From the NCBI RefSeq assembly GCF_900220975.1, contig NZ_OBQD01000010.1, positions 124,001 to 188,000 on the forward strand: a stretch of 64,000 bases of DNA. The letters are read 5' to 3'. The position numbers and the translations under genes are program-made. Under the pieces are notes generated by a model. It did no database searches, was not told the DNA's origin, and saw nothing but the letters and a program-made list of their open reading frames with translations. Below, one piece after another: positions 1-64,000 of the stretch. Each line of letters starts with the position of its first letter. Within the stretch, counting starts at the first letter, position 1. This DNA comes from Rhizobium subbaraonis (GTDB taxonomy: Bacteria; Pseudomonadota; Alphaproteobacteria; Rhizobiales; Rhizobiaceae).

Positions 1-856
1 CTTCCGGCTTGAAGAGGGCGCCCTGCGCCGCCTGTTCGGCCATGACGTCGGCGGCCTCGCCAAGCGTCTCGTCCCCGACGCGTCCGCCGAGAAGCCGCAG
101 CACCGCCTCTGACGTGCGCTCGCGCAGGTCGCCCGTCGTGATGCGCTTCTCGCGGTTGTGGCGGCCGAGCTGGTTTGCGGCCTCGATCAGAACCGAGAAG
201 CCGATCGCGGCATAGAGGTAACCCTTCGGAATGTGGAACCCGAAGCCCTCGACGACGAGGCTGAAGCCGATCATCAGCAGGAAGCCCAGGCAGAGGATCA
301 CGACCGTCGGATGCTTGGACACGAAAGCCATCAGCGGCTTGGACGCCAGCATCATCACGGCCATGGCCACGCAGACGGCGGTCACCATCACCCAGAGATT
401 GTTGACCATGCCGACTGCCGTGATCACGCTGTCCAGCGAGAAGACCGCGTCCAGCACGACGATCTGGATGATGACCTGCCAGAAGACGGCGTGCACGACC
501 TTGCCGTCCTTCGGCTTGTGCGCGCCCTCCAGCCGTTCGTGCAGTTCCATCGTTCCCTTGGCGAGCAGGAACACGCCGCCGAGAATCAGTATGATGTCGC
601 GTCCGGAGAACGAAAAACCGCCGACGGCGAAGAGCGGCTGCGTCAGCGTCACGATCCACGAGATCGAGAACAGCAGCGCCACGCGCATGGCCAGCGCCAG
701 CGAAAGCCCCAGCATCCTCGCCTTGTTGCGCTGGTGCGGCGGCAGCTTGTCGGCAAGGATCGCGATGAAGACGAGGTTGTCGATGCCAAGCACGACTTCA
801 AGGACGATGAGGGTAACGAGGCCGATCCAGATGTTCGGATCTGCGAGGATTTCCAT
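1..856 (-). CDS. TerC-family integral membrane protein (YoaE/YegH type), C-terminus cut by window edge
   Basis: Reading the minus strand from ATG at 856 gives an uninterrupted frame of 285 codons running off the left edge. The N-terminal ~235 residues are a TerC domain: several hydrophobic helices with the family acidic motifs VLGIDNLVF near residue 25 and [10 protein letters not shown] near residue 135, which in TerC proteins are thought to bind metal within the membrane. After the last helix comes a charged segment ([20 protein letters not shown]) that in YoaE-like proteins leads into CBS and CorC/HlyC domains, so the missing part probably holds those. Metal-ion export or homeostasis is a family-level inference; no substrate can be read here. 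No strong ribosome site is seen. Confidence 0.85.
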
Positions 857-1215
857 GATGAGACCTGTCAGAAGATAACGGTAAAACGCCGAAAGCCCCG
901 GACGGATGATCCAGGGTCTATGGCGCGCTGAAGGAAATGAATTGAACTGTAGTTTCGCTGGCATCGCAGAAACGATGCCAGCCCGGATCGGTATCGACTT
1001 TCGCTGGTACTGTCGCCTTCGTCAGGCATGGCTGTCTTTGCTTCCGTTCCGGCCAAACAATTCGGTCGGACGCGCTGATAGCACGATCGCGGCGAACGGA
1101 AAAGCGCAGGCGGCGTCTTTTTGACACGCTGCCGGATGAACAAAACTTGATGAACCCGTCCTGCGGGCCGCCGCGCTGCGGGAACGCAGACGGCGCCGCC
1201 CGCCCGGAACCGGCA
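857..1215. other. Intergenic region without a convincing gene
   Basis: This 359-base stretch lies between the start of the TerC-family gene and the stop of the PhyH gene. Short open frames exist on both strands, but none has a ribosome site, a recognisable domain or the expected third-position GC bias. The only structure I see is the perfect inverted repeat at 957-982. I looked for a yybP-ykoY manganese riboswitch, which often precedes TerC-family genes, and did not recognise its conserved core. Confidence 0.5.
957..982. repeat. Perfect 10-bp inverted repeat
   Basis: GCTGGCATCG (957-966) and CGATGCCAGC (973-982) are exact reverse complements separated by the six bases CAGAAA. The hairpin is not followed by a T-run on either strand, so it does not look like a simple terminator. 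It lies about 100 bases upstream of the TerC-family start and could be a regulator site or a leader hairpin. Confidence 0.6.
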
Positions 1216-2280
1216 TCACGAACCGGGCTGCTTCAGCCGCTTCGACCATTCGCCTGCTTTGCCGAGACCCGCAGGCACCCAGGGCGAACCCTTCAGGCCG
1301 AGCTTGCCCCGCAGCCCCATGGCGCCGATGATCAGGCGGTTCATCTGCGACTTGATGAACGGCAGCGAAGCAATGTGCAGGCCGGTGAAGGGGAGGAACG
1401 GATTGCGTCGCAGCGAGCCGTAGATCTCGATGCGGGTTGTCTGCTTGTAGCTCGGGCAACGGGCGTGGAAGCCGTGCGTGTCGGCGACGATCAGCGTGTT
1501 GGCCTTCACCACCATCTTGACCGGCTGGCCGTAGCCGAGCGCCGTCAGTTCTTGCGGCATGATGCGCAGCGAGCCGCGGGCGGAATACTTGTTCTCGATC
1601 GTATCGGCGCTCTCGCTGATGCGCTGCTCCCAGGCAAGCCGCTGCGGCGTGACCTTGTGCGAGCCGGGCACGTAGGAGAACGGCCCGTCCTCCTCGCCGA
1701 CGTCCTTCAGGAACAGCCAGGCCTTGGCGGTCGGCTGGAAGGTGTCGCTGTGGAGTGCAGTCTGCGGATCGGCGGAACTTTCGTTCGACGGGGTCGAGGC
1801 AAGCGCCATCACCACCTGCACGACGAGAAGAGGCTGGCCGTCGCTCGAGGAAACGTAGCGCAGGAGGTTGCTCATGCGCGGATCGTTACGGGCAGCCTTG
1901 AAGCCCGGCAGGCGCTCAAGGTCGCTGTCGTCGATCAGGGCCCGGCGCGTGACCGTGGTACCCTGCAGCATGTCGTAACGGTCGAAATCACTGTTTTCCA
2001 GTTCGGACGTGACCTTCGAGAACACCTCCGGCGGCAGGAAATTCTCGATCTTGACGAAGCCGTTTTCGTCATACTCCCGGCGCTGCTCCGGTGTGACCAG
2101 CCCCGCCAGCGACTTTCGCCGCCAGTCGGCCATGTCCATGGCGAGCGACACGCGCTTTGCGTGCAGCCCCATACGGTTCAGCGTCTTGCTGCCAATGATC
2201 GGGTTGTCCGCGAAAGACTTGGCGCCCGAGGCAAGCTGGAGGGCATAGAACGGGCTCAGCAGAACGGAAGAAAGGCGCAT
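1216..2280 (-). CDS. Phytanoyl-CoA dioxygenase (PhyH) family protein
   Basis: A 354-residue protein with the double-stranded beta-helix fold of Fe(II)/2-oxoglutarate dioxygenases. The iron-binding pattern is visible as HSD (in TALHSDTFQPTAKAWLFL, about residue 178) and a distal His in DTHGFHAR (about residue 275). The segment FSYVPGSHKVTPQRL between them is typical of PhyH proteins. An N-terminal ~55-residue stretch precedes the domain. The substrate is unknown: bacterial PhyH relatives hydroxylate lipids, amino acids or natural products. The gene stands alone, with its promoter region shared with the divergent DUF2865 gene. Confidence 0.85.
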   Translation of the reverse strand: MRLSSVLLSPFYALQLASGAKSFADNPIIGSKTLNRMGLHAKRVSLAMDMADWRRKSLAGLVTPEQRREYDENGFVKIENFLPPEVFSKVTSELENSDFDRYDMLQGTTVTRRALIDDSDLERLPGFKAARNDPRMSNLLRYVSSSDGQPLLVVQVVMALASTPSNESSADPQTALHSDTFQPTAKAWLFLKDVGEEDGPFSYVPGSHKVTPQRLAWEQRISESADTIENKYSARGSLRIMPQELTALGYGQPVKMVVKANTLIVADTHGFHARCPSYKQTTRIEIYGSLRRNPFLPFTGLHIASLPFIKSQMNRLIIGAMGLRGKLGLKGSPWVPAGLGKAGEWSKRLKQPGS

Positions 2281-2566
2281 GCAAAACCTGCTTTTGCTGA
2301 TGATCTGAAGAAACCGGCGAAATCGGCTGCGCAGATGCAGACGCCACGCGCAGGATCAGCCGGTCCGGCTGCTTTTTGCTACACCATGGGCAGGGCGATA
2401 GCAATTCTGGCACCGGAAACATGAGTTGGGAAATCATCTATTTTGACATTCGTCATGCCGGTTAATCACATTTCCAGGAGCGCGTTGCGCAAACAGGAGA
2501 GCCACCTATGATCGAAGCATGTTCGCGCCCTGGCTCGGCTACAGAGACGAAAAAGGAACAGTTCAA

Positions 2567-3673
2567 GTGCCCGCTTGGCTCCGCCGCTCGAAAATCCTGG
2601 CAGCCGCCGTCGTGCTGTCATGCGTTTCGCTGCCGGCTGCGGCGTCGGAGATTTGCGCCAAATTGCAGGCCCGCCTGGCGAGCGTGCCCGTGACTGCGGA
2701 TGCTCAGGACCGCACGCAGGTCTATTCCAGCGCGATCAGCCGCCAGAACCTCGAACTGCGCAAGGCGCGCTCCGACCTGCGCCAGCTCGGCTGCAGTGGC
2801 GGCAGCATTACTGTCTACGGCTCGTCCGGAGGCGGCGAATGCGCCGCGATCACCGCCTCCGTCAGCGAGATGGAGCGCAACCTGCAAATCCTGGAAAAGA
2901 AGCGAAGCGAAGCATCCTTTGTCGCCGACGACCGTGCCCTCCGCATGCGGATCCTGTCAGAGATGTCCCAGAACGGCTGCGACACCACCGCATCCATCGA
3001 ATTGGGGACAACGGATGACAGGGATGCCGTGGCGACCGGAGCAGGAGAAAGGGACGCCGACACGCGGCGCAACGCGCCCACCACCTTCAGCAATGCCGCC
3101 GGGGCCGCCATGCCGGTTGGTGCACCATCCGGTGGAGCGCTGAGAACGGTCTGCGTCAGGACCTGCGACGGTGGCTTCTTCCCCGTATCCTCCTCTGCCT
3201 CGCCGATCGATTTCCGCCGCGACCAGCGCGCCTGCGCGGCAATGTGCCCGCAGACGGAAACGGAACTCTTCTACCAGCCGCTCGAATCGCCCGACAGCCG
3301 CGATATGGTGTCCACCGTTACCGGCCAGCCCTATTCCGCCCTGCCCAATGCGTTTGCCTATCAGAGCCGCGACCTTTCCGGGGATAGCAGCTGCGGCTGC
3401 GACCTCGGCGCCTACCATCGCAAGATGAGCGTGACGGATCCGTCCTCCCCGAACGGTAGCGGCGGCGGAAGCGCGTCCGGCACAACGCGGCAGGATGTCG
3501 GGTCGGTCACCACGATCCGTATCCATCCCGTCGCCAAGGCTCCCGAGCAGGCAAAGGCCGCCGAGGAGCGTCCCTACGATCCGGAGGAGAGGAAGGTTCG
3601 CATCGTTGGCCCAATCTTCCTGCCGAACGACCAGCCGGCGCTCGATCTGCGTCATCCCGCCGGCTCCGACTGA
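2567..3673 (+). CDS. DUF2865 domain secreted protein
   Basis: I chose the GTG start at 2567 because AAAGGAAC lies 8 bases upstream. From there the protein begins with a clean signal peptide (WLRRSKILAAAVVLSCVSLPAAASE). The ATG at 2519 in the same frame would put 16 polar residues before it. The mature protein has a coiled segment with paired cysteines (residues ~30-130). Its C-terminal half has the DUF2865 signature: VCVRTCDGGFFPVS, ACAAMCPQTETELFYQP, PYSALPNAFAYQSR and SCGCDLGAY, with conserved cysteines that probably form disulfides. DUF2865 is common in Rhizobiales and has no assigned function. Envelope location is inferred from the signal peptide. Confidence 0.88.
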   Translation: MPAWLRRSKILAAAVVLSCVSLPAAASEICAKLQARLASVPVTADAQDRTQVYSSAISRQNLELRKARSDLRQLGCSGGSITVYGSSGGGECAAITASVSEMERNLQILEKKRSEASFVADDRALRMRILSEMSQNGCDTTASIELGTTDDRDAVATGAGERDADTRRNAPTTFSNAAGAAMPVGAPSGGALRTVCVRTCDGGFFPVSSSASPIDFRRDQRACAAMCPQTETELFYQPLESPDSRDMVSTVTGQPYSALPNAFAYQSRDLSGDSSCGCDLGAYHRKMSVTDPSSPNGSGGGSASGTTRQDVGSVTTIRIHPVAKAPEQAKAAEERPYDPEERKVRIVGPIFLPNDQPALDLRHPAGSD

Positions 3674-3706
3674 AGCATGCCGCGCGAAAGTCCTTTCGAA
3701 GCCGGA

Positions 3707-4582
3707 TTAATCCGCCCTATGGATCACGGCTTCCTGAAGCAGCGTTCGCAACTCCTGCGCGGCCGTTGTCATCGCCTCGGGCTTGGCGTGGACCGCAAGT
3801 TCAATCGTTCCAAGCTCGGGCAGGCCCGCTTTGCCAGCATCGAGCACATGGAGATGCGCAGGCTTCCCTTCGGCCGTGCGCGCGGTCACACCAAGGCCCG
3901 CCGTTACGGCCGCCCAAATGCCCGCCAAACTAGGGCTGGCAAAGGCATGTCGCCATTCAATGCCTTGGGCTTCCATCGCGTTGACAGCAGCCTTGCGGAA
4001 TTCACAAGGCGCGTCGAACGCGATAAGCGGCAGAGCTGCCTTCGGATCGCGCTGGAAGCTCTCCGGGCCGATCCAGACTATTTTCCTCTTGGCGACCACG
4101 TCGCACTGGGGACTGTCCAGGCGCCCCCACGTCAGCGCGAAATCGAGCTTTCCCGCTTGCACAGCCTCCAGCAGCGCCGAGCCGCGTTCGACGCGCGCTT
4201 CAACCCGAACTTTGGGATGCGCCCGCTCATAGCGGGCGAGCAAGCCGGGTAACCACGTTTCGGCAAAATCCTGCGGCAGCCCTACGCGCACCCATCCTTC
4301 AAGCTCGGCCAATCCGCGCAGCACTGTACGGGCTTCGTCATTGAGGTCGAGAATGCGACGGGCATAGCCGATGAGGATTTCGCCCGCCTCCGTCATGACA
4401 AGGCCCCGACCCTGTTTGTGGACGAGCGGCTGACCAATCTGATTTTCCAGCTTGCGCAGTTGCAGACTGATGGCCGAAGGGGAACGACCGAGACGATCGG
4501 CCGCCTTGGCGAAGCTCCCGAGGTCGATTCCGGTAACGAAGGTGCGCAGCACATCCATGTCGATGTTGACGAGACCCGTCAT
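3707..4582 (-). CDS. LysR-family transcriptional regulator
   Basis: A 291-residue LysR regulator. The N-terminal winged helix-turn-helix is clear (VLRTFVTGIDLGSFAKAADR, then SAISLQLRKLENQIG), followed by the substrate-binding domain. The ATG at 4582 has GGA 8 bases upstream and is preferred to the in-frame TTG at 4594. It is divergent from the tautomerase gene with about 100 bases between them, the usual LysR arrangement, so it probably controls that gene and itself. The intergenic region contains GTTTTCCAAAAC (4586-4597) and a further AT-rich half-site TTTAAAAC, which could be operator elements. The effector is unknown. Confidence 0.9.
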   Translation of the reverse strand: MTGLVNIDMDVLRTFVTGIDLGSFAKAADRLGRSPSAISLQLRKLENQIGQPLVHKQGRGLVMTEAGEILIGYARRILDLNDEARTVLRGLAELEGWVRVGLPQDFAETWLPGLLARYERAHPKVRVEARVERGSALLEAVQAGKLDFALTWGRLDSPQCDVVAKRKIVWIGPESFQRDPKAALPLIAFDAPCEFRKAAVNAMEAQGIEWRHAFASPSLAGIWAAVTAGLGVTARTAEGKPAHLHVLDAGKAGLPELGTIELAVHAKPEAMTTAAQELRTLLQEAVIHRAD

Positions 4583-4681
4583 TGAGTTTTCCAAAACAGT
4601 CGATTTAAAACTACGAGATATTCCGAATGAATGTGTGATGCGATGATGCGCCGGTCAAGCAAAAGATCGGGAGCAATCACA

Positions 4682-5182
4682 ATGCCCTTCGTGCATATCC
4701 GTATCGCCGGTGGCGACTTTGCCGCCGCTCAGGTTCAACAGCTTCAGACCGTGGTGACACAGTTGATGGCGGAGATCATGGGAAAGAAGGCCGATTTGAC
4801 CGCCGTGCTGGTGGAGCACACGGCCGATACACTTTGGAGCATCGGCGGTGAGCCAGTCAGCGTTGCCGCCCATCTCGACGTGAAGGTGACGGCCGGGACG
4901 AATACCCCGGAGGAAAAGGCGGCATTCGTTGCAGCGGCTAGCCAGCTTTTCAAGGACACACTCGGCCCGAACTTGCCCCTGGCGACCTATGTTGTCGTGC
5001 ATGAGATCGAGGCAAATGCGTGGGGCTATGACGGCCGCACGCAGCAGGCACGCCGGGCCAGTGCGCCCGTTGCGCCTCGATCCGTCGAGCGCGCAATTGC
5101 ACCACGCTCGGCCTTGTCGGACACGCTGATGGCTGTTGTTCGCTTGCTCACCTTCAGCCGGGAGCGACGTAGACTGTCGTAG
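4682..5182 (+). CDS. Tautomerase (4-oxalocrotonate tautomerase superfamily) with C-terminal tail
   Basis: The ATG at 4682 is chosen because it places the catalytic proline directly after the initiator Met (MPFVHIRIAGG), as required for the amino-terminal Pro of this superfamily; GGGAG lies upstream. An in-frame start at 4631 would bury that proline. Residues 1-125 match the family, with the segment TYVVVHEIEANAWGYDGRT near the end. About 40 further residues (rich in Arg, Ser and Ala) extend beyond the usual length and have no recognised domain. It is divergent from a LysR gene that probably regulates it. The substrate cannot be told. Confidence 0.82.
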   Translation: MPFVHIRIAGGDFAAAQVQQLQTVVTQLMAEIMGKKADLTAVLVEHTADTLWSIGGEPVSVAAHLDVKVTAGTNTPEEKAAFVAAASQLFKDTLGPNLPLATYVVVHEIEANAWGYDGRTQQARRASAPVAPRSVERAIAPRSALSDTLMAVVRLLTFSRERRRLS

Positions 5183-5225
5183 AACTCCCTCCTGGCGCGA
5201 CAAGCTTCAAGCGCTTCGAACGGGC

Positions 5226-6160
<935 letters not shown>

Positions 6161-6243
6161 GGCGCCATTTGCCCATAGCCGGGCGATCTGCGCAAGCCCG
6201 TCCGCGGCTCAGCGATGTCGCAAACGACGCAAGCCGTCTTCCT

Positions 6244-7767
6244 TCAAGCGGCCCGGGTATCGGTATCCGGATCGTCCTTGGCGAATTCCGCCCCGGCGAA
6301 GATCGCGCGATTGCGGCCTCCCTTCTTCGCCTCGTAGAGGGCGTGGTCCGCCATCTGCATGATCCCGTCCAGCGATCGACCGTGCTCGGGGAAGCTTGCA
6401 GCGCCGGCGCTTCCGCCGACGCCGAGAAGCTGCCCGGCAAAGGGGATCGGCACCTGTGCGTCGCGCACAAGCGTCTGTGCCAGCGCAAGGATCGCTGCCG
6501 GATCGCCTTCGCCCGGGATCACCACAGCGAACTCGTCGCCACCGAGCCGCGCAAGCGTGCCGCGGGCGCCGATTCTCGTCCGGAAGCGATCCGTGATCGC
6601 CCTCAGCACCGCATCTCCGGCGGCATGACCGTGGCTGTCGTTCACCTGCTTGAACCGGTCCAGATCCACGGCGATGACGGCGAAGGGCGCGATCGCCTTC
6701 GCCGTCAGACCGCGGACGATTTCTTCGAAGCCGGACCGGTTGAGGGCGCCTGTCAGGGCGTCGTGTCGGGCGAGGCAGGCGTTGCGCGCCTCGCTCCGCT
6801 CCAGCGCCCGCACAAGCGAAGAGAACTTCCAGGCAACAAAGCCCATGACGGCGACGAAGATCGCCACCAGTGCTGCAATCTGGGGGACCGCCATCGTCCA
6901 GACGAACGAGCCGGGCCGGTTCGGACGCCAGGACGCCACCATCGGATTGAACGAATCGCCGCCGACGCCGGTGGTCAGCAGGTCGTCGTCCACAAGCGTG
7001 ATCGGCGAGAAGCCGAGATCGGTCAGCCCCAGCCGCTGCTGAGACCGCAGAAGCATCTCCGCCGTCATCGGCTTGACCGTGACCATCAGGACCGGCGTCT
7101 TGCGATGATCGGGAATGAAGAGCCGTCGCGGCACCACTGCCTGCACCACGACGATACTCATGGTTCCCTCGATCATGCGCATGCCGGTCACGCTGATCGT
7201 GGGGATGGACGGCGAGAGAAGGTCGTCGGAGGCTTTCTGTGTCTCGATGAGCCAGCCGTCGCGCGTGCGCTGCAGCGCTTCGTAGTAGCTTGCCTCTGCC
7301 CGCTTCGTCAGGTCGATGATCCAGTAAAGCAGGTTGCCAGAGGTCTCGGCCTCTACGACGCGCCCGTCCCTCATCGCAAATACCGGTCCACCGGCGCTAG
7401 TGGCAAACACCATCCACGAGAATCCGGAATCTGCTCGAATGAGATGGCGCAGGTCGCGCCGGACGAATTCTTCGCTGATCGTTCCGGTACCAAGCTCGTC
7501 GAAGCTCTTGTCCCAGAATGAGATTCCGCTCTGGTAGAGCACCACCTGTTCTATCTGGTGACGGAACTCGTTCTTGACGAGCGTCTTTTCGGTGGTCGCG
7601 ACGAAGTCGTTTGCCCGCCGGACAGAATAGTCCAGCACCATGAAATTGGCGCAGGCGAAAAGCGCGACGATCGCGACAGCCGCGATGCCGATCGTAATCT
7701 TCATCCGTCTGCGGCGCTGAGCCCCCAGCTCAATCACCAGATCCGACTTGCCAATCCCGGCCGACAT
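6244..7767 (-). CDS. CHASE4-GGDEF diguanylate cyclase
   Basis: This 507-residue protein makes the second messenger cyclic di-GMP. A transmembrane helix at ~22-44 is followed by a periplasmic CHASE4 sensor domain with the typical SFWDKSFDELG motif. A second membrane helix lies at ~290-315, and the C-terminal GGDEF domain starts at HDALTGALNR and carries an intact RLGGDEF near residue 410. The inhibitory RxxD site five residues before GGDEF is missing (GTLA there instead), so product feedback through that site is not expected. No EAL domain is present. The signal sensed is unknown. The gene is on its own between the bluB riboswitch and the TolB-like gene. Confidence 0.93.
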   Translation of the reverse strand: MSAGIGKSDLVIELGAQRRRRMKITIGIAAVAIVALFACANFMVLDYSVRRANDFVATTEKTLVKNEFRHQIEQVVLYQSGISFWDKSFDELGTGTISEEFVRRDLRHLIRADSGFSWMVFATSAGGPVFAMRDGRVVEAETSGNLLYWIIDLTKRAEASYYEALQRTRDGWLIETQKASDDLLSPSIPTISVTGMRMIEGTMSIVVVQAVVPRRLFIPDHRKTPVLMVTVKPMTAEMLLRSQQRLGLTDLGFSPITLVDDDLLTTGVGGDSFNPMVASWRPNRPGSFVWTMAVPQIAALVAIFVAVMGFVAWKFSSLVRALERSEARNACLARHDALTGALNRSGFEEIVRGLTAKAIAPFAVIAVDLDRFKQVNDSHGHAAGDAVLRAITDRFRTRIGARGTLARLGGDEFAVVIPGEGDPAAILALAQTLVRDAQVPIPFAGQLLGVGGSAGAASFPEHGRSLDGIMQMADHALYEAKKGGRNRAIFAGAEFAKDDPDTDTRAA

Positions 7768-7883
7768 GCGCGCTCATTCTGCCGCGTTTCGTTCTTCTTG
7801 GCCGGAGAGTAGCGGGGAAGGCGGAATATTCGCTTAAGCAGGCTGGTATTCAAAACGTTAAGGCCGGCGCCGACCGGCGCGCT

Positions 7884-8702
7884 TCACGGCGAGTAGCGCA
7901 CGTAGGCGAAGGCGGATCCGTCCGGTGACCAGTTCGGAACGTTCATCGTCCCCTGCCCGCCGAAAAGTTCGAACAGTTCGCGTGCATTGCCGCCGTCCGC
8001 ATCCATCAGTCGCAGGCGGACATTATGGTCGCGAGGATGATCGACCACGTCGCCGTCATAGGACAGGACCAGCAGCGACTTTCCATCCGGCGAAGGATGG
8101 GGGAACCAGTCGCCATAGATGCTGTCGGTAATCCGCTGAAGGCCGCTTCCGTCGGGCCTGATCCGCCAGATCTGCATGCGCCCGGTCCGGCTGGAGTTGA
8201 AGTAAATCCACCCGTCAGAAGACCAGTCGGGCCCGTCGTTTCGCCCCTCGCCGAATGTGAGGCGCGTTTCCTCGCCGCCGGCGACCGGGATCGTGTAGAT
8301 GTCGAAGACATCGTTGCGGATGCCGCAGTAGCAGACATGCGCCCCGTCCGGCGACCAGCCGTGCCAGTAGGACGGCAGCGCCTTGGTCACAAGGCGCGGC
8401 ATGCCGCCTTCGGCCGGCAGCACGTAGACGGCCGACTTGCCGAACATCGTCTTGTCGGTGATGGCAAGCCACAGTCCGTCCGGCGAAGGACCATGATCGT
8501 TGTTGCAACGAATGGCGAACCCCGTGTCGATCGGCTCCGGTTCGCCCTCGTCGAGCCAGAGCCTGAACAGCACGCCGTCGGCGTTGACGATCAGATGGCT
8601 GCCGTCGGGCGCGAAGTTCGGCGCCTCGACAAGATCGTCCGTCTGCCAGACGATGTAGGTCTCCCCGGTTTCGATGTCATGGATCTCGACGGAGCTGCGC
8701 AT
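7884..8702 (-). CDS. TolB-like WD40/PD40 beta-propeller protein
   Basis: A 272-residue protein built from repeated PD40 motifs (NFAPDGSHLIV, GPSPDGLWLAI, GWSPDGAHVCY, DWSSDGWIYF, HPSPDGKSLLV, NWSPDGSAFAY), about six propeller blades. Unlike true TolB it has no signal peptide and no N-terminal TolB domain, so it is probably cytoplasmic. AGGA lies 7 bases before the ATG. It ends 15 bases before the stop of nadE's neighbour region, with nadE immediately upstream in the same direction, so the two may be co-transcribed. The ligand or partner is unknown. Confidence 0.8.
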   Translation of the reverse strand: MRSSVEIHDIETGETYIVWQTDDLVEAPNFAPDGSHLIVNADGVLFRLWLDEGEPEPIDTGFAIRCNNDHGPSPDGLWLAITDKTMFGKSAVYVLPAEGGMPRLVTKALPSYWHGWSPDGAHVCYCGIRNDVFDIYTIPVAGGEETRLTFGEGRNDGPDWSSDGWIYFNSSRTGRMQIWRIRPDGSGLQRITDSIYGDWFPHPSPDGKSLLVLSYDGDVVDHPRDHNVRLRLMDADGGNARELFELFGGQGTMNVPNWSPDGSAFAYVRYSP

Positions 8703-8717
8703 CGCAAATCCTGTTCT

Positions 8718-10394
8718 TCAGCGGTCGCGGAACCGGTTGGTGATCGGATAGCGGCGGTCGCGACCGAAGTTCTTCTTCGTGATCTTCACGCCCGGCGCGG
8801 ACTGCCGGCGCTTGTATTCCGCGATGTAGAGCAGGTGCTCGACGCGATGTACGGTCGCCTCGTCATGCCCGCGCGCCACGATCTCCTCGGTGCCCATCTC
8901 GTTTTCCACCAGGCATTCGAGGATGTCATCCAGCACCGGATAGGGCGGCAGCGAATCCTGGTCGGTCTGGTTCGGCCGCAGCTCCGCGGAAGGAGCCTTG
9001 TCGATGATGTTCTTCGGAATAACCTCGCCGGAGGGACCGAGCGCGCCAGGCGGTACGACGGTGTTGCGCCACCGCGAAAGCGCGTAGACCTGCATCTTGT
9101 AAAGGTCCTTGATCGGGTTGAATCCGCCGTTCATGTCACCATAGAGCGTGGCATAGCCGACGGACATCTCCGACTTGTTGCCGGTCGTCACCACCATCGA
9201 GCCGAACTTGTTGGAGATCGCCATCAGGATCGTGCCGCGCGCCCGGCTCTGCAGGTTTTCTTCGGTGATCCCCGGCTCGGTGCCCTCGAACATGTCCGAA
9301 AGCGCCTCAATGAAGCCCGTCACCGGCGCCTCGATCGGCACGATGTCGTAACGGCACCCAAGCGCCCTGGCGCAGGCGGCCGCATCCGTCAGCGATTCCT
9401 GCGAGGTGTAGCGGTAAGGCAGCATGACGCAGCGCACGCGCTCCTCGCCGAGCGCATCGACCGCGATCGCCGCACAGATGGCCGAATCGATGCCGCCGGA
9501 AAGGCCGAGCACCACATTCTTGAAGCCGTTCTTGTTGACATAGTCACGAAAGCCCAGGACGCAGGCGCGGTAGTCCGCCTCCTCGCGTTCGGGAAGCTTG
9601 GACATCGGACCGCCGTCGCAATGCCAGACGCCGTCCACTTTCTTCCAGGTCACCAGCGCGACCGTTTCCTCGAACTGGCTCATCTGGAAGGCGAGCGTCT
9701 TGTCGGCATTGAGCCCGAAGCTCGCGCCGTCGAACACCAGTTCGTCCTGACCGCCGAGCTGGTTGGCGAAGACGAGCGGAAGCCCGGTCTCGATCACCTG
9801 CTTCAGCGCCACCTGGTGTCGCACCTCCACCTTGCCGCGGTAGTAGGGCGAACCGTTCGGCACCAGCAGGAGTTCGGCCCCGCTTTCGGCCAGCGTCTCG
9901 CAGACGCCGAGATCGTTCCAGATCTCCTCGCAGATCGGAATGCCGAGACGGACGCCGCGAAAATTCACCGGCCCCGGCATCGCCCCTTCGACAAAGACGC
10001 GCTTTTCGTCGAACTCGCCGTAGTTTGGCAGGTCGAGCTTGTCGCGCAGGACAAGGACCTTGCCGCCATCCAGGACGGCCACCGAATTGTGGCGTCCGGC
10101 CTCGCCCTGGCGGGGATACCCAACGATGACGCCGGGACCGCCATCGGCCGTGTCCGCGGCAAGTCCATCGACCGCCGCCTGGCAGGCCTTGAGAAAGGCA
10201 GGCTTGAGCACGAGGTCCTCCGGCGGGTAGCCGGAGATGAAAAGCTCCGTCAGAAGCAAAAGGTCGGCGCCCTGGCGCGCCGCATCCTCGCGGGCGGCCC
10301 GCGCCTTGGCCAGATTGCCGGCCACATCGCCCACCGTCGGATTGAGCTGCGCAACCGCGATGCGAAGTGTCGTCCTGTTGTTGTTCCCGGTCAT
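8718..10394 (-). CDS. nadE: Glutamine-dependent NAD+ synthetase
   Basis: NadE amidates nicotinate adenine dinucleotide to NAD+, using ammonia from glutamine. The 558-residue product has both domains. The N-terminal nitrilase-type glutaminase shows its Glu in LTELFISGYP and its Cys in IPICEEIWND. The C-terminal synthetase shows the ATP-binding loop GLSGGIDSA (about residue 297) and the downstream motif TTGNKSEMSVGYATLYGDM. The ATG at 10394 follows GAGG by 6 bases and is preferred to a TTG four codons upstream. The length is normal for the two-domain form. Confidence 0.96.
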   Translation of the reverse strand: MTGNNNRTTLRIAVAQLNPTVGDVAGNLAKARAAREDAARQGADLLLLTELFISGYPPEDLVLKPAFLKACQAAVDGLAADTADGGPGVIVGYPRQGEAGRHNSVAVLDGGKVLVLRDKLDLPNYGEFDEKRVFVEGAMPGPVNFRGVRLGIPICEEIWNDLGVCETLAESGAELLLVPNGSPYYRGKVEVRHQVALKQVIETGLPLVFANQLGGQDELVFDGASFGLNADKTLAFQMSQFEETVALVTWKKVDGVWHCDGGPMSKLPEREEADYRACVLGFRDYVNKNGFKNVVLGLSGGIDSAICAAIAVDALGEERVRCVMLPYRYTSQESLTDAAACARALGCRYDIVPIEAPVTGFIEALSDMFEGTEPGITEENLQSRARGTILMAISNKFGSMVVTTGNKSEMSVGYATLYGDMNGGFNPIKDLYKMQVYALSRWRNTVVPPGALGPSGEVIPKNIIDKAPSAELRPNQTDQDSLPPYPVLDDILECLVENEMGTEEIVARGHDEATVHRVEHLLYIAEYKRRQSAPGVKITKKNFGRDRRYPITNRFRDR

Positions 10395-10633
10395 TTCGAT
10401 CCTCAAGCGTCTCGCCCGAACGCGTCGGGTCCGAATGCTCTTTAGAGGATGACGGGCCGTTTGAAAACGAAGGCTTTTCGATTGACGCCTTTGGCGGTGG
10501 CCACAGCGACGGACGGCCCGCCCGCCGAGGATGGACAGGTCACGGCGCTGTCTTCAGGTGCGCATTCATCCCCTGTTCAAGATGACAACGATATGACAGA
10601 TAAGCGAAAATTTTGTGAAGTTTGGAGTAGCGT

Positions 10634-12562
10634 GTGAGATCTTCGACCTCTGCCGTAGCGGCCACAGCCGTCAAGGAAAACGTTTCCGTCGGCGTCGGCA
10701 CGTCCACCCGCCTCGACGGGCTTTCGAAGACGTACGCATCACTTGCGCTGACGCTGCTATTTGCCGTCGTCAGCGTGGCGGTGGTTGAACTCATCACCCG
10801 CAAGTCGTTCGGCGACACGTTCACATTCCTCACGTCCGCCGCCCAGCCCGGCTGGACCACGTTCGGCCTCTTCTTCATCGCCTTTCTCGGCCTCGACGCC
10901 CTGATCGGCAGGCAGCACAAGGCCGTCCTGGTGCTGGCGCCGGCGGCCGTCCTGCTGGCCCTCATCTCCGAGCAGAAACAGATCTTCCTTACCGACCCGC
11001 TTTATCCGACCGACCTGCTCTTCGGCCGCCAGATCATGGAGCTGATGCCTGCGCTTGTGCGTGATCGCCCGATGACCGCGGTCGCCATCGTCGTCGGGTC
11101 GATCGCGGTCCTTGCAGCCCTCGTCTCGCTCTGGGTCTTCGCCTGGCGCCGTTTCCGCCCGCTGAGCCGCAAGGAACGGCTCGCCCGGCTTGCTGTCGCC
11201 CTGCCCCTCATCGTCGGCTTCGCCTCGATCATGGACTACAACCAGTATTTCTGGGTCCGTGACCGCCTGAAAGTCTCGCCAATCATGTGGGACCAGGCCG
11301 AGAACTACCGACACAACGGGTTCATGCTGGCTTTCGCGATCAACCTGCCGATGGCAAACGTCAAGGCGCCGGGCGGTTACTCTGCCGATGCCATCGACCA
11401 GATAAGCCAGGATCCGTTGCCGGCCGGCACGAGCCACCGCAGCAAGCCGGACGTGATCGTGATCATGAGCGAATCCCTGTGGGATCCGACGAAGCTCACC
11501 AGTCTCAAGGTGAGCCCCGATCCGATGCCGACGATCCGCAGGAATGCCGCGGGCGCGGTGTTCTCGCCGGAATTCGGCGGCCTGACCGCCAACGTCGAGT
11601 TCGAGGCGCTGACGGGTTTCTCGAATGCGTTTCTGCCCACCGGCAGCATCCCTTACCAGCAGTATGTGCGCGATCCGGTTCCCTCGCTCGCCACCTTCTT
11701 CCGCGGCGAAGGTTACACAGCGCGCGCCATCCATCCCTTCGCCGGCTGGTTCTGGAACCGGACATCCGTCTACAACTCCTTCGGCTTTCAGACTTTCAAG
11801 ACCGAGGAGACGATGCCGCCGATGACCAAGCGCGGCATCTTCGCCTCCGACGAATCCCTGACCAAGGAGATCATGCGCCAGGCAGACGCGCAGGAAGACC
11901 CGTTCTTCTTCTTCGCCGTGACGCTGCAGGGTCACGGTCCCTATGAGGCGAGCCGCTACGCGAAGAATACGATCAAGATCGAGGGCGATCTTCCCTATGC
12001 GGACCGCCAGATGCTTGCAACCTATGCGCAGGGCGTCAAGGAGGCGGACGATAGCCTCAGGACGCTGATGAACTGGGCAAGGGAACGCGATCGCGAAACC
12101 ATCATCGTGATGTTCGGTGATCACCTGCCGCCGCTCAATACCGTCTACACCTCGTCCGGCTACATGAACGATATCACAGCGGCACGCCGCGCCTCCGTGG
12201 AGCAGATGAAGCGCGAGCACGAGACCCCGCTGCTGGTCTGGTCCAACAAGACCGGCGCCCGCAAAGATATCGGCTCGATCAGCCCGGCGCTGCTGCCCTA
12301 CCATATCCTCAAGGAGGCGGGCTACGAGCACCCCTACTACACCGGCTTCCTCGGCCGCGTACAGGAGCGCTACGACGTCATCGACCGCTACCAGCTGATC
12401 CGCCACGACGGAAAGTCAGTCACCGACTGGTCGCGCAACAAGAAGATTGATCCGTTGATCCGTGATTACCGCTACCTGCAGCACGACATCATGTTCGGCA
12501 AGCGCCGCGGCCTGGAACGCTTCTTCCCCGCCCACGCGGATGTGGTCAGCGCCGGCTCGTAA
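10634..12562 (+). CDS. LtaS-like sulfatase-fold phosphoglycerol transferase
   Basis: This 642-residue inner-membrane enzyme belongs to the LTA synthase / alkaline phosphatase superfamily. The N-terminal ~210 residues carry about five membrane helices. The catalytic domain shows the metal and nucleophile sites of the family: VIMSESLWDPT, GGLTANVEFEALTGF (probable Thr nucleophile), TLQGHGPY and VMFGDHLPPL. The GTG start at 10634 follows GGAG by 7 bases. In Gram-negative rhizobia, enzymes of this type add phosphoglycerol to periplasmic glucans or other envelope glycans. That role is inferred from the family; the acceptor here is unknown. Confidence 0.85.
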   Translation: MRSSTSAVAATAVKENVSVGVGTSTRLDGLSKTYASLALTLLFAVVSVAVVELITRKSFGDTFTFLTSAAQPGWTTFGLFFIAFLGLDALIGRQHKAVLVLAPAAVLLALISEQKQIFLTDPLYPTDLLFGRQIMELMPALVRDRPMTAVAIVVGSIAVLAALVSLWVFAWRRFRPLSRKERLARLAVALPLIVGFASIMDYNQYFWVRDRLKVSPIMWDQAENYRHNGFMLAFAINLPMANVKAPGGYSADAIDQISQDPLPAGTSHRSKPDVIVIMSESLWDPTKLTSLKVSPDPMPTIRRNAAGAVFSPEFGGLTANVEFEALTGFSNAFLPTGSIPYQQYVRDPVPSLATFFRGEGYTARAIHPFAGWFWNRTSVYNSFGFQTFKTEETMPPMTKRGIFASDESLTKEIMRQADAQEDPFFFFAVTLQGHGPYEASRYAKNTIKIEGDLPYADRQMLATYAQGVKEADDSLRTLMNWARERDRETIIVMFGDHLPPLNTVYTSSGYMNDITAARRASVEQMKREHETPLLVWSNKTGARKDIGSISPALLPYHILKEAGYEHPYYTGFLGRVQERYDVIDRYQLIRHDGKSVTDWSRNKKIDPLIRDYRYLQHDIMFGKRRGLERFFPAHADVVSAGS

Positions 12563-12605
12563 GGGACCCGCACCACGCAGATTGCAGCAGAGACTGAGAT
12601 CGAAG

Positions 12606-12634
12606 GGCCCGTGCGATAAGAGCGCGGGCCTTGT
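12606..12634 (+). terminator. Hairpin after the LtaS-like gene
   Basis: GGCCCGTGC (12606-12614) pairs with GCGCGGGCC (12622-12630), a 9-bp stem with one G-T wobble and a 7-base loop, followed by TTGT. It lies 44 bases after the LtaS-like stop codon, so it is a likely but weak intrinsic terminator. Confidence 0.55.
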
Positions 12635-12791
12635 CCGTTGGGCACGGTGGAAAGTCCGCTTCCGACATTCAGGCAAGGTCTGCCTGTAACCTGCGCTTGA
12701 AGTTATCGTCGAACCAGAGATCTGAAGCGGCCGTACGGCAGGCACCGGCAAGAGGCTCGCCGCTGATTCTGCAGGCACCGGCTGCAAACGC

Positions 12792-12816
12792 AAAAAGGGC
12801 GGCAAAAGTGCCGCCC
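12792..12816 (-). terminator. Intrinsic terminator of the RcnB-like gene
   Basis: On the minus strand an 8-bp perfect GC stem (GGGCGGCA / TGCCGCCC) with a 4-base loop is followed by five T residues (12796-12792). It begins 24 bases after the stop codon of the RcnB-like gene at 12840. Confidence 0.85.
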
Positions 12817-12839
12817 TCTTGGTCACATACAGGAGTTGG

Positions 12840-13199
12840 TCAGTTCGCGGCTGCCATCCCGAGGATCAGGCCCGTTGCGGCACTGATGAGCAGGAACTGG
12901 TTGTCCACCCGCACCCACTGTTCGCCGCGGCGCGGCTGATGCAGGTGATGACGCCTGTAGTCGCGAGCATTGATGATCTGCCGCCGCTCGGACCGCGTCA
13001 GCTTGTTGCCCTTGGTCCACCGGTGCTTCCTGGTCACTTCGCGGGTCCTGGTCTTCGTCGTGGTGGTGGTCGTGACAACCTTCCGTTCCACCTGATGCCC
13101 GCGTGCCGGCCCGCGATGATCCTGTGCCTGGGCCTGCGCCGCAGCCAGCGGTGTGACCAGAACCGAGGTGGCGATGAGAAGCGTGAGGAGCTTTTTCAT
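12840..13199 (-). CDS. RcnB-family periplasmic protein
   Basis: A 119-residue protein with a signal peptide (LLTLLIATSVLVTPLAAAQA). Its basic central part contains a run of threonines. The C-terminal RcnB-like region has RHHLHQPRRGEQWVRVDNQF followed by a hydrophobic end (LLISAATGLILGM), the usual features of PF11776. In E. coli RcnB affects nickel/cobalt homeostasis; that role is not proven for alphaproteobacterial members, which are often annotated only as RcnB-family. AGGAAA precedes the ATG. The ~110 bases upstream are very AT-rich (13260-13312) and probably hold the promoter. Confidence 0.85.
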   Translation of the reverse strand: MKKLLTLLIATSVLVTPLAAAQAQAQDHRGPARGHQVERKVVTTTTTTKTRTREVTRKHRWTKGNKLTRSERRQIINARDYRRHHLHQPRRGEQWVRVDNQFLLISAATGLILGMAAAN

Positions 13200-13324
13200 G
13201 GGTGTTTCCTTTCGTCTTGACGGCCCGAAACTAAGGCGCGGCCGATGAACGGAAACTGAAACTTAAATTAAAGTTTCGTAATGATATCAGTATTTTATAT
13301 ATAAATAATAATGCAAATTACAAG

Positions 13325-13361
13325 GAAGGAAGCGCCGCCCGGCGAAACGACTGGACGGCGC
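13325..13361 (-). terminator. Terminator of the sugar-utilisation operon
   Basis: On the minus strand GCGCCGTCC (13361-13353) pairs with GGGCGGCGC (13340-13332) with one wobble and a 12-base loop, followed by the T-rich TTCCTTCCTTG. It begins 9 bases after the aldo-keto reductase stop codon, the last gene of the run that starts at 23596. Confidence 0.65.
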
Positions 13362-13370
13362 CTCATTTCA

Positions 13371-14402
<1,032 letters not shown>

Positions 14403-14551
14403 GGCTGTCCTCCATTTCATGTATCGGGCGGGAATGGATACTCCCGCCCGCCCCGATCCTGCAAGTGGGCTGGCAAGTGGCAGGGCAAGTGGTCCGGCGC
14501 ACCCACGCCTCCTTGCCGGGAGAAGGGTCGCAATCGCTGTGGATCACTTTT

Positions 14552-15736
14552 TCAGGCGGCATCCTCCGTGCCAGACACTGCGACATCCTCCCGCAGCAAC
14601 GCCCGGGCCTCCTCAATCCCGAACGCCTCCGGCTGGGTGCAGGTGGTGACGATGTCGATCGCCCGTCCCTCTTCCGCCGAGCGCAGGATCGCCGTCAGAA
14701 CGTCGATCGTGTGCAGCGAGCGGTCGAGCGAGCAGCGGTAGTCACGGCCCGTCGCCACCGCCTCCATCATGTCGGCAAGGCCGACGCCGCGGTAGTTGGC
14801 CTGCGTACCCCAGTCGAAGGCATAGTTCTTCGCCGTCAGCGGATGGTCCCACACCTCCACCGGCTTCGGTTCCCGATCCATGCCGGCCACCTCCACCTCA
14901 CCGCCGAAGAAATTCGGATCCGGCACGAAGATTGCTCCGTCGGTGCCGTAGAGTTCCATGTTCTGGTGGCGATGGGCCCAGACGTCCCAGCTCGCCATCA
15001 GCGAGACCTGCGCGCCGCTTGCGAATTCGAGCACAGCATGGATGTTGGTCGCAACGATGACCGGAACACTCTCGCCCGTGCGAGGGCCTATGCCGATCGT
15101 CCGCTCCGTGCGCGCCCTGTTGGCCAGCGCCACGACGCGCTTCACCGGCCCGACGAGGTTGACGAGGTTGTTGACGTAGTACGGCCCCATGTCGAGGATC
15201 GGCCCGCCGCCGGGGGCGAAGAAGAAGTCCGGGTTGGGATGCCAGCTCTCCATGCCCGGTCCGAGCACGTGGGCGGTCCCCGACATGACCTTGCCGATCC
15301 GGCCGCTGTCGATCAGGTGCCGGGCAAACTGGTGCGACCCGCCGAGATATGTGTCGGGTGCGGATCCGACCTTCAGCCCCTTCGCATCGGCGGTCCGGCG
15401 CAGTTCTTCGCCCTGCTCCAGCGTCAGCACGAACGGCTTTTCCGAATAGACGTGCTTGCCCGCCTCCAGCGCCTGCTTCGACACGGGATAATGCGCCTCG
15501 GGAATCGTCAGGTTGACGACGACGTCGACCGCCGGATTGGCAAGCAGCGCCTCGATCTCCTGCGCCGGGACGCCGAACTCGTCGGATCGGGCCTTCGATG
15601 CCGCCGGATTGATGTCGGCGCAGGCGACTATCTTGAGGTTGCGGAAGAGCGGGATCAGCTTGAAGTAGGCGCCGGAAATGTTGCCGCAGCCGATGATGCC
15701 GACGCCGAATTCCCCCGTCCCTTTTTCCTTGTTCAT
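14552..15736 (-). CDS. Gfo/Idh/MocA family NAD(P)-dependent oxidoreductase
   Basis: A 394-residue protein with an N-terminal Rossmann fold (GVGIIGCGNISGAYF) and the family motif SEKPF, whose Lys is usually catalytic. A large C-terminal beta-sheet domain follows. Members oxidise or reduce sugar hydroxyls, often at C3 or C2. AGGA lies 8 bases before the ATG at 15736, preferred to the ATG three codons upstream, which has no space for a ribosome site. It lies 11 bases after the TIM-barrel isomerase/epimerase gene, so the two are probably translated from one mRNA. This pair recurs in sugar operons where the dehydrogenase product feeds an isomerase or lyase. Confidence 0.88.
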   Translation of the reverse strand: MNKEKGTGEFGVGIIGCGNISGAYFKLIPLFRNLKIVACADINPAASKARSDEFGVPAQEIEALLANPAVDVVVNLTIPEAHYPVSKQALEAGKHVYSEKPFVLTLEQGEELRRTADAKGLKVGSAPDTYLGGSHQFARHLIDSGRIGKVMSGTAHVLGPGMESWHPNPDFFFAPGGGPILDMGPYYVNNLVNLVGPVKRVVALANRARTERTIGIGPRTGESVPVIVATNIHAVLEFASGAQVSLMASWDVWAHRHQNMELYGTDGAIFVPDPNFFGGEVEVAGMDREPKPVEVWDHPLTAKNYAFDWGTQANYRGVGLADMMEAVATGRDYRCSLDRSLHTIDVLTAILRSAEEGRAIDIVTTCTQPEAFGIEEARALLREDVAVSGTEDAA

Positions 15737-15747
15737 GGTAGCCATCC

Positions 15748-16509
15748 TCAGAATGCCTTGATCGTTGCGATGGACCGGTCGGCAAGCCGCTTCAGGTCCT
15801 TCGGGTTGTCGTGCTCGACGATGAAGTATTTCGCCTTCGTGGCCGAAAGCGCCTTCATCAGTTCGCGCCAGGGCAGCGTGCCGTAGCCGACGTCCGCCCA
15901 GCCATCCTCGTCGGCGTTCTCGCCGGCGGGTGCTATGTCCTTGACGTGCACCGAGGTGATGCGGTCGGCATATTTTTCAATCCAGGCCAGCGGATCCGCT
16001 CCGCCGCGGACGATCCAGGCGATGTCCGCTTCCCAGGAGAGGTCGGGCCCGCCCGCGAAGATCTCGTCCTGCGGGAAGCTGCCGTCCGGCAGGGCGATGA
16101 ACTCGAAGTCGTGGTTGTGCCAGCCGAAATCCAGCCCGGCCTTGCGATAGGGCACAGATGCCTTCTGCAGCCGCTCGCCGAAGGCGCGCCAGCCGCTCGC
16201 ATCGGTCGGACGATCTTCCGGCATCAGATACGGGCAATAGATCGCCTGGATACCCAGCGTGCGGACGATCTCCAGCACGCGTTCCGGCTCCTCCTCCAGC
16301 ATGTCGATGCCGAAATGGGCCGTCGGCATGGAGAGCCCGTTCCCGTCGAGATCGGCTTTGATCGCGGCGATTGCGGTACTATCGAGCGTGGCATAGAGCG
16401 CGCTGTAACCTTCGACCTGGCTGTAGCCCGCCTGCGAGACGACGCGGAACACCTCTGAAAAGGGCTGGAAGTTGCGGGCACTGTAAAGCTGGAAGCTTAT
16501 TTTCTGCAC
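15748..16509 (-). CDS. Sugar phosphate isomerase/epimerase-like TIM-barrel protein
   Basis: A 253-residue AP-endonuclease-2 / xylose-isomerase-like TIM barrel. Metal-binding type residues are visible in LDFGWHNHDFEF, LSWEADIAWI, ITSVHVKDIAP and YFIVEHDNP. The GTG start at 16509 has AGGAG with ideal spacing. It sits between the GH2 gene and the Gfo/Idh/MocA gene in the sugar operon. Proteins of this family include isomerases, epimerases and, in recent work, lyases acting on 3-keto glycosides, so its exact chemistry is open. Confidence 0.82.
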   Translation of the reverse strand: MQKISFQLYSARNFQPFSEVFRVVSQAGYSQVEGYSALYATLDSTAIAAIKADLDGNGLSMPTAHFGIDMLEEEPERVLEIVRTLGIQAIYCPYLMPEDRPTDASGWRAFGERLQKASVPYRKAGLDFGWHNHDFEFIALPDGSFPQDEIFAGGPDLSWEADIAWIVRGGADPLAWIEKYADRITSVHVKDIAPAGENADEDGWADVGYGTLPWRELMKALSATKAKYFIVEHDNPKDLKRLADRSIATIKAF

Positions 16510-16551
16510 GGGGCTTTCTCCTTGAAAGTTCTAAAGTGGCAGGTGACGAAG

Positions 16552-19032
16552 CTAGCCGCCGGACGACAGCGGCCCGGCGTGGCAGGAATGCAGGTCGAAG
16601 GCATGGAAGGAAGGAGCCGCCCCGTCGGCAATCGGTTCGGATGGCGTGAAGACGAGCGCCTTACGCTCGCCGGCGGTCAGGTCGAACACATTGTCGGACC
16701 AGCGGCCCGCGATACTGGCCTCCACCATCGCGTAAAGCGCCAGCCCGTGGGCAGCCGCTAACACATCGAAACTGCCATCGCTGCGCGGCGTTGCCTTCAC
16801 GTTAAGCCCCGATGGCGCAAGGTCGAGGGTCTTGTAGGCCGCCGGTGCATGGTGGCCCTCGCCACGCATGCCGTTCGAGGCCTCGAAGCTCCAGAAGAGC
16901 AGCGTCCCATCCGGCAGGTCGACCGCATCGATCGACACCAGCGTTTCGGGCCGGTCCGTCCCGCAGGCGCCGGCAACCTTTCGCAGAATCCGGCGCTCCC
17001 CGGAAAGGCTGACGACATACGTCACGAGCGCAACCTCGACCGCCTCGGGCGTGTCGTTCACCACAGAGAGATCGATCCGCAGCCCGTCCTTGGAAGGAAT
17101 GGCGGCGACCGCGACCGGCTGGAAGAACCGGCGCACCATGTAGTGCATCGCCTTCCAGCCACCGCCATGGTCGAGGCTCGACCAGGAGGCGACCGGCCAG
17201 GTGTCGTTCAGCTGCCAGTAAAGCGTGCCCATGCAATGCGGCTTGAGCGAGCGCCAGTATTCCACCGCGGTGCGGATCGCCAGCCCCTGCTGCACCTGAC
17301 TGAGATAGACGAAGCCCGGAAAATCCTTAGGAAAGCGGAACGATCGGAACATCGTTGCAGCGATCCGCTCGTTGCCGCCGGCGTTTTTCTGGTGCCACTC
17401 CATCACCGGCGAGGCGATGTTCATGTCCCTTTCGCAGGCGAAGCGTCGGATCACCGGCATGGACGTGTAGGACTGGAAGCCGAACTCCGAGCAGAAGCGC
17501 GGACGGACGGTGCGGTAGTCCTCGAACGGCTTGTTCTCGTGCCAGACCGACCAGTAGTGCATGTCGCCGGAACCGTCCGCATGCCAGGCGTCGCCGAAGT
17601 CGAGATAGCCCGAAGCCGGGCTCGATGGCCACCAGATCGCCCCCGGCGCCGCCTTCTTCATCGCAAGTTCGATCGTCCTGTTCAGCCGGTCATAGGAGAC
17701 GAGATAGCGGTCGCGGTCGCGGCGCGAGACGTCGAACCAGGTCAGCGCGCCGACGAGCTCGTTGTCGCCGCACCACAGCACGATCGAGGGGTGCGAGGAC
17801 AGCCGCCGCACCTGGTAGTCCACCTCAGCCGTGACGTTGTCGAGGAACTCCAGTGTCGAGGGATAGAGGTTGCAGGCGAACATGAAGTCCTGCCAGACCA
17901 TCAGCCCCATCTCGTCGCAGAGATCGTAGAACCAGTCCGGCTCGTAGAACCCGCCGCCCCAGACGCGGATCATGTTCATGTTGGCGTCGACTGCCGATTG
18001 CAGCAGGTCGCGCACGCCCTCCTTCGTCACGCGCGAGAACAGCGCGTCGGCGGGGATCCAGTTGGCGCCGCGGCAGAAGATCTCGCGCCCGTTGATCCGC
18101 AGCGCGAAGCGGCTTCCCGCCTCGTCGCGATCGGTCAGAAGCTCGACCCGCCGGAAGCCAACGCTGCGCGTCACGCTCTCCGTCGGAGTCTCCACTGTAA
18201 CCTGTGATACCGCCTGCTGGCCGTGGCCGGCCGGCCACCAAAAGTCCGGCTCGTCCACGTGGAAGAGATGCGTCAGCACCGTCTCGCCGGCATTCACGCC
18301 GATGTCGAGCCGCACGCGCTCGCCGTCGAGCGAGAAATGCACCGGCAGGATGCCCGGCTCCTCGGCGTGGAAGGTCGCGGTCACGTAGAGATCGACCGAA
18401 CCGTCGGCGTGGTGGAACTGCCGCGTGGTGACATGCTCGATCCGGGCGATCTCGAGCTTGCGCAGCACGATCGGCGCATAGATGCCGAGCGGCGCGATGG
18501 CGAGATTCCAGTCCCAGCCGAAATGGCATTGCGGCTTGCGCAGCATGTTGCCATTGGCGATCGGCGAGTTGCCCTCGTGCCAGGGCACGAAGAAGGGCTG
18601 CTCCGCCTGCCGGGCCGCACCCGCCGCAATCGCAGAATGGATGACCACGCGGATGGTGTTCTCGCCGGACTTGAGCGCCTCGGTAACGTCCGGCCGGTAG
18701 CGCCGGAAGCAGTTGTCGGTGTCCTGCACCAGCACCCCGTTGACATAGACCGACGCCACCGTGTCGATGCTACCGATGTCGAGATACCAGGCCGCCTCCA
18801 GCATCTCCGGCTGAACGAGGAACGTCCGCTCCATCGCCCAGTCGGCCTCCGCGACCCAACGCACGTCGAGCTCGTTGCGGCCGACATAGGGGTCGGCGAT
18901 GATTCCCGCCGCCATCAGCGCCGAATGAACGTCGCCGGGCACCCTCATGGAGGCTGCATGCGGGCCCTCCAGCATCGAGAGCTGCCAGGTGCCGCTGAGG
19001 TCAATGGCCGTGATGTCCTGTCGTGTCGTCAT
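16552..19032 (-). CDS. Glycoside hydrolase family 2 beta-mannosidase-type enzyme
   Basis: An 826-residue GH2 enzyme. It shows the sugar-binding N-domain (LSGTWQLSMLEGPHAASMRV, VPGDVHSALMAAG), the jelly-roll motif WYLDIGSIDTVASVYVNG, and a TIM barrel with the acid/base Glu in VLWCGDNEL and the nucleophile Glu in FCSEFGFQS. The order and the VPGDVHSAL motif fit the beta-mannosidase group rather than beta-galactosidase. There is no signal peptide, so it acts on imported oligosaccharides in the cytoplasm. The ATG at 19032 is preferred; in-frame starts at 19065 and 19143 would add residues that look non-conserved. It is downstream of the ABC importer genes, past a 250-base gap with a palindromic repeat. 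Confidence 0.88.
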   Translation of the reverse strand: MTTRQDITAIDLSGTWQLSMLEGPHAASMRVPGDVHSALMAAGIIADPYVGRNELDVRWVAEADWAMERTFLVQPEMLEAAWYLDIGSIDTVASVYVNGVLVQDTDNCFRRYRPDVTEALKSGENTIRVVIHSAIAAGAARQAEQPFFVPWHEGNSPIANGNMLRKPQCHFGWDWNLAIAPLGIYAPIVLRKLEIARIEHVTTRQFHHADGSVDLYVTATFHAEEPGILPVHFSLDGERVRLDIGVNAGETVLTHLFHVDEPDFWWPAGHGQQAVSQVTVETPTESVTRSVGFRRVELLTDRDEAGSRFALRINGREIFCRGANWIPADALFSRVTKEGVRDLLQSAVDANMNMIRVWGGGFYEPDWFYDLCDEMGLMVWQDFMFACNLYPSTLEFLDNVTAEVDYQVRRLSSHPSIVLWCGDNELVGALTWFDVSRRDRDRYLVSYDRLNRTIELAMKKAAPGAIWWPSSPASGYLDFGDAWHADGSGDMHYWSVWHENKPFEDYRTVRPRFCSEFGFQSYTSMPVIRRFACERDMNIASPVMEWHQKNAGGNERIAATMFRSFRFPKDFPGFVYLSQVQQGLAIRTAVEYWRSLKPHCMGTLYWQLNDTWPVASWSSLDHGGGWKAMHYMVRRFFQPVAVAAIPSKDGLRIDLSVVNDTPEAVEVALVTYVVSLSGERRILRKVAGACGTDRPETLVSIDAVDLPDGTLLFWSFEASNGMRGEGHHAPAAYKTLDLAPSGLNVKATPRSDGSFDVLAAAHGLALYAMVEASIAGRWSDNVFDLTAGERKALVFTPSEPIADGAAPSFHAFDLHSCHAGPLSSGG

Positions 19033-19185
19033 CGCTTCAGTCTCGAAAATCCTGCTTTCATCCATGATGGGGAGCGGAAGCTGCGTCCCCTTGGCGGCCG
19101 CCGCAGCCCACTCCAGCGCTCCCCCCGAGGGGAAAGGAAACATGCCCTAAACAGCGCCAACGTCTGCCGAGGCTGCCACACCCTC

Positions 19186-19245
19186 CCTTCTCCCCGCCTG
19201 CGGGGAGAAGGTGCCGGCAGGCGGATGAGGGGCTGGCACCCACAT
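19186..19245. repeat. Palindromic intergenic repeat (RIME-like)
   Basis: CCTTCTCCCCGC (19186-19197) and GCGGGGAGAAGG (19200-19211) form a perfect 12-bp palindrome, followed by GTGCCGGCAGGCGGATGAGG. This combination (a CTCCCCG palindrome next to GGATGAGGGGC) is the look of short interspersed repeats in rhizobial genomes. The same pattern recurs in reverse orientation inside cobN at 56336-56448. It lies between the ABC ATPase and GH2 genes, where it may also modulate read-through. Confidence 0.75.
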
Positions 19246-19284
19246 GCACCGCCCGGTTCGCCCCGCCCCGCCCCGCGAGCGCCC

Positions 19285-20376
<1,092 letters not shown>

Positions 20377-20380
20377 GCGC

Positions 20381-21349
20381 TTAGCCTTTCACGGCGCCGG
20401 CGGCGATGCCGCGGACGAACAGCCGGCCGGAGACGAAGTAGACGAGGAGCGGAACAGCGCCCGTCAGGATCGTCGCGGCCATGTTGACGTTGTATTCCTT
20501 CACACCCTGGACGGAGTTGACGATGTTGTTGAGCTGCACCGTCATCGGGTAGTATTCGGGCCGTGTGAACACGACGCCCATCAGGAAGTCGTTCCAGATG
20601 CCTGTCACCTGCAGGATCATCGCCACGACGAAGATCGGCAGCGACATCGGCACCATGATCTTGAAGTAGATGCCCCAGAAGCCGGCGCCGTCGACGCGCG
20701 CGGCCTTGAACAGCTCCTCCGGCAACCCGGCGAAATAGTTGCGGAAGAGCAGCGTCAGGATCGGCATCCCGAAGATCGTGTGGACGATGATCAGCCCGTA
20801 GAGCGAGCCGTAGAGGCCAATCTCGCGCAGGATGATGACGATCGGATAGATCATCACCTGGTATGGGATGAAGGCGCCGACCACGAGGATGGTGAAGAAG
20901 GCGTCCGCCCCCTTGAACCGCCAGTTCGACAGCGCATAGCCGTTGACCGAGGCGATCGCGATCGAGACGACCGTCGAGGGCACGGTGATCAGCACCGAGT
21001 TCCAGAACCCGCGCGACAGCCCGTCGCAGTTCAGCCCCGTGCAGGCGCTCGACCACGCCTTCACCCAGGGCTCAAAGGTGACCTCCAGCGGCGGGGCGAA
21101 GATGTTGCCGAGCCGGATCTCCGGCATGCCCTTCAGCGAGGTCACGATCATCACGTAGAGCGGCAGGAGATAGTAGGCGGCGGCGACGAACAGCGTGCCG
21201 TAGACGATCACAGTGCGGGTCGAAAGCATGCGGCGCGGCTTGGCGCCCCTCGGCCCATCGGCCAGCCCGGTCATGGGTCCGGCCGTCGTTATCGACGCGG
21301 GCGCAGTCGCGGCAAGGTTGGTTTTCTTCAAGTGGCCTCGATCAGACAC
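20381..21349 (-). CDS. Sugar ABC transporter permease (second subunit, MalG type)
   Basis: A 322-residue CUT1 permease with six predicted membrane helices after a ~45-residue cytoplasmic N-terminus. The EAA loop that contacts the ATPase is visible as LPEELFKAARVDGAGFWGIY near residue 215. The GTG at 21349 overlaps the end of the first permease gene by 8 bases and has GGGAGGG 8 bases upstream. It forms the membrane channel together with the product of 21342-22247. Confidence 0.93.
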   Translation of the reverse strand: MSDRGHLKKTNLAATAPASITTAGPMTGLADGPRGAKPRRMLSTRTVIVYGTLFVAAAYYLLPLYVMIVTSLKGMPEIRLGNIFAPPLEVTFEPWVKAWSSACTGLNCDGLSRGFWNSVLITVPSTVVSIAIASVNGYALSNWRFKGADAFFTILVVGAFIPYQVMIYPIVIILREIGLYGSLYGLIIVHTIFGMPILTLLFRNYFAGLPEELFKAARVDGAGFWGIYFKIMVPMSLPIFVVAMILQVTGIWNDFLMGVVFTRPEYYPMTVQLNNIVNSVQGVKEYNVNMAATILTGAVPLLVYFVSGRLFVRGIAAGAVKG

Positions 21350-22247
21350 GCTTGCGCCCTCCCCCGAATTCCAGATAGGCCCAGGGCACGATGATGATCG
21401 CGACGGTGATCAGCATCATGGTGGAGGCGGCAAAGCCCTGGCCGAGGTTCTGCGCCTGGAACATGTAGTCGTAGACGTATTTCGCCGGCACCTCCGAGGC
21501 GATGCCCGGCCCGCCGCTGGTCTGGGCGACGACGAGGTCGTAGACGCGCACGATGCCGCTGGCGATGATGACGAGCGTGGTGACGAATACCGGCCGCATC
21601 ATCGGGATGACGACGAACAGGTAGGTCTTCCACATCGGGATCCCGTCCACCCGCGAAGCCTTCCAGATGTCCTCGTCGATGCCGCGCAGACCGGCCAGCA
21701 TCAGGCACATGACGAGCCCGGTGCCCTGCCAGAGCGCGGCGATCAGGATTCCGTAGATGACGATGCTGGAATTGTAGAGCGGATCGAAATCGAAGCCCGC
21801 CCAGCCCATGGCGCGCACCGCCGACTGGATGCCGTGCTCGGGATTGAGCAGCCACTGCCAGACGAGCCCGGTGACGATGAAGGACAGCGCGAAGGGATAG
21901 AGGAAGATCGTCCGGAAGGTGTTCTCGAAGCGGATCTTCTGATCCATCAGTGCCGCGAGGACGAAGCCGATCACCAGGCTGAAGACCAGCGAGAAGATGC
22001 CGTAGATCGCGAGATTCTCGATCGAGACCAGCCAGCGCGGCGTCGACCAGAGGCGCTCGTACTGATCGAGGCCGACGAATTTCAGCCGCGGCAGCAACTT
22101 CGAACTGGTGAACGAATAGACGACCGTCCACACCGTGCCGCCGAGAAAGATCACCACGGCGGTGAGCATCATCGGAACAGATGCGATCTTGGCGCTCAGG
22201 TTGCGCGTGAGACGGCTAGGCCGTCCGGCGCGCGCATTGCTCGACAT
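21342..22247 (-). CDS. Sugar ABC transporter permease (first subunit, MalF type)
   Basis: A 301-residue CUT1 permease with six predicted helices. The EAA-loop equivalent is GIDEDIWKASRVDGIPMWKTY near residue 195. The ATG at 22247 has GGAGGAGAACCC directly before it and is the clear start; the open frame continues upstream without coding character. It lies about 110 bases after the binding-protein gene and overlaps the next permease by 8 bases. Confidence 0.94.
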   Translation of the reverse strand: MSSNARAGRPSRLTRNLSAKIASVPMMLTAVVIFLGGTVWTVVYSFTSSKLLPRLKFVGLDQYERLWSTPRWLVSIENLAIYGIFSLVFSLVIGFVLAALMDQKIRFENTFRTIFLYPFALSFIVTGLVWQWLLNPEHGIQSAVRAMGWAGFDFDPLYNSSIVIYGILIAALWQGTGLVMCLMLAGLRGIDEDIWKASRVDGIPMWKTYLFVVIPMMRPVFVTTLVIIASGIVRVYDLVVAQTSGGPGIASEVPAKYVYDYMFQAQNLGQGFAASTMMLITVAIIIVPWAYLEFGGGRKRV

Positions 22248-22360
22248 GGGTTCTCCTCCCCTGCTGTCGTCTCCGCTGTACCGGCTTCCGACGGAAGCCG
22301 ACCCGAACCGCCGGCTCCGTCCGGAGACCGGAGCCGGCGGCATCACCGCAAACAAACCGA

Positions 22361-23596
22361 TCAGTCGGCCGTCGCGATGATTTCAACAAAGCGCTTCTGC
22401 GCATCGTCCGGGGTCATCGAAGGATTGGCGAAGAACTCGGAGAACAGGTCCTCCTTCTGCTTCTGGCTGTCGGCTGAAAGCAACTGGTCGGTCCATTGGA
22501 TGACGTCGCCCTTGGCGAGGATGTCCAGACCCTTCTTCATGCAGTCGTTGGCGGCGGCGAGATCCACGTCGCCGCGTACCGGCAGCGAACCCTTCTTGAG
22601 GTTGAAGGCAACCTGCGCCTTCGGATCGACGAGCGTTTCGGCCAGCGCTTCCTGCGCCTTTGATTTAGCCTCGTCTTCCAGAAGCGGGAAGTAGAACGCG
22701 TCGCCGCCGGTGGCGATTACCTCGTTCACGCCAAGGCCGGGAAGGCAGCTGTAGTCCTCGCCGGCCTTGAGGCCCGCCAGTTGGAACTCGCCCTGCGCCC
22801 AGTCGCCCATGATCTGCCCGCCGGCCTTTCCGGTGATGACCATGTTGGTCGCCTGGTTCCAGTCCTGCACGTTGGTGCCCTTGGACATGCGGCGGGCGTC
22901 GTCCGCCGCCTTGAACACCTTGGCCATCTCAGGTCCTGCGGCCACGTCCGCATTCTTCTCGCCGAACACCTGCAGGAACGTGTCCTTGCCGGCGAGCGCT
23001 AGAATCAGCACGTCGAACGCCCCGTTCGCCTGCCAGGGCTGCCCGCCGACGGCGAGCGGTACGATCCCGGCCTTCTCCAGCGCCGGGGCGGCTGCGACGA
23101 GCTCGCCCCAGTTCTTCGGCACCGGCACGCCGGCCTTCTCAAAGGCGTCGTTGGAAAGCCACAGCCACTGCCAGGAATGGATATTGACCGGGGCGCAGTA
23201 GATCTTGCCGTCGATCGTGCAGGACTCGAGCAGGCTGGCCGGGCGGATGATCTCCTTCCAGTTGCCGCGCTCGGCGACATCGGTCAGATCGCGCATCAGG
23301 CCTTCCTGCACCAGCTCCTCCGCCTGGCGGCCGTGATTGAACTGCGTCGCCCCCATCGGGTCGCCGCCGGTGATGCGGCTGACCATGATCGGCCGCGCGG
23401 TACCGCCGGCCCCGGCGATGGCGCCGTCAACCCATTTGTTGCCCGTCGCGTCGAAGGCCTTGGCCAGCTCGCCGACCGCCGCCGCCTCGCCGCCGGACGT
23501 CCACCAGTGCGTCACTTCCAGGTCCGTCGCATACCCGGCTCCGACCGGCAGCGCGACGGTTGCAGCCAGGACTGCGATCACCGAACGAAATCTCAT
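22361..23596 (-). CDS. Sugar ABC transporter periplasmic binding protein
   Basis: A 411-residue extracellular solute-binding protein (family 1). It has a signal peptide (VIAVLAATVALPVGAGYA) and a mature start DLEVTHWWTSGGEAAAV, a typical sugar-binder opening. WQWLWLSNDAFEKAG and PWQANGAFDVLIL supply aromatic residues of the kind that stack on sugars. A strong ribosome site (GGGAGGAG) precedes the ATG. It is the first gene of the operon and lies just downstream of a CG-centred operator candidate at 23612-23625. The linked GH2 enzyme suggests a beta-mannoside or related oligosaccharide as substrate, which is inference. Confidence 0.93.
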   Translation of the reverse strand: MRFRSVIAVLAATVALPVGAGYATDLEVTHWWTSGGEAAAVGELAKAFDATGNKWVDGAIAGAGGTARPIMVSRITGGDPMGATQFNHGRQAEELVQEGLMRDLTDVAERGNWKEIIRPASLLESCTIDGKIYCAPVNIHSWQWLWLSNDAFEKAGVPVPKNWGELVAAAPALEKAGIVPLAVGGQPWQANGAFDVLILALAGKDTFLQVFGEKNADVAAGPEMAKVFKAADDARRMSKGTNVQDWNQATNMVITGKAGGQIMGDWAQGEFQLAGLKAGEDYSCLPGLGVNEVIATGGDAFYFPLLEDEAKSKAQEALAETLVDPKAQVAFNLKKGSLPVRGDVDLAAANDCMKKGLDILAKGDVIQWTDQLLSADSQKQKEDLFSEFFANPSMTPDDAQKRFVEIIATAD

Positions 23597-23611
23597 GAGT
23601 CTCCTCCCTCA

Positions 23612-23625
23612 CTGAAACGTTACAG
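23612..23625. promoter_or_regulatory. Candidate LacI-family operator, sugar operon side
   Basis: CTGAAACGTTACAG is a CG-centred 14-bp palindrome with 6 of 7 pairs matching, the classic LacI/GalR operator form. It lies directly upstream of the ribosome site of the binding-protein gene, where a bound repressor would block transcription. A 13/14 identical copy is at 23923-23936. Confidence 0.75.
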
Positions 23626-23922
23626 TAAAAACGTAGAGCAAGAGTGCTGTTCGCGCAACCCGACGAAAGTTGGAATTTTGGGGAAACGTCCCGAAGAGTT
23701 CACACGCGGACGGCAGCGTCCGCCATCGCGGCGGCTCTCATCAACTGGAAAATCCTAGTTTAGTCTTACTTTTTCAATTAGTTACACCGTAATCACTCAA
23801 CAGGAAAACGAGATCCATATTCGCCTTCTGGCCCCACACCGGAGAGAATGCCCGTCTGGGCCGCGTCCGTAAAAAAGCAGAACGAGAACAATGCGCTTGG
23901 CTGAACAGCCTCGACAAACGAT

Positions 23923-23936
23923 CTGTATCGTTTCAG
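23923..23936. promoter_or_regulatory. Candidate LacI-family operator, regulator side
   Basis: Read on the minus strand the site is CTGAAACGATACAG, differing at one base from the site at 23612-23625. The two are 311 bases apart and this one lies about 80 bases before the regulator start. The rest of the 417-base intergenic region is AT-rich and otherwise featureless. The pair suggests looping and autoregulation, which is inference. Confidence 0.7.
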
Positions 23937-24013
23937 TATGATCATCTTGGTTACAGGCATGTTGGCGGGCCGGCCAGAAGCATGATAACGCCGGAACGGG
24001 AAAGGGGCGCAGG

Positions 24014-25045
24014 ATGGAAAAGCCCGACAAACATTTCGATGCAGCCGCATCATCTGCCGAACGGCCGACGTTGAAGACGATCGCCTTCATGACCGGGCTG
24101 GGCATCACCACCGTTTCGCGCGCCTTGAAGGATGCGCCGGATATCGGCCACGAAACAAAGGAACGCGTACGCCTCGTCGCCCGGCAGATCGGCTACCAGC
24201 CGAACCGCGCGGGCGTTCGCCTGCGGACCGGCAAGACCAACGTCATCAGCCTTGTCCTCTCCCTGGAAGAGGAGATCATGGGTCTGACGAGCCCCCTCGT
24301 CGTGGGCATCTCGGAGATACTGGCCGGCACGCCCTATCACCTGGTCGTGACACCCTATCGTACCGTGAACAATCCGCTCGACCCGATCCGCTACATTCTC
24401 GAGACCGGCGCTGCCGACGGCGTCATCATCTCGCGCACCGAGCCGCGCGACGCACGCGTGGCGCTGATGATGGAGCGGAATTTCCCCTTCGTCACCCATG
24501 GCCGCACCGTCATGGGACTGGATCACCCCTTCCACGACTTCGACAACGAACGCTTCGCCTACGAGGCCGTGCGCCGGCTGATCGAGCGCGGACGCCGCAG
24601 GCTGATGCTGCTGGAACCGCCGCCGCACCTGACGTTCAACATCCACATGCGCACCGGCTTCGAACGCGGCGTGCGCGATTTCGGCGGCACGATCGTCCCC
24701 TTCAGCCAGGTCAATCTCGATTCGAGCCTGCCGGAGATCCGTGCGGCCTGCGAAAGGGTCATGCAGTCGACCGATGCGCCGGACGGCATCGTGTCCGGCA
24801 GCGGCTCCGGCGCCGTCGCGCTGATCGCCGCCGTCGAAGGCAGCGGGCGACGGATCGGTCAGGAGATCGATATCGTCTCCAAGGAACCCAGCACCTTCCT
24901 GCAATGGCTCCGGCCCGAGGTCTCTACGATGCGCGAAGACACCCGCCTCGCCGGCCGCGAACTCGCAAAAGCCGTGATCGGCCGCATCGACGGCCGCCCG
25001 GCGAGCGAACTGCAGACGCTGAGCTACCCGATCACGACGGATTGA
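24014..25045 (+). CDS. LacI-family transcriptional regulator of the sugar operon
   Basis: A 343-residue LacI/GalR regulator. The N-terminal helix-turn-helix is at residues ~20-45 (LKTIAFMTGLGITTVSRALK) followed by the hinge helix region RVRLVARQIGYQPNRAGVRL. The periplasmic-binding-like effector domain follows (RTGKTNVISLVLSLEE). GCGCAGG lies upstream of the ATG. It is divergent from the ABC/GH2 operon and very probably represses it through the two 14-bp sites in the shared intergenic region. The inducer would be a sugar or sugar acid derived from the imported glycoside. Confidence 0.92.
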   Translation: MEKPDKHFDAAASSAERPTLKTIAFMTGLGITTVSRALKDAPDIGHETKERVRLVARQIGYQPNRAGVRLRTGKTNVISLVLSLEEEIMGLTSPLVVGISEILAGTPYHLVVTPYRTVNNPLDPIRYILETGAADGVIISRTEPRDARVALMMERNFPFVTHGRTVMGLDHPFHDFDNERFAYEAVRRLIERGRRRLMLLEPPPHLTFNIHMRTGFERGVRDFGGTIVPFSQVNLDSSLPEIRAACERVMQSTDAPDGIVSGSGSGAVALIAAVEGSGRRIGQEIDIVSKEPSTFLQWLRPEVSTMREDTRLAGRELAKAVIGRIDGRPASELQTLSYPITTD

Positions 25046-25203
25046 GCGCGGGACCGAGCGTGAAAAGTTGGATGTTAGCGCTCTGCGAAACATCTCTCGC
25101 GACGCCATGTTTCCGGTTCGACAGCCCTACTCCGGGATATCAGCCTGGCCACGTAAATCCCGCCTTTTGCCACCCCTCCCTCTCAGTGCCCTACACCTCC
25201 ACT

Positions 25204-25313
25204 GTCATGCCGGGCTTGATCCGGCATCCAGCAGCGCCGCGTCGGCGGCGCGGGAATTGCTCTATCGCGCAAGGACTTGTGCGATCTGGATCCCGGATCA
25301 AGTCCGGGATGAC
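25204..25313. repeat. ~110-bp intergenic element with 28-bp inverted ends
   Basis: GTCATGCCGGGCTTGATCC... (25204-25231) and its partner ending ...GTCCGGGATGAC (25286-25313) match at 25 of 28 positions as inverted repeats. Such GTCAT-CCGG-CTTGATCC elements are common interspersed repeats in Rhizobiales. It sits in the 438-base gap between lacI and gnd; the rest of that gap holds only a terminator (25411-25439) and short frames I do not believe. A related element is at 38979-39095. Confidence 0.75.
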
Positions 25314-25410
25314 GGTGGGGAGCAGCATGGGCGCGTCATCGGCCGCTTCGATGACAAGCCCCCGGCGGAACTGCAAACGTGGCGCTGCCGCATCCCGCCC
25401 GACAACAGAA

Positions 25411-25439
25411 GGGGCCGGCGCAAACGCCAGCCCCTTTTT
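25411..25439. terminator. Bidirectional terminator hairpin between lacI and gnd
   Basis: GGGGCCGGCG (25411-25420) faces CGCCAGCCCC (25425-25434) across a CAAA loop. On the plus strand it is followed by TTTTT. On the minus strand the single mismatch becomes a G-U pair and the tail is TTCTGTTG. It lies 45 bases after the gnd stop codon. Confidence 0.65.
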
Positions 25440-25483
25440 CCTTGCGTCCGATGTCCACACCGGCCGCAGCTATAGAATCCCGA

Positions 25484-26920
25484 TCAGGCGCCGGCGCCCA
25501 GGCCGCTGCCCCAGGGGCCGTGATGGCTGTCGGCGCCATCGATACGGTCGAAGCCGTGTGCGCCGAAGAAGTCGCGCTGGGCCTGGATGATGTTGGCCGT
25601 ACCCCGGCCGCGGCGGTAGCTGTCGAAGTAGCCAAGCGCGGAGGCCAGTGCGGGAACCGGCAGGCCGGCCAGGACGGCCGCCGAAACGACGCGGCGAAGC
25701 GAACCGTCGGTCTCCTTGACCATGTCGGCGAAGGCCGGCGTGACGATCAGGTTGGCCGCGTCCGGAGCCTTGGTGAAAGCCGAGGTGATCTCGTCCAGGA
25801 ACTGCGAACGGATGATGCAGCCCGCGCGCCAGATCTTGGCGATGGTCGGCATCGGCAGGTTCCAGTTGAACTCCTTCGAGGCTGCCGCCATCACTGCGAA
25901 GCCCTGCGCATAGGCGCCGATCTTGGCTGCCAGAAGCGCGCTTTCCAGATCCTTGATGAAGGCCGCCCTGTCGGAAACCGAAAGCGGTGCCACGGCGGGA
26001 AGGCCCAGGATCTTTTCCGCCGCTTCGCGCTCGCCCTTGAGCGAGGACAGGCTGCGGGCGGCAACGGCCGCCTCGATCGCGGTCGCCGGAATGCCCATGT
26101 TCTGCGCCTCGATCACCGACCATTTGCCGGTGCCCTTCTGGCCGGCCTTGTCGAGGATCATGTCGACGATCGGCTTGCCGCCGATCGGATCGGCCGCTTC
26201 GAGTACCTTGGCGGTGATCTCGATCAGGTAGGAGTTGAGCCGCCCCTTGTTCCAGGTCGCAAAGACCTCGCCTATCTCCGTGGCGCTCATCTTCAGGCCG
26301 TCGCGCAGGATGCCGTAGATCTCGGCGATCATCTGCATGTCGGCATATTCGATGCCGTTGTGGATGGTCTTGACGAAATGGCCGGCTCCGTTTTCGCCGA
26401 GCCATGCGACGCAGGGTTCGCCGTTGTACTTCGCGGCGATCGAGGTCAGCACCTTCTCGACGCGCTTCCAGCTGTCTTCCGTGCCGCCGACCATGATCGA
26501 CGGGCCGTGGCGCGCACCTTCCTCGCCACCGGAAACGCCCATGCCGATGAAGGTCAGGCCGCTATCCTTCAGCGCGTCGAAGCGGCGCATGGTGTCGCGG
26601 AAGTTGGCGTTGCCGGCATCGATCATGATGTCGTTCTTTTCAAGGTGCGGGCGCAGCAGTTCCATCTGCTGGTCGACAGGCTCGCCGGCCTTGATCATGA
26701 TAATGATCGGCCGCGGCGGGCGGATCGCCGCAACGAACTCTTCGATCGTGGCGCACGGCACGATATTGTCCTTAAGGGCGCCCGCTTCCTCGACGAATTC
26801 GTGGGTACGTTCGACGGTGCGGTTGAACACCGCGATCTTGTTGCCCTTTTCGGCGATGTTGAGCGCCAGATTCGATCCCATGACGCCGAGACCGATCAAC
26901 CCGATTTCCGCCTGTGCCAC
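25484..26920 (-). CDS. gnd: 6-phosphogluconate dehydrogenase, decarboxylating
   Basis: Gnd oxidises 6-phosphogluconate to ribulose 5-phosphate and CO2 in the pentose phosphate pathway, making NADPH. The 478-residue product shows the NADP fold (GLIGLGVMGSNLALN), the substrate motif GVSGGEEGARHGPSIM, the catalytic Lys in GHFVKTIHNGIEY and C-terminal RAGCIIRSQFL. The GTG at 26920 has GGAGG 7 bases upstream and matches the family start; an ATG further upstream adds 43 unrelated residues. Length is normal. No operon partner is evident. Confidence 0.96.
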   Translation of the reverse strand: MAQAEIGLIGLGVMGSNLALNIAEKGNKIAVFNRTVERTHEFVEEAGALKDNIVPCATIEEFVAAIRPPRPIIIMIKAGEPVDQQMELLRPHLEKNDIMIDAGNANFRDTMRRFDALKDSGLTFIGMGVSGGEEGARHGPSIMVGGTEDSWKRVEKVLTSIAAKYNGEPCVAWLGENGAGHFVKTIHNGIEYADMQMIAEIYGILRDGLKMSATEIGEVFATWNKGRLNSYLIEITAKVLEAADPIGGKPIVDMILDKAGQKGTGKWSVIEAQNMGIPATAIEAAVAARSLSSLKGEREAAEKILGLPAVAPLSVSDRAAFIKDLESALLAAKIGAYAQGFAVMAAASKEFNWNLPMPTIAKIWRAGCIIRSQFLDEITSAFTKAPDAANLIVTPAFADMVKETDGSLRRVVSAAVLAGLPVPALASALGYFDSYRRGRGTANIIQAQRDFFGAHGFDRIDGADSHHGPWGSGLGAGA

Positions 26921-27099
26921 GTTCTTACCTCCGTATGGAATGGTGCAACCCGGCCGACGGCAGCGCGTGGCAGGGGAATGCGCAAAGATACTTCCCCGCA
27001 ATCGGAACATGGAAGTGCCCCGTCTGCGGTTAGGCGGTTGTTTTGGCATTTAAATCGATTAGGGACAAGCCGTTGTTTGGCCTCAAACACGCATGGCTG

Positions 27100-27288
27100 C
27101 TATCCGCGTTTGGCGCCGCCCCGAACGCCTCCCCCGGCGTCGTTCCCTGCCTCCCCGTCGTCGAGCACGCGCCAGGCGGCACCGTCCAGGTCTTCGTACT
27201 GGCCGCTGCGGATGGACCAGAGAAAGGCGCCAAGCCCGAGGCAGCCGAGAAAGAGCGCGATCGGAATGAGATAGATCAGCGTGTTCAT
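27100..27288 (-). CDS. ccoS: cbb3 oxidase assembly protein CcoS (FixS)
   Basis: A 62-residue single-helix membrane protein: MNTLIYLIPIALFLGCLGLG is followed by the family motif AFLWSIRSGQYEDLDGAAWR. CcoS is needed to insert heme b and CuB into the cbb3 oxidase. Its ATG overlaps the fixI stop as ATGA, so it is translationally coupled and is the last gene of fixGHIS. Confidence 0.93.
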   Translation of the reverse strand: MNTLIYLIPIALFLGCLGLGAFLWSIRSGQYEDLDGAAWRVLDDGEAGNDAGGGVRGGAKRG

Positions 27289-29591
27289 GCGGTGCGCACC
27301 ATTCCGGTTGCCTCTGGCCGTTCGGCCTTTCGTTCAGGACCGTTGGGTGCGGCCCCCTTCAGCCGGAGCGAGTTCGCCACCACGACGATCGACGAGGTCG
27401 ACATCGCGATCGCCGCGATCAGCGGCGTCGCATGACCGAGGATGGCGATCGGCACGGCGATGACGTTGTAGCCGATGGCAAGCGCAAAGTTCTGCCGTAT
27501 CAGCCGGTCGGCCCTGCGCGCGGTATCGAGTGCAAAGGAAACCGAATCCAGCCCGTCGTGCAGGAAGACGAGGTCGGCTGCCTGGCGGCCGATGTCGGCC
27601 GCCGTCGCCGGTGCCATCGAGACATGCGCAGCCGACAGCGCCGGCGCATCGTTGATACCGTCGCCGACCATCAGCACTTTCGCCCCCGATGCGGCAACCC
27701 TGCCGACGGCCTCGGTCTTCTGCCGCGGGGCAAGCCCTGCCATCCAGCGCTCCACACCGAGCTTCGACGCAACCCGCGAAACGGCCGCCGGACGATCACC
27801 GGAAAGAATGCCAAGTTGCACGCCGTTCTTTCGCAGGCTGTCGATCGCCGCCTGGGCCGCGGGCCGCAACCGGTCCTCGAAGCGGAAGGTCTCCAGAAGA
27901 TGGCCGTCGAGAGACAGCAACGCCTCCGAAGCGGCGGAGCCGTCCTCCTCCACTGCCGCATCGCCGGATGCGAAGGCGCGGTTGCCCAGGCGCCAGACAC
28001 CCTCCGCAGTGACGGCCTCAAGCCCGCATCCGGGAATTTCAGTAACCGTTTCGAATTCCGGCAACGGACCGGAATGGGCAGCAGCAAGTGCTGCCGACAG
28101 CGGATGACGGGAATGAGCGGCAAGCGCTGCGGCAACGGCAAAGGCGCGATCGGGCGGACATGTGGCATACTGCGCTTGCCCGGTTTCGCGGCCGATCAGA
28201 CGCGGCGTTCCCATGGTCAGCGTGCCGGTCTTGTCGAACAGCGCCGTGTCGATCTCGGCAAGCCGTTCCATCGCCGAGCCATCCTTGACCATGATGCCGT
28301 TGCCGAACAGCCGCCCGGCCGCGACCACCTGAACCACCGGCACGGCAAGGCCGAGCGCGCAGGGGCAGGTAATGATCAGCACGGCGACCGCGACAAGCAG
28401 AGCATGCTTCCAGTCTCCATCGTAGAGGCCCCAGCCCATGAAGGAGACCAGCGCCAGCAGGTGTACGGCCGGGGAGTAGTAGGCGGCTGCCCGGTCGGCG
28501 ATCCGGCGATAACGGGCCCGCCCGCCTTCGGCCGCCTCCATCAGGCCGATGACTTCTGCCAGGAAAGACGCCTTTGCCACGGCAATCGCCTCCACCTGCA
28601 GCGCGCCCGTCAGGTTCATCACGCCGGCTTCGAGAACGGTCCGCGGCCGCGCCGTCACCGGCACGCTTTCGCCGCTGACGAGCGACCGGTCCACGTCGCT
28701 GACGCCCGAGACGACCCGGGCATCGACGGCGATGCGCTCACCCGCCGCAATCGAAAGCCGGTCGCCGACCATGATCTCCTCCACCGGGCGAAAGATCCGT
28801 GTTCCGTCCGGCTGGAGCACCATCGCGCCGCGCGGCGAAAGCCGTGCAAGCCCGGTGATCGCCGAACGCGCACGGTCGCGCATCACGTGATCCAGGGTGC
28901 GGCCAATGAGCAGGAAGAACAAAAGCGTCACCGTCGCGTCGAACCAGGCATGCTCGGCGCTGTGGATCGTCTCCCAAAGCGAGACGCAGTAGGACAGCAT
29001 CACGGCAAGCGAGATCGGAACATCCATGTTGGTACGGCCGTGCTTCAGCGCACCCCAGGCCGAGCGGAAGAAGAAGCGCCCGGCATAGATCAGCACGGGC
29101 CCGGCAATCAGCGCGGAGATCCAGTGGAACAGGTCGCGCGTCGACGCCTCGGCGCCCGACCAGACTGAAACCGACAAGAGCATGATGTTCATCGCCGCAA
29201 ACCCCGAGACGGCGACGGCGCGGATCAGGTCGTTGCGAAGCTCGTCGTCCAGCGCAAGCGGTGCCGCATAGAGATGGGCGGCATAGCCGCGCGACGTAAC
29301 CGCCGTCACGATCGAGCGCGGATCGAAGCCCGCGCCTTCCCGCCACCGCACCGCCACGCGCCTGGCCGTCAGGTTGACGCGGGCATCCTCGATGCCGGGA
29401 ACTTCGGCCAGAGCGCCTTCGAGCGTTGCTATGCAGGCGCCGCAGTGTACGCCGGGGACGCTGAGGTCGGTCTGGTGGAGACCGCCGCCAAGGTCCTTGC
29501 TGGCCAGCAGCAATTCCTCGGCCGAAGGTACGGCCCCCGTGCCCGACGCAACGTCGAGCGCGCCTTCCGTGCCGGGTGCGCAGCAGCTCAT
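27285..29591 (-). CDS. fixI: Cation-transporting P-type ATPase FixI (CcoI)
   Basis: FixI exports copper across the inner membrane to supply the cbb3 oxidase. The 768-residue product has an N-terminal heavy-metal domain (GVHCGACIATLEG), the membrane metal motif ITCPCALGLAVP, phosphorylation site DKTGTLTMG and hinge GDGINDAPAL. The ATG at 29591 (GGAG upstream) overlaps the fixH stop by 4 bases. Protein starts MSCCAPG, a short cysteine pair typical of FixI. It is the third gene of fixGHIS. Confidence 0.96.
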   Translation of the reverse strand: MSCCAPGTEGALDVASGTGAVPSAEELLLASKDLGGGLHQTDLSVPGVHCGACIATLEGALAEVPGIEDARVNLTARRVAVRWREGAGFDPRSIVTAVTSRGYAAHLYAAPLALDDELRNDLIRAVAVSGFAAMNIMLLSVSVWSGAEASTRDLFHWISALIAGPVLIYAGRFFFRSAWGALKHGRTNMDVPISLAVMLSYCVSLWETIHSAEHAWFDATVTLLFFLLIGRTLDHVMRDRARSAITGLARLSPRGAMVLQPDGTRIFRPVEEIMVGDRLSIAAGERIAVDARVVSGVSDVDRSLVSGESVPVTARPRTVLEAGVMNLTGALQVEAIAVAKASFLAEVIGLMEAAEGGRARYRRIADRAAAYYSPAVHLLALVSFMGWGLYDGDWKHALLVAVAVLIITCPCALGLAVPVVQVVAAGRLFGNGIMVKDGSAMERLAEIDTALFDKTGTLTMGTPRLIGRETGQAQYATCPPDRAFAVAAALAAHSRHPLSAALAAAHSGPLPEFETVTEIPGCGLEAVTAEGVWRLGNRAFASGDAAVEEDGSAASEALLSLDGHLLETFRFEDRLRPAAQAAIDSLRKNGVQLGILSGDRPAAVSRVASKLGVERWMAGLAPRQKTEAVGRVAASGAKVLMVGDGINDAPALSAAHVSMAPATAADIGRQAADLVFLHDGLDSVSFALDTARRADRLIRQNFALAIGYNVIAVPIAILGHATPLIAAIAMSTSSIVVVANSLRLKGAAPNGPERKAERPEATGMVRTA

Positions 29592-30091
29592 GGCCTGTCT
29601 CCTGCAACGATCAGCCGGATCGTCTGGTGGAAGAGAACCTCCCCGCCGCGCGTCGCGCCGATGTCGGCAATCCACTGGCCGGGCTCCATTTCCCGCACGG
29701 CAGAGTAGTTGCCGCCGCCGTCCGCCGCAAGCGCCAGCTGGAAATCGTCACGCTCATCGACGGGTCGCTTGAAGGTGATCGAAACGCTGTCGGCTGCGAC
29801 CCCCGCACCATCCACATCGCGCAGCGTATAGGTCACGCGCCCTTCGGCGATGACGAGCTGGCCATTCATCCCGCTCGCCGCAAAGATCTTGGCCTTTTCG
29901 ACCTTGTCGTTGAACTGCTGGCTGGCGACGTAGGTGTTCTGCACCACGAGCCCGCTCCAGCTGCTGACGGCGTTCCAGGCCATGAACGCGTTGACCGAGA
30001 TGATCGTGCCGAAGAACAGCACCATTACCCCCAGCATGTGCCAACCGGTAAAACGGAACGGTAGTTTCTCGCGCTTGGCGATCGGGCTCAT
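29588..30091 (-). CDS. fixH: FixH family protein
   Basis: A 167-residue protein with one N-terminal membrane helix (GWHMLGVMVLFFGTIISVNAF) and a periplasmic domain containing the family motif SWSGLVVQNTYVASQQFN. FixH is required for cbb3 oxidase maturation, probably with the FixI copper pump. Both ends overlap neighbours by 4 bases (ATGA), which shows tight coupling to fixG and fixI. Confidence 0.95.
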   Translation of the reverse strand: MSPIAKREKLPFRFTGWHMLGVMVLFFGTIISVNAFMAWNAVSSWSGLVVQNTYVASQQFNDKVEKAKIFAASGMNGQLVIAEGRVTYTLRDVDGAGVAADSVSITFKRPVDERDDFQLALAADGGGNYSAVREMEPGQWIADIGATRGGEVLFHQTIRLIVAGDRP

Positions 30092-31683
30092 TTCGCGTCT
30101 CCGGGGGTATTGAAGTTGGCATCATAGGTACTGCGCTCGTTGCCCGGCCGGTCCTCGGCTATCAGGCGGAACCCCTCGCCCGCCTCGTTGCGGAAGTCCT
30201 TCGGCAGCGTCACGAACACCTTCATGGCGGTCACCTTGTCGGGTGGAACCGGAATGTTGAAGCTGCGGCCGTCGGCACTTTCATGTCCGGCGATGCGAAG
30301 GGTGGCACTGGGCAGTCCCTCGATCGAAAGCGTGATGATGCGCGGCTCGGGGATCATGTTGAGAAGCTTGACTTCGTAGCCGTTGCGGATCGAGCCGTCC
30401 GATTCGATGACGTATTGCGGATTGCGGTCGTGGATGACGTTCAGCCCCAGCCGGTCTCGCGAGACTAGCGCGAACACGAGCCCGAGACCGGCGGCGGTCC
30501 AAACGAGCATGTAGAAGATCGTCCGCATCCGGAAGATTACCCGCCAGTCGAAATGACGCAGCTTGGGCGACAGGCTGCCATCGGCCGCACGCACGCGGGC
30601 CGGATCAATCGGCAGCGCCCCGCCATCGGTCGCAAGCGCCATGTTCTCGGTGTAGTCCGACAGCGTCGCATAGGCGATCAGCCCACGCTCCTTGCCGAGC
30701 TTGTCCATCACGCCATCGCAGGCGTCGATGCAAAGGGCGCAGGTGATGCATTCGAGCTGCTGCCCGTCGCGGATGTCGATGCCCATGGGACAGACCGCGA
30801 CGCACGCATTGCAATCCACGCAATCGCCGACACGCTCGCCCGCCGCTGCAACCTTCTTCGCGTGCCGCGAGCGCGGCTCGCCGCGCCAGTCGTTGTAGGT
30901 CACGACGAGCGAGTTCTCGTCCACCATCGCGCCCTGAATACGCGGCCAGGGGCACATGTAGGTGCAGACCTGCTCGCGCATGAGGCCGCCGAAGACATAA
31001 GTGGTGGCGGTCAGGATCGCCACGGTGATGTAGGCGACGGGCGGCGCGTCGAAGGTGACGAAGCTCATCAGAAGCTTCGGCGCGTCGGCAAAGTAGAAGA
31101 TCCACGCGCCGCCGGTGGCGATCGCGATCGCAAGCCAGATGGCGTGTTTCGTCACGCGCTTGCTCAGCTTGTCGAAGCTCCACGGGCCGGCATCCAGCTT
31201 CATTCGCGCGTTCCTGTCGCCCTCGATGGCGCGTTCGACCACGAGGAACAGGTCCACCCAGACCGTCTGCGGACAGGCGTAGCCGCACCAGGCTCGCCCC
31301 ACCGCAGAGGTCACGAGGAAGAGGCCGAATCCGGCCATGACGAGAAGCCCCGCCACGAAGAAGAACTCCTGCGGCCAGATCTCGATGAAGAAGAAGTAGA
31401 AGCGCCGTCCCGCAAGGTCCACCAGCACCGCCTGGTCCGGCGCATGGGCACCGCGATCCCAGCGAATCCAGGGCGTCAGATAGTAGATGCCGAGCGTGAT
31501 CAGCATCACGATCCACTTGAACTGCCGAAACCGCCCTTCGGCGCGCTTCGGAAAGATCTTCCTGCGCTTTTCGTAGAGCGGCTTGCGCAGCTTCGCCGAA
31601 TTGACGGCTTCAGCGTCTAGCCGTTCGACCACTGCATCTTTCCGGGGTTCCAAGGCGTTGTATAGGTTCATCACGGGCACCAT
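30088..31683 (-). CDS. ccoG: cbb3 oxidase accessory protein FixG (CcoG)
   Basis: A 531-residue membrane-bound ferredoxin-like protein. It has about five membrane helices, an N-terminal quinol/NosR-type cysteine motif (GYACPQTVW, YMCPWPRIQGAM), and two 4Fe-4S clusters in CVDCNACVAVCPMGIDI and CITCALCIDACDGVM. The C-terminal domain is the immunoglobulin-like FixG_C. CcoG is thought to reduce copper for the cbb3 oxidase. The ATG at 31683 follows GGGGA. An anaerobox lies 40 bases upstream, so low oxygen via FnrN/FixK should switch on fixGHIS. Confidence 0.96.
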   Translation of the reverse strand: MVPVMNLYNALEPRKDAVVERLDAEAVNSAKLRKPLYEKRRKIFPKRAEGRFRQFKWIVMLITLGIYYLTPWIRWDRGAHAPDQAVLVDLAGRRFYFFFIEIWPQEFFFVAGLLVMAGFGLFLVTSAVGRAWCGYACPQTVWVDLFLVVERAIEGDRNARMKLDAGPWSFDKLSKRVTKHAIWLAIAIATGGAWIFYFADAPKLLMSFVTFDAPPVAYITVAILTATTYVFGGLMREQVCTYMCPWPRIQGAMVDENSLVVTYNDWRGEPRSRHAKKVAAAGERVGDCVDCNACVAVCPMGIDIRDGQQLECITCALCIDACDGVMDKLGKERGLIAYATLSDYTENMALATDGGALPIDPARVRAADGSLSPKLRHFDWRVIFRMRTIFYMLVWTAAGLGLVFALVSRDRLGLNVIHDRNPQYVIESDGSIRNGYEVKLLNMIPEPRIITLSIEGLPSATLRIAGHESADGRSFNIPVPPDKVTAMKVFVTLPKDFRNEAGEGFRLIAEDRPGNERSTYDANFNTPGDAK

Positions 31684-31723
31684 TTCAATTCCCCGTTTGT
31701 GCGCCCCGGACGCCCGACGCTCC

Positions 31724-31737
31724 TTGACTTAAGTCAA
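31724..31737. promoter_or_regulatory. FNR/FixK anaerobox upstream of fixG
   Basis: TTGACTTAAGTCAA is a perfect palindrome of the anaerobox form TTGA(C/T)-N4-(G/A)TCAA. It lies 40 bases before the fixG start and 114 bases before the divergent SRPBCC gene. FnrN encoded at 42953 is the obvious candidate to bind it. Confidence 0.85.
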
Positions 31738-31851
31738 CATCGGGGCTTGGAGACGCCATCGGTGGATGCGACAAATGAGCCGGCCGCAATCTTGACGCGG
31801 CGTTGACCGAGGCCGCCCTCGATCCATGTCCCCGTGCAGGAGGAGACAGCA

Positions 31852-32265
31852 ATGACGCTTTATCCCGTCCGGATCATCCACCGGTCGATCGCCCGCGACT
31901 GGCGCGAGGTTTATGCCTTCGCCTCACATCCGGAGAACATCCGGCAATGGGCATCGGGCCTTTCGGCCGGACTGACGCAGGACGGCGAAGACTGGATCGG
32001 CGACGGTGGCCCGATCGGCAAGCTGCGCGTGCGCTTCGCGCCCGCCAACGAATTCGGGGTGATCGACCATACGGTGACGCTGCCCGACGGCACCCGCGTC
32101 TACAATGCGCTACGGGTCGTTCCGAATGCGGATGGCGCCGAGGTCATGTTCACCCTTTACCGCCTTCCCGGCGTAAGCAATGAAGCGTTCGAAGCCGATG
32201 CCGCCCATATCGCTCGCGACCTGGAGGCGTTGAAGGTCATTCTGGAAAACACGGGGACATTTTGA
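31852..32265 (+). CDS. SRPBCC family protein
   Basis: A 137-residue protein of the START/SRPBCC fold that binds hydrophobic ligands: SIARDWREVYAFASHPENIR at the N-terminus and a long C-terminal helix (AAHIARDLEALKVILENT). AGGAGGAGA precedes the ATG at 31852. Its stop overlaps the next start as TGATG, so it is coupled to the VOC gene. These two plus-strand genes are inserted between the fixNOQP and fixGHIS operons and share their upstream region, with an anaerobox, with fixG. No function is assigned. Confidence 0.82.
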   Translation: MTLYPVRIIHRSIARDWREVYAFASHPENIRQWASGLSAGLTQDGEDWIGDGGPIGKLRVRFAPANEFGVIDHTVTLPDGTRVYNALRVVPNADGAEVMFTLYRLPGVSNEAFEADAAHIARDLEALKVILENTGTF

Positions 32266-32621
32266 TGAACACTGCCGGCAAGGATCGCAAGATCGACTAC
32301 ATCGAGTTCAACGTGGCCGATATCGCCCGGTCCAAGGCATTCTACGGTTCCGCCTTCGGCTGGACCTTCACCGACTACGGGCCGGAATACTGCGAATTCC
32401 AGGACGGCCGCCTGACCGGCGGTTTCACCACGCTGGCGCCGGTGAACGCCGGCGGCGGACCGCTGGTGATCCTCTTCGCTGACGACCTGGAGGACGCGCT
32501 CACCCGTGTGGAGATGGCGGGCGGCAGGATTGCCAGGCCCATCTTCCCGTTTCCCGGCGGAAGGCGCTTCCACTTTTCCGATCCGGATGGATACGAGCTT
32601 GCGGTCTGGTCCGACCGCTAG
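32265..32621 (+). CDS. VOC (glyoxalase/bleomycin resistance) family protein
   Basis: A 118-residue single VOC domain: KIDYIEFNVADIARSKAFYG at the N-terminus with an Asp/Glu-type metal region, and RRFHFSDPDGYELAVWSDR at the C-terminus. Members bind metal and catalyse isomerisation, ring cleavage or antibiotic binding; some do neither. The ATG at 32265 overlaps the SRPBCC stop. Function here is unknown. Confidence 0.87.
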   Translation: MNTAGKDRKIDYIEFNVADIARSKAFYGSAFGWTFTDYGPEYCEFQDGRLTGGFTTLAPVNAGGGPLVILFADDLEDALTRVEMAGGRIARPIFPFPGGRRFHFSDPDGYELAVWSDR

Positions 32622-32641
32622 ACTGGCTTGCAGACGAAAGA

Positions 32642-32667
32642 CGGCCGGGGCATTGCCTCCCCGGCCG
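32642..32667. terminator. Hairpin between the convergent VOC and fixP genes
   Basis: CGGCCGGGG (32642-32650) pairs perfectly with CCCCGGCCG (32659-32667) over an 8-base loop. On the minus strand it is followed by TCTTTCGTCT, a modest T-rich tail, so it may end fixNOQP and the VOC transcript. Confidence 0.6.
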
Positions 32668-32696
32668 ATCCTGAACGGCGCATGTCTGGCCGGCCT

Positions 32697-33575
32697 CTAC
32701 TCGCCGCCGCCCAGCGAGTGGACGAAGACGGCCAGTTGCTTGACGGTCGGCTCGCCGAGGCGTGGCAGCCAGGCGGGCATGACGCCATGCTTCGGCGACC
32801 GGATCTGGGTGGCGATGGCGGCCTCGGCCTCTCCCTTCAGCCAGATGGCATCGGCAAGGTTCGGCGCGCCAAGCTCGCGATTGCCCTTCGCATTTTCGCC
32901 GTGGCAGGAGGCGCAATTGTCCGCAAAGAGCTGCTTGCCGGGCTCGACCATGCCCTGGTCGGCAGGCGTGCCGGTGAGGCTGACCACATAGGCGGCCACC
33001 TGCCTGATCTCGTCGGGCTGCAGCATGTCGCCGAAGGCCGGCATTTCGGAGACGTGCGTGTCCGGATCGCTTTCAAAGCGAATGCCGTGTGCGATCGTCT
33101 TGTAGATCTCGTCGACGCTGCCACCCCAGATCCAGTCGTCGTCGTTCAGGTTCGGAAAGCCCTGCGAGCCGGCCGCACCGGAGCCGTGGCACTGCGCGCA
33201 GTTGACCTTGAAGGCCGAGGCCCCGCCGGCGATGGCGAACTGCGCCAGTTCCGGATCGGCGACGATCTCCGTCAGCGGCGTTGCGGCGATCCGCTCGACA
33301 TAGACGTTCTGCGCAATGCGGGCGGTCTCGAGGTCCCTGGCGACGTTCGCCCGGCTCGAGTATCCGAGCACGCCTTGCGTGGCCCCCGTCAACAATGGCC
33401 ATGCCGGATAGGCGATCGTATAGCCGATCGCCCAGATGATGGTCGCGTAGAAGGTCCAGACCCACCAGCGCGGCATCGGATTGTTCAGCTCACGGATTCC
33501 GTCCCACTCGTGGCCGGTGGTCTCGACGCCCGAGATCTCATCGACGTGCTTTTCGGCACTTGGTCTATCGAGCAT
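32697..33575 (-). CDS. ccoP: cbb3 cytochrome oxidase diheme subunit FixP (CcoP)
   Basis: A 292-residue membrane-anchored diheme cytochrome c that feeds electrons to the oxidase. One membrane helix at ~36-58 is preceded by the cytoplasmic motif GHEWDGIRELNNPMPRWW typical of CcoP. The two heme sites are NCAQCHG (~residue 133) and NCASCHG (~residue 223), with Met axial-ligand motifs VSEMPAF and GVMPAW. It starts 4 bases after fixQ. Length is normal for the family. Confidence 0.97.
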   Translation of the reverse strand: MLDRPSAEKHVDEISGVETTGHEWDGIRELNNPMPRWWVWTFYATIIWAIGYTIAYPAWPLLTGATQGVLGYSSRANVARDLETARIAQNVYVERIAATPLTEIVADPELAQFAIAGGASAFKVNCAQCHGSGAAGSQGFPNLNDDDWIWGGSVDEIYKTIAHGIRFESDPDTHVSEMPAFGDMLQPDEIRQVAAYVVSLTGTPADQGMVEPGKQLFADNCASCHGENAKGNRELGAPNLADAIWLKGEAEAAIATQIRSPKHGVMPAWLPRLGEPTVKQLAVFVHSLGGGE

Positions 33576-33579
33576 GATA

Positions 33580-33732
33580 TCAGTCCTCCTTGAGAGGGAT
33601 TTCAGCGGCGTTTTCAGCGGCTTTTCGCGCGCCGGGCCGGAAGGTGAACAGAACGACCCCGACGAAAAAGATCGTCATGGCGAGCAATCCCCAGCTGTCG
33701 GCGAAGTGGCGCATGGCGGTATAGGTTTCCAT
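33580..33732 (-). CDS. ccoQ: cbb3 oxidase small subunit FixQ (CcoQ)
   Basis: A 50-residue single-helix protein read between fixO and fixP on the minus strand: METYTAMRHFADSWGLLAMT followed by FFVGVVLFTF and a basic tail ending IPLKED. GAGGAGGGC precedes the ATG at 33732. CcoQ stabilises the interaction of CcoP with CcoN-CcoO. The helix and position in the operon make the call firm although it is short. Confidence 0.93.
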   Translation of the reverse strand: METYTAMRHFADSWGLLAMTIFFVGVVLFTFRPGARKAAENAAEIPLKED

Positions 33733-33744
33733 ATCGCGCCCTCC

Positions 33745-34476
33745 TCAGCGATAGCCGCTGGCGTTGTCGTAGGTGGAGAAGTCCACAAGCGTGCCGAGCA
33801 TCTGCAGATAGGCGACGAGCGCGTCCATCTCCGTCAGCTTCTGCGGATCGCCGTCGAAATCGCCGATTTTCGCCTTCGGATAGCGCTCCAGCAGGCCGGC
33901 GGTGTCGGCGTTCGGATCGGCCTGCGCCTTGAGGTCGGCGACAGCGTTTTCCAGCATCGCATCGTCATAGGGCACGCCCACGGCCCGGTTCGCCTTGAGG
34001 TTCATGGTGACGTCGGTCACCTTCAAGGGCGTCTCCTTCAGGAAGGCATAGCTGGGCATGATCGATTCCGGCACGACCGAGCGCGGCTCGATCAGGTGCT
34101 GCACGTGCCATTCGTTCGAATAGCGGTCGCCGACGCGGGCGAGGTCCGGCCCCGTGCGCTTGGAACCCCATTGGAACGGATGGTCGTACATGCTTTCGGC
34201 GGCGAGGCTGTAATGGCCGTAGCGCTCCACCTCGTCGCGGAACGGCCGGATCATCTGGCTGTGACAGACGTAGCAGCCTTCCCGGACGTAGATGTCGCGC
34301 CCCGCAAGTTCCAGCGGCGAGTAGGGACGCATGCCCTCCACCTTCTCTATCGTATTCTCGAGATAGAAGAGCGGTGCGATTTCCACGATGCCACCGACGG
34401 TGACGACGAGCAGCGAGCCGACCAGAAGCAGGGTCGCGTTGCGTTCGATGAGTGCGTGTTTGTCGAGGATCGACAT
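33745..34476 (-). CDS. ccoO: cbb3 cytochrome oxidase monoheme subunit FixO (CcoO)
   Basis: A 243-residue membrane-anchored monoheme cytochrome c. The N-terminal helix is [20 protein letters not shown]. The heme site is [17 protein letters not shown] (~residue 70) and the axial Met lies in [15 protein letters not shown] precedes the ATG. It passes electrons from FixP to the catalytic subunit FixN. Confidence 0.97.
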
Positions 34477-34486
34477 GGTCGTGCTC

Positions 34487-36118
34487 CTATTCGGCCGGCT
34501 GCAGTGCGGGCACGACGCCGGGAATCGGCGCCTCGTCGCGCTGGTAGCCGAGGATGGTCATGGTGACGTTGAAGGCCATGATCAACGCGCCGGCGAGGAA
34601 CAGGCCACCGCCGATGGCGCGCAGGACGTAGTAAGGGATCATCGCTGCCACGGTTTCCGCGAACGAATAGACGAGGAAGCCCTGGCCGTCGTACTCGCGC
34701 CACATCAGGCCCTGCTGGATGCCGGCGACCCACATCACCGCGGCGTAGACCACGATGCCGAGGGTGGCGAGCCAGAAGTGCCAGTTGACCATGCGGATCG
34801 AGTAGAGCCGCTCGCGGTTCCACAGCTTCGGCACCAGGAAGTAGATCGCGCCGAAGGTGATCAGCCCGTTCCAGCCGAGCGCGCCCGAATGCACGTGGCC
34901 GATGGTCCAGTCGGTGTAGTGGCTGAGCGAGTTGACCGCACGGATCGACATCATCGGCCCCTCGAAGGTCGCCATACCGTAGAAGGCGATGGCCATGACC
35001 ATCATGCGCACGATCGGATCGGTGCGGATCTTGTCCCAGGCGCCCGAGAGCGTCATCAGGCCGTTGATCATCCCACCCCAGGAGGGCATCCACAGCATGA
35101 TCGAAAACACCATGCCGAGCGTCTGCGCCCAGTCCGGCAGCGCGGTATAGTGCAGATGGTGCGGACCAGCCCAGATGTAGAGGAAGATCAGTGCCCAGAA
35201 GTGGATGATCGAAAGACGGTAGGAATAGACCGGGCGGTTCACCTGCTTGGGCACGAAGTAGTACATCATGCCCAGGAAGCCGGCGGTGAGGAAGAAGCCC
35301 ACGGCATTGTGGCCGTACCACCACTGGGTCAGCGCATCCTGCACGCCCGAGAACGCCGAATAGCTTTTTACGCCGAGGAAGGAGACAGGCACCGCCAGGT
35401 TGTTGACGATGTGCAGCATGGCGACCGTGACGATGAACGACAGGAAGAACCAGTTCGCCACGTAGATATGCGGCTCCTTGCGCTTCAGGATCGTCCCGAG
35501 GAAGGCGACGAGATAGGCGACCCAGACGACGGTGAGCCAGAGGTCCACGTACCATTCCGGCTCGGCATATTCGCGCCCCTGGGTGATGCCCAGCAGATAG
35601 CCGGTCGCGGCCATGACGATGAACAGCTGGTAGCCCCAGAACACGAACCAGCCGAGATTGCCGCCGAACAGACGTGCGCGCGAGGTCCGCTGGACAACGT
35701 AGAACGACGTCGCGATCAGGGCGTTGCCGCCGAAGGCGAAGATCACCGCGGACGTATGCAGCGGACGCATGCGGCCGAAGTTGAGCCAGGGCTCGATGTT
35801 GAGATCGGGGAAGGCCAGTTGCAGCGCCACGACCACGCCGACGAGAAAGCCGACGACGCCCCAGAACACGGTGGCGATGACGCCGTACTTGATGACGTCG
35901 TCGAAGTACGGGTTCGCGCCCGCCTTGTTGCCGTAGCCGCCGGGAACGGGGTACGGCGCAAACGACACGCGCCGCAGCATCACCACCGTGCTGCCCAGCA
36001 GCACGAAGAACAGCACCCACATATGGGACTGGAACAAATTATCATGCGCAAATGCCGCGCCGAGAAGCGCGAAGAACGCCCCCACGGCAAGCAGCGCGGT
36101 TTCAAATCCATATTTCAT
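34487..36118 (-). CDS. ccoN: cbb3 cytochrome oxidase catalytic subunit FixN (CcoN)
   Basis: The heme-copper oxidase that reduces oxygen at very low concentration. The 543-residue protein has about 12 helices and all ligand histidines: [14 protein letters not shown] (low-spin heme), [11 protein letters not shown] and [11 protein letters not shown] (CuB), and [13 protein letters not shown] (high-spin heme). I prefer the ATG at 36118, with GGGGA 8 bases upstream, over the ATG at 36127 which has no room for a ribosome site. It is the first gene of fixNOQP; the anaerobox at 36237-36250 lies upstream. Confidence 0.96.
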
Positions 36119-36236
36119 CGTTGGCATCCCCAACTCAACGTGCCCAACTCAACGAGCGTTGCGTGCCGGAAGGGGATTCGCTCGAAACCCGTCACGGCAG
36201 TCAGGGCAGTGCTCGCAGAAGCGTGAAGGCTCAGCC

Positions 36237-36250
36237 TTGATGCAGATCAA
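36237..36250. promoter_or_regulatory. FNR/FixK anaerobox between fixN and the hemerythrin gene
   Basis: TTGATGCAGATCAA fits the consensus TTGAT-N4-ATCAA exactly. It lies 119 bases before the fixN start and 67 bases before the divergent hemerythrin-like gene, so it could serve either or both. Confidence 0.9.
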
Positions 36251-36316
36251 CGCGAGGTTTCAATCACGCAGGCATCAATGTCGGCAGATTGAAGTCTCAG
36301 GACGAGGAACGTGCCA

Positions 36317-36808
36317 ATGACGCTGGCAAACCAGGAACACGACCGGGTCGAGCACCTGCTTTCCGCCATGCCCCGCGACACCGTGTCGCTCGACTGGCTG
36401 GCGGGCGCCCACCGTGAACAGCTAAAGCTGTGCGACGCACTGGAGGAAATCGCCGACAGCCTGCCGTCGGCCGTGAACCGGCAGAAGTGTATCTATGCGG
36501 CAAAGGTCCTGGGGCCTCTGATCCACGGGCTGCATCGCTACGAGGAACAGGTGCTGTTCCCCCACCTCGCCGCAAAAGCTGCGAGCGACGGCGCGCTGAG
36601 GCAGACGCTGAACCGGCTGAAGTTCGAGCATTGCGAGGACGAGTGTTTTGCGGAGGAGCTGGTCGATACGCTTCTCAAGCTCGGCAGCGGCATGCCGGAC
36701 GTCAACGCCGAGGCGGCCGGCTACATGCTGCGCGGCTTCTTCGAGACTATTCGCCGCCACATCGCGTTCGAGCGCGAGCACCTCCTGCGCGGCATCTACG
36801 CCGCCTGA
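36317..36808 (+). CDS. Hemerythrin-like (HHE cation-binding) domain protein
   Basis: A 163-residue four-helix protein with histidines and acids spaced as in HHE domains: HREQLKLCDALEEIAD, HRYEEQVLFPHL, FEHCEDECFAEEL and TIRRHIAFEREHLL. The domain binds a di-iron centre in hemerythrin-like oxygen, nitric oxide or iron-repair proteins. GAGG lies 9 bases before the ATG at 36317. It shares an upstream anaerobox with fixN, so it is probably made under low oxygen. A role in oxygen or NO handling near the cbb3 oxidase is inference. Confidence 0.85.
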   Translation: MTLANQEHDRVEHLLSAMPRDTVSLDWLAGAHREQLKLCDALEEIADSLPSAVNRQKCIYAAKVLGPLIHGLHRYEEQVLFPHLAAKAASDGALRQTLNRLKFEHCEDECFAEELVDTLLKLGSGMPDVNAEAAGYMLRGFFETIRRHIAFEREHLLRGIYAA

Positions 36809-36829
36809 AGTGGCCACGTCCCTCGCCCG

Positions 36830-37774
36830 TCAGGCCTTCTTGACCTTCAGCGTATGCTTGATGTCCCAGCGGTCGTGATACCAGAGCCACTGGCTCGGAT
36901 ACTCGCGAACCCACTGCTCGACCTTGTCGTTCAGCTTCTGCGCCGTCGCATCGACATCGACCGAACCGTCCGCCTTGCGCGGGATCTCCATCGCCGGTTC
37001 CAGCTCTAGCCGGAAACGATTGTTCGGCAGGCGGATGCAGCGGGCCGGATAGACCTCGCAGTCGAACTGGCGCACCAGCTTGGCCAGCAGCGGGTTGGTC
37101 TGGACGGGCTGACCGAAGAAGCTTGTGGGCAAACCCTTCCGGTACTTCTGGTCGACCAGAACCCCGACGGGCTGACCGCTGTCCAGCTTGCGGGCCAGCG
37201 TGAACGACGAGCCTGCATGCGACGGCACGAGGTTGCCCATACGCGCGCGGCGGAAATCGAAGACCTTCTCGGCGATGTAGGGATTGTTGGGCGGCCGGAA
37301 CAGCACTGTCACCTCGATGCCGAAGGCAGCGCCTGCGACCGGCAACATCTCGAAGTTGCCAGTGTGGCCGGTAAAGACGATGAAGGGCCGGCGGTTTTCG
37401 TAGAGATCGATGAAAATGGGGACGCCCTCGACCTCCACCCTTCCGACCTTGTCGCTGAACGGATCGAAGTCGAACAGTCGATCGAGGAAGACGTACTCGG
37501 CGGCCATCCGACCCATATTGCCCCAGCTCTCCATGGCAATGGCGGAAAGCTCGGCGTCGGGCTTTTCGGGAAAGGCGTTGCGCAGGTTCGTCATCATCAG
37601 CGCGTGCCTGCGCGTCTTCGGGCCGATAAAGCGGGCGACGCGGTCGGCGAAGTTCATCGCCCCGTCCGCCGGAAACAGCTTCAGCACGTTCAGAAGGCCG
37701 AACACCAGCTGCGCAATCAACCACTGCTCGAAATTGCGCAGCGCCAGCACGACGCGAGTAATGAAACGACGCAC
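36830..37774 (-). CDS. lpxXL: Lipid A VLCFA acyltransferase LpxXL
   Basis: A 314-residue LpxL/HtrB-family acyltransferase that in rhizobia moves the 27-hydroxyoctacosanoyl chain from AcpXL to lipid A. The catalytic H-x4-E motif is FTGHTGNFEML. DQKYRKGLPTSFFGQPVQTN and PSQWLWYHDRWD are further family motifs. The N-terminal hydrophobic segment anchors it to the membrane. The GTG at 37774 overlaps nothing and lies 5 bases after the adhXL stop; upstream frame belongs to antisense of the adh gene. It is the last gene of the acpXL cluster. Confidence 0.93.
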   Translation of the reverse strand: MRRFITRVVLALRNFEQWLIAQLVFGLLNVLKLFPADGAMNFADRVARFIGPKTRRHALMMTNLRNAFPEKPDAELSAIAMESWGNMGRMAAEYVFLDRLFDFDPFSDKVGRVEVEGVPIFIDLYENRRPFIVFTGHTGNFEMLPVAGAAFGIEVTVLFRPPNNPYIAEKVFDFRRARMGNLVPSHAGSSFTLARKLDSGQPVGVLVDQKYRKGLPTSFFGQPVQTNPLLAKLVRQFDCEVYPARCIRLPNNRFRLELEPAMEIPRKADGSVDVDATAQKLNDKVEQWVREYPSQWLWYHDRWDIKHTLKVKKA

Positions 37775-37779
37775 GATCG

Positions 37780-38808
37780 TCAGTCCAGCCGCAGGACGAT
37801 CTTGCCGAAGATCTGGCGCGATTCCATCCGCTCCAGAGCGGTTGCGATGCCGTCGAAGGTGACCTCGGTGTCGATCACCGGATGAACGATGCCGCGGGCC
37901 ATCTTCTGCATGGCGTTCGCCATGTTCTCCATCCGGCAGCCGAACGAGCCGAGCAGCTTCAATTGCTGCTGGAACAGCATCATCAGGTTCATCTCGGTCG
38001 AAACGCCCGACGTCGAGCCGCAGGTGACGAGGCGGCCGCCGCGCTTCAGGCACAGCATCGAGCCGGCCCAGGTGTCCTTGCCGACGTGCTCGAACACCAC
38101 GTCCACGCCCTTCTTCTTCGTCAGCTTGCGCACGACACCCTCGAAGCGGTCTTCGCGGTAATTGATGACGTGATCGGCGCCAAGCGCCTTCGCCTTCTCG
38201 ATCTTGTCGTTCGAGCCGACCGTGGTGATGACGGTGCAACCGATCTTCTTGGCAAGCTGGATCGCAGCCGTACCGATGCCCGATCCGCCGGCGTGGACGA
38301 GGATCGTCTCGCCGGGCTCAAGCCTGGCGTTGTCGAACAGCATGTGCTCGACGGTGCCGAAGGTGACGGGCGCCAGCGCCGCTGCGACCGCGTCGATGCC
38401 GGGCGGTGCCGGAACGAGCTGGCGCGCGGGAATGTTGATCTTCTCCTGCGCGAAGCCGTCGAGATGGAACCCGTGAACGCCGCCGACATGTTCGCACAGG
38501 TTGTCACGCCCCTCGCGGCAGGGCTTGCACAGGCCGCAGACGCGCGCGCCGTAGACCGATACGAGCTGCCCCGGCAGCACGTTTGCAACGCCTGGGCCGA
38601 TCTGGTCGACGACACCGGCGGCTTCCGCGCCGATCACCAGCGGCATCTTGCGCTTGGCAAACGCCATGCCGCGCCAGCCCCACACGTCGATATGGTTCAG
38701 CGCCACCGCCTTGACCCGCAGCGTCACCTCGCCGGGCGCCGGAGCCGGCGGCTCGGGAATGTCGGTCAGTTCGAGCTTGCGATCATCGAGAAGCTGCAGT
38801 GCGCGCAT
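37780..38808 (-). CDS. Zinc-type alcohol dehydrogenase of the acpXL cluster (AdhXL)
   Basis: A 342-residue medium-chain dehydrogenase/reductase. The structural zinc cysteines are in GARVCGLCKPCREGRDNLCE, and the Rossmann motif is HAGGSGIGTAAIQLAKKIG. The gene lies between the KS genes and lpxXL, as in the VLCFA cluster known from Sinorhizobium and Rhizobium. It probably works on the long-chain acyl intermediate, as an enoyl or ketoacyl reductase, though this has not been read from the sequence. A 344-base gap with a repeat element separates it from fabF1. Confidence 0.9.
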   Translation of the reverse strand: MRALQLLDDRKLELTDIPEPPAPAPGEVTLRVKAVALNHIDVWGWRGMAFAKRKMPLVIGAEAAGVVDQIGPGVANVLPGQLVSVYGARVCGLCKPCREGRDNLCEHVGGVHGFHLDGFAQEKINIPARQLVPAPPGIDAVAAALAPVTFGTVEHMLFDNARLEPGETILVHAGGSGIGTAAIQLAKKIGCTVITTVGSNDKIEKAKALGADHVINYREDRFEGVVRKLTKKKGVDVVFEHVGKDTWAGSMLCLKRGGRLVTCGSTSGVSTEMNLMMLFQQQLKLLGSFGCRMENMANAMQKMARGIVHPVIDTEVTFDGIATALERMESRQIFGKIVLRLD

Positions 38809-38978
38809 TTTTCGGTCCTTTGCCGCGCTGGCGGCATGATGTTTATGGGCGGCGTCGGCTGGCGCCTAAGGCGCGCCACGTTTCGGATCGTTCCTCTAGC
38901 GCATGCCCCGGAAAATCGAAACATCTTTCGCAAGAGGGTCGCAGGTGGCATACGCCTGTCGCGGGCCGGTGGCCGATC

Positions 38979-39095
38979 GTCATGCTCGGGCTTGTCCCGA
39001 GCATCTGGCCACGTCGCCCGTGGAGCAGGGTAAGCCATCTTCGTCAAAGGGTTTGACCAGCGACACCGGATCCTCGGCACAAGGCCGAGGATGAC
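38979..39095. repeat. ~117-bp intergenic element with inverted ends (copy 2)
   Basis: GTCATGCTCGGGCTTGTCCC... (38979-39007) and CGGATCCTCGGCACAAGGCC... (39067-39095) match as inverted repeats at 24 of 29 positions. The form is the same as the element at 25204-25313. It fills most of the 344-base gap (38809-39152) between the adhXL gene and the upstream KS gene; I see no gene in the remainder. Confidence 0.72.
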
Positions 39096-39152
39096 GGCAG
39101 CGATGCGTATTATCGGCTGAGGCAGACTTATCGCCCCTTCACTACAGTTCCG

Positions 39153-40439
39153 TCAGGCAGGCTCCGCCGTCATCACCAGGCTGGCGTTCTGCCCGCCGAA
39201 GCCGAACGAGTTCGACAGCACGGCCGAAACCTGCTTGTCGCGCTTCACGTTCGGCACGACATCGAGAACGATCGTCGGATCCGGGTTCTGGTAGTTGATC
39301 GTCGGCGGCAACGTGCCGGTAAGCATCGTCTGCAGCGAGAACACCGCCTCGATCGCGCCAGCCGCCGTCAGCGTATGGCCGATCATCGACTTGTTGGAGG
39401 AGACCGGGATCTTGGAAAGCCCTTCCCCGAACACCGTCGACATGGAGAGATACTCCATCTTGTCGTTTTCCGGCGTCGAGGTGCCGTGCGCGTTGATGTA
39501 ACCGATGCCGTCTTCGGCGATGCCCGCGTCTTCCAATGCCGCGCGGATCGTCGCGATCGCAGGTCCGCCATCCGGCGAGGACCGGGTACGGTGGAAATGG
39601 TCAGCCTTCTCGCCGCAGCCCTTCATGATGCCCAGCACGCGCGCGCCGCGGGCGACGGCCGACTCCAGTGATTCCAGAACGAGCGTCGCAGCCCCTTCGG
39701 CGATCACGAAGCCGTCGCGGTCCTTGGTGAAGGGCTTGGAGGCCTTCTGTGGCGGGTCGTTCTGGGTGGAGAGTGCTGACAGGAGCGCGAAGCGGATCAG
39801 CGCTTCGGCCGTGACCGAGCCGTCGGTTCCCACCGTCAGCGCCCGGTCCGTTCGTCCCTGGCGGATCGCCTCGACACCGAGCTGGATCGCCGTCGCACCC
39901 GAAGCGCAGGCAGTCGACAGCGTCACCGGCAGGCCGCGCGTGCCGAAGCGATCGGCGAGGCGCTCGGAAATCGCGCCGAACAGCCAGGCCTCGTGCAGTG
40001 CCGGGTCGGGCTTGTCGCGCAGTACCGTAAGGAAGCGGTCATAGGCATCGCCCGGTCGCTGCGACGGTGGTGCGCGATCGGCAAGTGCGAAGCGCGCGCT
40101 CCATTCCGGCTCGATCGGCGGTGCGGCGAGAAACAGCGGCCCGCCGAAATGGCCGGACAGGCCGGCCTGCGCCAGGGCCTCGTCAGTCGTTTCGCGGGCA
40201 TAGAAATAGGACCGCTCCACCGGGTTCTCCGCCGGCAGTTCGACGAAGTCGACGGTGCCGGCGATACGGGTGTTCAGCCCGTCGACGGGGAAGCGGGTGA
40301 TGCCGTGGATACCGGAAACGCCGCCTGAAAGCGCGGCCCAGTTGTCCTTCAGGCCTTGCCCGAGCGAGGTGATGACGCCCATGCCTGTCACGGCGACGAT
40401 CGGGCGTCCGAGATGATCCCTAAAGGCTGCCTTGGTCAT
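39153..40439 (-). CDS. Beta-ketoacyl-ACP synthase of the VLCFA cluster (FabF1XL)
   Basis: A 428-residue KAS II-type enzyme that elongates the acyl chain on AcpXL. The catalytic Cys178 is in STACASGA, the two histidines are in YINAHGTSTPEND and SMIGHTLTAAG, and the Lys is in SNKSM, so the triad is intact. GAGGAC precedes the ATG. It starts 10 bases after the paired KS-like gene. Together they probably form one functional condensing unit. Confidence 0.94.
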   Translation of the reverse strand: MTKAAFRDHLGRPIVAVTGMGVITSLGQGLKDNWAALSGGVSGIHGITRFPVDGLNTRIAGTVDFVELPAENPVERSYFYARETTDEALAQAGLSGHFGGPLFLAAPPIEPEWSARFALADRAPPSQRPGDAYDRFLTVLRDKPDPALHEAWLFGAISERLADRFGTRGLPVTLSTACASGATAIQLGVEAIRQGRTDRALTVGTDGSVTAEALIRFALLSALSTQNDPPQKASKPFTKDRDGFVIAEGAATLVLESLESAVARGARVLGIMKGCGEKADHFHRTRSSPDGGPAIATIRAALEDAGIAEDGIGYINAHGTSTPENDKMEYLSMSTVFGEGLSKIPVSSNKSMIGHTLTAAGAIEAVFSLQTMLTGTLPPTINYQNPDPTIVLDVVPNVKRDKQVSAVLSNSFGFGGQNASLVMTAEPA

Positions 40440-40449
40440 GCGCCCGTCC

Positions 40450-41652
40450 TCACTTCTCTGCCTTCAGGATTGCAATGCCCTCGCCGCGCGCATGGCCGAT
40501 CGTCGTGACGATCGCCGTATCGGCAGCGCCGTCCATCGTCCCTTCGCTCAAGGGATCGAAGGCAGGAACCTTCGCCTCGTTGGCAAGCGCAAGTCCGGCA
40601 AGCGCCAGCCCGAGCGGGAACTGGCTTTCCAGCGCATGTCCGGTCACGCCGCCATAAGCGCGCACCGGTACGCCGGCAAAGCGCCCATCGAGCCAGGTCT
40701 TCTCGCGATCGGCAAGCGCGTGCATGCCCGATGCGCCCGAGAAGACGATCGCGGATCCCGCCTTGGCCTCGAGGCCGTCCACCAGCGCGTCCAGCCGGCG
40801 TTCCAGCCGCCCATCCTCGCGACGACCGCGGTCGCCGCCGATTTCCGCAATGGACGCATAGATGCGGGCGCCGCGACCTTCGGCGTGCGCGCGCGATTCC
40901 AGCACCAGGAAGGCACCGACGGACCCGCCGATGATGCCGCCGCCGGCATTCTCGTCGCGCGACCAGAGCGGCGTCCAGCCACCTGTCGCGTGGGCGCCGA
41001 GTGCCTCGTAGAGCAGGATCACGTCCGGCCGCTCGGCGACGAAGGCGCCGCCGACCAGCGTGTGCGTCGACTGGCCTGCGCGAATGCGGGCGAACGCTGT
41101 CTCGATGGCGCTGATGCCGGCCGCCTCCTCGCCCATGAAGGTGCGCGAGGAACCGGTCACCTTGTGGACGATCGAGATATTGCCGGCCATCAGGTTGGAG
41201 AGCTGGGCCAGAAACAGCGTCGGACGCAGCTCCGTCGTCAGCTTCTCGTTCAGCAGCTGCTCGCGGTCGTTGCGCTTCAGCCCCTCGTCGACGATCAGCG
41301 AATCGACGTTGATGTCGCGTTCACCGCCGCCGGCGGCGACGATCATGTCCATCGTGCCGCAAGCATCGGCATCGTCCTTCAGTCCGGCATCGTCGAGCGC
41401 CAGGCCGGCTGCAAAGACGCCGAGGCGCTGCCAGTTCTCCATCTGCCGCTGGTCGCCGCGCTTGGCGATCTGCTGGGACCAGTCGATCTCCGGCATCGGA
41501 TGCACCGGATAAGGCGCGAACCGCTCCGTGTCGATCTTCAGCTCCGGTGCGGTCGTAGCCTTCAGCAGCGCGATGTGCGGCTCGGTCCCGACACCCTGGC
41601 AGGTGACGATGCCGATGCCGGTGATGACGACGTCGTTTTGCGCCTTCGTCAT
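40450..41652 (-). CDS. Ketosynthase-like partner without active-site Cys (FabF2XL, chain-length-factor-like)
   Basis: A 400-residue KAS fold protein paired with the upstream-named KS at 39153. By hand alignment the catalytic Cys is replaced by Glu176 (FMGEEAAG in place of TACASGA). The first catalytic His is also lost (SGASGMH instead of NAHGT), while GHALESQF keeps the second. This resembles the KS-beta / chain-length-factor subunits of type II polyketide synthases, where Gln replaces Cys. A role in setting C28 chain length by pairing with the active KS is inference. GAGGAA precedes the ATG and the gene lies 14 bases after fabZ. Confidence 0.9.
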   Translation of the reverse strand: MTKAQNDVVITGIGIVTCQGVGTEPHIALLKATTAPELKIDTERFAPYPVHPMPEIDWSQQIAKRGDQRQMENWQRLGVFAAGLALDDAGLKDDADACGTMDMIVAAGGGERDINVDSLIVDEGLKRNDREQLLNEKLTTELRPTLFLAQLSNLMAGNISIVHKVTGSSRTFMGEEAAGISAIETAFARIRAGQSTHTLVGGAFVAERPDVILLYEALGAHATGGWTPLWSRDENAGGGIIGGSVGAFLVLESRAHAEGRGARIYASIAEIGGDRGRREDGRLERRLDALVDGLEAKAGSAIVFSGASGMHALADREKTWLDGRFAGVPVRAYGGVTGHALESQFPLGLALAGLALANEAKVPAFDPLSEGTMDGAADTAIVTTIGHARGEGIAILKAEK

Positions 41653-41666
41653 GCGTCAGTTCCTCT

Positions 41667-42143
41667 TTATTGGGCCGTTGCGGCAAGCGCATCCGTCAGA
41701 CCGACTTCGCCGGCCCGGCGGCGCACGATGTCGGCCAGCGGCACTTCGCTGAACGGCATGGTGCGCAGCTTCAGCTGAGCGTCGCAGATCTTCTTGCCGC
41801 CGGAGGTGATCTTTGCCTTGGTCACGGCGAAACCCGAACCGTCGTGCTCCAGCACCGCCTCGATGTCGAGCACGGCGTCGGGCTCGACGAACGCGCGCAT
41901 CTTGGCACCGTCGACCGACATCAGGAACGGCATCGCGTTGAAATTCGTGGCGGCCAGCACCAGGAAGCCGGATGCCTGCGCCATCGTTTCGATCAGAAGG
42001 ACGCCCGGCACGAGCGGCATGCCCGGAAAATGCCCTTCGAAGACGGGACTTTTCGACGGCACAATCGAACGCGCCGTGAGCGTCTTGCGCTCGGCGTCCA
42101 CGGCTTCCACCCGATCGATCATCTGGAAATATTCAAGCAGCAT
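41667..42143 (-). CDS. 3-hydroxyacyl-ACP dehydratase of the VLCFA cluster (FabZXL)
   Basis: A 158-residue hotdog-fold dehydratase. The FabZ signature is SKSPVFEGHFPGMPLVPGV, with the catalytic His in GHFPG and the Glu in LLIETMAQASGF. The ATG at 42143 has GGGA 5 bases upstream and matches the family start; an ATG seven codons upstream lacks a site. It probably dehydrates 3-hydroxyacyl-AcpXL during very-long-chain elongation. Confidence 0.92.
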   Translation of the reverse strand: MLLEYFQMIDRVEAVDAERKTLTARSIVPSKSPVFEGHFPGMPLVPGVLLIETMAQASGFLVLAATNFNAMPFLMSVDGAKMRAFVEPDAVLDIEAVLEHDGSGFAVTKAKITSGGKKICDAQLKLRTMPFSEVPLADIVRRRAGEVGLTDALAATAQ

Positions 42144-42273
42144 CACAATCCCATATAGCCGCAAGTTACCGCTTTGTAACCGAAGCCCGGAACGTCAAAG
42201 GCCTGCCATATTCGGCAGGCCGTCAGCGCCCGGCAACGGAATGCGGGAGGCCGCGCGTGGCGGCACTGGGCGT

Positions 42274-42552
42274 TTACGCCTTTGCGGCGCGCAACTCGTC
42301 GATCTTCGCACAGAGGTTCTGCAGAACGAAATACTCTTCCGTCGCCACCTTGCCTTCGTTGACGTCCTGCGTCCACTGCTCGAGCGGGATCTTGATGCCG
42401 AACTCCTTGTCGATCGCAAAGACGATGTCGAGAAAGTCAAGGCTGTCGATGCCGAGATCGTCGATCGTGTGGCTCTCGGGCTTGATCGTCTCGCGATCGA
42501 TCTCGCTGGTTTCAGCGATGATGTCGGCAACCTTGTCAAATGTAGCTGTCAC
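42274..42552 (-). CDS. acpXL: Acyl carrier protein AcpXL
   Basis: A 92-residue ACP dedicated to the C28 hydroxy fatty acid of rhizobial lipid A. The phosphopantetheine attachment Ser is in [18 protein letters not shown]. At 92 residues it is longer than the ~78 of the housekeeping AcpP, as known for AcpXL. The GTG at 42552 has GAGG 8 bases upstream. It heads the cluster acpXL-fabZ-fabF2-fabF1-adh-lpxXL; a 130-base gap follows. Confidence 0.96.
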
Positions 42553-42790
42553 GCCAGTACCTCATGAATTCTTTGGTCGGCCGATCCTATAAGTAAATGC
42601 GGCGGAAATGCCAATGGGGCAGTGTCAGCGCTGCTGCGATTTGGCAACATGGTGTTGCGCAAACATCAACCGCCGCTTCCCGAGGCGCATCGATGGCCGC
42701 AAGCCTATCCTATGCATCGAAACCTGCAAGAAGACATGCAATGAGAAAGCCGGCGCCGCCTGGGGATATCCCTCACAATCTTTCCGCGAA

Positions 42791-42804
42791 TTGATTTCGA
42801 TCAA
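42791..42804. promoter_or_regulatory. Distal FNR/FixK anaerobox of fnrN
   Basis: TTGATTTCGATCAA matches the FNR/FixK consensus TTGAT-N4-ATCAA exactly. It lies 148 bases before the fnrN start. Confidence 0.88.
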
Positions 42805-42825
42805 ATCGGCGCGCCCGATCTGGAA

Positions 42826-42839
42826 TTAACAATTGTCAA
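42826..42839. promoter_or_regulatory. Proximal anaerobox-like site of fnrN
   Basis: Read on the minus strand it is TTGACAATTGTTAA, one base from a perfect TTGAC-N4-GTCAA palindrome. It lies 113 bases before the fnrN start and 21 bases after the distal box. The rest of the 400-base acpXL-fnrN gap (42553-42952) shows no gene. Confidence 0.65.
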
Positions 42840-42952
42840 TCAGAGGTCGCGATATTCTGCCGCGGATGGGACCGGGGCAACAATGTCGCATTGCAACAAC
42901 GCCCGATCTCGTTCAGGGATCGCGCAGCGGCAGACAAGTCGGGGGCAAATTC

Positions 42953-43678
42953 ATGGATATGCAGCGCAAGGACATCCACAGCTCCGAGATACCGGTCGTA
43001 TGCCGGGCCTGCGAAGCGCGCCATGGAGGCGTGTGCGGCGCATTGTCTCCCGAACAGCTTGTGGAACTGAGCAAGCACTCGACGCGCAAGCGTCTGGTGG
43101 CCGGCACGGAAGTGGTCGGCCAGGGCGAGGACATGGGCGCGTTCGCCAACATCATGCGCGGTGTCGTCAAGCTGACCCGCATGATGCCGGACGGGCGGCA
43201 GCAGATCGTCGGCCTGCAGTTCGCGCCCGATTTCCTCGGCCGTCCCTTCGCCGAGGAAAGCCCGCACAGCGCCGAGACGGCAACCGATGCGGAGATCTGT
43301 ACCTTCCCGCGCCAGATGCTGGAGCGTCTGGTGGGCCGCACGCCCGACCTGGAGCACAAGCTGTACCAGCAGTCGCTCAAAGAACTGGACGAAGCCCGCG
43401 ACTGGATGCTGACGCTCGGCCGCAAGAACGCGCAGGAAAAGGTGGCGAGCTTCCTCTTCCTCATCGCCACGCACTACGATCCCGAGACGGTGGACGGCTC
43501 CGTTTTCGATCTTCCGCTTTCGCGCGCCGACATCGCCGATTTCCTCGGCCTGACGATCGAGACGGTCAGCCGCCAGTTCACCCGCCTCCGCAAGGACGGC
43601 GTCATCCAGATCGAGAACAACCGCCACGTGATCGTGCCGGACATCGAGCGCCTGCAGCATTCTGCCGGCATCGATTGA
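42953..43678 (+). CDS. fnrN: Oxygen-responsive CRP/FNR regulator FnrN
   Basis: A 241-residue FNR-type activator. The cluster-binding cysteines are Cys17, Cys20, Cys28 (CRACEARHGGVCG) and Cys116, which points to an oxygen-sensitive 4Fe-4S FNR and not FixK. The cAMP-like sensor domain follows. The helix-turn-helix LSRADIADFLGLTIETVSRQ contains the ExxSR recognition pattern that reads TTGAT-N4-ATCAA. GGGGG precedes the ATG at 42953. Two anaeroboxes lie upstream, suggesting autoregulation. It probably controls fixNOQP and fixGHIS here. Confidence 0.94.
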   Translation: MDMQRKDIHSSEIPVVCRACEARHGGVCGALSPEQLVELSKHSTRKRLVAGTEVVGQGEDMGAFANIMRGVVKLTRMMPDGRQQIVGLQFAPDFLGRPFAEESPHSAETATDAEICTFPRQMLERLVGRTPDLEHKLYQQSLKELDEARDWMLTLGRKNAQEKVASFLFLIATHYDPETVDGSVFDLPLSRADIADFLGLTIETVSRQFTRLRKDGVIQIENNRHVIVPDIERLQHSAGID

Positions 43679-43682
43679 CGCC

Positions 43683-44663
43683 TCAGATAGCCGCAGCCAC
43701 TAGCGCGCCCGTCACCGCCAGCAACGCCAGCCCGTCGCAGGCGCGGCCGAAGACGGAGAGACCGCGCCGGATGTCGGCGGATGTCGCGACCGTCCGCCCG
43801 CCCGCATTGATCATCGGCTCGTCCACCCGCACGCCGCCATAGATGCGCGGACCGGCGAGTCCGATGCCAAGCGCGCCGGCCATGGCCGCTTCCGGCCAGC
43901 CGGAATTGGGCGAACGGTGCAAGCCGCTGTCGCGCAGTCCGACGTCCAGCGCCGCCTGCGCCGCACGCCTGCCCTCCGTGCGCCAGGCACCTAAGGCGAT
44001 CAGCAGGATGGAGAAGCGCGCCGCCGGCCAGTTGGCGATGTCATCCAGCCGGGCCGAAGCCCAGCCGAAGTCGAGATACTTCGCGTTCTTGTGGCCGATC
44101 ATCGAATCGGCGGTGTTCAGCATCTTGTAGGCGAGCAGTCCCGGCAGGCCGAGCAATGCGTACCAGAGCGTCGGCGCGACGACGCCATCGGAAAAGTTCT
44201 CCGCCAGGCTCTCGATCGCCGCCCTGCAGACGGCCGGCTCGTCGAGCGTCGCCGGATCGCGGCCGACGATCATCGACACCGCCTGCCGCCCGCCCTCCAG
44301 TCCGCCGGTCTTCAGGCCCTGCGCAACGGCGCCCACATGGTCGGCGAGGCTCTTCTGCGCAAGGAACAGCGCCACGATGACCGCCTCGACCAGCAGTCCG
44401 GCCCATCCAAGCAGCAAAAGCAGCATATGGATGACGTAGCCCGTGACGAGCGCCAACGACAGCAGGGCGCCGATCGCGACCACGCCGTTGAACCGGCGCG
44501 TTTCCGCCCGCATCCTCTTGCCGTTGAACATCCCATCCAGCGCCGAGATGGCCCAGCCGAACAGGACGACCGGATGAGGCACGCGGTTCCAGAGCCACGG
44601 CGGATCGCCGACGAGGCGGTCGAGCAGCAGGGCGATGGCGAGAACGAGCAGTGTAACGGTCAT
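43683..44663 (-). CDS. cobD: Adenosylcobinamide-phosphate synthase CobD (CbiB)
   Basis: This 326-residue membrane protein joins aminopropanol (or its phosphate) to cobyric acid to give cobinamide. The N-terminal motif LLLDRLVGDPPWLWNRVPHP and the conserved SLAENFSDGVVAPTLWYAL and MLNTADSMIGHKN are plainly those of CbiB/CobD, with four or five helices. It starts 3 bases after cobC. The last gene of cobEABCD, it converges with fnrN (stop codons 5 bases apart). Confidence 0.95.
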   Translation of the reverse strand: MTVTLLVLAIALLLDRLVGDPPWLWNRVPHPVVLFGWAISALDGMFNGKRMRAETRRFNGVVAIGALLSLALVTGYVIHMLLLLLGWAGLLVEAVIVALFLAQKSLADHVGAVAQGLKTGGLEGGRQAVSMIVGRDPATLDEPAVCRAAIESLAENFSDGVVAPTLWYALLGLPGLLAYKMLNTADSMIGHKNAKYLDFGWASARLDDIANWPAARFSILLIALGAWRTEGRRAAQAALDVGLRDSGLHRSPNSGWPEAAMAGALGIGLAGPRIYGGVRVDEPMINAGGRTVATSADIRRGLSVFGRACDGLALLAVTGALVAAAI

Positions 44664-44666
44664 GGG

Positions 44667-45671
44667 TCAGGCGGAAAAATGGCTGAGCGCCTCGGCAAGG
44701 CGCCGGTCACAGGCTTCGTCCGGCGTCAGGCCGAAACGCAACCAGTTGCGATCATAGTCGAAGACCCGCACGAGTACATGCCTCGCGCACAACCATTCAT
44801 GGATTTCCGCAGCACGCCTGTCAGCCACCAGCGAAAAAAGCGGCGTACCGCCAAGGATCTCCAGGCCAGCGCCGCCGAGCACTTCGTCGAGCGCCGCCTT
44901 GCGCTTCAGGATCGACCGCCGGATCGGCGCGCAGTCGCCGTTCATCAGCCCGGTGGCGATCGAAAGCGCGGGGCCGGAAACTGACCAGGGACCGAGCCAG
45001 TCGGCGAAATCGGCAAGGATACTCTCCGTGCCGAGGACGAAGCCCAGCCGCAGTCCGGCAAGCCCGAAGAACTTGCCGAAGGAACGAAAGACGAGAAGGC
45101 CCGGCAAGTTGCCGGCATGCCCCGCAAGCGAGGCCTCCGGCACCATATCTGCGAACGCCTCGTCGACGACAAGGGTGCCACCAGCCGATGCGAGACGATC
45201 CCTCGCCTCCAGCAGATCCTCGAGGCGATGGAGACGGCCGTCCGGATTGTTCGGATTGACGACGACGCCAAGCCCGTGTGCCGCGTCGAGGTCGCGCACA
45301 TCGTTCACCGCGTCCACGGGATGACCGGCGGCCTGCAACACGCGCGCATATTCCCCATAGGTCGGCGATACGATCGCGACCCGCCGGCCGGCCGGCACCA
45401 GTCGCGGCAGAAGCTGGATGCCCGCCTGCGTCCCCGGTACGGGCAGGGGCATGCACGCCCGGCTGCCATAGTAGCGGGCGGCGGCCTGCCGGGTGCTCTC
45501 GACGCGATGGGCATCGGGCAGCCGGTGCCAGGCGGCTTCCTCGATCGCCGGAAGAACGACCGGACGCGGATTGATACCGGTTGAAAGGTCGAGCCAGTCC
45601 TCGGGGCGGCCACCATAGCGTCGGGCCGCCGCCGATATGCCGCCGCCGTGCTGGATCGGCGCCGCGCTCAA
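44667..45671 (-). CDS. cobC: Threonine-phosphate decarboxylase CobC
   Basis: A 334-residue PLP-dependent aminotransferase-fold enzyme that makes (R)-1-amino-2-propanol phosphate for cobalamin. The opening HGGGISAAARRYGGRPEDWLD and LSTGINPRPVVLP are CobC hallmarks, and the PLP Lys is in SFGKFFGLAGLRLGF. The TTG start at 45671 overlaps the cobB stop by 4 bases. It feeds CobD. Confidence 0.93.
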   Translation of the reverse strand: MSAAPIQHGGGISAAARRYGGRPEDWLDLSTGINPRPVVLPAIEEAAWHRLPDAHRVESTRQAAARYYGSRACMPLPVPGTQAGIQLLPRLVPAGRRVAIVSPTYGEYARVLQAAGHPVDAVNDVRDLDAAHGLGVVVNPNNPDGRLHRLEDLLEARDRLASAGGTLVVDEAFADMVPEASLAGHAGNLPGLLVFRSFGKFFGLAGLRLGFVLGTESILADFADWLGPWSVSGPALSIATGLMNGDCAPIRRSILKRKAALDEVLGGAGLEILGGTPLFSLVADRRAAEIHEWLCARHVLVRVFDYDRNWLRFGLTPDEACDRRLAEALSHFSA

Positions 45672-46975
45672 GACACACCTGCCGCAAGATCGATCAGGTG
45701 CATGTAGGACCCGCAGACGCTGCCGCGCCGCAGCCCTACCATGCCGAGGTCCTGCCCGGCCGCATCCCTCGCCCGGAAGACCCGGTCTGCGGCACCCTCC
45801 TCCACCACCGTGGAATAGTGAAACTCATGCGCCGTCATCGGTGCCTCGAACCCGGACCCTGCGAGCGGCACCACGCGGCGATAGCCGAGATGGCGACGCC
45901 GTTCGGCAAAGCTCGTGACGAGCGGCAGCAGGCCCAGCATACGATGTCGCGTGCCATCCGCCGAGATCAGCCCCTCGCCCAAGGTCATGTACCCCCCGCA
46001 CTCGCCGTAGATGCGCGCCCCGCGTGCGACGGCCGCCAGCATGCCTTTGCGGAAATTGCCGGCATTGGCAAGCGCATCGCCGTGCAGTTCGGGATATCCG
46101 CCGGGAAGGAAGACCGCATCGCAGTCTGCTTGCGGCGCCTCGTCCCGCAGCGGCGAGAAGAAATCGAGCTGCGCACCCTGATGCTGCCAGCCCCGGACCA
46201 GATGCGGATAGAGAAAGGCAAACGCGTTGTCGCGGGCGACCGCGATCCTCTGCCCGAGCGGCGGCATGCCACCCGCCTGACGTGCCTCACCGCCACCGGC
46301 AGCGTCGCCGGCTATCGAAAGCAACTGCCGAAGGTCGATATGACTGCGCATCGTTTCGGCGGCGTGACGGATGAAGTCTTCCAGCGCGCCGTGCTCGCCG
46401 GCCTGCACGAGGCCGAGATGGCGTTCCGGCAAGGCCAGAAGACGGTCGCGGGGGATCGCCCCCAGCACGGACATACCCGCCTTGCCGAGCGCGTCCCGCA
46501 GCATCGCCTCGTGGCGGGCGCTGCCCACCTTGTTCAGGATCACGCCGCGAACGGAAATGTCGGCCCGGAAGTCCGCAAAGCCGCGCACCATGGCTGCGAC
46601 CGAGTGTGACAGGCGGCTGCAATCGACGACCAGGACGACCGGCAACCCGAGCATGGCGGCAAGATCTGCGGGAGCCCCGCTTCCGTCGGCAGCCCCGTCG
46701 AACAGGCCCATCATCGCCTCGATGAGCAGCAGCCTGCCGTCTTGCCGCTGCTCCGATGCATGGGTCGCAAGCAACTCGGGCCGCATCGCCCATGGATCGT
46801 AATTGAGGCAATCCGAGCGGCTGGCCGCGGCATGGAACGCCGGGTCGATATAGTCCGGCCCCGCCTTGCCCGGCGACAGCATGACGCCCTCGTCGGCCAG
46901 CGCCCGAAGCAGGCCAAGCGTCACCGTGGTCTTGCCCGACCCGGAGGCCGGTGCTGCAATCATCAGCCCGCTCAT
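45668..46975 (-). CDS. cobB: Cobyrinate/hydrogenobyrinate a,c-diamide synthase CobB
   Basis: A 435-residue ATP- and glutamine-dependent amidase acting on the a and c carboxyls of hydrogenobyrinate. The P-loop is APASGSGKTTVTLG at the N-terminus and the GATase Cys is in YGECGGYMTLG (about residue 330). ATGA overlap with cobA shows coupling. The length is usual for the family. Confidence 0.95.
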   Translation of the reverse strand: MSGLMIAAPASGSGKTTVTLGLLRALADEGVMLSPGKAGPDYIDPAFHAAASRSDCLNYDPWAMRPELLATHASEQRQDGRLLLIEAMMGLFDGAADGSGAPADLAAMLGLPVVLVVDCSRLSHSVAAMVRGFADFRADISVRGVILNKVGSARHEAMLRDALGKAGMSVLGAIPRDRLLALPERHLGLVQAGEHGALEDFIRHAAETMRSHIDLRQLLSIAGDAAGGGEARQAGGMPPLGQRIAVARDNAFAFLYPHLVRGWQHQGAQLDFFSPLRDEAPQADCDAVFLPGGYPELHGDALANAGNFRKGMLAAVARGARIYGECGGYMTLGEGLISADGTRHRMLGLLPLVTSFAERRRHLGYRRVVPLAGSGFEAPMTAHEFHYSTVVEEGAADRVFRARDAAGQDLGMVGLRRGSVCGSYMHLIDLAAGVS

Positions 46976-47814
46976 GCGGGATCCTTCATGCTCCGGGATC
47001 CGAACGGATTGGCAAGCAACACCTTGCCTTCGCGCAAGGCACCCAGCCAGTCCAGCGAGCCGCGCAACCGCACGACATGGCCGACGACGACGATCGCCGG
47101 CGGTTCCAGCCCCGCCTTCATCGCGTCGGCCTCGGCCTCTGCCAGCGTCGTTTCCAGCACCGTCTGGGCGGCCGTGGCGGCGTTGCAGACGAAGGCGACG
47201 GGTTCGTCCGGCGCGCGTCCGGCGGCCATAAGGTTCGAAGCGATCTGGCCGATGTGCTTCATCGCCATGTACATGACGATGACCGGTGAACCTGCGGCAA
47301 TGCCCTGCCAGTTGATGCGGTCGGGAACGACGCCGGACGAATCATGCCCCGTCAGGAAGGTGACGGCGTGGTTGAGCTCGCGATGCGTTACGGGGATGCC
47401 GGCATAGGCAAGGCCGCCGATGCCCGCCGTGATGCCCGGCACCACCCGGAACGGGACATTATGCTCGACAAGCGTCAACGCCTCTTCGCCGCCGCGGCCG
47501 AATACGAAAGGATCGCCGCCCTTCAGCCGCAGAACGCGCTTGCCCGCGCGCGCCAGTTCCACCAGCCGCAGCGAGATGTCGCGCTGCTTCGGCGACGGCT
47601 TGCCGCCGCGCTTGCCGGCGAATTCCAGCTCCGCGCCCGGCCGGGCCAACTGCAGGCAGTCCGCATTGACCAGCGCATCGTGCACGATCACGTCAGCCTG
47701 GCGCAGTCCCTGCACGGCAAGCAGGGTCAACAGTCCCCGATCGCCGGGACCGGCGCCGACCAGCCAGACGCTCCCGGCCTCCAGTTCAGGCAGATTAGAA
47801 AAGACCGCGTCCAT
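46972..47814 (-). CDS. cobA: Uroporphyrinogen-III C-methyltransferase CobA
   Basis: A 280-residue SAM-dependent enzyme making precorrin-2 by methylating C2 and C7, the first committed step to cobalamin and siroheme. Motifs are VWLVGAGPGDRGLLTLLAVQ, LRLKGGDPFVFGRGGEE and VPGITAGIGGLAYAGIPVTHR. The ATG at 47814 overlaps the cobE stop as TGATG; the open frame upstream belongs to antisense of cobE. It has no fused synthase domain. Confidence 0.96.
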   Translation of the reverse strand: MDAVFSNLPELEAGSVWLVGAGPGDRGLLTLLAVQGLRQADVIVHDALVNADCLQLARPGAELEFAGKRGGKPSPKQRDISLRLVELARAGKRVLRLKGGDPFVFGRGGEEALTLVEHNVPFRVVPGITAGIGGLAYAGIPVTHRELNHAVTFLTGHDSSGVVPDRINWQGIAAGSPVIVMYMAMKHIGQIASNLMAAGRAPDEPVAFVCNAATAAQTVLETTLAEAEADAMKAGLEPPAIVVVGHVVRLRGSLDWLGALREGKVLLANPFGSRSMKDPA

Positions 47815-48305
47815 CAGGCAGCGCCCCCGAGACTTGATTCGGCTTCCGATCGAGCGGAATCGCCCTGCGAAGAAACACCGGCAACAATCTGAAATGATTC
47901 GGCGATCGCCGCCGTCGCATGCGCGGACTTCCGCTTTGTCACCACGAGCCGTCCGTCGGCCCCAGCCGCAGCAAGCGCCGCGCCCTCGGCAACGCCGTGG
48001 CAGCCGGTATGGCGGAAGACAACATCCGAGGGCCTGGATAGCCGCGACGTCTCGGCCTCCAGCCTCGCGGCAGCAAAGGTGCGGAAGGGGACAGCGAAAT
48101 GGCGCGCGGCAGCAATCATCGCCGGCTCGTCCGAGCGGGTATCGAGGGAGGCTATGAGGCAAAGTCTTTGAGAGGCGTCGAGACCGGCGGCGTCCAGCAC
48201 CTCCTCCGCCAGCACGATGACCTCCGAAGGCGGCGTGCCGCGCTCGCAGCCGAGACCCAGCACCAGTGCGGGCTTTTCCACGACCTCTTGTGCAGCGTCA
48301 TTCAT
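47814..48305 (-). CDS. cobE: Cobalamin biosynthesis protein CobE (CbiG C-terminal homologue)
   Basis: A 163-residue protein matching the CobE/CbiG C-terminal domain: LVLGLGCERGTPPSEVIVLA near the N-terminus, CLIASLDTRSDEPAM, and RLVVTKRKSAHATAAIAES. Its function in the aerobic pathway is not firmly known. The ATG at 48305 has GAGGC 8 bases upstream. It heads the coupled run cobE-cobA-cobB-cobC-cobD. No cobalamin riboswitch is visible in the 314 bases upstream. Confidence 0.88.
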   Translation of the reverse strand: MNDAAQEVVEKPALVLGLGCERGTPPSEVIVLAEEVLDAAGLDASQRLCLIASLDTRSDEPAMIAAARHFAVPFRTFAAARLEAETSRLSRPSDVVFRHTGCHGVAEGAALAAAGADGRLVVTKRKSAHATAAIAESFQIVAGVSSQGDSARSEAESSLGGAA

Positions 48306-48619
48306 CCGGCCGCCTCGCTCCCATGCAAATGCACATGCGCGGCGCGAACCGTCCGTTCCGGCAGTCCCGCATCCGGCCCCCTTGTTGGGTCGACCGCATC
48401 GGGCACCTTTCCGGCTCCGCAGGGAGCACCGCCGCATGTCGAACCTGTTTAACGAAGCGGCCATTCCCGGTCAAACCGGATTGCGGCGTGTGATGAAACG
48501 GCTGCGCCATCAGTCCTTGCATTCAATCATAAGAGGTGACGGCCAGGAAAACTTGGACTATGCATAGGCAGCTTTGTTGCGGTGCGGGAGGACACTGCCA
48601 CGCACGGAGGACTCGTTTG
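48306..48619. other. Divergent intergenic region, cobE / patatin gene
   Basis: The 314 bases between the divergent cobE and patatin genes should hold both promoters. I looked for the B12 box (GCCACTG and neighbours) on the minus strand and did not find it. Short frames over this stretch lack coding character. Nothing else recognisable is seen. Confidence 0.5.
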
Positions 48620-49657
48620 ATGTCGATGCCGCATGCAAAGTCCCGCAACACCAGACCGATCGACCTCGCCCTGCAGGGCGGCGGCTCGCATGGCGCGTTC
48701 ACCTGGGGCGTGCTCGACCGCCTCCTTGAAGAAGACTGGCTGAAGCTGGAAGCGATTTCCGGCACGTCGGCCGGTGCCATGAACGCAGTGGTCCTGGCTG
48801 ACGGCTATGAGCACGGCGGCCCCGAAGGCGCCCGTGCATCGCTTGAAACCTTCTGGAAAAAGGTGTCTGACGCCGCCCGGTTCAGCCCGTTCCAGCGCAC
48901 CCCGCTCGATATCATGCTCGGCCGCTGGGCGCTCGATTTCTCACCCGCCTTCGTCGTCATGGACATGATGGCGCGCATGGTTTCACCCTACCAGATGAAC
49001 CCGAGCGGCAGGAATCCGCTGACGGAGATCCTGGAGGCCTGCGTCGATTTCGACAGACTGGTCGCCTCCCCCGTGCGGCTGTTCATCACGGCGACCAACG
49101 TGCATACGGGGCGCGGGCGCGTGTTCCGCAACGCCGAACTGACGCCGGACGTTCTTCTCGCCTCCGCCTGCTTGCCGACCCTCTACCAGGCGGTGGAGAT
49201 CGACGGCGTGCCCTATTGGGACGGCGGCTTCTCGGGCAATCCGACGCTGACGCCGCTGATCGAGGACTGCGCCGCCGAGGACACCATCCTCGTCCAGATC
49301 AATCCGATCGAGCGCCAGGAAACGCCCCGAACGGCGAGGGAAATCCAGAGCCGCCTGAACGAGGTCTCGTTCAACGCGGTGCTGCTGAAGGAACTGCGCA
49401 TGGCGGCGATCATGCGCAAGATCGCCGGTTCCGGCCACGCCGAGGGATCGCGCTGGGGCACGATGCGACTGCACCGGATCGCCGGCGACGTGATGCTCGA
49501 CCTTGGCTACTCCTCCAAGCTGAATGCCGAATGGCCTTTCCTGACGATGCTGCGCGACAAGGGACGCGAGGCGGCCGACGAATTCATCCGGCAACATGCC
49601 GACGACATCGGCCATCGTCCCACCTTCGACATCGACGAACTGATCCGGGGGAATTGA
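48620..49657 (+). CDS. Patatin-like phospholipase family protein
   Basis: A 345-residue alpha/beta patatin. The oxyanion motif is LALQGGGSHGAFTWGVLD, the nucleophile Ser is in ISGTSAGAMNAV, and the Asp of the dyad is in YWDGGFSGNP. GGAGG lies 9 bases before the ATG at 48620. There is no signal peptide, so it acts inside the cell, on phospholipids or possibly on storage polyester. The downstream GntP permease gene starts 1 base after its stop, so the pair is translationally linked; the shared substrate is unknown. Confidence 0.9.
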   Translation: MSMPHAKSRNTRPIDLALQGGGSHGAFTWGVLDRLLEEDWLKLEAISGTSAGAMNAVVLADGYEHGGPEGARASLETFWKKVSDAARFSPFQRTPLDIMLGRWALDFSPAFVVMDMMARMVSPYQMNPSGRNPLTEILEACVDFDRLVASPVRLFITATNVHTGRGRVFRNAELTPDVLLASACLPTLYQAVEIDGVPYWDGGFSGNPTLTPLIEDCAAEDTILVQINPIERQETPRTAREIQSRLNEVSFNAVLLKELRMAAIMRKIAGSGHAEGSRWGTMRLHRIAGDVMLDLGYSSKLNAEWPFLTMLRDKGREAADEFIRQHADDIGHRPTFDIDELIRGN

Positions 49658-49658
49658 G

Positions 49659-51107
49659 ATGGGGCTTCTGGGTATAGCTGCCGGCCTCGCGCTGCTGATC
49701 GCACTCGCCTACCGCGGCTGGAGCATCCTGCTTCTGGCCCCGCTTGCCGCGCTGCTTGCCGCCGCGCTATCCCGCGAGCCGCTGCTTGCCAGCTGGACGC
49801 AGATCTTCATGCCCAACGCAGCAGGCTTCTTCGCCCAGTATTTTCCGCTGTTTCTGCTCGGCGCCCTGTTCGGCAAGCTGATGGAGGATACCGGATCGAT
49901 CAAGGTGATCTCGCGCGTTCTGATGGACAGGCTCGGCATGCGCCGGGCGATCGTGTCCGTCGTGCTGGCCGGTGCGCTCGTCACCTATGGCGGCGTGAGC
50001 CTGTTCGTCGCCTTCTTCGTGATCGCGCCGATGGCTGAGGACCTGTTCCGGCGGGCGGGCATTCCGCGCCGGCTGATGCCGGCCGCGATCGTGCTCGGCA
50101 CCTCCACCTTCACCATGTCCGCCATGCCGGGCACGCCGTCGATCCAGAACGCCATCCCGATGCCGATCTTCGGCACCACGCCGTTTGCCGCCCCGGGTCT
50201 GGGACTGATCGCTTCCGCAATCATGGCGGCCTTCGGCCTTTGGTGGCTTGCGCGGGCGGAACGCGCCGCACGAAATGCGGGCGAAGGCTTCGGCGACGAC
50301 CGTCCGCCGCGCAACGTTACTGAGGATCCCAAGCTGCGCGAGCACGCCAATGCCGCGCGCGAATTCGATCCTGCAGAGCTAGCGCGTGGCAAGGCTGCGG
50401 CCGTCGAGCCCTCCTTTGTCGCTGCGATCGCGCCGCTCGTCACCGTCATCGCCGGCAATATGCTGCTCTCGCTCGTCGTCCTTCCCTCCATGGACGCAGC
50501 GTTCCTGTCCGAACCGCGCTGGGGTGCGACCACCCTGTCGGCCGTCATCGGCGTCTGGGCTGTGGTCGCCGCACTGGCGGCGGGCATCGTGCTGGCGCTG
50601 GGCCTCAACTATCGTCGCCTGCCGCTGCTGCGCGATACCATCGACGCCGGCGTCAACGCCTCGGTCATGCCGTCGATCAGCGTATCCAGCCTTGTAGGCT
50701 TCGGCGCCGTCATCGCCAGCCTGCCCGCATTCGATGCCGTCCGCGACTGGGTGCTCGGGATAGGAGGCGGACCCGCCGTCTCGCTGGCTGTCGCCACCAA
50801 CATTCTCTCGGCCCTGACCGGCTCGGCTTCGGGCGGCCTGACCATCGCCCTCGAAGCGCTCGGTCCCACCTTCATTGCGCGCGCGCATGAAGCGGGCATA
50901 GACGTGTCGCTGCTACACCGCGTCGCCGTCATCTCGTCCGGGACGCTCGACACCCTGCCCCACAACGGCGCCGTCATCACGCTGCTTGCCGTCTGCGGAA
51001 CCGGGCACCGGGAGAGCTACCGCGATATCGCCATCGTCAGCATCGGCGGCGCGATCATCGCGCTGGTCGCAATTCTGCTGATCGGCGGGATGGTCGGCAG
51101 CTTCTGA
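49659..51107 (+). CDS. GntP-family permease
   Basis: A 482-residue membrane protein with about 12 hydrophobic segments of the GntP/gluconate-H+ symporter family. Motifs include VTYGGVSLFVAFFVIAPMAE, TFTMSAMPGTPSIQNAIPMP and SSGTLDTLPHNGAVITLL. GntP members import gluconate, glycerate, hydroxybutyrate or other short organic acids. The ATG follows the patatin stop by one base (TGAGATG), an operon. The substrate is not readable. Confidence 0.9.
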   Translation: MGLLGIAAGLALLIALAYRGWSILLLAPLAALLAAALSREPLLASWTQIFMPNAAGFFAQYFPLFLLGALFGKLMEDTGSIKVISRVLMDRLGMRRAIVSVVLAGALVTYGGVSLFVAFFVIAPMAEDLFRRAGIPRRLMPAAIVLGTSTFTMSAMPGTPSIQNAIPMPIFGTTPFAAPGLGLIASAIMAAFGLWWLARAERAARNAGEGFGDDRPPRNVTEDPKLREHANAAREFDPAELARGKAAAVEPSFVAAIAPLVTVIAGNMLLSLVVLPSMDAAFLSEPRWGATTLSAVIGVWAVVAALAAGIVLALGLNYRRLPLLRDTIDAGVNASVMPSISVSSLVGFGAVIASLPAFDAVRDWVLGIGGGPAVSLAVATNILSALTGSASGGLTIALEALGPTFIARAHEAGIDVSLLHRVAVISSGTLDTLPHNGAVITLLAVCGTGHRESYRDIAIVSIGGAIIALVAILLIGGMVGSF

Positions 51108-51181
51108 AATCCGTTTCGGCTTTGCAATTCCGCGGCTCATCTGACAAAGAGGGCCGCAGTACGTTCCTGAGCCGGTGGTAA

Positions 51182-51976
51182 TTGAGTTCCGTGGCCGACC
51201 TCGCCCTGCAAGTCCTGCTTCTTCTTTTCATCGCTGCCTTCATCGCCGGCTTCATCGATTCGATTGCCGGCGGCGGCGGGATGATCACCATTCCGGCCAT
51301 GCTGCTTGCCGGAATTCCGCCGCTGGAAACGCTGGGCACCAACAAGCTGCAGTCGCTGTTCGGCTCCGGTTCGGCAACAGTCGCCTATGCCGGCGCCGGC
51401 CATGTGGACGTTCGCCGACAACTGCCGATGGCGGCGCTTGCGGCAGGCGGTGCGGTGTTCGGAGCGGCGGTCGCCACGGTCATCCCCCCAGGCGCGCTGC
51501 GCGCCGCACTGCCGTGCCTGCTGGTCGGTATCGCGCTCTACTTCGCCCTCAAGCCGAACATCGGCGACCTCGACAGGCACCGGCGGCTCTCCGAGGCCGC
51601 CTTCGCCTTCACGATCGTCCCGCTGATCGGCTTCTACGATGGGCTGTTCGGCCCCGGCACCGGCTCGTTCTTCATGCTGGCCTTCGTGTCGCTGGCGGGC
51701 TTCGGGGTGCTCAAGGCGACCGCCAATACCAAGCTCCTCAACTTCGGCTCCAATATCGGCGGCTTCGCCTTTTTCCTCGCATATGGCGTCGTGCTGTGGA
51801 AGGTCGGCATCACGATGGGGATCGGCCAGTTCCTCGGCGCCCAGCTCGGCTCCCGCTTCGCGATGAAGAAGGGTGCGCGGATCATCAAGCCGCTTCTGAT
51901 CGTCACGAGCCTCGGGCTTGCCGTTCGCCTGATGGCTGATCCGAGCCAGCCGATCCGCGTCTGGCTCGGCTGGTAA
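51182..51976 (+). CDS. TSUP-family (TauE/SafE) transporter
   Basis: A 264-residue protein with about eight helices forming two TauE/SafE repeats: AGFIDSIAGGGGMITIPAML in the first and IGFYDGLFGPGTGSFFML in the second. Members carry sulfite, sulfonates or organosulfur anions across the inner membrane, often outward. I take the TTG at 51182; a GTG at 51191 is possible. It lies 75 bases after the GntP gene, possibly in its operon, and converges on cobO. Confidence 0.88.
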   Translation: MSSVADLALQVLLLLFIAAFIAGFIDSIAGGGGMITIPAMLLAGIPPLETLGTNKLQSLFGSGSATVAYAGAGHVDVRRQLPMAALAAGGAVFGAAVATVIPPGALRAALPCLLVGIALYFALKPNIGDLDRHRRLSEAAFAFTIVPLIGFYDGLFGPGTGSFFMLAFVSLAGFGVLKATANTKLLNFGSNIGGFAFFLAYGVVLWKVGITMGIGQFLGAQLGSRFAMKKGARIIKPLLIVTSLGLAVRLMADPSQPIRVWLGW

Positions 51977-51997
51977 AGGACGGATTGCGCCCCTTGC

Positions 51998-52639
51998 TCA
52001 GAACTCGACGCCGATCTGCGCCTTGATGCCCGACCGGAACGGATGCTTGAGGAGTTCCATCTCCGTTGCTAGATCGGCGATCTCGATCAACTCCTCCTTG
52101 GCGTTGCGCCCGGTCAGGACGACATGCGTCATGTGGGGCTTCTCCGTCTGCAGGAATTCGATGACCTCGGCGACGTCGATGTAGTCGTAGCGCAGCGCGA
52201 TGTTGATCTCGTCGAGCAGCACCATGGAATTGCGCTCGTCGCGGATCAGTTCCTTCGCCTTCTCCCAGGCCTTCTGCGCCATCGCCACGTCGCGGGCGCG
52301 GTCCTGCGTCTCCCAGGTGAAACCTTCGCCGAGCGTATGGAACTGGCAGACATCGGAGAAATGCTTCTCGATCAGTTCCCGCTCGCCCGTCATCATCGCC
52401 CCCTTGATGAACTGCACGACCGCACAGGGTTTGCCGTGGGCGATGTGGCGGAAGATCATGCCGAAGCCGGCCGTCGACTTGCCCTTGCCCTTGCCCGTGT
52501 GGACGATGACGAGCCCCTTCTCGTCGGTCTTTGTCGCCATGATCTTCTCGCGGGCCTGCTTCTTCTTCGCCATCTTCTCCGAATGGCGCGCAAGCTCGGC
52601 CTCGCTCATGCCGGCGGTTTCTGTCTCGCTGTCGTTCAT
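51998..52639 (-). CDS. cobO: Cob(I)yrinic acid a,c-diamide adenosyltransferase CobO
   Basis: A 213-residue CobA/BtuR-type ATP:corrinoid adenosyltransferase adding the upper adenosyl ligand. The ATP loop is VHTGKGKGKSTAGFG (residue ~47), and the motifs ERNSMVLLDEINIALRY and HVVLTGRNAKEELIE are family signatures. A ~30-residue charged extension precedes the domain. GAGGAG lies before the ATG. It is last in the cbtB-cobO run, 10 bases after a GFA-family gene. Confidence 0.96.
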   Translation of the reverse strand: MNDSETETAGMSEAELARHSEKMAKKKQAREKIMATKTDEKGLVIVHTGKGKGKSTAGFGMIFRHIAHGKPCAVVQFIKGAMMTGERELIEKHFSDVCQFHTLGEGFTWETQDRARDVAMAQKAWEKAKELIRDERNSMVLLDEINIALRYDYIDVAEVIEFLQTEKPHMTHVVLTGRNAKEELIEIADLATEMELLKHPFRSGIKAQIGVEF

Positions 52640-52649
52640 CGCTTGCTCC

Positions 52650-53039
52650 TCAATTCTCGTGTTTCGGCAGGTCGTCGTCGCAGGAAAACCAAGCGACGCG
52701 CTCGTTCCAGTACCAGTGCTGCGTCACCGAGACGCTCGTCGCATTGTCCAGCGATGCGACGTAGAGGTCGATCTCGGCGGGGCGCTCAGCCGTCTCGTAG
52801 CTCAGCGGCGAGCCGCAGTTTCCGCAAAAGCCGCGCGACACGCCCGGCGACGATGCGTAATGGCGAAGCGCCTCCCCCTCGAAGGCAACGTCGGCCTTCG
52901 CCACACAGAAGAAGCTCGTCACCGGCGACGACGTCGCCCGGCGGCAGCTCTTGCAATGGCAATGGCCGGTGCGGATGATCGGGCCTTTAACGGAAAACCG
53001 CACCGACCGGCACAGGCAGCGTCCGGAAAGCCCGTTCAT
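52650..53039 (-). CDS. GFA family (CENP-V / glutathione-dependent formaldehyde-activating-like) protein
   Basis: A 129-residue zinc-binding GFA domain protein: cysteine ligands are in GRCLCRSVRF, GHCHCKSCRRA and FCGNCGSPLSYE. The family binds zinc and in one member accelerates formation of hydroxymethylglutathione; most are uncharacterised. Its ATG overlaps the cobN stop by 4 bases and it ends 10 bases before cobO, so it is inside the cobalamin operon. No corrinoid link is known to me. Confidence 0.88.
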   Translation of the reverse strand: MNGLSGRCLCRSVRFSVKGPIIRTGHCHCKSCRRATSSPVTSFFCVAKADVAFEGEALRHYASSPGVSRGFCGNCGSPLSYETAERPAEIDLYVASLDNATSVSVTQHWYWNERVAWFSCDDDLPKHEN

Positions 53040-56000
53040 GACGCCCTCCTCTTCCCACCGATGTCCTCCAGTTCAAACCGAGCCGAATTGGAGCGGGGCG
53101 ACCATAGCCGGCGGTCGATCGCCTCCACCAGGCGATCGGACATTTCCCTCAACGCCGCAGGATTCTTCTCGGCCATGAAGCCGCGCACGCGCTCGTCCAG
53201 AATATACGCCTTGTAGACCGCCTCGAAATGGTGGTCCTTTACCGCCCCCGTCGTCGCAGCGAAGGCGAACATGAAGTCGACGGTCGCAGCCAGCTCGAAG
53301 GCGCCCTTGTAGCCGTGCCGCATCACGCCGTCGATCCACTTCGGGTTGACGACGCGGGCGCGCACGACGCGCCCGATCTCGTCCTCCAGCGTGCGCACCA
53401 CCGGCTTTTCCGGCCGCGAATGGTCATTGTGGTAGACCGTCGGCTGCCGACCGCTCACGTGCGCCGCCGCAGCCGCCATGCCGCCCTCGAACTGGTAGTA
53501 TTCGTCGCTGTCCAGAAGATCGTGCTCGCGATTGTCCTGGTTCTGGACGATCGCCTGCAGGCTTTTCATCCGCACCTCCAGCCGGTCGCGGCTGGAAACG
53601 TCCTCGCCCTCGCCGGCATAGGCATGCGCGCCCCAGGCGAGCCAGGCCTCGGCAAGATCGCCGCGGTCCTTCCACAGGCCCTCGTCCATCATCGTCTGCA
53701 GTCCAGCGCCGTAGGTCCCGGGCTTTGCGCCGAACACGCGGTAACCCGCCAAGGCCTGCGCATCGGCCGCCTGCATGCCATCACCGGCCAGCGCGGACGC
53801 CTCGGCGCGCATGCGGGCGGCGATCGGATTGTCCTCCTCGTCTTCGTCGAGCGCCCCGATCGCCCGCACCGCCCGGTCAAACAGCGCGATCTGCTCGGGA
53901 AAGGCGTCACGGAAGAAGCCGGAAATGCGCAGCGTCACGTCCACCCGCGGCCGGCGAAGCATCGCCGGCGGAATGATCTCGTAACCGGTGACCCTTCGCG
54001 ATACGGTGTCCCAAACCGGCTTCGCGCCGATCAGGGCGAGCGCCTGGGCGATGTCGTCGCCGCCGGTGCGCATGTTCGAGGTTCCCCAGGCGGTAATGCC
54101 GAACGAGGTCGGCCACTCGCCGTGGTCCTGCGCGTAGCGGGTCACCAGCAGTTCCGCCGATCTCTTGCCAAGCTCCCACGCCGCCGGCGTCGGCACCGCG
54201 CGGCTGTCGACGGAATAGAAATTCCGCCCCGTCGGCAGTACATCCGGCCGCCCCCGCGTCGGCGCGCCGGAAGGTCCGGGCTCGACGAAGCGCCCCGAAA
54301 GCCCGCGCAGCAGCGCCGCCATCTCGGCGGCCCCGCAGGCTTCGATGGAAGGGCGGATGGTCGCCTCGACCTGTGCCAGCACCGCTTTCGTGGCATTCCA
54401 TCCCTCGGGGCACGGCACCTCGCCCGACACGAGCTTCGCCGCCATCAACTCTATACGTTCAACCGTATCGCCGGCGGAGCGCCATGGGGCGTCGGACTGG
54501 GCGGCGAGGATATCGGGACACGCGCCATTCCAGGGGTCGGAAGGAACACAATCGAGGGGGTCGAAAGCGAAGGCAGGATCCGCCGCAGCCGGTGTCGTCG
54601 AAGACGGGTGCATCGGCACGTCGCCCCTGAACGCATCCGCCGCGATCGCGCGCTGCAGGCTGGCGTCGCCCCCCTCGCCGAGACCGCGCGGCACCCGCGC
54701 CAGCGCCAGCGTCAGGTCGGTCAGAAGCCGTCCCGAGGGCGAGACGCCGAAGACGTGCAGGCCGTCGCGGATCTGCATCTCCTTCAGGTCGCAGAGATAG
54801 GCGTCGAGTTTCTCGAGCGCCGCGTCCTCGCCGTCGGACTTGGCGATCCCCGCATCCTGGTCGAGCCCGATGTCGCGCACGAGATCGAGAATCTGGCGGC
54901 TCAGCAGCCGCAGTCGGCGCGGGTCGCCGCCCGAAGCGTCGTAATACTCGTCGACCAGCGCCTCCAGGTCCTTCAGCGGCCCGTAGGTCTCCGCCCGGGT
55001 CAAGGGCGGCGTCAGGTGATCAATGATGACGGCGGCAGAACGGCGCTTGGCCTGCGTGCCCTCGCCCGGATCGTTGACGATGAACGGATAGAGATGCGGC
55101 ATCGGCCCGAGCACGGCCTCCGGATAGCACGCCTCCGACAGCGCCAGCGCCTTGCCCGGCAGCCATTCGAGATTGCCGTGCTTGCCGACATGGACGACGG
55201 CATGAACGTCGCAGACCTCGCGCAGGTGGGCATAGAAGGCGAAGTAGCCGTGCGGCGGAACGAGGTCCGGCGAATGGTAGGTGTCCTTCGGATCGATGTT
55301 ATAGCCGCGCGCCGGCTGGATGCCGACCAGCGTCTCGCCGAAACGGCAGAGCGGAAGCGCGAAGACGTCGCCCGAGACGAACGGATCGGCCTCGGGCGGG
55401 CCCCAGCGCGCCGTCACCACATTCTGAATCTCTTTCGGAAGACTTCCGAAGAAGCGCCTGTATTGATTCAACGAAAGCGTCTCGCGGATCTCCCGCCCGT
55501 CGCTTGCCGCATTGGTCGGCCCCGCCATCAGGTGCGCCATCAGCGCGTCGCCGTCATCAGGCAGTTCGCCGGTCGCATAGCCCTCGCCCCGCATCGCCCG
55601 CAGGATCTCCAGCGTGCCCGCCGGCGTGTCCAGCCCGACGCCGTTGCCAAGCCGGCCGTCGCGGTTCGGATAATTGGCCATCACCAGCGCCACGCGCCGG
55701 TCGCCGGCCTGCGTGCGGCGCAGCCGTGCCCAGTTCGCAGCAAGCCTTGCGGAGTAGCCGATGCGATCCTCCACCGGCTCGAGGCTGACGATGTTGGTCT
55801 CGACCGCCGGGTCCCAGCGCGCCGCCGCCTTGAACGACACCGCCCGCGCCAGCACCCGTCCGTCCACCTCGGGCAGCGACACGTTCATGCCAAGGTCGCG
55901 CGCCGTCAGGCCCTGCCCGGATTTTTCCCAGGCCTCCCGCGACGAGCCGGAGAAAATCACCTGCAGCACCTGCGCACCAGCCTCGTCGAGCACGGTCGGC

Positions 56001-57031
56001 TTGCGGTTGGCGCCGGGCGCAGACACGGCGAAGCTCGTGGCGTTCAGCACCACATCGGGGCACGCGGCGGCGAAAGCGGCGCGGACGGTCTCGATGGATG
56101 CGGGGTCCTTCAGGCTGGAGACGAACACCGGCAGGGCGCGGACGCCCTCCGCCGAAAGCGATTCGATCAAAAGCTCCACCGGCCGCGTCTCGCCGCTCTG
56201 GACATAGGCGCGGTAGAAGCAGATGGCGACGGTGGCCGGGACGGCTCTCTCGGTGGCGATCGCGACCGCGTCATCGCCCCCGTGGTCATCCGGCAGGACA
56301 GAGGTGAGCGCCAGAGCTGGAGCACCTAGGTGCAGAAGCCCCTCATCCGCCCTTCGGGCACCGTCTCCCCGCGAGCGGGGCGATGGGAAGCCAGCGCCGG
56401 CCGCGGACGCGCGCTCTCGCCGTTCACGGGGAGAAGGCGGGGGCGAGTGGCAAATCTCGCTCCACATCGCGATATCGACCACGCCCCGCCCCGGCCACCA
56501 GATGCCGGCCTTTTCGAGCGGCACCGCCGGCGCCGGTCGGTCGCGGCCTAAAACCAGCGCGTCGGCATAGGCGAGGAAGCGGCCGGCATTTTCCGCGCCG
56601 CCCTCGTTCAAATAGGACCAGAACCGCAGCCGGTCCTCGTCCGCAATGCGGTTGAACGGCGCGATGCCCTCGTCCGGCCGATCGTCGCCGGGCAGCGCCA
56701 CCATGAAGATGTCGTTTGCAACCGCCGTCGCATGCAGCGCCTCGAGCACGTAGCGGAAATAGCTGGCGCCCCCGAGCGCGCGCACGACGATCAGCCGCGC
56801 ATGCCGCGCGGTCCGCTCCACATAGGTATCGACCGACATCGGATGGGCCAGCGAGGCGAGGCTGGCAAGCCGCAGCCGCGTGTCCGTCTTGCGGCCGCGA
56901 TGTGCTGCGGCGATCGACGCCAGTTCCGTGTCCGCGGCGGAGAGAAACAGCACCTCCCCCGGCGTCTGGCCGAGATCGATCGCCTCCTTGCCGTCGGCGA
57001 TCGTGCCCTTCTGGGCTAGGAGCAGGTGCAT
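53036..57031 (-). CDS. cobN: Cobaltochelatase large subunit CobN, with an inserted repeat
   Basis: CobN is the large subunit of the aerobic ATP-dependent cobaltochelatase (with CobS and CobT, not in this window) that inserts Co2+ into hydrogenobyrinate a,c-diamide. The 1331-residue product shows family stretches such as YHSPDLVPPHGYFAFYAHLR, HVGKHGNLEWLPGK and GITAWGTSNMRTGGDDIAQA. It is longer than the ~1270 I expect. Residues ~195-232 (ICHSPPPSPRERRERAS and beyond) are low-complexity, Arg/Ser/Pro-rich and encoded by a palindromic repeat at 56336-56448, while flanking parts IWWPGRGVVDIAMW and ICFYRAYVQSGETRPV look normal. GGGAGGG precedes the ATG. Confidence 0.94.
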   Translation of the reverse strand: MHLLLAQKGTIADGKEAIDLGQTPGEVLFLSAADTELASIAAAHRGRKTDTRLRLASLASLAHPMSVDTYVERTARHARLIVVRALGGASYFRYVLEALHATAVANDIFMVALPGDDRPDEGIAPFNRIADEDRLRFWSYLNEGGAENAGRFLAYADALVLGRDRPAPAVPLEKAGIWWPGRGVVDIAMWSEICHSPPPSPRERRERASAAGAGFPSPRSRGDGARRADEGLLHLGAPALALTSVLPDDHGGDDAVAIATERAVPATVAICFYRAYVQSGETRPVELLIESLSAEGVRALPVFVSSLKDPASIETVRAAFAAACPDVVLNATSFAVSAPGANRKPTVLDEAGAQVLQVIFSGSSREAWEKSGQGLTARDLGMNVSLPEVDGRVLARAVSFKAAARWDPAVETNIVSLEPVEDRIGYSARLAANWARLRRTQAGDRRVALVMANYPNRDGRLGNGVGLDTPAGTLEILRAMRGEGYATGELPDDGDALMAHLMAGPTNAASDGREIRETLSLNQYRRFFGSLPKEIQNVVTARWGPPEADPFVSGDVFALPLCRFGETLVGIQPARGYNIDPKDTYHSPDLVPPHGYFAFYAHLREVCDVHAVVHVGKHGNLEWLPGKALALSEACYPEAVLGPMPHLYPFIVNDPGEGTQAKRRSAAVIIDHLTPPLTRAETYGPLKDLEALVDEYYDASGGDPRRLRLLSRQILDLVRDIGLDQDAGIAKSDGEDAALEKLDAYLCDLKEMQIRDGLHVFGVSPSGRLLTDLTLALARVPRGLGEGGDASLQRAIAADAFRGDVPMHPSSTTPAAADPAFAFDPLDCVPSDPWNGACPDILAAQSDAPWRSAGDTVERIELMAAKLVSGEVPCPEGWNATKAVLAQVEATIRPSIEACGAAEMAALLRGLSGRFVEPGPSGAPTRGRPDVLPTGRNFYSVDSRAVPTPAAWELGKRSAELLVTRYAQDHGEWPTSFGITAWGTSNMRTGGDDIAQALALIGAKPVWDTVSRRVTGYEIIPPAMLRRPRVDVTLRISGFFRDAFPEQIALFDRAVRAIGALDEDEEDNPIAARMRAEASALAGDGMQAADAQALAGYRVFGAKPGTYGAGLQTMMDEGLWKDRGDLAEAWLAWGAHAYAGEGEDVSSRDRLEVRMKSLQAIVQNQDNREHDLLDSDEYYQFEGGMAAAAAHVSGRQPTVYHNDHSRPEKPVVRTLEDEIGRVVRARVVNPKWIDGVMRHGYKGAFELAATVDFMFAFAATTGAVKDHHFEAVYKAYILDERVRGFMAEKNPAALREMSDRLVEAIDRRLWSPRSNSARFELEDIGGKRRAS
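56336..56448. repeat. RIME-like palindromic element inside cobN
   Basis: The plus strand reads GCCCCTCATCCGCCCTTCGG, then GGCACCGTCTCCCCG, a CTCCCCGCGAGCGGGG palindrome, and at the other end a GTTCACGGGGAGAAGG half. The first part matches the reverse complement of the intergenic repeat at 19186-19232. It lies within the cobN frame without breaking it. Ends are estimated. Confidence 0.75.
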
Positions 57032-57062
57032 GCGGCGCCCTCCCGCTGCCGGCCGACGTGTT

Positions 57063-57176
57063 CAGATCCCCGGAACGGGCCCGAGGATGACGGCGTTGAC
57101 GGCCACAAACGACTCGGACGAATTCGGGGCCGCCATGTCACACCTGCGCCATCCCCGGGTCCGTTCCAGGAATCCG
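57063..57176. repeat. Degenerate inverted-end intergenic element (possible copy 3)
   Basis: CAGATCCCCGGAACGGGCCC (from 57063, ending GAGGATGAC at 57091) and GCCATCCCCGGGTCCGTTCC (from about 57149) resemble the arms of the elements at 25204 and 38979, but in the opposite relative order. It fills most of the 229-base gap between cobW and cobN. Confidence 0.45.
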
Positions 57177-57260
57177 CGCACGCAGCCTGCCCGATCCCAT
57201 CCTGCCGGGAACCCGGCCAACGTGCCGAAAAAGGGAGCTGCCGCGCGCCCATGCCGCAGA

Positions 57261-58310
57261 TCACACCGCAGCGGCGATCGCCGCGCGGACGGCAGTCTCG
57301 TCCATGTCGTGGAGGCCGATGACGACGAGGCGGGTGCCGCGCGTCTCGCCTGGGCCCCAGGCGCGTTCGAAATACTGGTCGATGCGGCTGCCGACGGCCT
57401 GGATCAGAAGCCGCATGGGCTTGCCCGGAACGTCCGCGAACCCCTTCACCCGCAGCACGTCGTGCTCGGCGATCACGCCCTTGAGGCGCTCGACGAAGCC
57501 GGCCGGATCGGCAACCGCCCCGAGCTCGACGACGAAGCTGTCGAATTCGTCGTGGTCGTGCTCTTCGCCGTTTTCATGCTCCAGCTCGTGATGCGACTTG
57601 CGGTTGGCAATGTCGTCCTCGGTACCGACGCCGAGCCCGAGCAGCACGGCGGCTGCGACGTCGCCGTTCCGCGCCTCGATCATGGTCGGCTTGCGGGCGA
57701 TGCGGGCGGAAACCTCGTCGCGCACCGTCTTCAGGCCGGCGGCGTCGATCAGGTCGGTCTTGTTCAGCACGATCAGGTCGGCCGCGGTCAACTGATCCTC
57801 GAAGAGCTCCTCCAGCGGGCTCTCGTGGTCGAGATTGTCGTCCTCCACGCGCAGAGCATCGACGCGATCGTGGTCGTCCGCGAAGCGGCCGGCGGCAACC
57901 GCGGCGCTGTCGACCACGGTGATGACGCCGTCGACCGTCACCTGCGTCTTGATCTCCGGCCAGTTGAAGGCGGCGACCAGCGGCTGCGGCAGCGCCAGGC
58001 CGGAGGTCTCGATGACGATATGATCGGGGCGGTTCTCACGCTCCAGAAGCTTCGACATGGTCGGGATGAAGTCGTCGGCGACGGTGCAGCAGATGCAGCC
58101 GTTGGTCAGTTCGATGATGTCGTCCTCGCTGCAGGCTTCCGCACCGCAGCCCTTCAGCACGTCGCCGTCGACGCCGAGGTCGCCGAACTCGTTGATGATC
58201 AGCGCGATGCGCTTGCCATTGGCGTTCTGCAGGAGATTGCGGATCATCGTCGTCTTGCCCGCGCCGAGAAAGCCGGTGATGACGGTGGCGGGGATCTTTT
58301 GCTGGAGCAT
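57261..58310 (-). CDS. cobW: Cobalamin biosynthesis GTPase CobW
   Basis: A 349-residue COG0523 metal-chaperone GTPase. Walker A is TGFLGAGKTTMIRN, the metal-binding CxCC motif is NGCICCTVADD, and the specificity motif is VLNKTDLIDAAG. A His/Glu-rich stretch (HHELEHENGEEHDHDEFD) lies at about residue 240, fit for metal binding. The C-terminal CobW_C domain is present. It is thought to deliver cobalt for the chelatase, which fits its place 4 bases after cobP and before cobN. Confidence 0.96.
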   Translation of the reverse strand: MLQQKIPATVITGFLGAGKTTMIRNLLQNANGKRIALIINEFGDLGVDGDVLKGCGAEACSEDDIIELTNGCICCTVADDFIPTMSKLLERENRPDHIVIETSGLALPQPLVAAFNWPEIKTQVTVDGVITVVDSAAVAAGRFADDHDRVDALRVEDDNLDHESPLEELFEDQLTAADLIVLNKTDLIDAAGLKTVRDEVSARIARKPTMIEARNGDVAAAVLLGLGVGTEDDIANRKSHHELEHENGEEHDHDEFDSFVVELGAVADPAGFVERLKGVIAEHDVLRVKGFADVPGKPMRLLIQAVGSRIDQYFERAWGPGETRGTRLVVIGLHDMDETAVRAAIAAAV

Positions 58311-58314
58311 GGGC

Positions 58315-58842
58315 TCAACCCTTCATTTTCAGCGGCAGGCCTGCCGCGACAAAATAGACTTCGGAGGCGAGCTGCGCCACCTGCTGGTGCAGCCGCCCTG
58401 CGTGGTCGCGGAATTCGCGCGCCATCTGGTTGTCGGGGACGATGCCGAGGCCGACCTCGTTGGAGACGAAGACGAGCCGCCCGGGGGCGGTGACGATCGC
58501 AGCGGCCAGATCGCTGTAGGCAGCCGCCATGTCGTGGTTCTCCATCATCAGGTTCGTCACCCAGAGCGTGAGGCAGTCGACGAGCAGGACCCGATCGTCG
58601 CGCGCCGTGTCGTTGATGCGCTCTGGCAGGGCCAGCGGGTCTTCGTGGGTGATCCAGCCGTGACTGCCCCGCTGCGCCTTGTGCTGGTCGATCCGCTCGC
58701 GCATCTCTTCGTCCCAGGCGCGGCCGGTGGCGATGTAGTGCTTGGAAAGGCCGGTCTCAGCCGCCAGCCCTTCGGCAAACGCTGACTTTCCGGAACGCGC
58801 ACCGCCCAGAACCAGGACGGCTCCGGGCGATGTCGTTTTCAT
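58315..58842 (-). CDS. cobP: Adenosylcobinamide kinase / guanylyltransferase CobP (CobU)
   Basis: A 175-residue bifunctional enzyme that phosphorylates adenosylcobinamide and then adds GMP. The P-loop is [16 protein letters not shown], with [20 protein letters not shown] carrying the guanylyl His, and [13 protein letters not shown]. The ATG at 58842 overlaps the cbtA stop as TGATG, which decides the start against a much longer upstream frame. Cobalamin nucleotide loop assembly. Confidence 0.96.
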
Positions 58843-59618
58843 CAGACTGCCTTTGCGATCTTCTCGTTGGCGAAACCCAGCGAAAGGCCAAGCACGATCC
58901 AGAAGAACAGCGTGGTGGCAAGCGCCGCCACGGCGAACTCGGCACCGAGGACCGCTGGAACATTGCTGGAAAGATCGGACGGCTGTGGGGCGCCATAGAC
59001 CTGCGGGGCCGCGATCAGAACGATGCCGGCGATCTTCGCCGCGATGCCGTTCTTCAGGATCAGCAGATAGAGCCCCGCCCCCGACAGAACCACCGTGGCA
59101 ACCCACCAGACCTGCCGGTCCCCGAGTTCTGCAGCCGGGAAGCCTGGAAGCTCCGGCGGCAGGCCGATCGCCGGCAGCAGATGAACGGCGAGCCAGCCGG
59201 CGGCGCCCCAGATCGCACCATTGGCGATCGTGATCGGGTTGCCCGTCAAAAGGCTCACTCCCGCCAGAAGCAATGCAAAGCCCGCACCAGTGACGAGATT
59301 GGCGAGCAGCGTGCCGGAAAAGCGGCTCATGCCGAACATGATGCCCCCGTCCTCGTGCTCGCCCTCATGCGCATGGGCGACCGAGATCGGCGAGAAGTAG
59401 ACAGCGATATCCATCAGCGAGGGAACGCTGCGGAGCGAAGAGTGCTCGTGCGTCGCCTTCGGGGCTTCTGTTCCGGTGGCGGCAGGCTCGGCCTCCTCTC
59501 CCTCGAACTCCTCGGCATGGAGGATCAGCGGTATCACGCGCGCCTCCTGGGCGGCCGTCATTAACACGCCGGAGAACAGCCCGGCCACCAGAGCGGCCAG
59601 GAGATATTTGACGATCAT
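58842..59618 (-). CDS. cbtA: Cobalt transporter subunit CbtA
   Basis: A 258-residue membrane protein with five to six helices: [20 protein letters not shown] at the N-terminus and [18 protein letters not shown] at the C-terminus. A periplasmic loop is rich in His and Glu ([14 protein letters not shown]), suited to cobalt. CbtA and CbtB form a predicted cobalt importer regulated by B12 riboswitches in many alphaproteobacteria. It starts 12 bases after cbtB. Confidence 0.94.
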
Positions 59619-59630
59619 GGCATCAGCTCC

Positions 59631-59807
59631 TCAGTGGCAGGGAAAGCCGTAGGAGTGACGGGTGTCGTGCGCGGTGTCGTGCAGGACGGACGAGTTGGCG
59701 AGGCCCGCGCCAAACACCAGGAACCCGCCGAGCAGAAGCGCCACGAGACCGGCGACGAGACGGTCGCTCAGAGAAAGGGAGACAGAAGAAACGTTAGAAA
59801 CAGCCAT
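59631..59807 (-). CDS. cbtB: Cobalt transporter subunit CbtB
   Basis: A 58-residue single-helix protein with the diagnostic His-rich end HDTAHDTRHSYGFPCH. The helix is LVAGLVALLLGGFLVFGAGL. The ATG at 59807 is the right start; a longer upstream frame runs into the riboswitch. CbtB always pairs with CbtA and presumably binds cobalt at its C-terminus. First gene of the riboswitch-controlled run. Confidence 0.94.
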   Translation of the reverse strand: MAVSNVSSVSLSLSDRLVAGLVALLLGGFLVFGAGLANSSVLHDTAHDTRHSYGFPCH

Positions 59808-59861
59808 GACAACCTCCGTGCTGGCACGGGGAACATCCCCAGAATCGGGCAAAATGCCCTT

Positions 59862-60140
59862 ATTGGCCGGCAGGTCTCCTGGCTCGCAGCGTCGGGCGCT
59901 ATTGCGCCGGCAGCCCTCCTCGCCTTCCCGGGCAGTTCGCAGCATGAAAGGCGGACGATTCGTAGAAATAGAGGCGTCCAGACCCCGGTTCATCATGCCG
60001 CCACCCAGTGGCTTTACCGGTTCGCGCGAACCGGTCGGATAGGCCTCGCTACTCTACAGTCGCGGGGTCGGCCGTGATTGGAGCGCCCTGATTGGGTCCA
60101 CCCCGTCACGTTCCCATTTAAGCACCCGTCCATCACTGGA
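59862..60140 (-). promoter_or_regulatory. Cobalamin riboswitch upstream of cbtB
   Basis: On the minus strand the conserved cores appear in order: GGGTGC near the 5' side, AAATGGGAACGTGACGGGG, CCCCGCGACTGTAGAG, AAAGCCACTGGG (the B12 box), GGGAAGGCGAGGAGGGC and GCTGCGAGCCAGGAGACCTGCC. It ends about 55 bases before cbtB. High B12 should then shut down cobalt uptake and the following cob genes. Ends are estimated. Confidence 0.93.
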
Positions 60141-60260
60141 CCGGTGCACCATCCAATAGTGGCGATGATTATGCCTGGCCGGTGCGGAAGTCAATTGACG
60201 GGAAACGCCGCCCGCCACCCTGAAAGCGGCGTTCGAAGGCCAGATCGGGAACGGCGCGCC

Positions 60261-62090
60261 TCAATAGCCAGGGCCGCTGATCGTCAGGTCCCCGCGCGGT
60301 CCCACGTAATAGCCATCGGCAGGCCCCTCGTAGTAACCGCCGACCGGCCCTTCGAGATAGCCGCCCACAGGGCCTTCGTAGACACCGTAGCCGTCGTTGT
60401 AGTAGCGGTCTCGCTCGGCGCGCTGCCTTGCGACATATTGGCGGTCGCGGCGCTGGGCATAGCGCGCCGCCTCCCCCAACTGGCGGTACTGCTTGCGCGT
60501 CAGGTAGCCGTCGGCGGCATAGCCCGACGCGCGCTGCCATGCGGCGATCGCGCCCCGGGTGCGTGAACCGAAGACGCCATCCACGCCCCCGGTGTTGTAG
60601 CCGAGCATGCTCAACCATTGCTGCGATTGCGCCCGCGTCGCGGGTTCCAGATAGGCCTCGCGGGCATTGCCGGGCGTTCGGTAGATCGTCGGCTGTCGCG
60701 GATCGGCAAGGGCCTCGCGCGACGCGGGTGACGCCGGCCTCGGAGAAACGACGCTGCCCTGGTCCGCATGGTCTGCACCCGCACTCCCGCCCGAGCCGCC
60801 AAGGCCCGCTTTGTCCTCGGTCGGCTGCCCGCCATCCCTGTCGGCGGTGCCGCCCTGATTCTCGATCGCCGACAACCGTTCGCGGGCCTGATCGGCGAAG
60901 CGCCCGTCCGGATAGACCCTCAGATATCCCTCGAATGCCTGCGCGCGGCCGTTCAGCACCGCACGGCTCCAGGCGTTGTCCTCCTGGCGCGCCTGCCGCT
61001 CGGTCTCCGTCGTGGCCTCACCGGCATCGTCCGTTGTGGCGGCCTGCGACCCGGCGTTCTGCCCGGTTGCCTGCCCAGTTCCCTGTCCGGCGTCCGTCGG
61101 AAGCGCCTCAGTATCCAGCGCATCCACCGCCGCCGCGGGACGGTTTTCCTCTTCCGGTCGGGCAACGTCTGCGGCCTTTTCGCCTTCGGCCGCTCCGGCT
61201 TCCGCCGCGCGCAGACGCTCGGCCTCGGCTTGTGCCTTTTCCGCTTCGGCCTCGGCCTTGTCCGCAGCCGCCTCGTCCGCCCTCGCCTGCGCCTCTGCGG
61301 CAGCCCGGGCTTCCTCTGCGGCCTTAAGGCGCTCAGCTTCGGCCGCGGCTTGCGCGCGCGCGCGTTCGGCCTCGGCGGCGGCCTGCTCGGCTTCTGCCTT
61401 TGCTTTTTCCGCCGCAGCGGCATCGGCCCTGGCCTGGGCTTCGGCCGCAGCCTTTGCCTCCTGCTCGGCCTTCACGCGCGCCTGCTCAGCCTTCGCCTCC
61501 TGCTCGGCCCGCAGCGCTTCGGCTTCTGCAGCCTCCTGCGCGCGCTTGCGCTCGGCTTCGGCTGCCTGACGTTCCGCCTCGGCAGCGCGCCTGGCTTCGG
61601 CCTCCGCGCGCGCCTGCTCTTCCTTGCGGAGCCGCTCTTCTTCCGCGATCCGTTTGCGTTCTGCTTCCGCCGCCAGCCGGTCCTGTTCGGCCTGCGCCTT
61701 TTCGGCTGCAACCTTCGCGTCCTGCTCGGCCTTCAGCCGTTCGGCCTCGGCGGCCTTACGCGCTTCCTCTGTCTTGTCCTTCTCGTCGCCTGCCGTACCC
61801 GCGGCCGTAGCGGCGTTCGACGGCTTGGACGCGCCGGCCGCGTTCAGCTCGGCGAGCCGCAGCCGCGCCATCGAGGCAAAGGTGCCGTTCGGAAACTGCT
61901 TGAGATATTCCTCATAACCTGCCGGGTCGCTGCTGGAAGAAACCTTCTGCCACATCGAGAATTCGCTCTCCCAACGCTTGGCTGCACTGACAGGCGGCTT
62001 GGTCTCGGCAGCCTGCGCTGCCGGCCCCCCGGCGAGCGCAAGCCCCACAAGCCCGGCCAATCCCAGTTTCGCCAAACGCGCAGTGGTCAT
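60261..62090 (-). CDS. Secreted peptidoglycan-binding protein with long Ala/Glu coiled coil
   Basis: A 609-residue secreted protein. After a signal peptide (GLAGLVGLALAGGPAAQA) comes an N-terminal motif YEEYLKQFPNGTFASMARLR (~57-80) that is echoed after the coil by FEGYLRVYPDGRFADQARER. Residues ~100-330 are a TolA-like coiled coil of Ala, Glu, Lys and Arg. A PG_binding_1 domain lies at ~488-540 (MLGYNTGGVDGVFGSRTRGA). The end has tandem copies of a YEGPVGGYL-like octapeptide. GGGAAG precedes the ATG. It may bridge envelope layers; the function is unknown. Confidence 0.85.
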   Translation of the reverse strand: MTTARLAKLGLAGLVGLALAGGPAAQAAETKPPVSAAKRWESEFSMWQKVSSSSDPAGYEEYLKQFPNGTFASMARLRLAELNAAGASKPSNAATAAGTAGDEKDKTEEARKAAEAERLKAEQDAKVAAEKAQAEQDRLAAEAERKRIAEEERLRKEEQARAEAEARRAAEAERQAAEAERKRAQEAAEAEALRAEQEAKAEQARVKAEQEAKAAAEAQARADAAAAEKAKAEAEQAAAEAERARAQAAAEAERLKAAEEARAAAEAQARADEAAADKAEAEAEKAQAEAERLRAAEAGAAEGEKAADVARPEEENRPAAAVDALDTEALPTDAGQGTGQATGQNAGSQAATTDDAGEATTETERQARQEDNAWSRAVLNGRAQAFEGYLRVYPDGRFADQARERLSAIENQGGTADRDGGQPTEDKAGLGGSGGSAGADHADQGSVVSPRPASPASREALADPRQPTIYRTPGNAREAYLEPATRAQSQQWLSMLGYNTGGVDGVFGSRTRGAIAAWQRASGYAADGYLTRKQYRQLGEAARYAQRRDRQYVARQRAERDRYYNDGYGVYEGPVGGYLEGPVGGYYEGPADGYYVGPRGDLTISGPGY

Positions 62091-62282
62091 TCGAGAACTT
62101 CCCTTTTCGATCGCATGCCAGACCTCGGCAGATAGATAGCGGCAATTCCGGAGCCCTCAAGGCTTGGCACGGGATTCTGACGCAAGTTTGATGGTAACCT
62201 TACCGCGGCAAGATGACGAAAAATCGTGCCGGGACGCGCCTGTGGCAGCGGCCGGACTTCTGCACCGCATGAGCCGGCCTGT

Positions 62283-63743
62283 TCAGTCCCGCTCCATCAG
62301 GCCCTCGAGCCAGGCGGGATCGAGCACCGCCTCGAGTTCGGCCGCAACACCGTCCAGCGCCTCGTCGACCGACTTGCGGTAGTCGAAGCCGCCGCCCTCG
62401 ATGCCGAGCTCGGCAAGCAGCCGGCCCCGGAACGGGTCGCTGGAGAGTAGTCCGTGCAGATAGGTGCCGAAGACCCGACCGTCCGGAGAAGTCGCACCGT
62501 CTGGCCTGCCGTCGATGACCACGCTCGGCCGGGCGCAGTCCGGCCCCGCCGTCACGCCCAGATGGATCTCGTAGCCCTCCAGCGGGACGTCGTAGACGGG
62601 CGAGTGTGCCCGGCTGTTGCGCACCGTCTTCTCAGGGGCCATCTCGGTCTCGACATCGAGCAGGCCCAGCCCTTCGATCTCGCGATCGCTGCCTTCGATC
62701 CCGAGCGGATCGCGCACCGTCCGCCCCAGCATCTGGTAGCCGCCGCAAATGCCGATGACGCGGCCGCCGCGGCGATGGTGCGCGGCCAAGTCGCGGTCCC
62801 AGCCCTGCGCGCGGAAATCCTTCAGGTCTGCGATGGTCGACTTCGAGCCCGGCAGCACGACGAGGCCGGCATCGGCCGGGAAGCGCTCACCAGGCCTCAC
62901 GAAGACCAGGTCGATGTCGCCTTCCTGGCGCAACGGGTCGAGATCGTCGAAATTTGCAATCCGCGGCAGGACCGGCACCGCCACGCGCAGGGCACCGGCC
63001 TTCCCGGCGGCGAGGCGCTCCAGCACGACCGAATCTTCCGCCGGCAGCCGCCGCGCGTCCTTCAGCCACGGCACGACCCCGAAACAGGGCCAGCCGGTAT
63101 GCTGGCCGATGGCGCGAATGCCGTCGTCGAAAAGCGAGACGTCGCCTCGGAACTTGTTGATGAGGTAGCCGCTGACCATTGCCAGGTCCTCGTCCGGAAG
63201 GATCGCCTTCGTGCCGACGAGCGAGGCGATGACGCCGCCGCGATCGATGTCGCCCACGAGCACGACCGGCACGCCCGCACGCGTCGCAAATCCCATATTG
63301 GCGATGTCGCCGGCGCGCAGATTGATCTCAGCCGGCGATCCGGCCCCCTCCACTACCACGAGGTCCGCGTCGGCACAGACCACTTCGAAGCTCTCCATCA
63401 CTGCGCCGAGCAGCTTCGGTTTGAGTGCCTGGTAGTCGCGGCCCCTCGCCTGACCGTAGACCTGCCCCTGCACCACGATCTGGCTACCGGTGTCGGATTG
63501 CGGCTTCAGCAGCACGGGATTCATGTGGACCGAAGACGGCACCCGCGCAGCCATGGTCTGCAGCCACTGCGCCCGGCCGATCTCGCCGCCATCATCGGAA
63601 ACGGCGGCATTGTTGGACATGTTCTGCGGCTTGAACGGGCTGACCTTCAGGCCCCGGTTCGCGGCAATGCGGCACAGTCCGGCCACCAGTACCGTTTTTC
63701 CGACATCCGAGCCGGTTCCCTGCAGCATGATTTTCCGAGTCAT
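62283..63743 (-). CDS. cobQ: Cobyric acid synthase CobQ
   Basis: A 486-residue glutamine-dependent amidase that amidates the b, d, e and g carboxyls of adenosylcobyrinate diamide. The N-terminal P-loop is [17 protein letters not shown] and the GATase Cys is in [12 protein letters not shown] (about residue 335). [15 protein letters not shown] is a CobQ hallmark. I take the ATG at 63743; a TTG three codons upstream is also possible. It stands apart from the other cob runs and I see no riboswitch in the 226 bases upstream. Confidence 0.95.
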
Positions 63744-63856
63744 GCGCCTCAATTAGCATCGCGCCCGCACGCCGCAAAGCCCTGAAAGCGCCGCGATGTC
63801 GCCGCAATACGCAGGCGATCGGTAGGGGTGCGACAAAACTACCGACGGGCATATTC

Positions 63857-63887
63857 CATTTGCGACATGCCATGGCGTTGGCAAATG
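63857..63887. repeat. Short inverted repeat upstream of the last gene
   Basis: CATTTGC (63857-63863) and GCAAATG (63881-63887) are exact reverse complements 17 bases apart. They lie in the divergent region between cobQ and the gene starting at 63970 and could be a regulator site. Weak evidence. Confidence 0.35.
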
Positions 63888-63969
63888 CGATTTCACTGCA
63901 CTGCAGGCCTATATCGCCGGCATGTGAGCCACGGGCCGAACCGTCGCCGCCCAACCAGGGAAAAACACC

Positions 63970-64000
63970 ATGCTGTTCATCTTCAGCAAGCCCAATTTCG
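63970..64000 (+). CDS. Start of a gene cut by the right edge
   Basis: An ATG at 63970 with AGGG 9 bases upstream opens a frame reading MLFIFSKPNF up to the window end. Only ten codons are visible. I do not recognise the product. The ribosome site and the divergent position from cobQ make it a plausible gene. Confidence 0.5.
   Translation, partial: MLFIFSKPNF

Follow-up and report, generated by a model that had tools for sequence, protein, structure and literature searches.

In-frame palindromic repeats in loops of the cobaltochelatase subunit CobN of Rhizobium subbaraonis and its relatives

The window, i.e., the whole stretch of 64,000 nucleotides of Rhizobium subbaraonis DNA that was analysed, contains the cobN gene for a subunit of the aerobic cobaltochelatase. 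The gene is an intact single open reading frame, stop-free across 1331 codons. The Pfam family CobN-Mg_chel (PF02514) spans residues 138-1315 of its product, and the solved CobN 9uk9 is a phmmer match with 1895 bits. The features relevant to this work are the following:

53036-57031, minus strand: cobN, aerobic cobaltochelatase subunit of 1331 amino acids (aa), assigned from the intact frame, 9uk9 and PF02514
56231-56488, minus strand: loop 1 of CobN, residues 182-267 by the bounds of the family alignment, a probable capture site
56338-56451, minus strand: palindromic element of family A, 114 bp, CobN residues ~194-232, delimited by alignment with genomic copies and by relatives
56272-56304, minus strand: likely remnant of family B after deletion of its interior, with 56289-56304 covering 16 bases of the left end and 56272-56281 a part of the right one
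54557-54646, minus strand: loop 2 of CobN, residues 796-825, repeat-free in the window and a probable second capture site in relatives
19186-19233, no strand assigned: half element of family A in the intergenic space between two genes

Two cobalamin riboswitches (Rfam RF00174) are located in the same window, at 5958-6174 and 59852-60168 (minus strand), with 91.5 and 68 bits, respectively. The one at 59852-60168 lies upstream of the genes leading to cobN, on the same strand.

Three families of repeats are considered here. Family A consists of two palindromes and measures about 115 bp, family B has 46-nt hairpin arms with a variable middle, and family C has arms of about 38 nt, also with a variable middle. 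The consensus of family A starts with GCCCCTCA and finishes with TGAGGGGC. Its ends CCCCTCA/TGAGGGG are inverted, and the arms of families B and C are inverted likewise. When aligned with the genomic copies, the stretch 56338-56451 matches family A end to end, and the frame of cobN is kept. This confirms the original prediction of a palindromic repeat in frame inside the gene and sets its bounds at 56338-56451, not 56336-56448. The copy in the window is worn, its first palindrome included. The intergenic partner that had been pointed out at 19186 is real and is flanked by a mannosidase-like gene (16552-19143) and an ABC-transporter ATPase gene (19285-20376), but it is a half element, ending at 19233. 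The expectation of further genomic copies was borne out as well, since a search of the own genome (G000) with the element found it dispersed. At least 51 match rows with E<=10 were obtained for 40 of 71 candidates scored, the query itself being counted and partial and palindrome-partner matches being counted separately, and the best non-self row had E = 3.8e-11. Among the 34 loci of this genome that were examined, 16 gave full-length matches, defined as at least 96 of the 114 query bases. Full rows of family A are mostly 108-122 bp long, with a few up to 139 bp.

Family A is not confined to this genome. The sister genomes G001, G003, G005 and G006 give at least 58-89 match rows each, and the genomes G002 and G004 at least 11 and at least 31, despite the repeat-free loop 1 of their CobN; 67 rows were found in S. 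meliloti 4H41. RIME, found dispersed in rhizobia, measures about 108 bp and contains two large palindromes, and a copy of it was placed in the chvI-chvG system. Compared by description, family A agrees with it in length, in its two palindromes and in its presence in S. meliloti 4H41, and presumably resembles RIME1. Within 3.3 kb around the sole Stimulus_sens_1 gene found in S. meliloti 4H41, there is no match of A, B or C with E <0.4; the reported chvI-chvG place of RIME may be a different one. Family B has at least 50-86 rows in G001, G006, G076 and G051. Among the matches listed, one row belongs to G002, two to G003, nine to G004, 50 to G006 and 86 to G001, and none at E<=1e-3 to the own genome, so that B seems to have been lost from the G000 lineage or never to have spread in it. 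Family C was found via long second loops that A and B left unexplained, and it is dispersed, with at least 27-61 rows per genome in the three genomes tested. A comparison of a B-bearing CobN loop with annotated plasmids returned seven records with no annotated gene under any match, three of the seven being records without annotation.

In the protein, residues 1-188 and 264-1324 align with residues 1-188 and 199-1248 of 9uk9. The insert is absent from the latter, where the sequence alignment leaves 10 residues in place of the 75 in the window CobN. By the bounds of the family alignment, loop 1 has 86 aa, compared with a median of 21 aa in the 83 of 147 relatives that are repeat-free there. The same loop holds more than had been predicted, namely a likely remnant of a second repeat family, and another capture loop lies near residue 800. 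The score of the B remnant was equalled by 7 of 5000 random stretches of the window, a weak match alone. The remnant occupies the same place as the intact B in the sister genomes G006, G005 and G001, and it was accepted because of this position, not because of its score.

The fold was modelled with AlphaFold2 for CobN residues 1-905 from a shallow alignment of 21 sequences (mean pLDDT 67.7, pTM 0.60). The model contains 14 segments with pLDDT <50, among them 199-262 and 804-820. The segment 199-262, between helix 187-195 and strand 267-273, is the longest of them and among the lowest. Some of the other 12 segments lie in conserved stretches such as 650-686. Given the shallow alignment and these low conserved parts, low pLDDT is a weak sign of disorder, especially for loop 2. 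The model is consistent with the earlier idea of a tolerated loop, as it places the insert in a predicted loop of low confidence.

The sample of the genus comprised seven genomes, the own one included. Family A is present in loop 1 of CobN in five of them (G000, G003, G006, G001 and G005). The CobN of G002 and G004 has a short loop 1 without repeats, and G080 provides another empty site. In G006, G001 and G005, a complete B element stands directly behind A, while in G000 and G003 only the apparent ends of B are seen and its inside is gone. Hence two suggestions are contradicted: the insertion is shared by relatives and not unique to one lineage, and the worn state of the window copy, together with an element common to five genomes of the genus, speaks against a recent acquisition. 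Sharing by close relatives, with conserved residues, had been named as a sign of native CobN sequence. The segment is indeed shared, but it is poorly conserved and absent in other relatives, and is therefore not native to CobN. In the cobN of G004 (L032), the conserved start reads LHLLLAQKG, and the gene therefore seemingly has a non-ATG start.

For the bacterial family, 154 CobN rows were collected: 70 of 80 genomes with a listed match at least 60% identical, four more members of the genus, and 80 named loci. Ten genomes were left out (G015, G032, G061, G082, G100, G120, G131, G137, G149 and G154), and the removal of seven duplicates left 147 distinct proteins. The named loci are the best 80 of 566 and are biased towards the query, which itself bears repeats. 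The 154 aligned proteins have two main internal regions of variable length, at residues 193-264 and 800-821 of the window CobN. A minor variable site at residue 509 is found in 3 of 147 proteins and is repeat-free. At residue 178, seven of the 147 have at least 5 aa, and B is recognisable in two (G033 and G047), whose CobN thus shows a third, rare capture site.

Repeats were called at a threshold score of 20, the top score of 1285 random stretches from the same genes being 18.5. At this threshold, A, B or C is present in loop 1 of 64 and in loop 2 of 69 of the 147 proteins; 51 carry repeats in both loops, 82 in either and 65 in neither. Carriers in either loop make up 24 of 74 proteins in the evenly drawn set plus genus members, and 58 of 73 in the named set, where they include Shinella, Ensifer/Sinorhizobium, Rhizobium, Ciceribacter and Phyllobacterium. 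In the CobN of S. meliloti 4H41, both A and B are absent from the loops. The presence of repeats follows the loop length closely: first loops of at least 45 aa have a repeat in 64 of 65 cases and shorter ones in 0 of 82, and second loops of at least 36 aa in 63 of 64 and shorter ones in 6 of 83. The loops vary in their repeat family, in its strand and in their length, and B is often present in both loops of one CobN in the same frame. The insert had been considered unusual in a cobaltochelatase; this holds as far as the literature found is concerned, but within this bacterial family, with 82 carriers among 147, it is common.

The history of the loops was traced on a FastTree gene tree of the loop-free CobN core, which is not a species tree and leaves 41 forks open among its 144 inner branches. 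On this tree, repeat presence changes at least 27 times in loop 1 and at least 32 times in loop 2, gains being inseparable from losses. When family, strand and frame are distinguished, for A and B only, the minimum rises to 44 and 45, respectively.

The reading frame of the repeats is strongly biased in family B. The B arms in CobN loops are distributed over the three frames as 79:10:0 in the plus sense and 89:2:1 in the minus sense; counted as maximal clades, which are not independent events, the figures are 59:9:0 and 64:1:1. At other loci, some of them within genes, 95 B arms were examined. In the plus sense, their three frames are open in 92, 93 and 95 arms, and stops are therefore not the cause of the plus-sense bias. 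Cysteine appears in 1 of the 95 arms in the used frame, as opposed to 83 and 81 in the others. In the minus sense, 94 arms are open in the used frame and 7 contain a cysteine there; for the other two frames, the counts are 59 and 90 open and 48 and 78 with cysteine. As one of these frames is open in just 59 of the 95 arms, stops explain part of the minus-sense bias. Over all loops matching A or B, the real frame contains 46 cysteines and the shifted frames 267 and 513. The recurrent B peptide ISPLxGEMxGRxEGG is also found, with small changes, in frames of UvrD, UvrB and FtsY. We read the frame bias of B as a filter acting at the protein level. Family A is less one-sided: the plus-sense copies of its second palindrome are distributed as 25:6:1, and the family occurs in three plus and two minus frames.

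The constraint on the loops was compared with that on the core in 12 hand-picked loop comparisons from nine genome pairs. The dN/dS ratio is 0.24-0.81 in the loops and 0.06-0.13 in the core. It stays below 1 in all 12 loop comparisons and exceeds the core value two to thirteen times, which indicates a relaxed constraint on the loops but not freedom from it. In 9 of the 12 comparisons, the loop shows less silent divergence than the core. Plain decay is insufficient to account for this, and gene conversion, later exchange or a base-pairing constraint could do so. In the pair L247/L250, dS is 0.05 for loop 2 and 0.30 for the core, and gene conversion or later exchange is possible in this loop.

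Repeats were also sought in other genes. In 81 frames, a repeat is spanned with at least 50 aa on each side. Thirty-six of these were scanned against Pfam, the remaining 45 being under 350 aa, duplicates or frames of the window; 12 of the 36 match a family and 24 match none. A phenomenon restricted to CobN is ruled out by the inserts in UvrD, UvrB and probably FtsY. In the UvrD of G001 and G076 (L129:2027-4726, L146:1994-4702), a B insert is located between the helicase domains. The UvrD linker following DEYQDTN..LLAQR has some insert in 13 of 16 proteins and none in three (L129, L146 and L252-L265, not a random sample); B or C peptides are recognisable, and the insert plainly repeat-derived, in a few only. 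The UvrB of the own genome (L002:1109-3049) has a half element of A in frame behind its last domain, and the UvrB of G001 and G076 (L135, L139) carries B in the C-terminal tail, also behind the last domain. The FtsY frame of G051 (L158:2299-4035) has B pieces ahead of the first domain, where the start codon is not fixed, and FtsY probably carries an in-frame insert of the B kind. These pieces sit within an apparently repeated stretch. In L123, L131, L144, L150, L151 and L165, the repeat stands ahead of the domain, possibly upstream of the true start.

Taken together, the loops of CobN have probably captured mobile palindromes in frame repeatedly, in a mostly neutral process in which stops, cysteines and the protein fold act as filters. 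The repeats A, B and C, dispersed in the genomes of this family, have probably moved. Copies that reached cobN would survive only when the frame was kept, no stop was introduced and the fold was undisturbed. Loop 1 (residues ~190-266, at the junction of the N-terminal part and the main body) and loop 2 (~800-822) would satisfy these demands, and repeats would have entered and left both of them on many occasions. The B copies that survive are mostly in the frame encoding a cysteine-poor peptide rich in Pro, Ser, Gly, Glu and Arg, presumably disordered, next to which the enzyme may function normally. In the lineage of the window, the capture of A and B would predate the separation from G006, G001 and G005, and the ancestor of G000 and G003 would later have lost most of B by an in-frame deletion, which appears to be the simplest order of events.

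More than tolerance may be needed to account for the concentration of almost all repeats at two sites. The repeats, or the enzyme moving them, might instead favour the DNA at both sites, or gene conversion might act between the loops, so that insertion and not selection on the protein sets the site and the frame. Such a target preference would fit the reuse of the same two sites by three families, the frequent occurrence of B in one frame in both loops of a protein, and the reduced silent divergence in 9 of 12 loop pairs. We regard it as unlikely, since A is found in three plus and two minus frames, and 24 of 36 long frames have no Pfam family, many copies thus probably lying outside conserved genes. 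Furthermore, UvrD and UvrB represent other sites with the same favoured peptide frame of B, which indicates a protein filter. The recurrent use of two sites could also reflect domestication, in which the inserts act as peptide linkers or as ribosome-slowing mRNA hairpins at a domain border of CobN. Folding of the insert in the window gave -61.8 kcal/mol for 113 nt of its sense strand (a raw value with no shuffled baseline), and all 12 loop comparisons have dN/dS <1. However, 65 of 147 CobN are repeat-free in both loops at the threshold, the loops are unlike in family, strand and length, their dN/dS surpasses the core value by a factor of two to thirteen, and the copy in the window has a worn first palindrome, which makes domestication very unlikely.

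A broader proposal is that two places in the CobN of Rhizobiaceae are permanent landing sites, at which palindromes, once captured, now serve as frame-chosen linker peptides or as mRNA hairpins timing the folding at the domain border, maintained by repeated replacement or conversion from genomic copies; we consider this quite unlikely. The slight variation in loop length seen even without repeats could suggest that the segment is native CobN sequence resembling a repeat by chance. Against it stand the near-complete alignment with full-length genomic copies, the empty sites of sisters, the random-stretch maximum of 18.5 (n=1285) below the threshold of 20, and the presence of a repeat in all but one of the long loops at each site (64 of 65 and 63 of 64). 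Native origin is refuted by the genomic copies, the empty sister sites and the random-stretch scores, and it retains virtually no probability.

Recurrent, mostly neutral capture would show that junk-like intergenic DNA can lengthen a working protein. In the GC-rich rhizobia and their relatives, two fixed sites of one enzyme have changed dozens of times, and close relatives differ in having empty, filled or worn alleles. Such alleles make it testable whether inserts are kept as harmless, by preferred DNA targets, or as helpful. The models and alignments of CobN, UvrD and UvrB in this family contain repeat-derived segments and should be used with caution.

In-frame palindromes are best known from Rickettsia. 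In the accessible text on the Rickettsia palindromic elements (RPE), these are described as about 105-150 bp long and as read in frame within conserved genes, where each gives a recurrent peptide, and one tested enzyme, an RPE-bearing guanylate kinase, retained its activity with a changed substrate affinity (PMC2229807, PMC10969869). The likeness lies in the way of working and not in the sequence: here, too, a dispersed palindrome lies inside a conserved gene with the frame kept, and relatives have an empty site (G002, G004 and G080). The difference is that other hosts and repeats are involved, and that three families fill the same two loops of one enzyme in many genera. Fusions of MITE, ERIC and YPAL, small non-autonomous repeats read in frame in several conserved genes included, are further examples (PMC2229807); they concern other repeats, and the part of that paper available tells of no recurrent filling of fixed loops. 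GTAG/CGTC REPs are reported inside genes of several species, many of them repair genes (Uvr proteins, UvrD, RecBCD), and the recB of two Xanthomonas species has an intragenic REP at about the same site (PMC3733652, in its section 15). The inserts in UvrD and UvrB fit this preference for repair genes, whereas that section names neither CobN nor a host from Rhizobiaceae. RIME and the AB and C palindromes are, in the portions of the sources at hand, dispersed intergenic repeats of Sinorhizobium and rhizobia (PMC2573895, PMC2245857). Family A is dispersed likewise, S. meliloti 4H41 included, but a copy lies inside cobN here.

In the literature searched, which left most subscription journals and supplements outside its scope, no report of palindromes in cobN was found among the papers listed. 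In-frame palindromes as such are already known from Rickettsia and several REP families, as far as the accessible accounts go. New in comparison with these systems are the many changes caused by three repeat families at two fixed sites of CobN and the marked frame bias of one of them.
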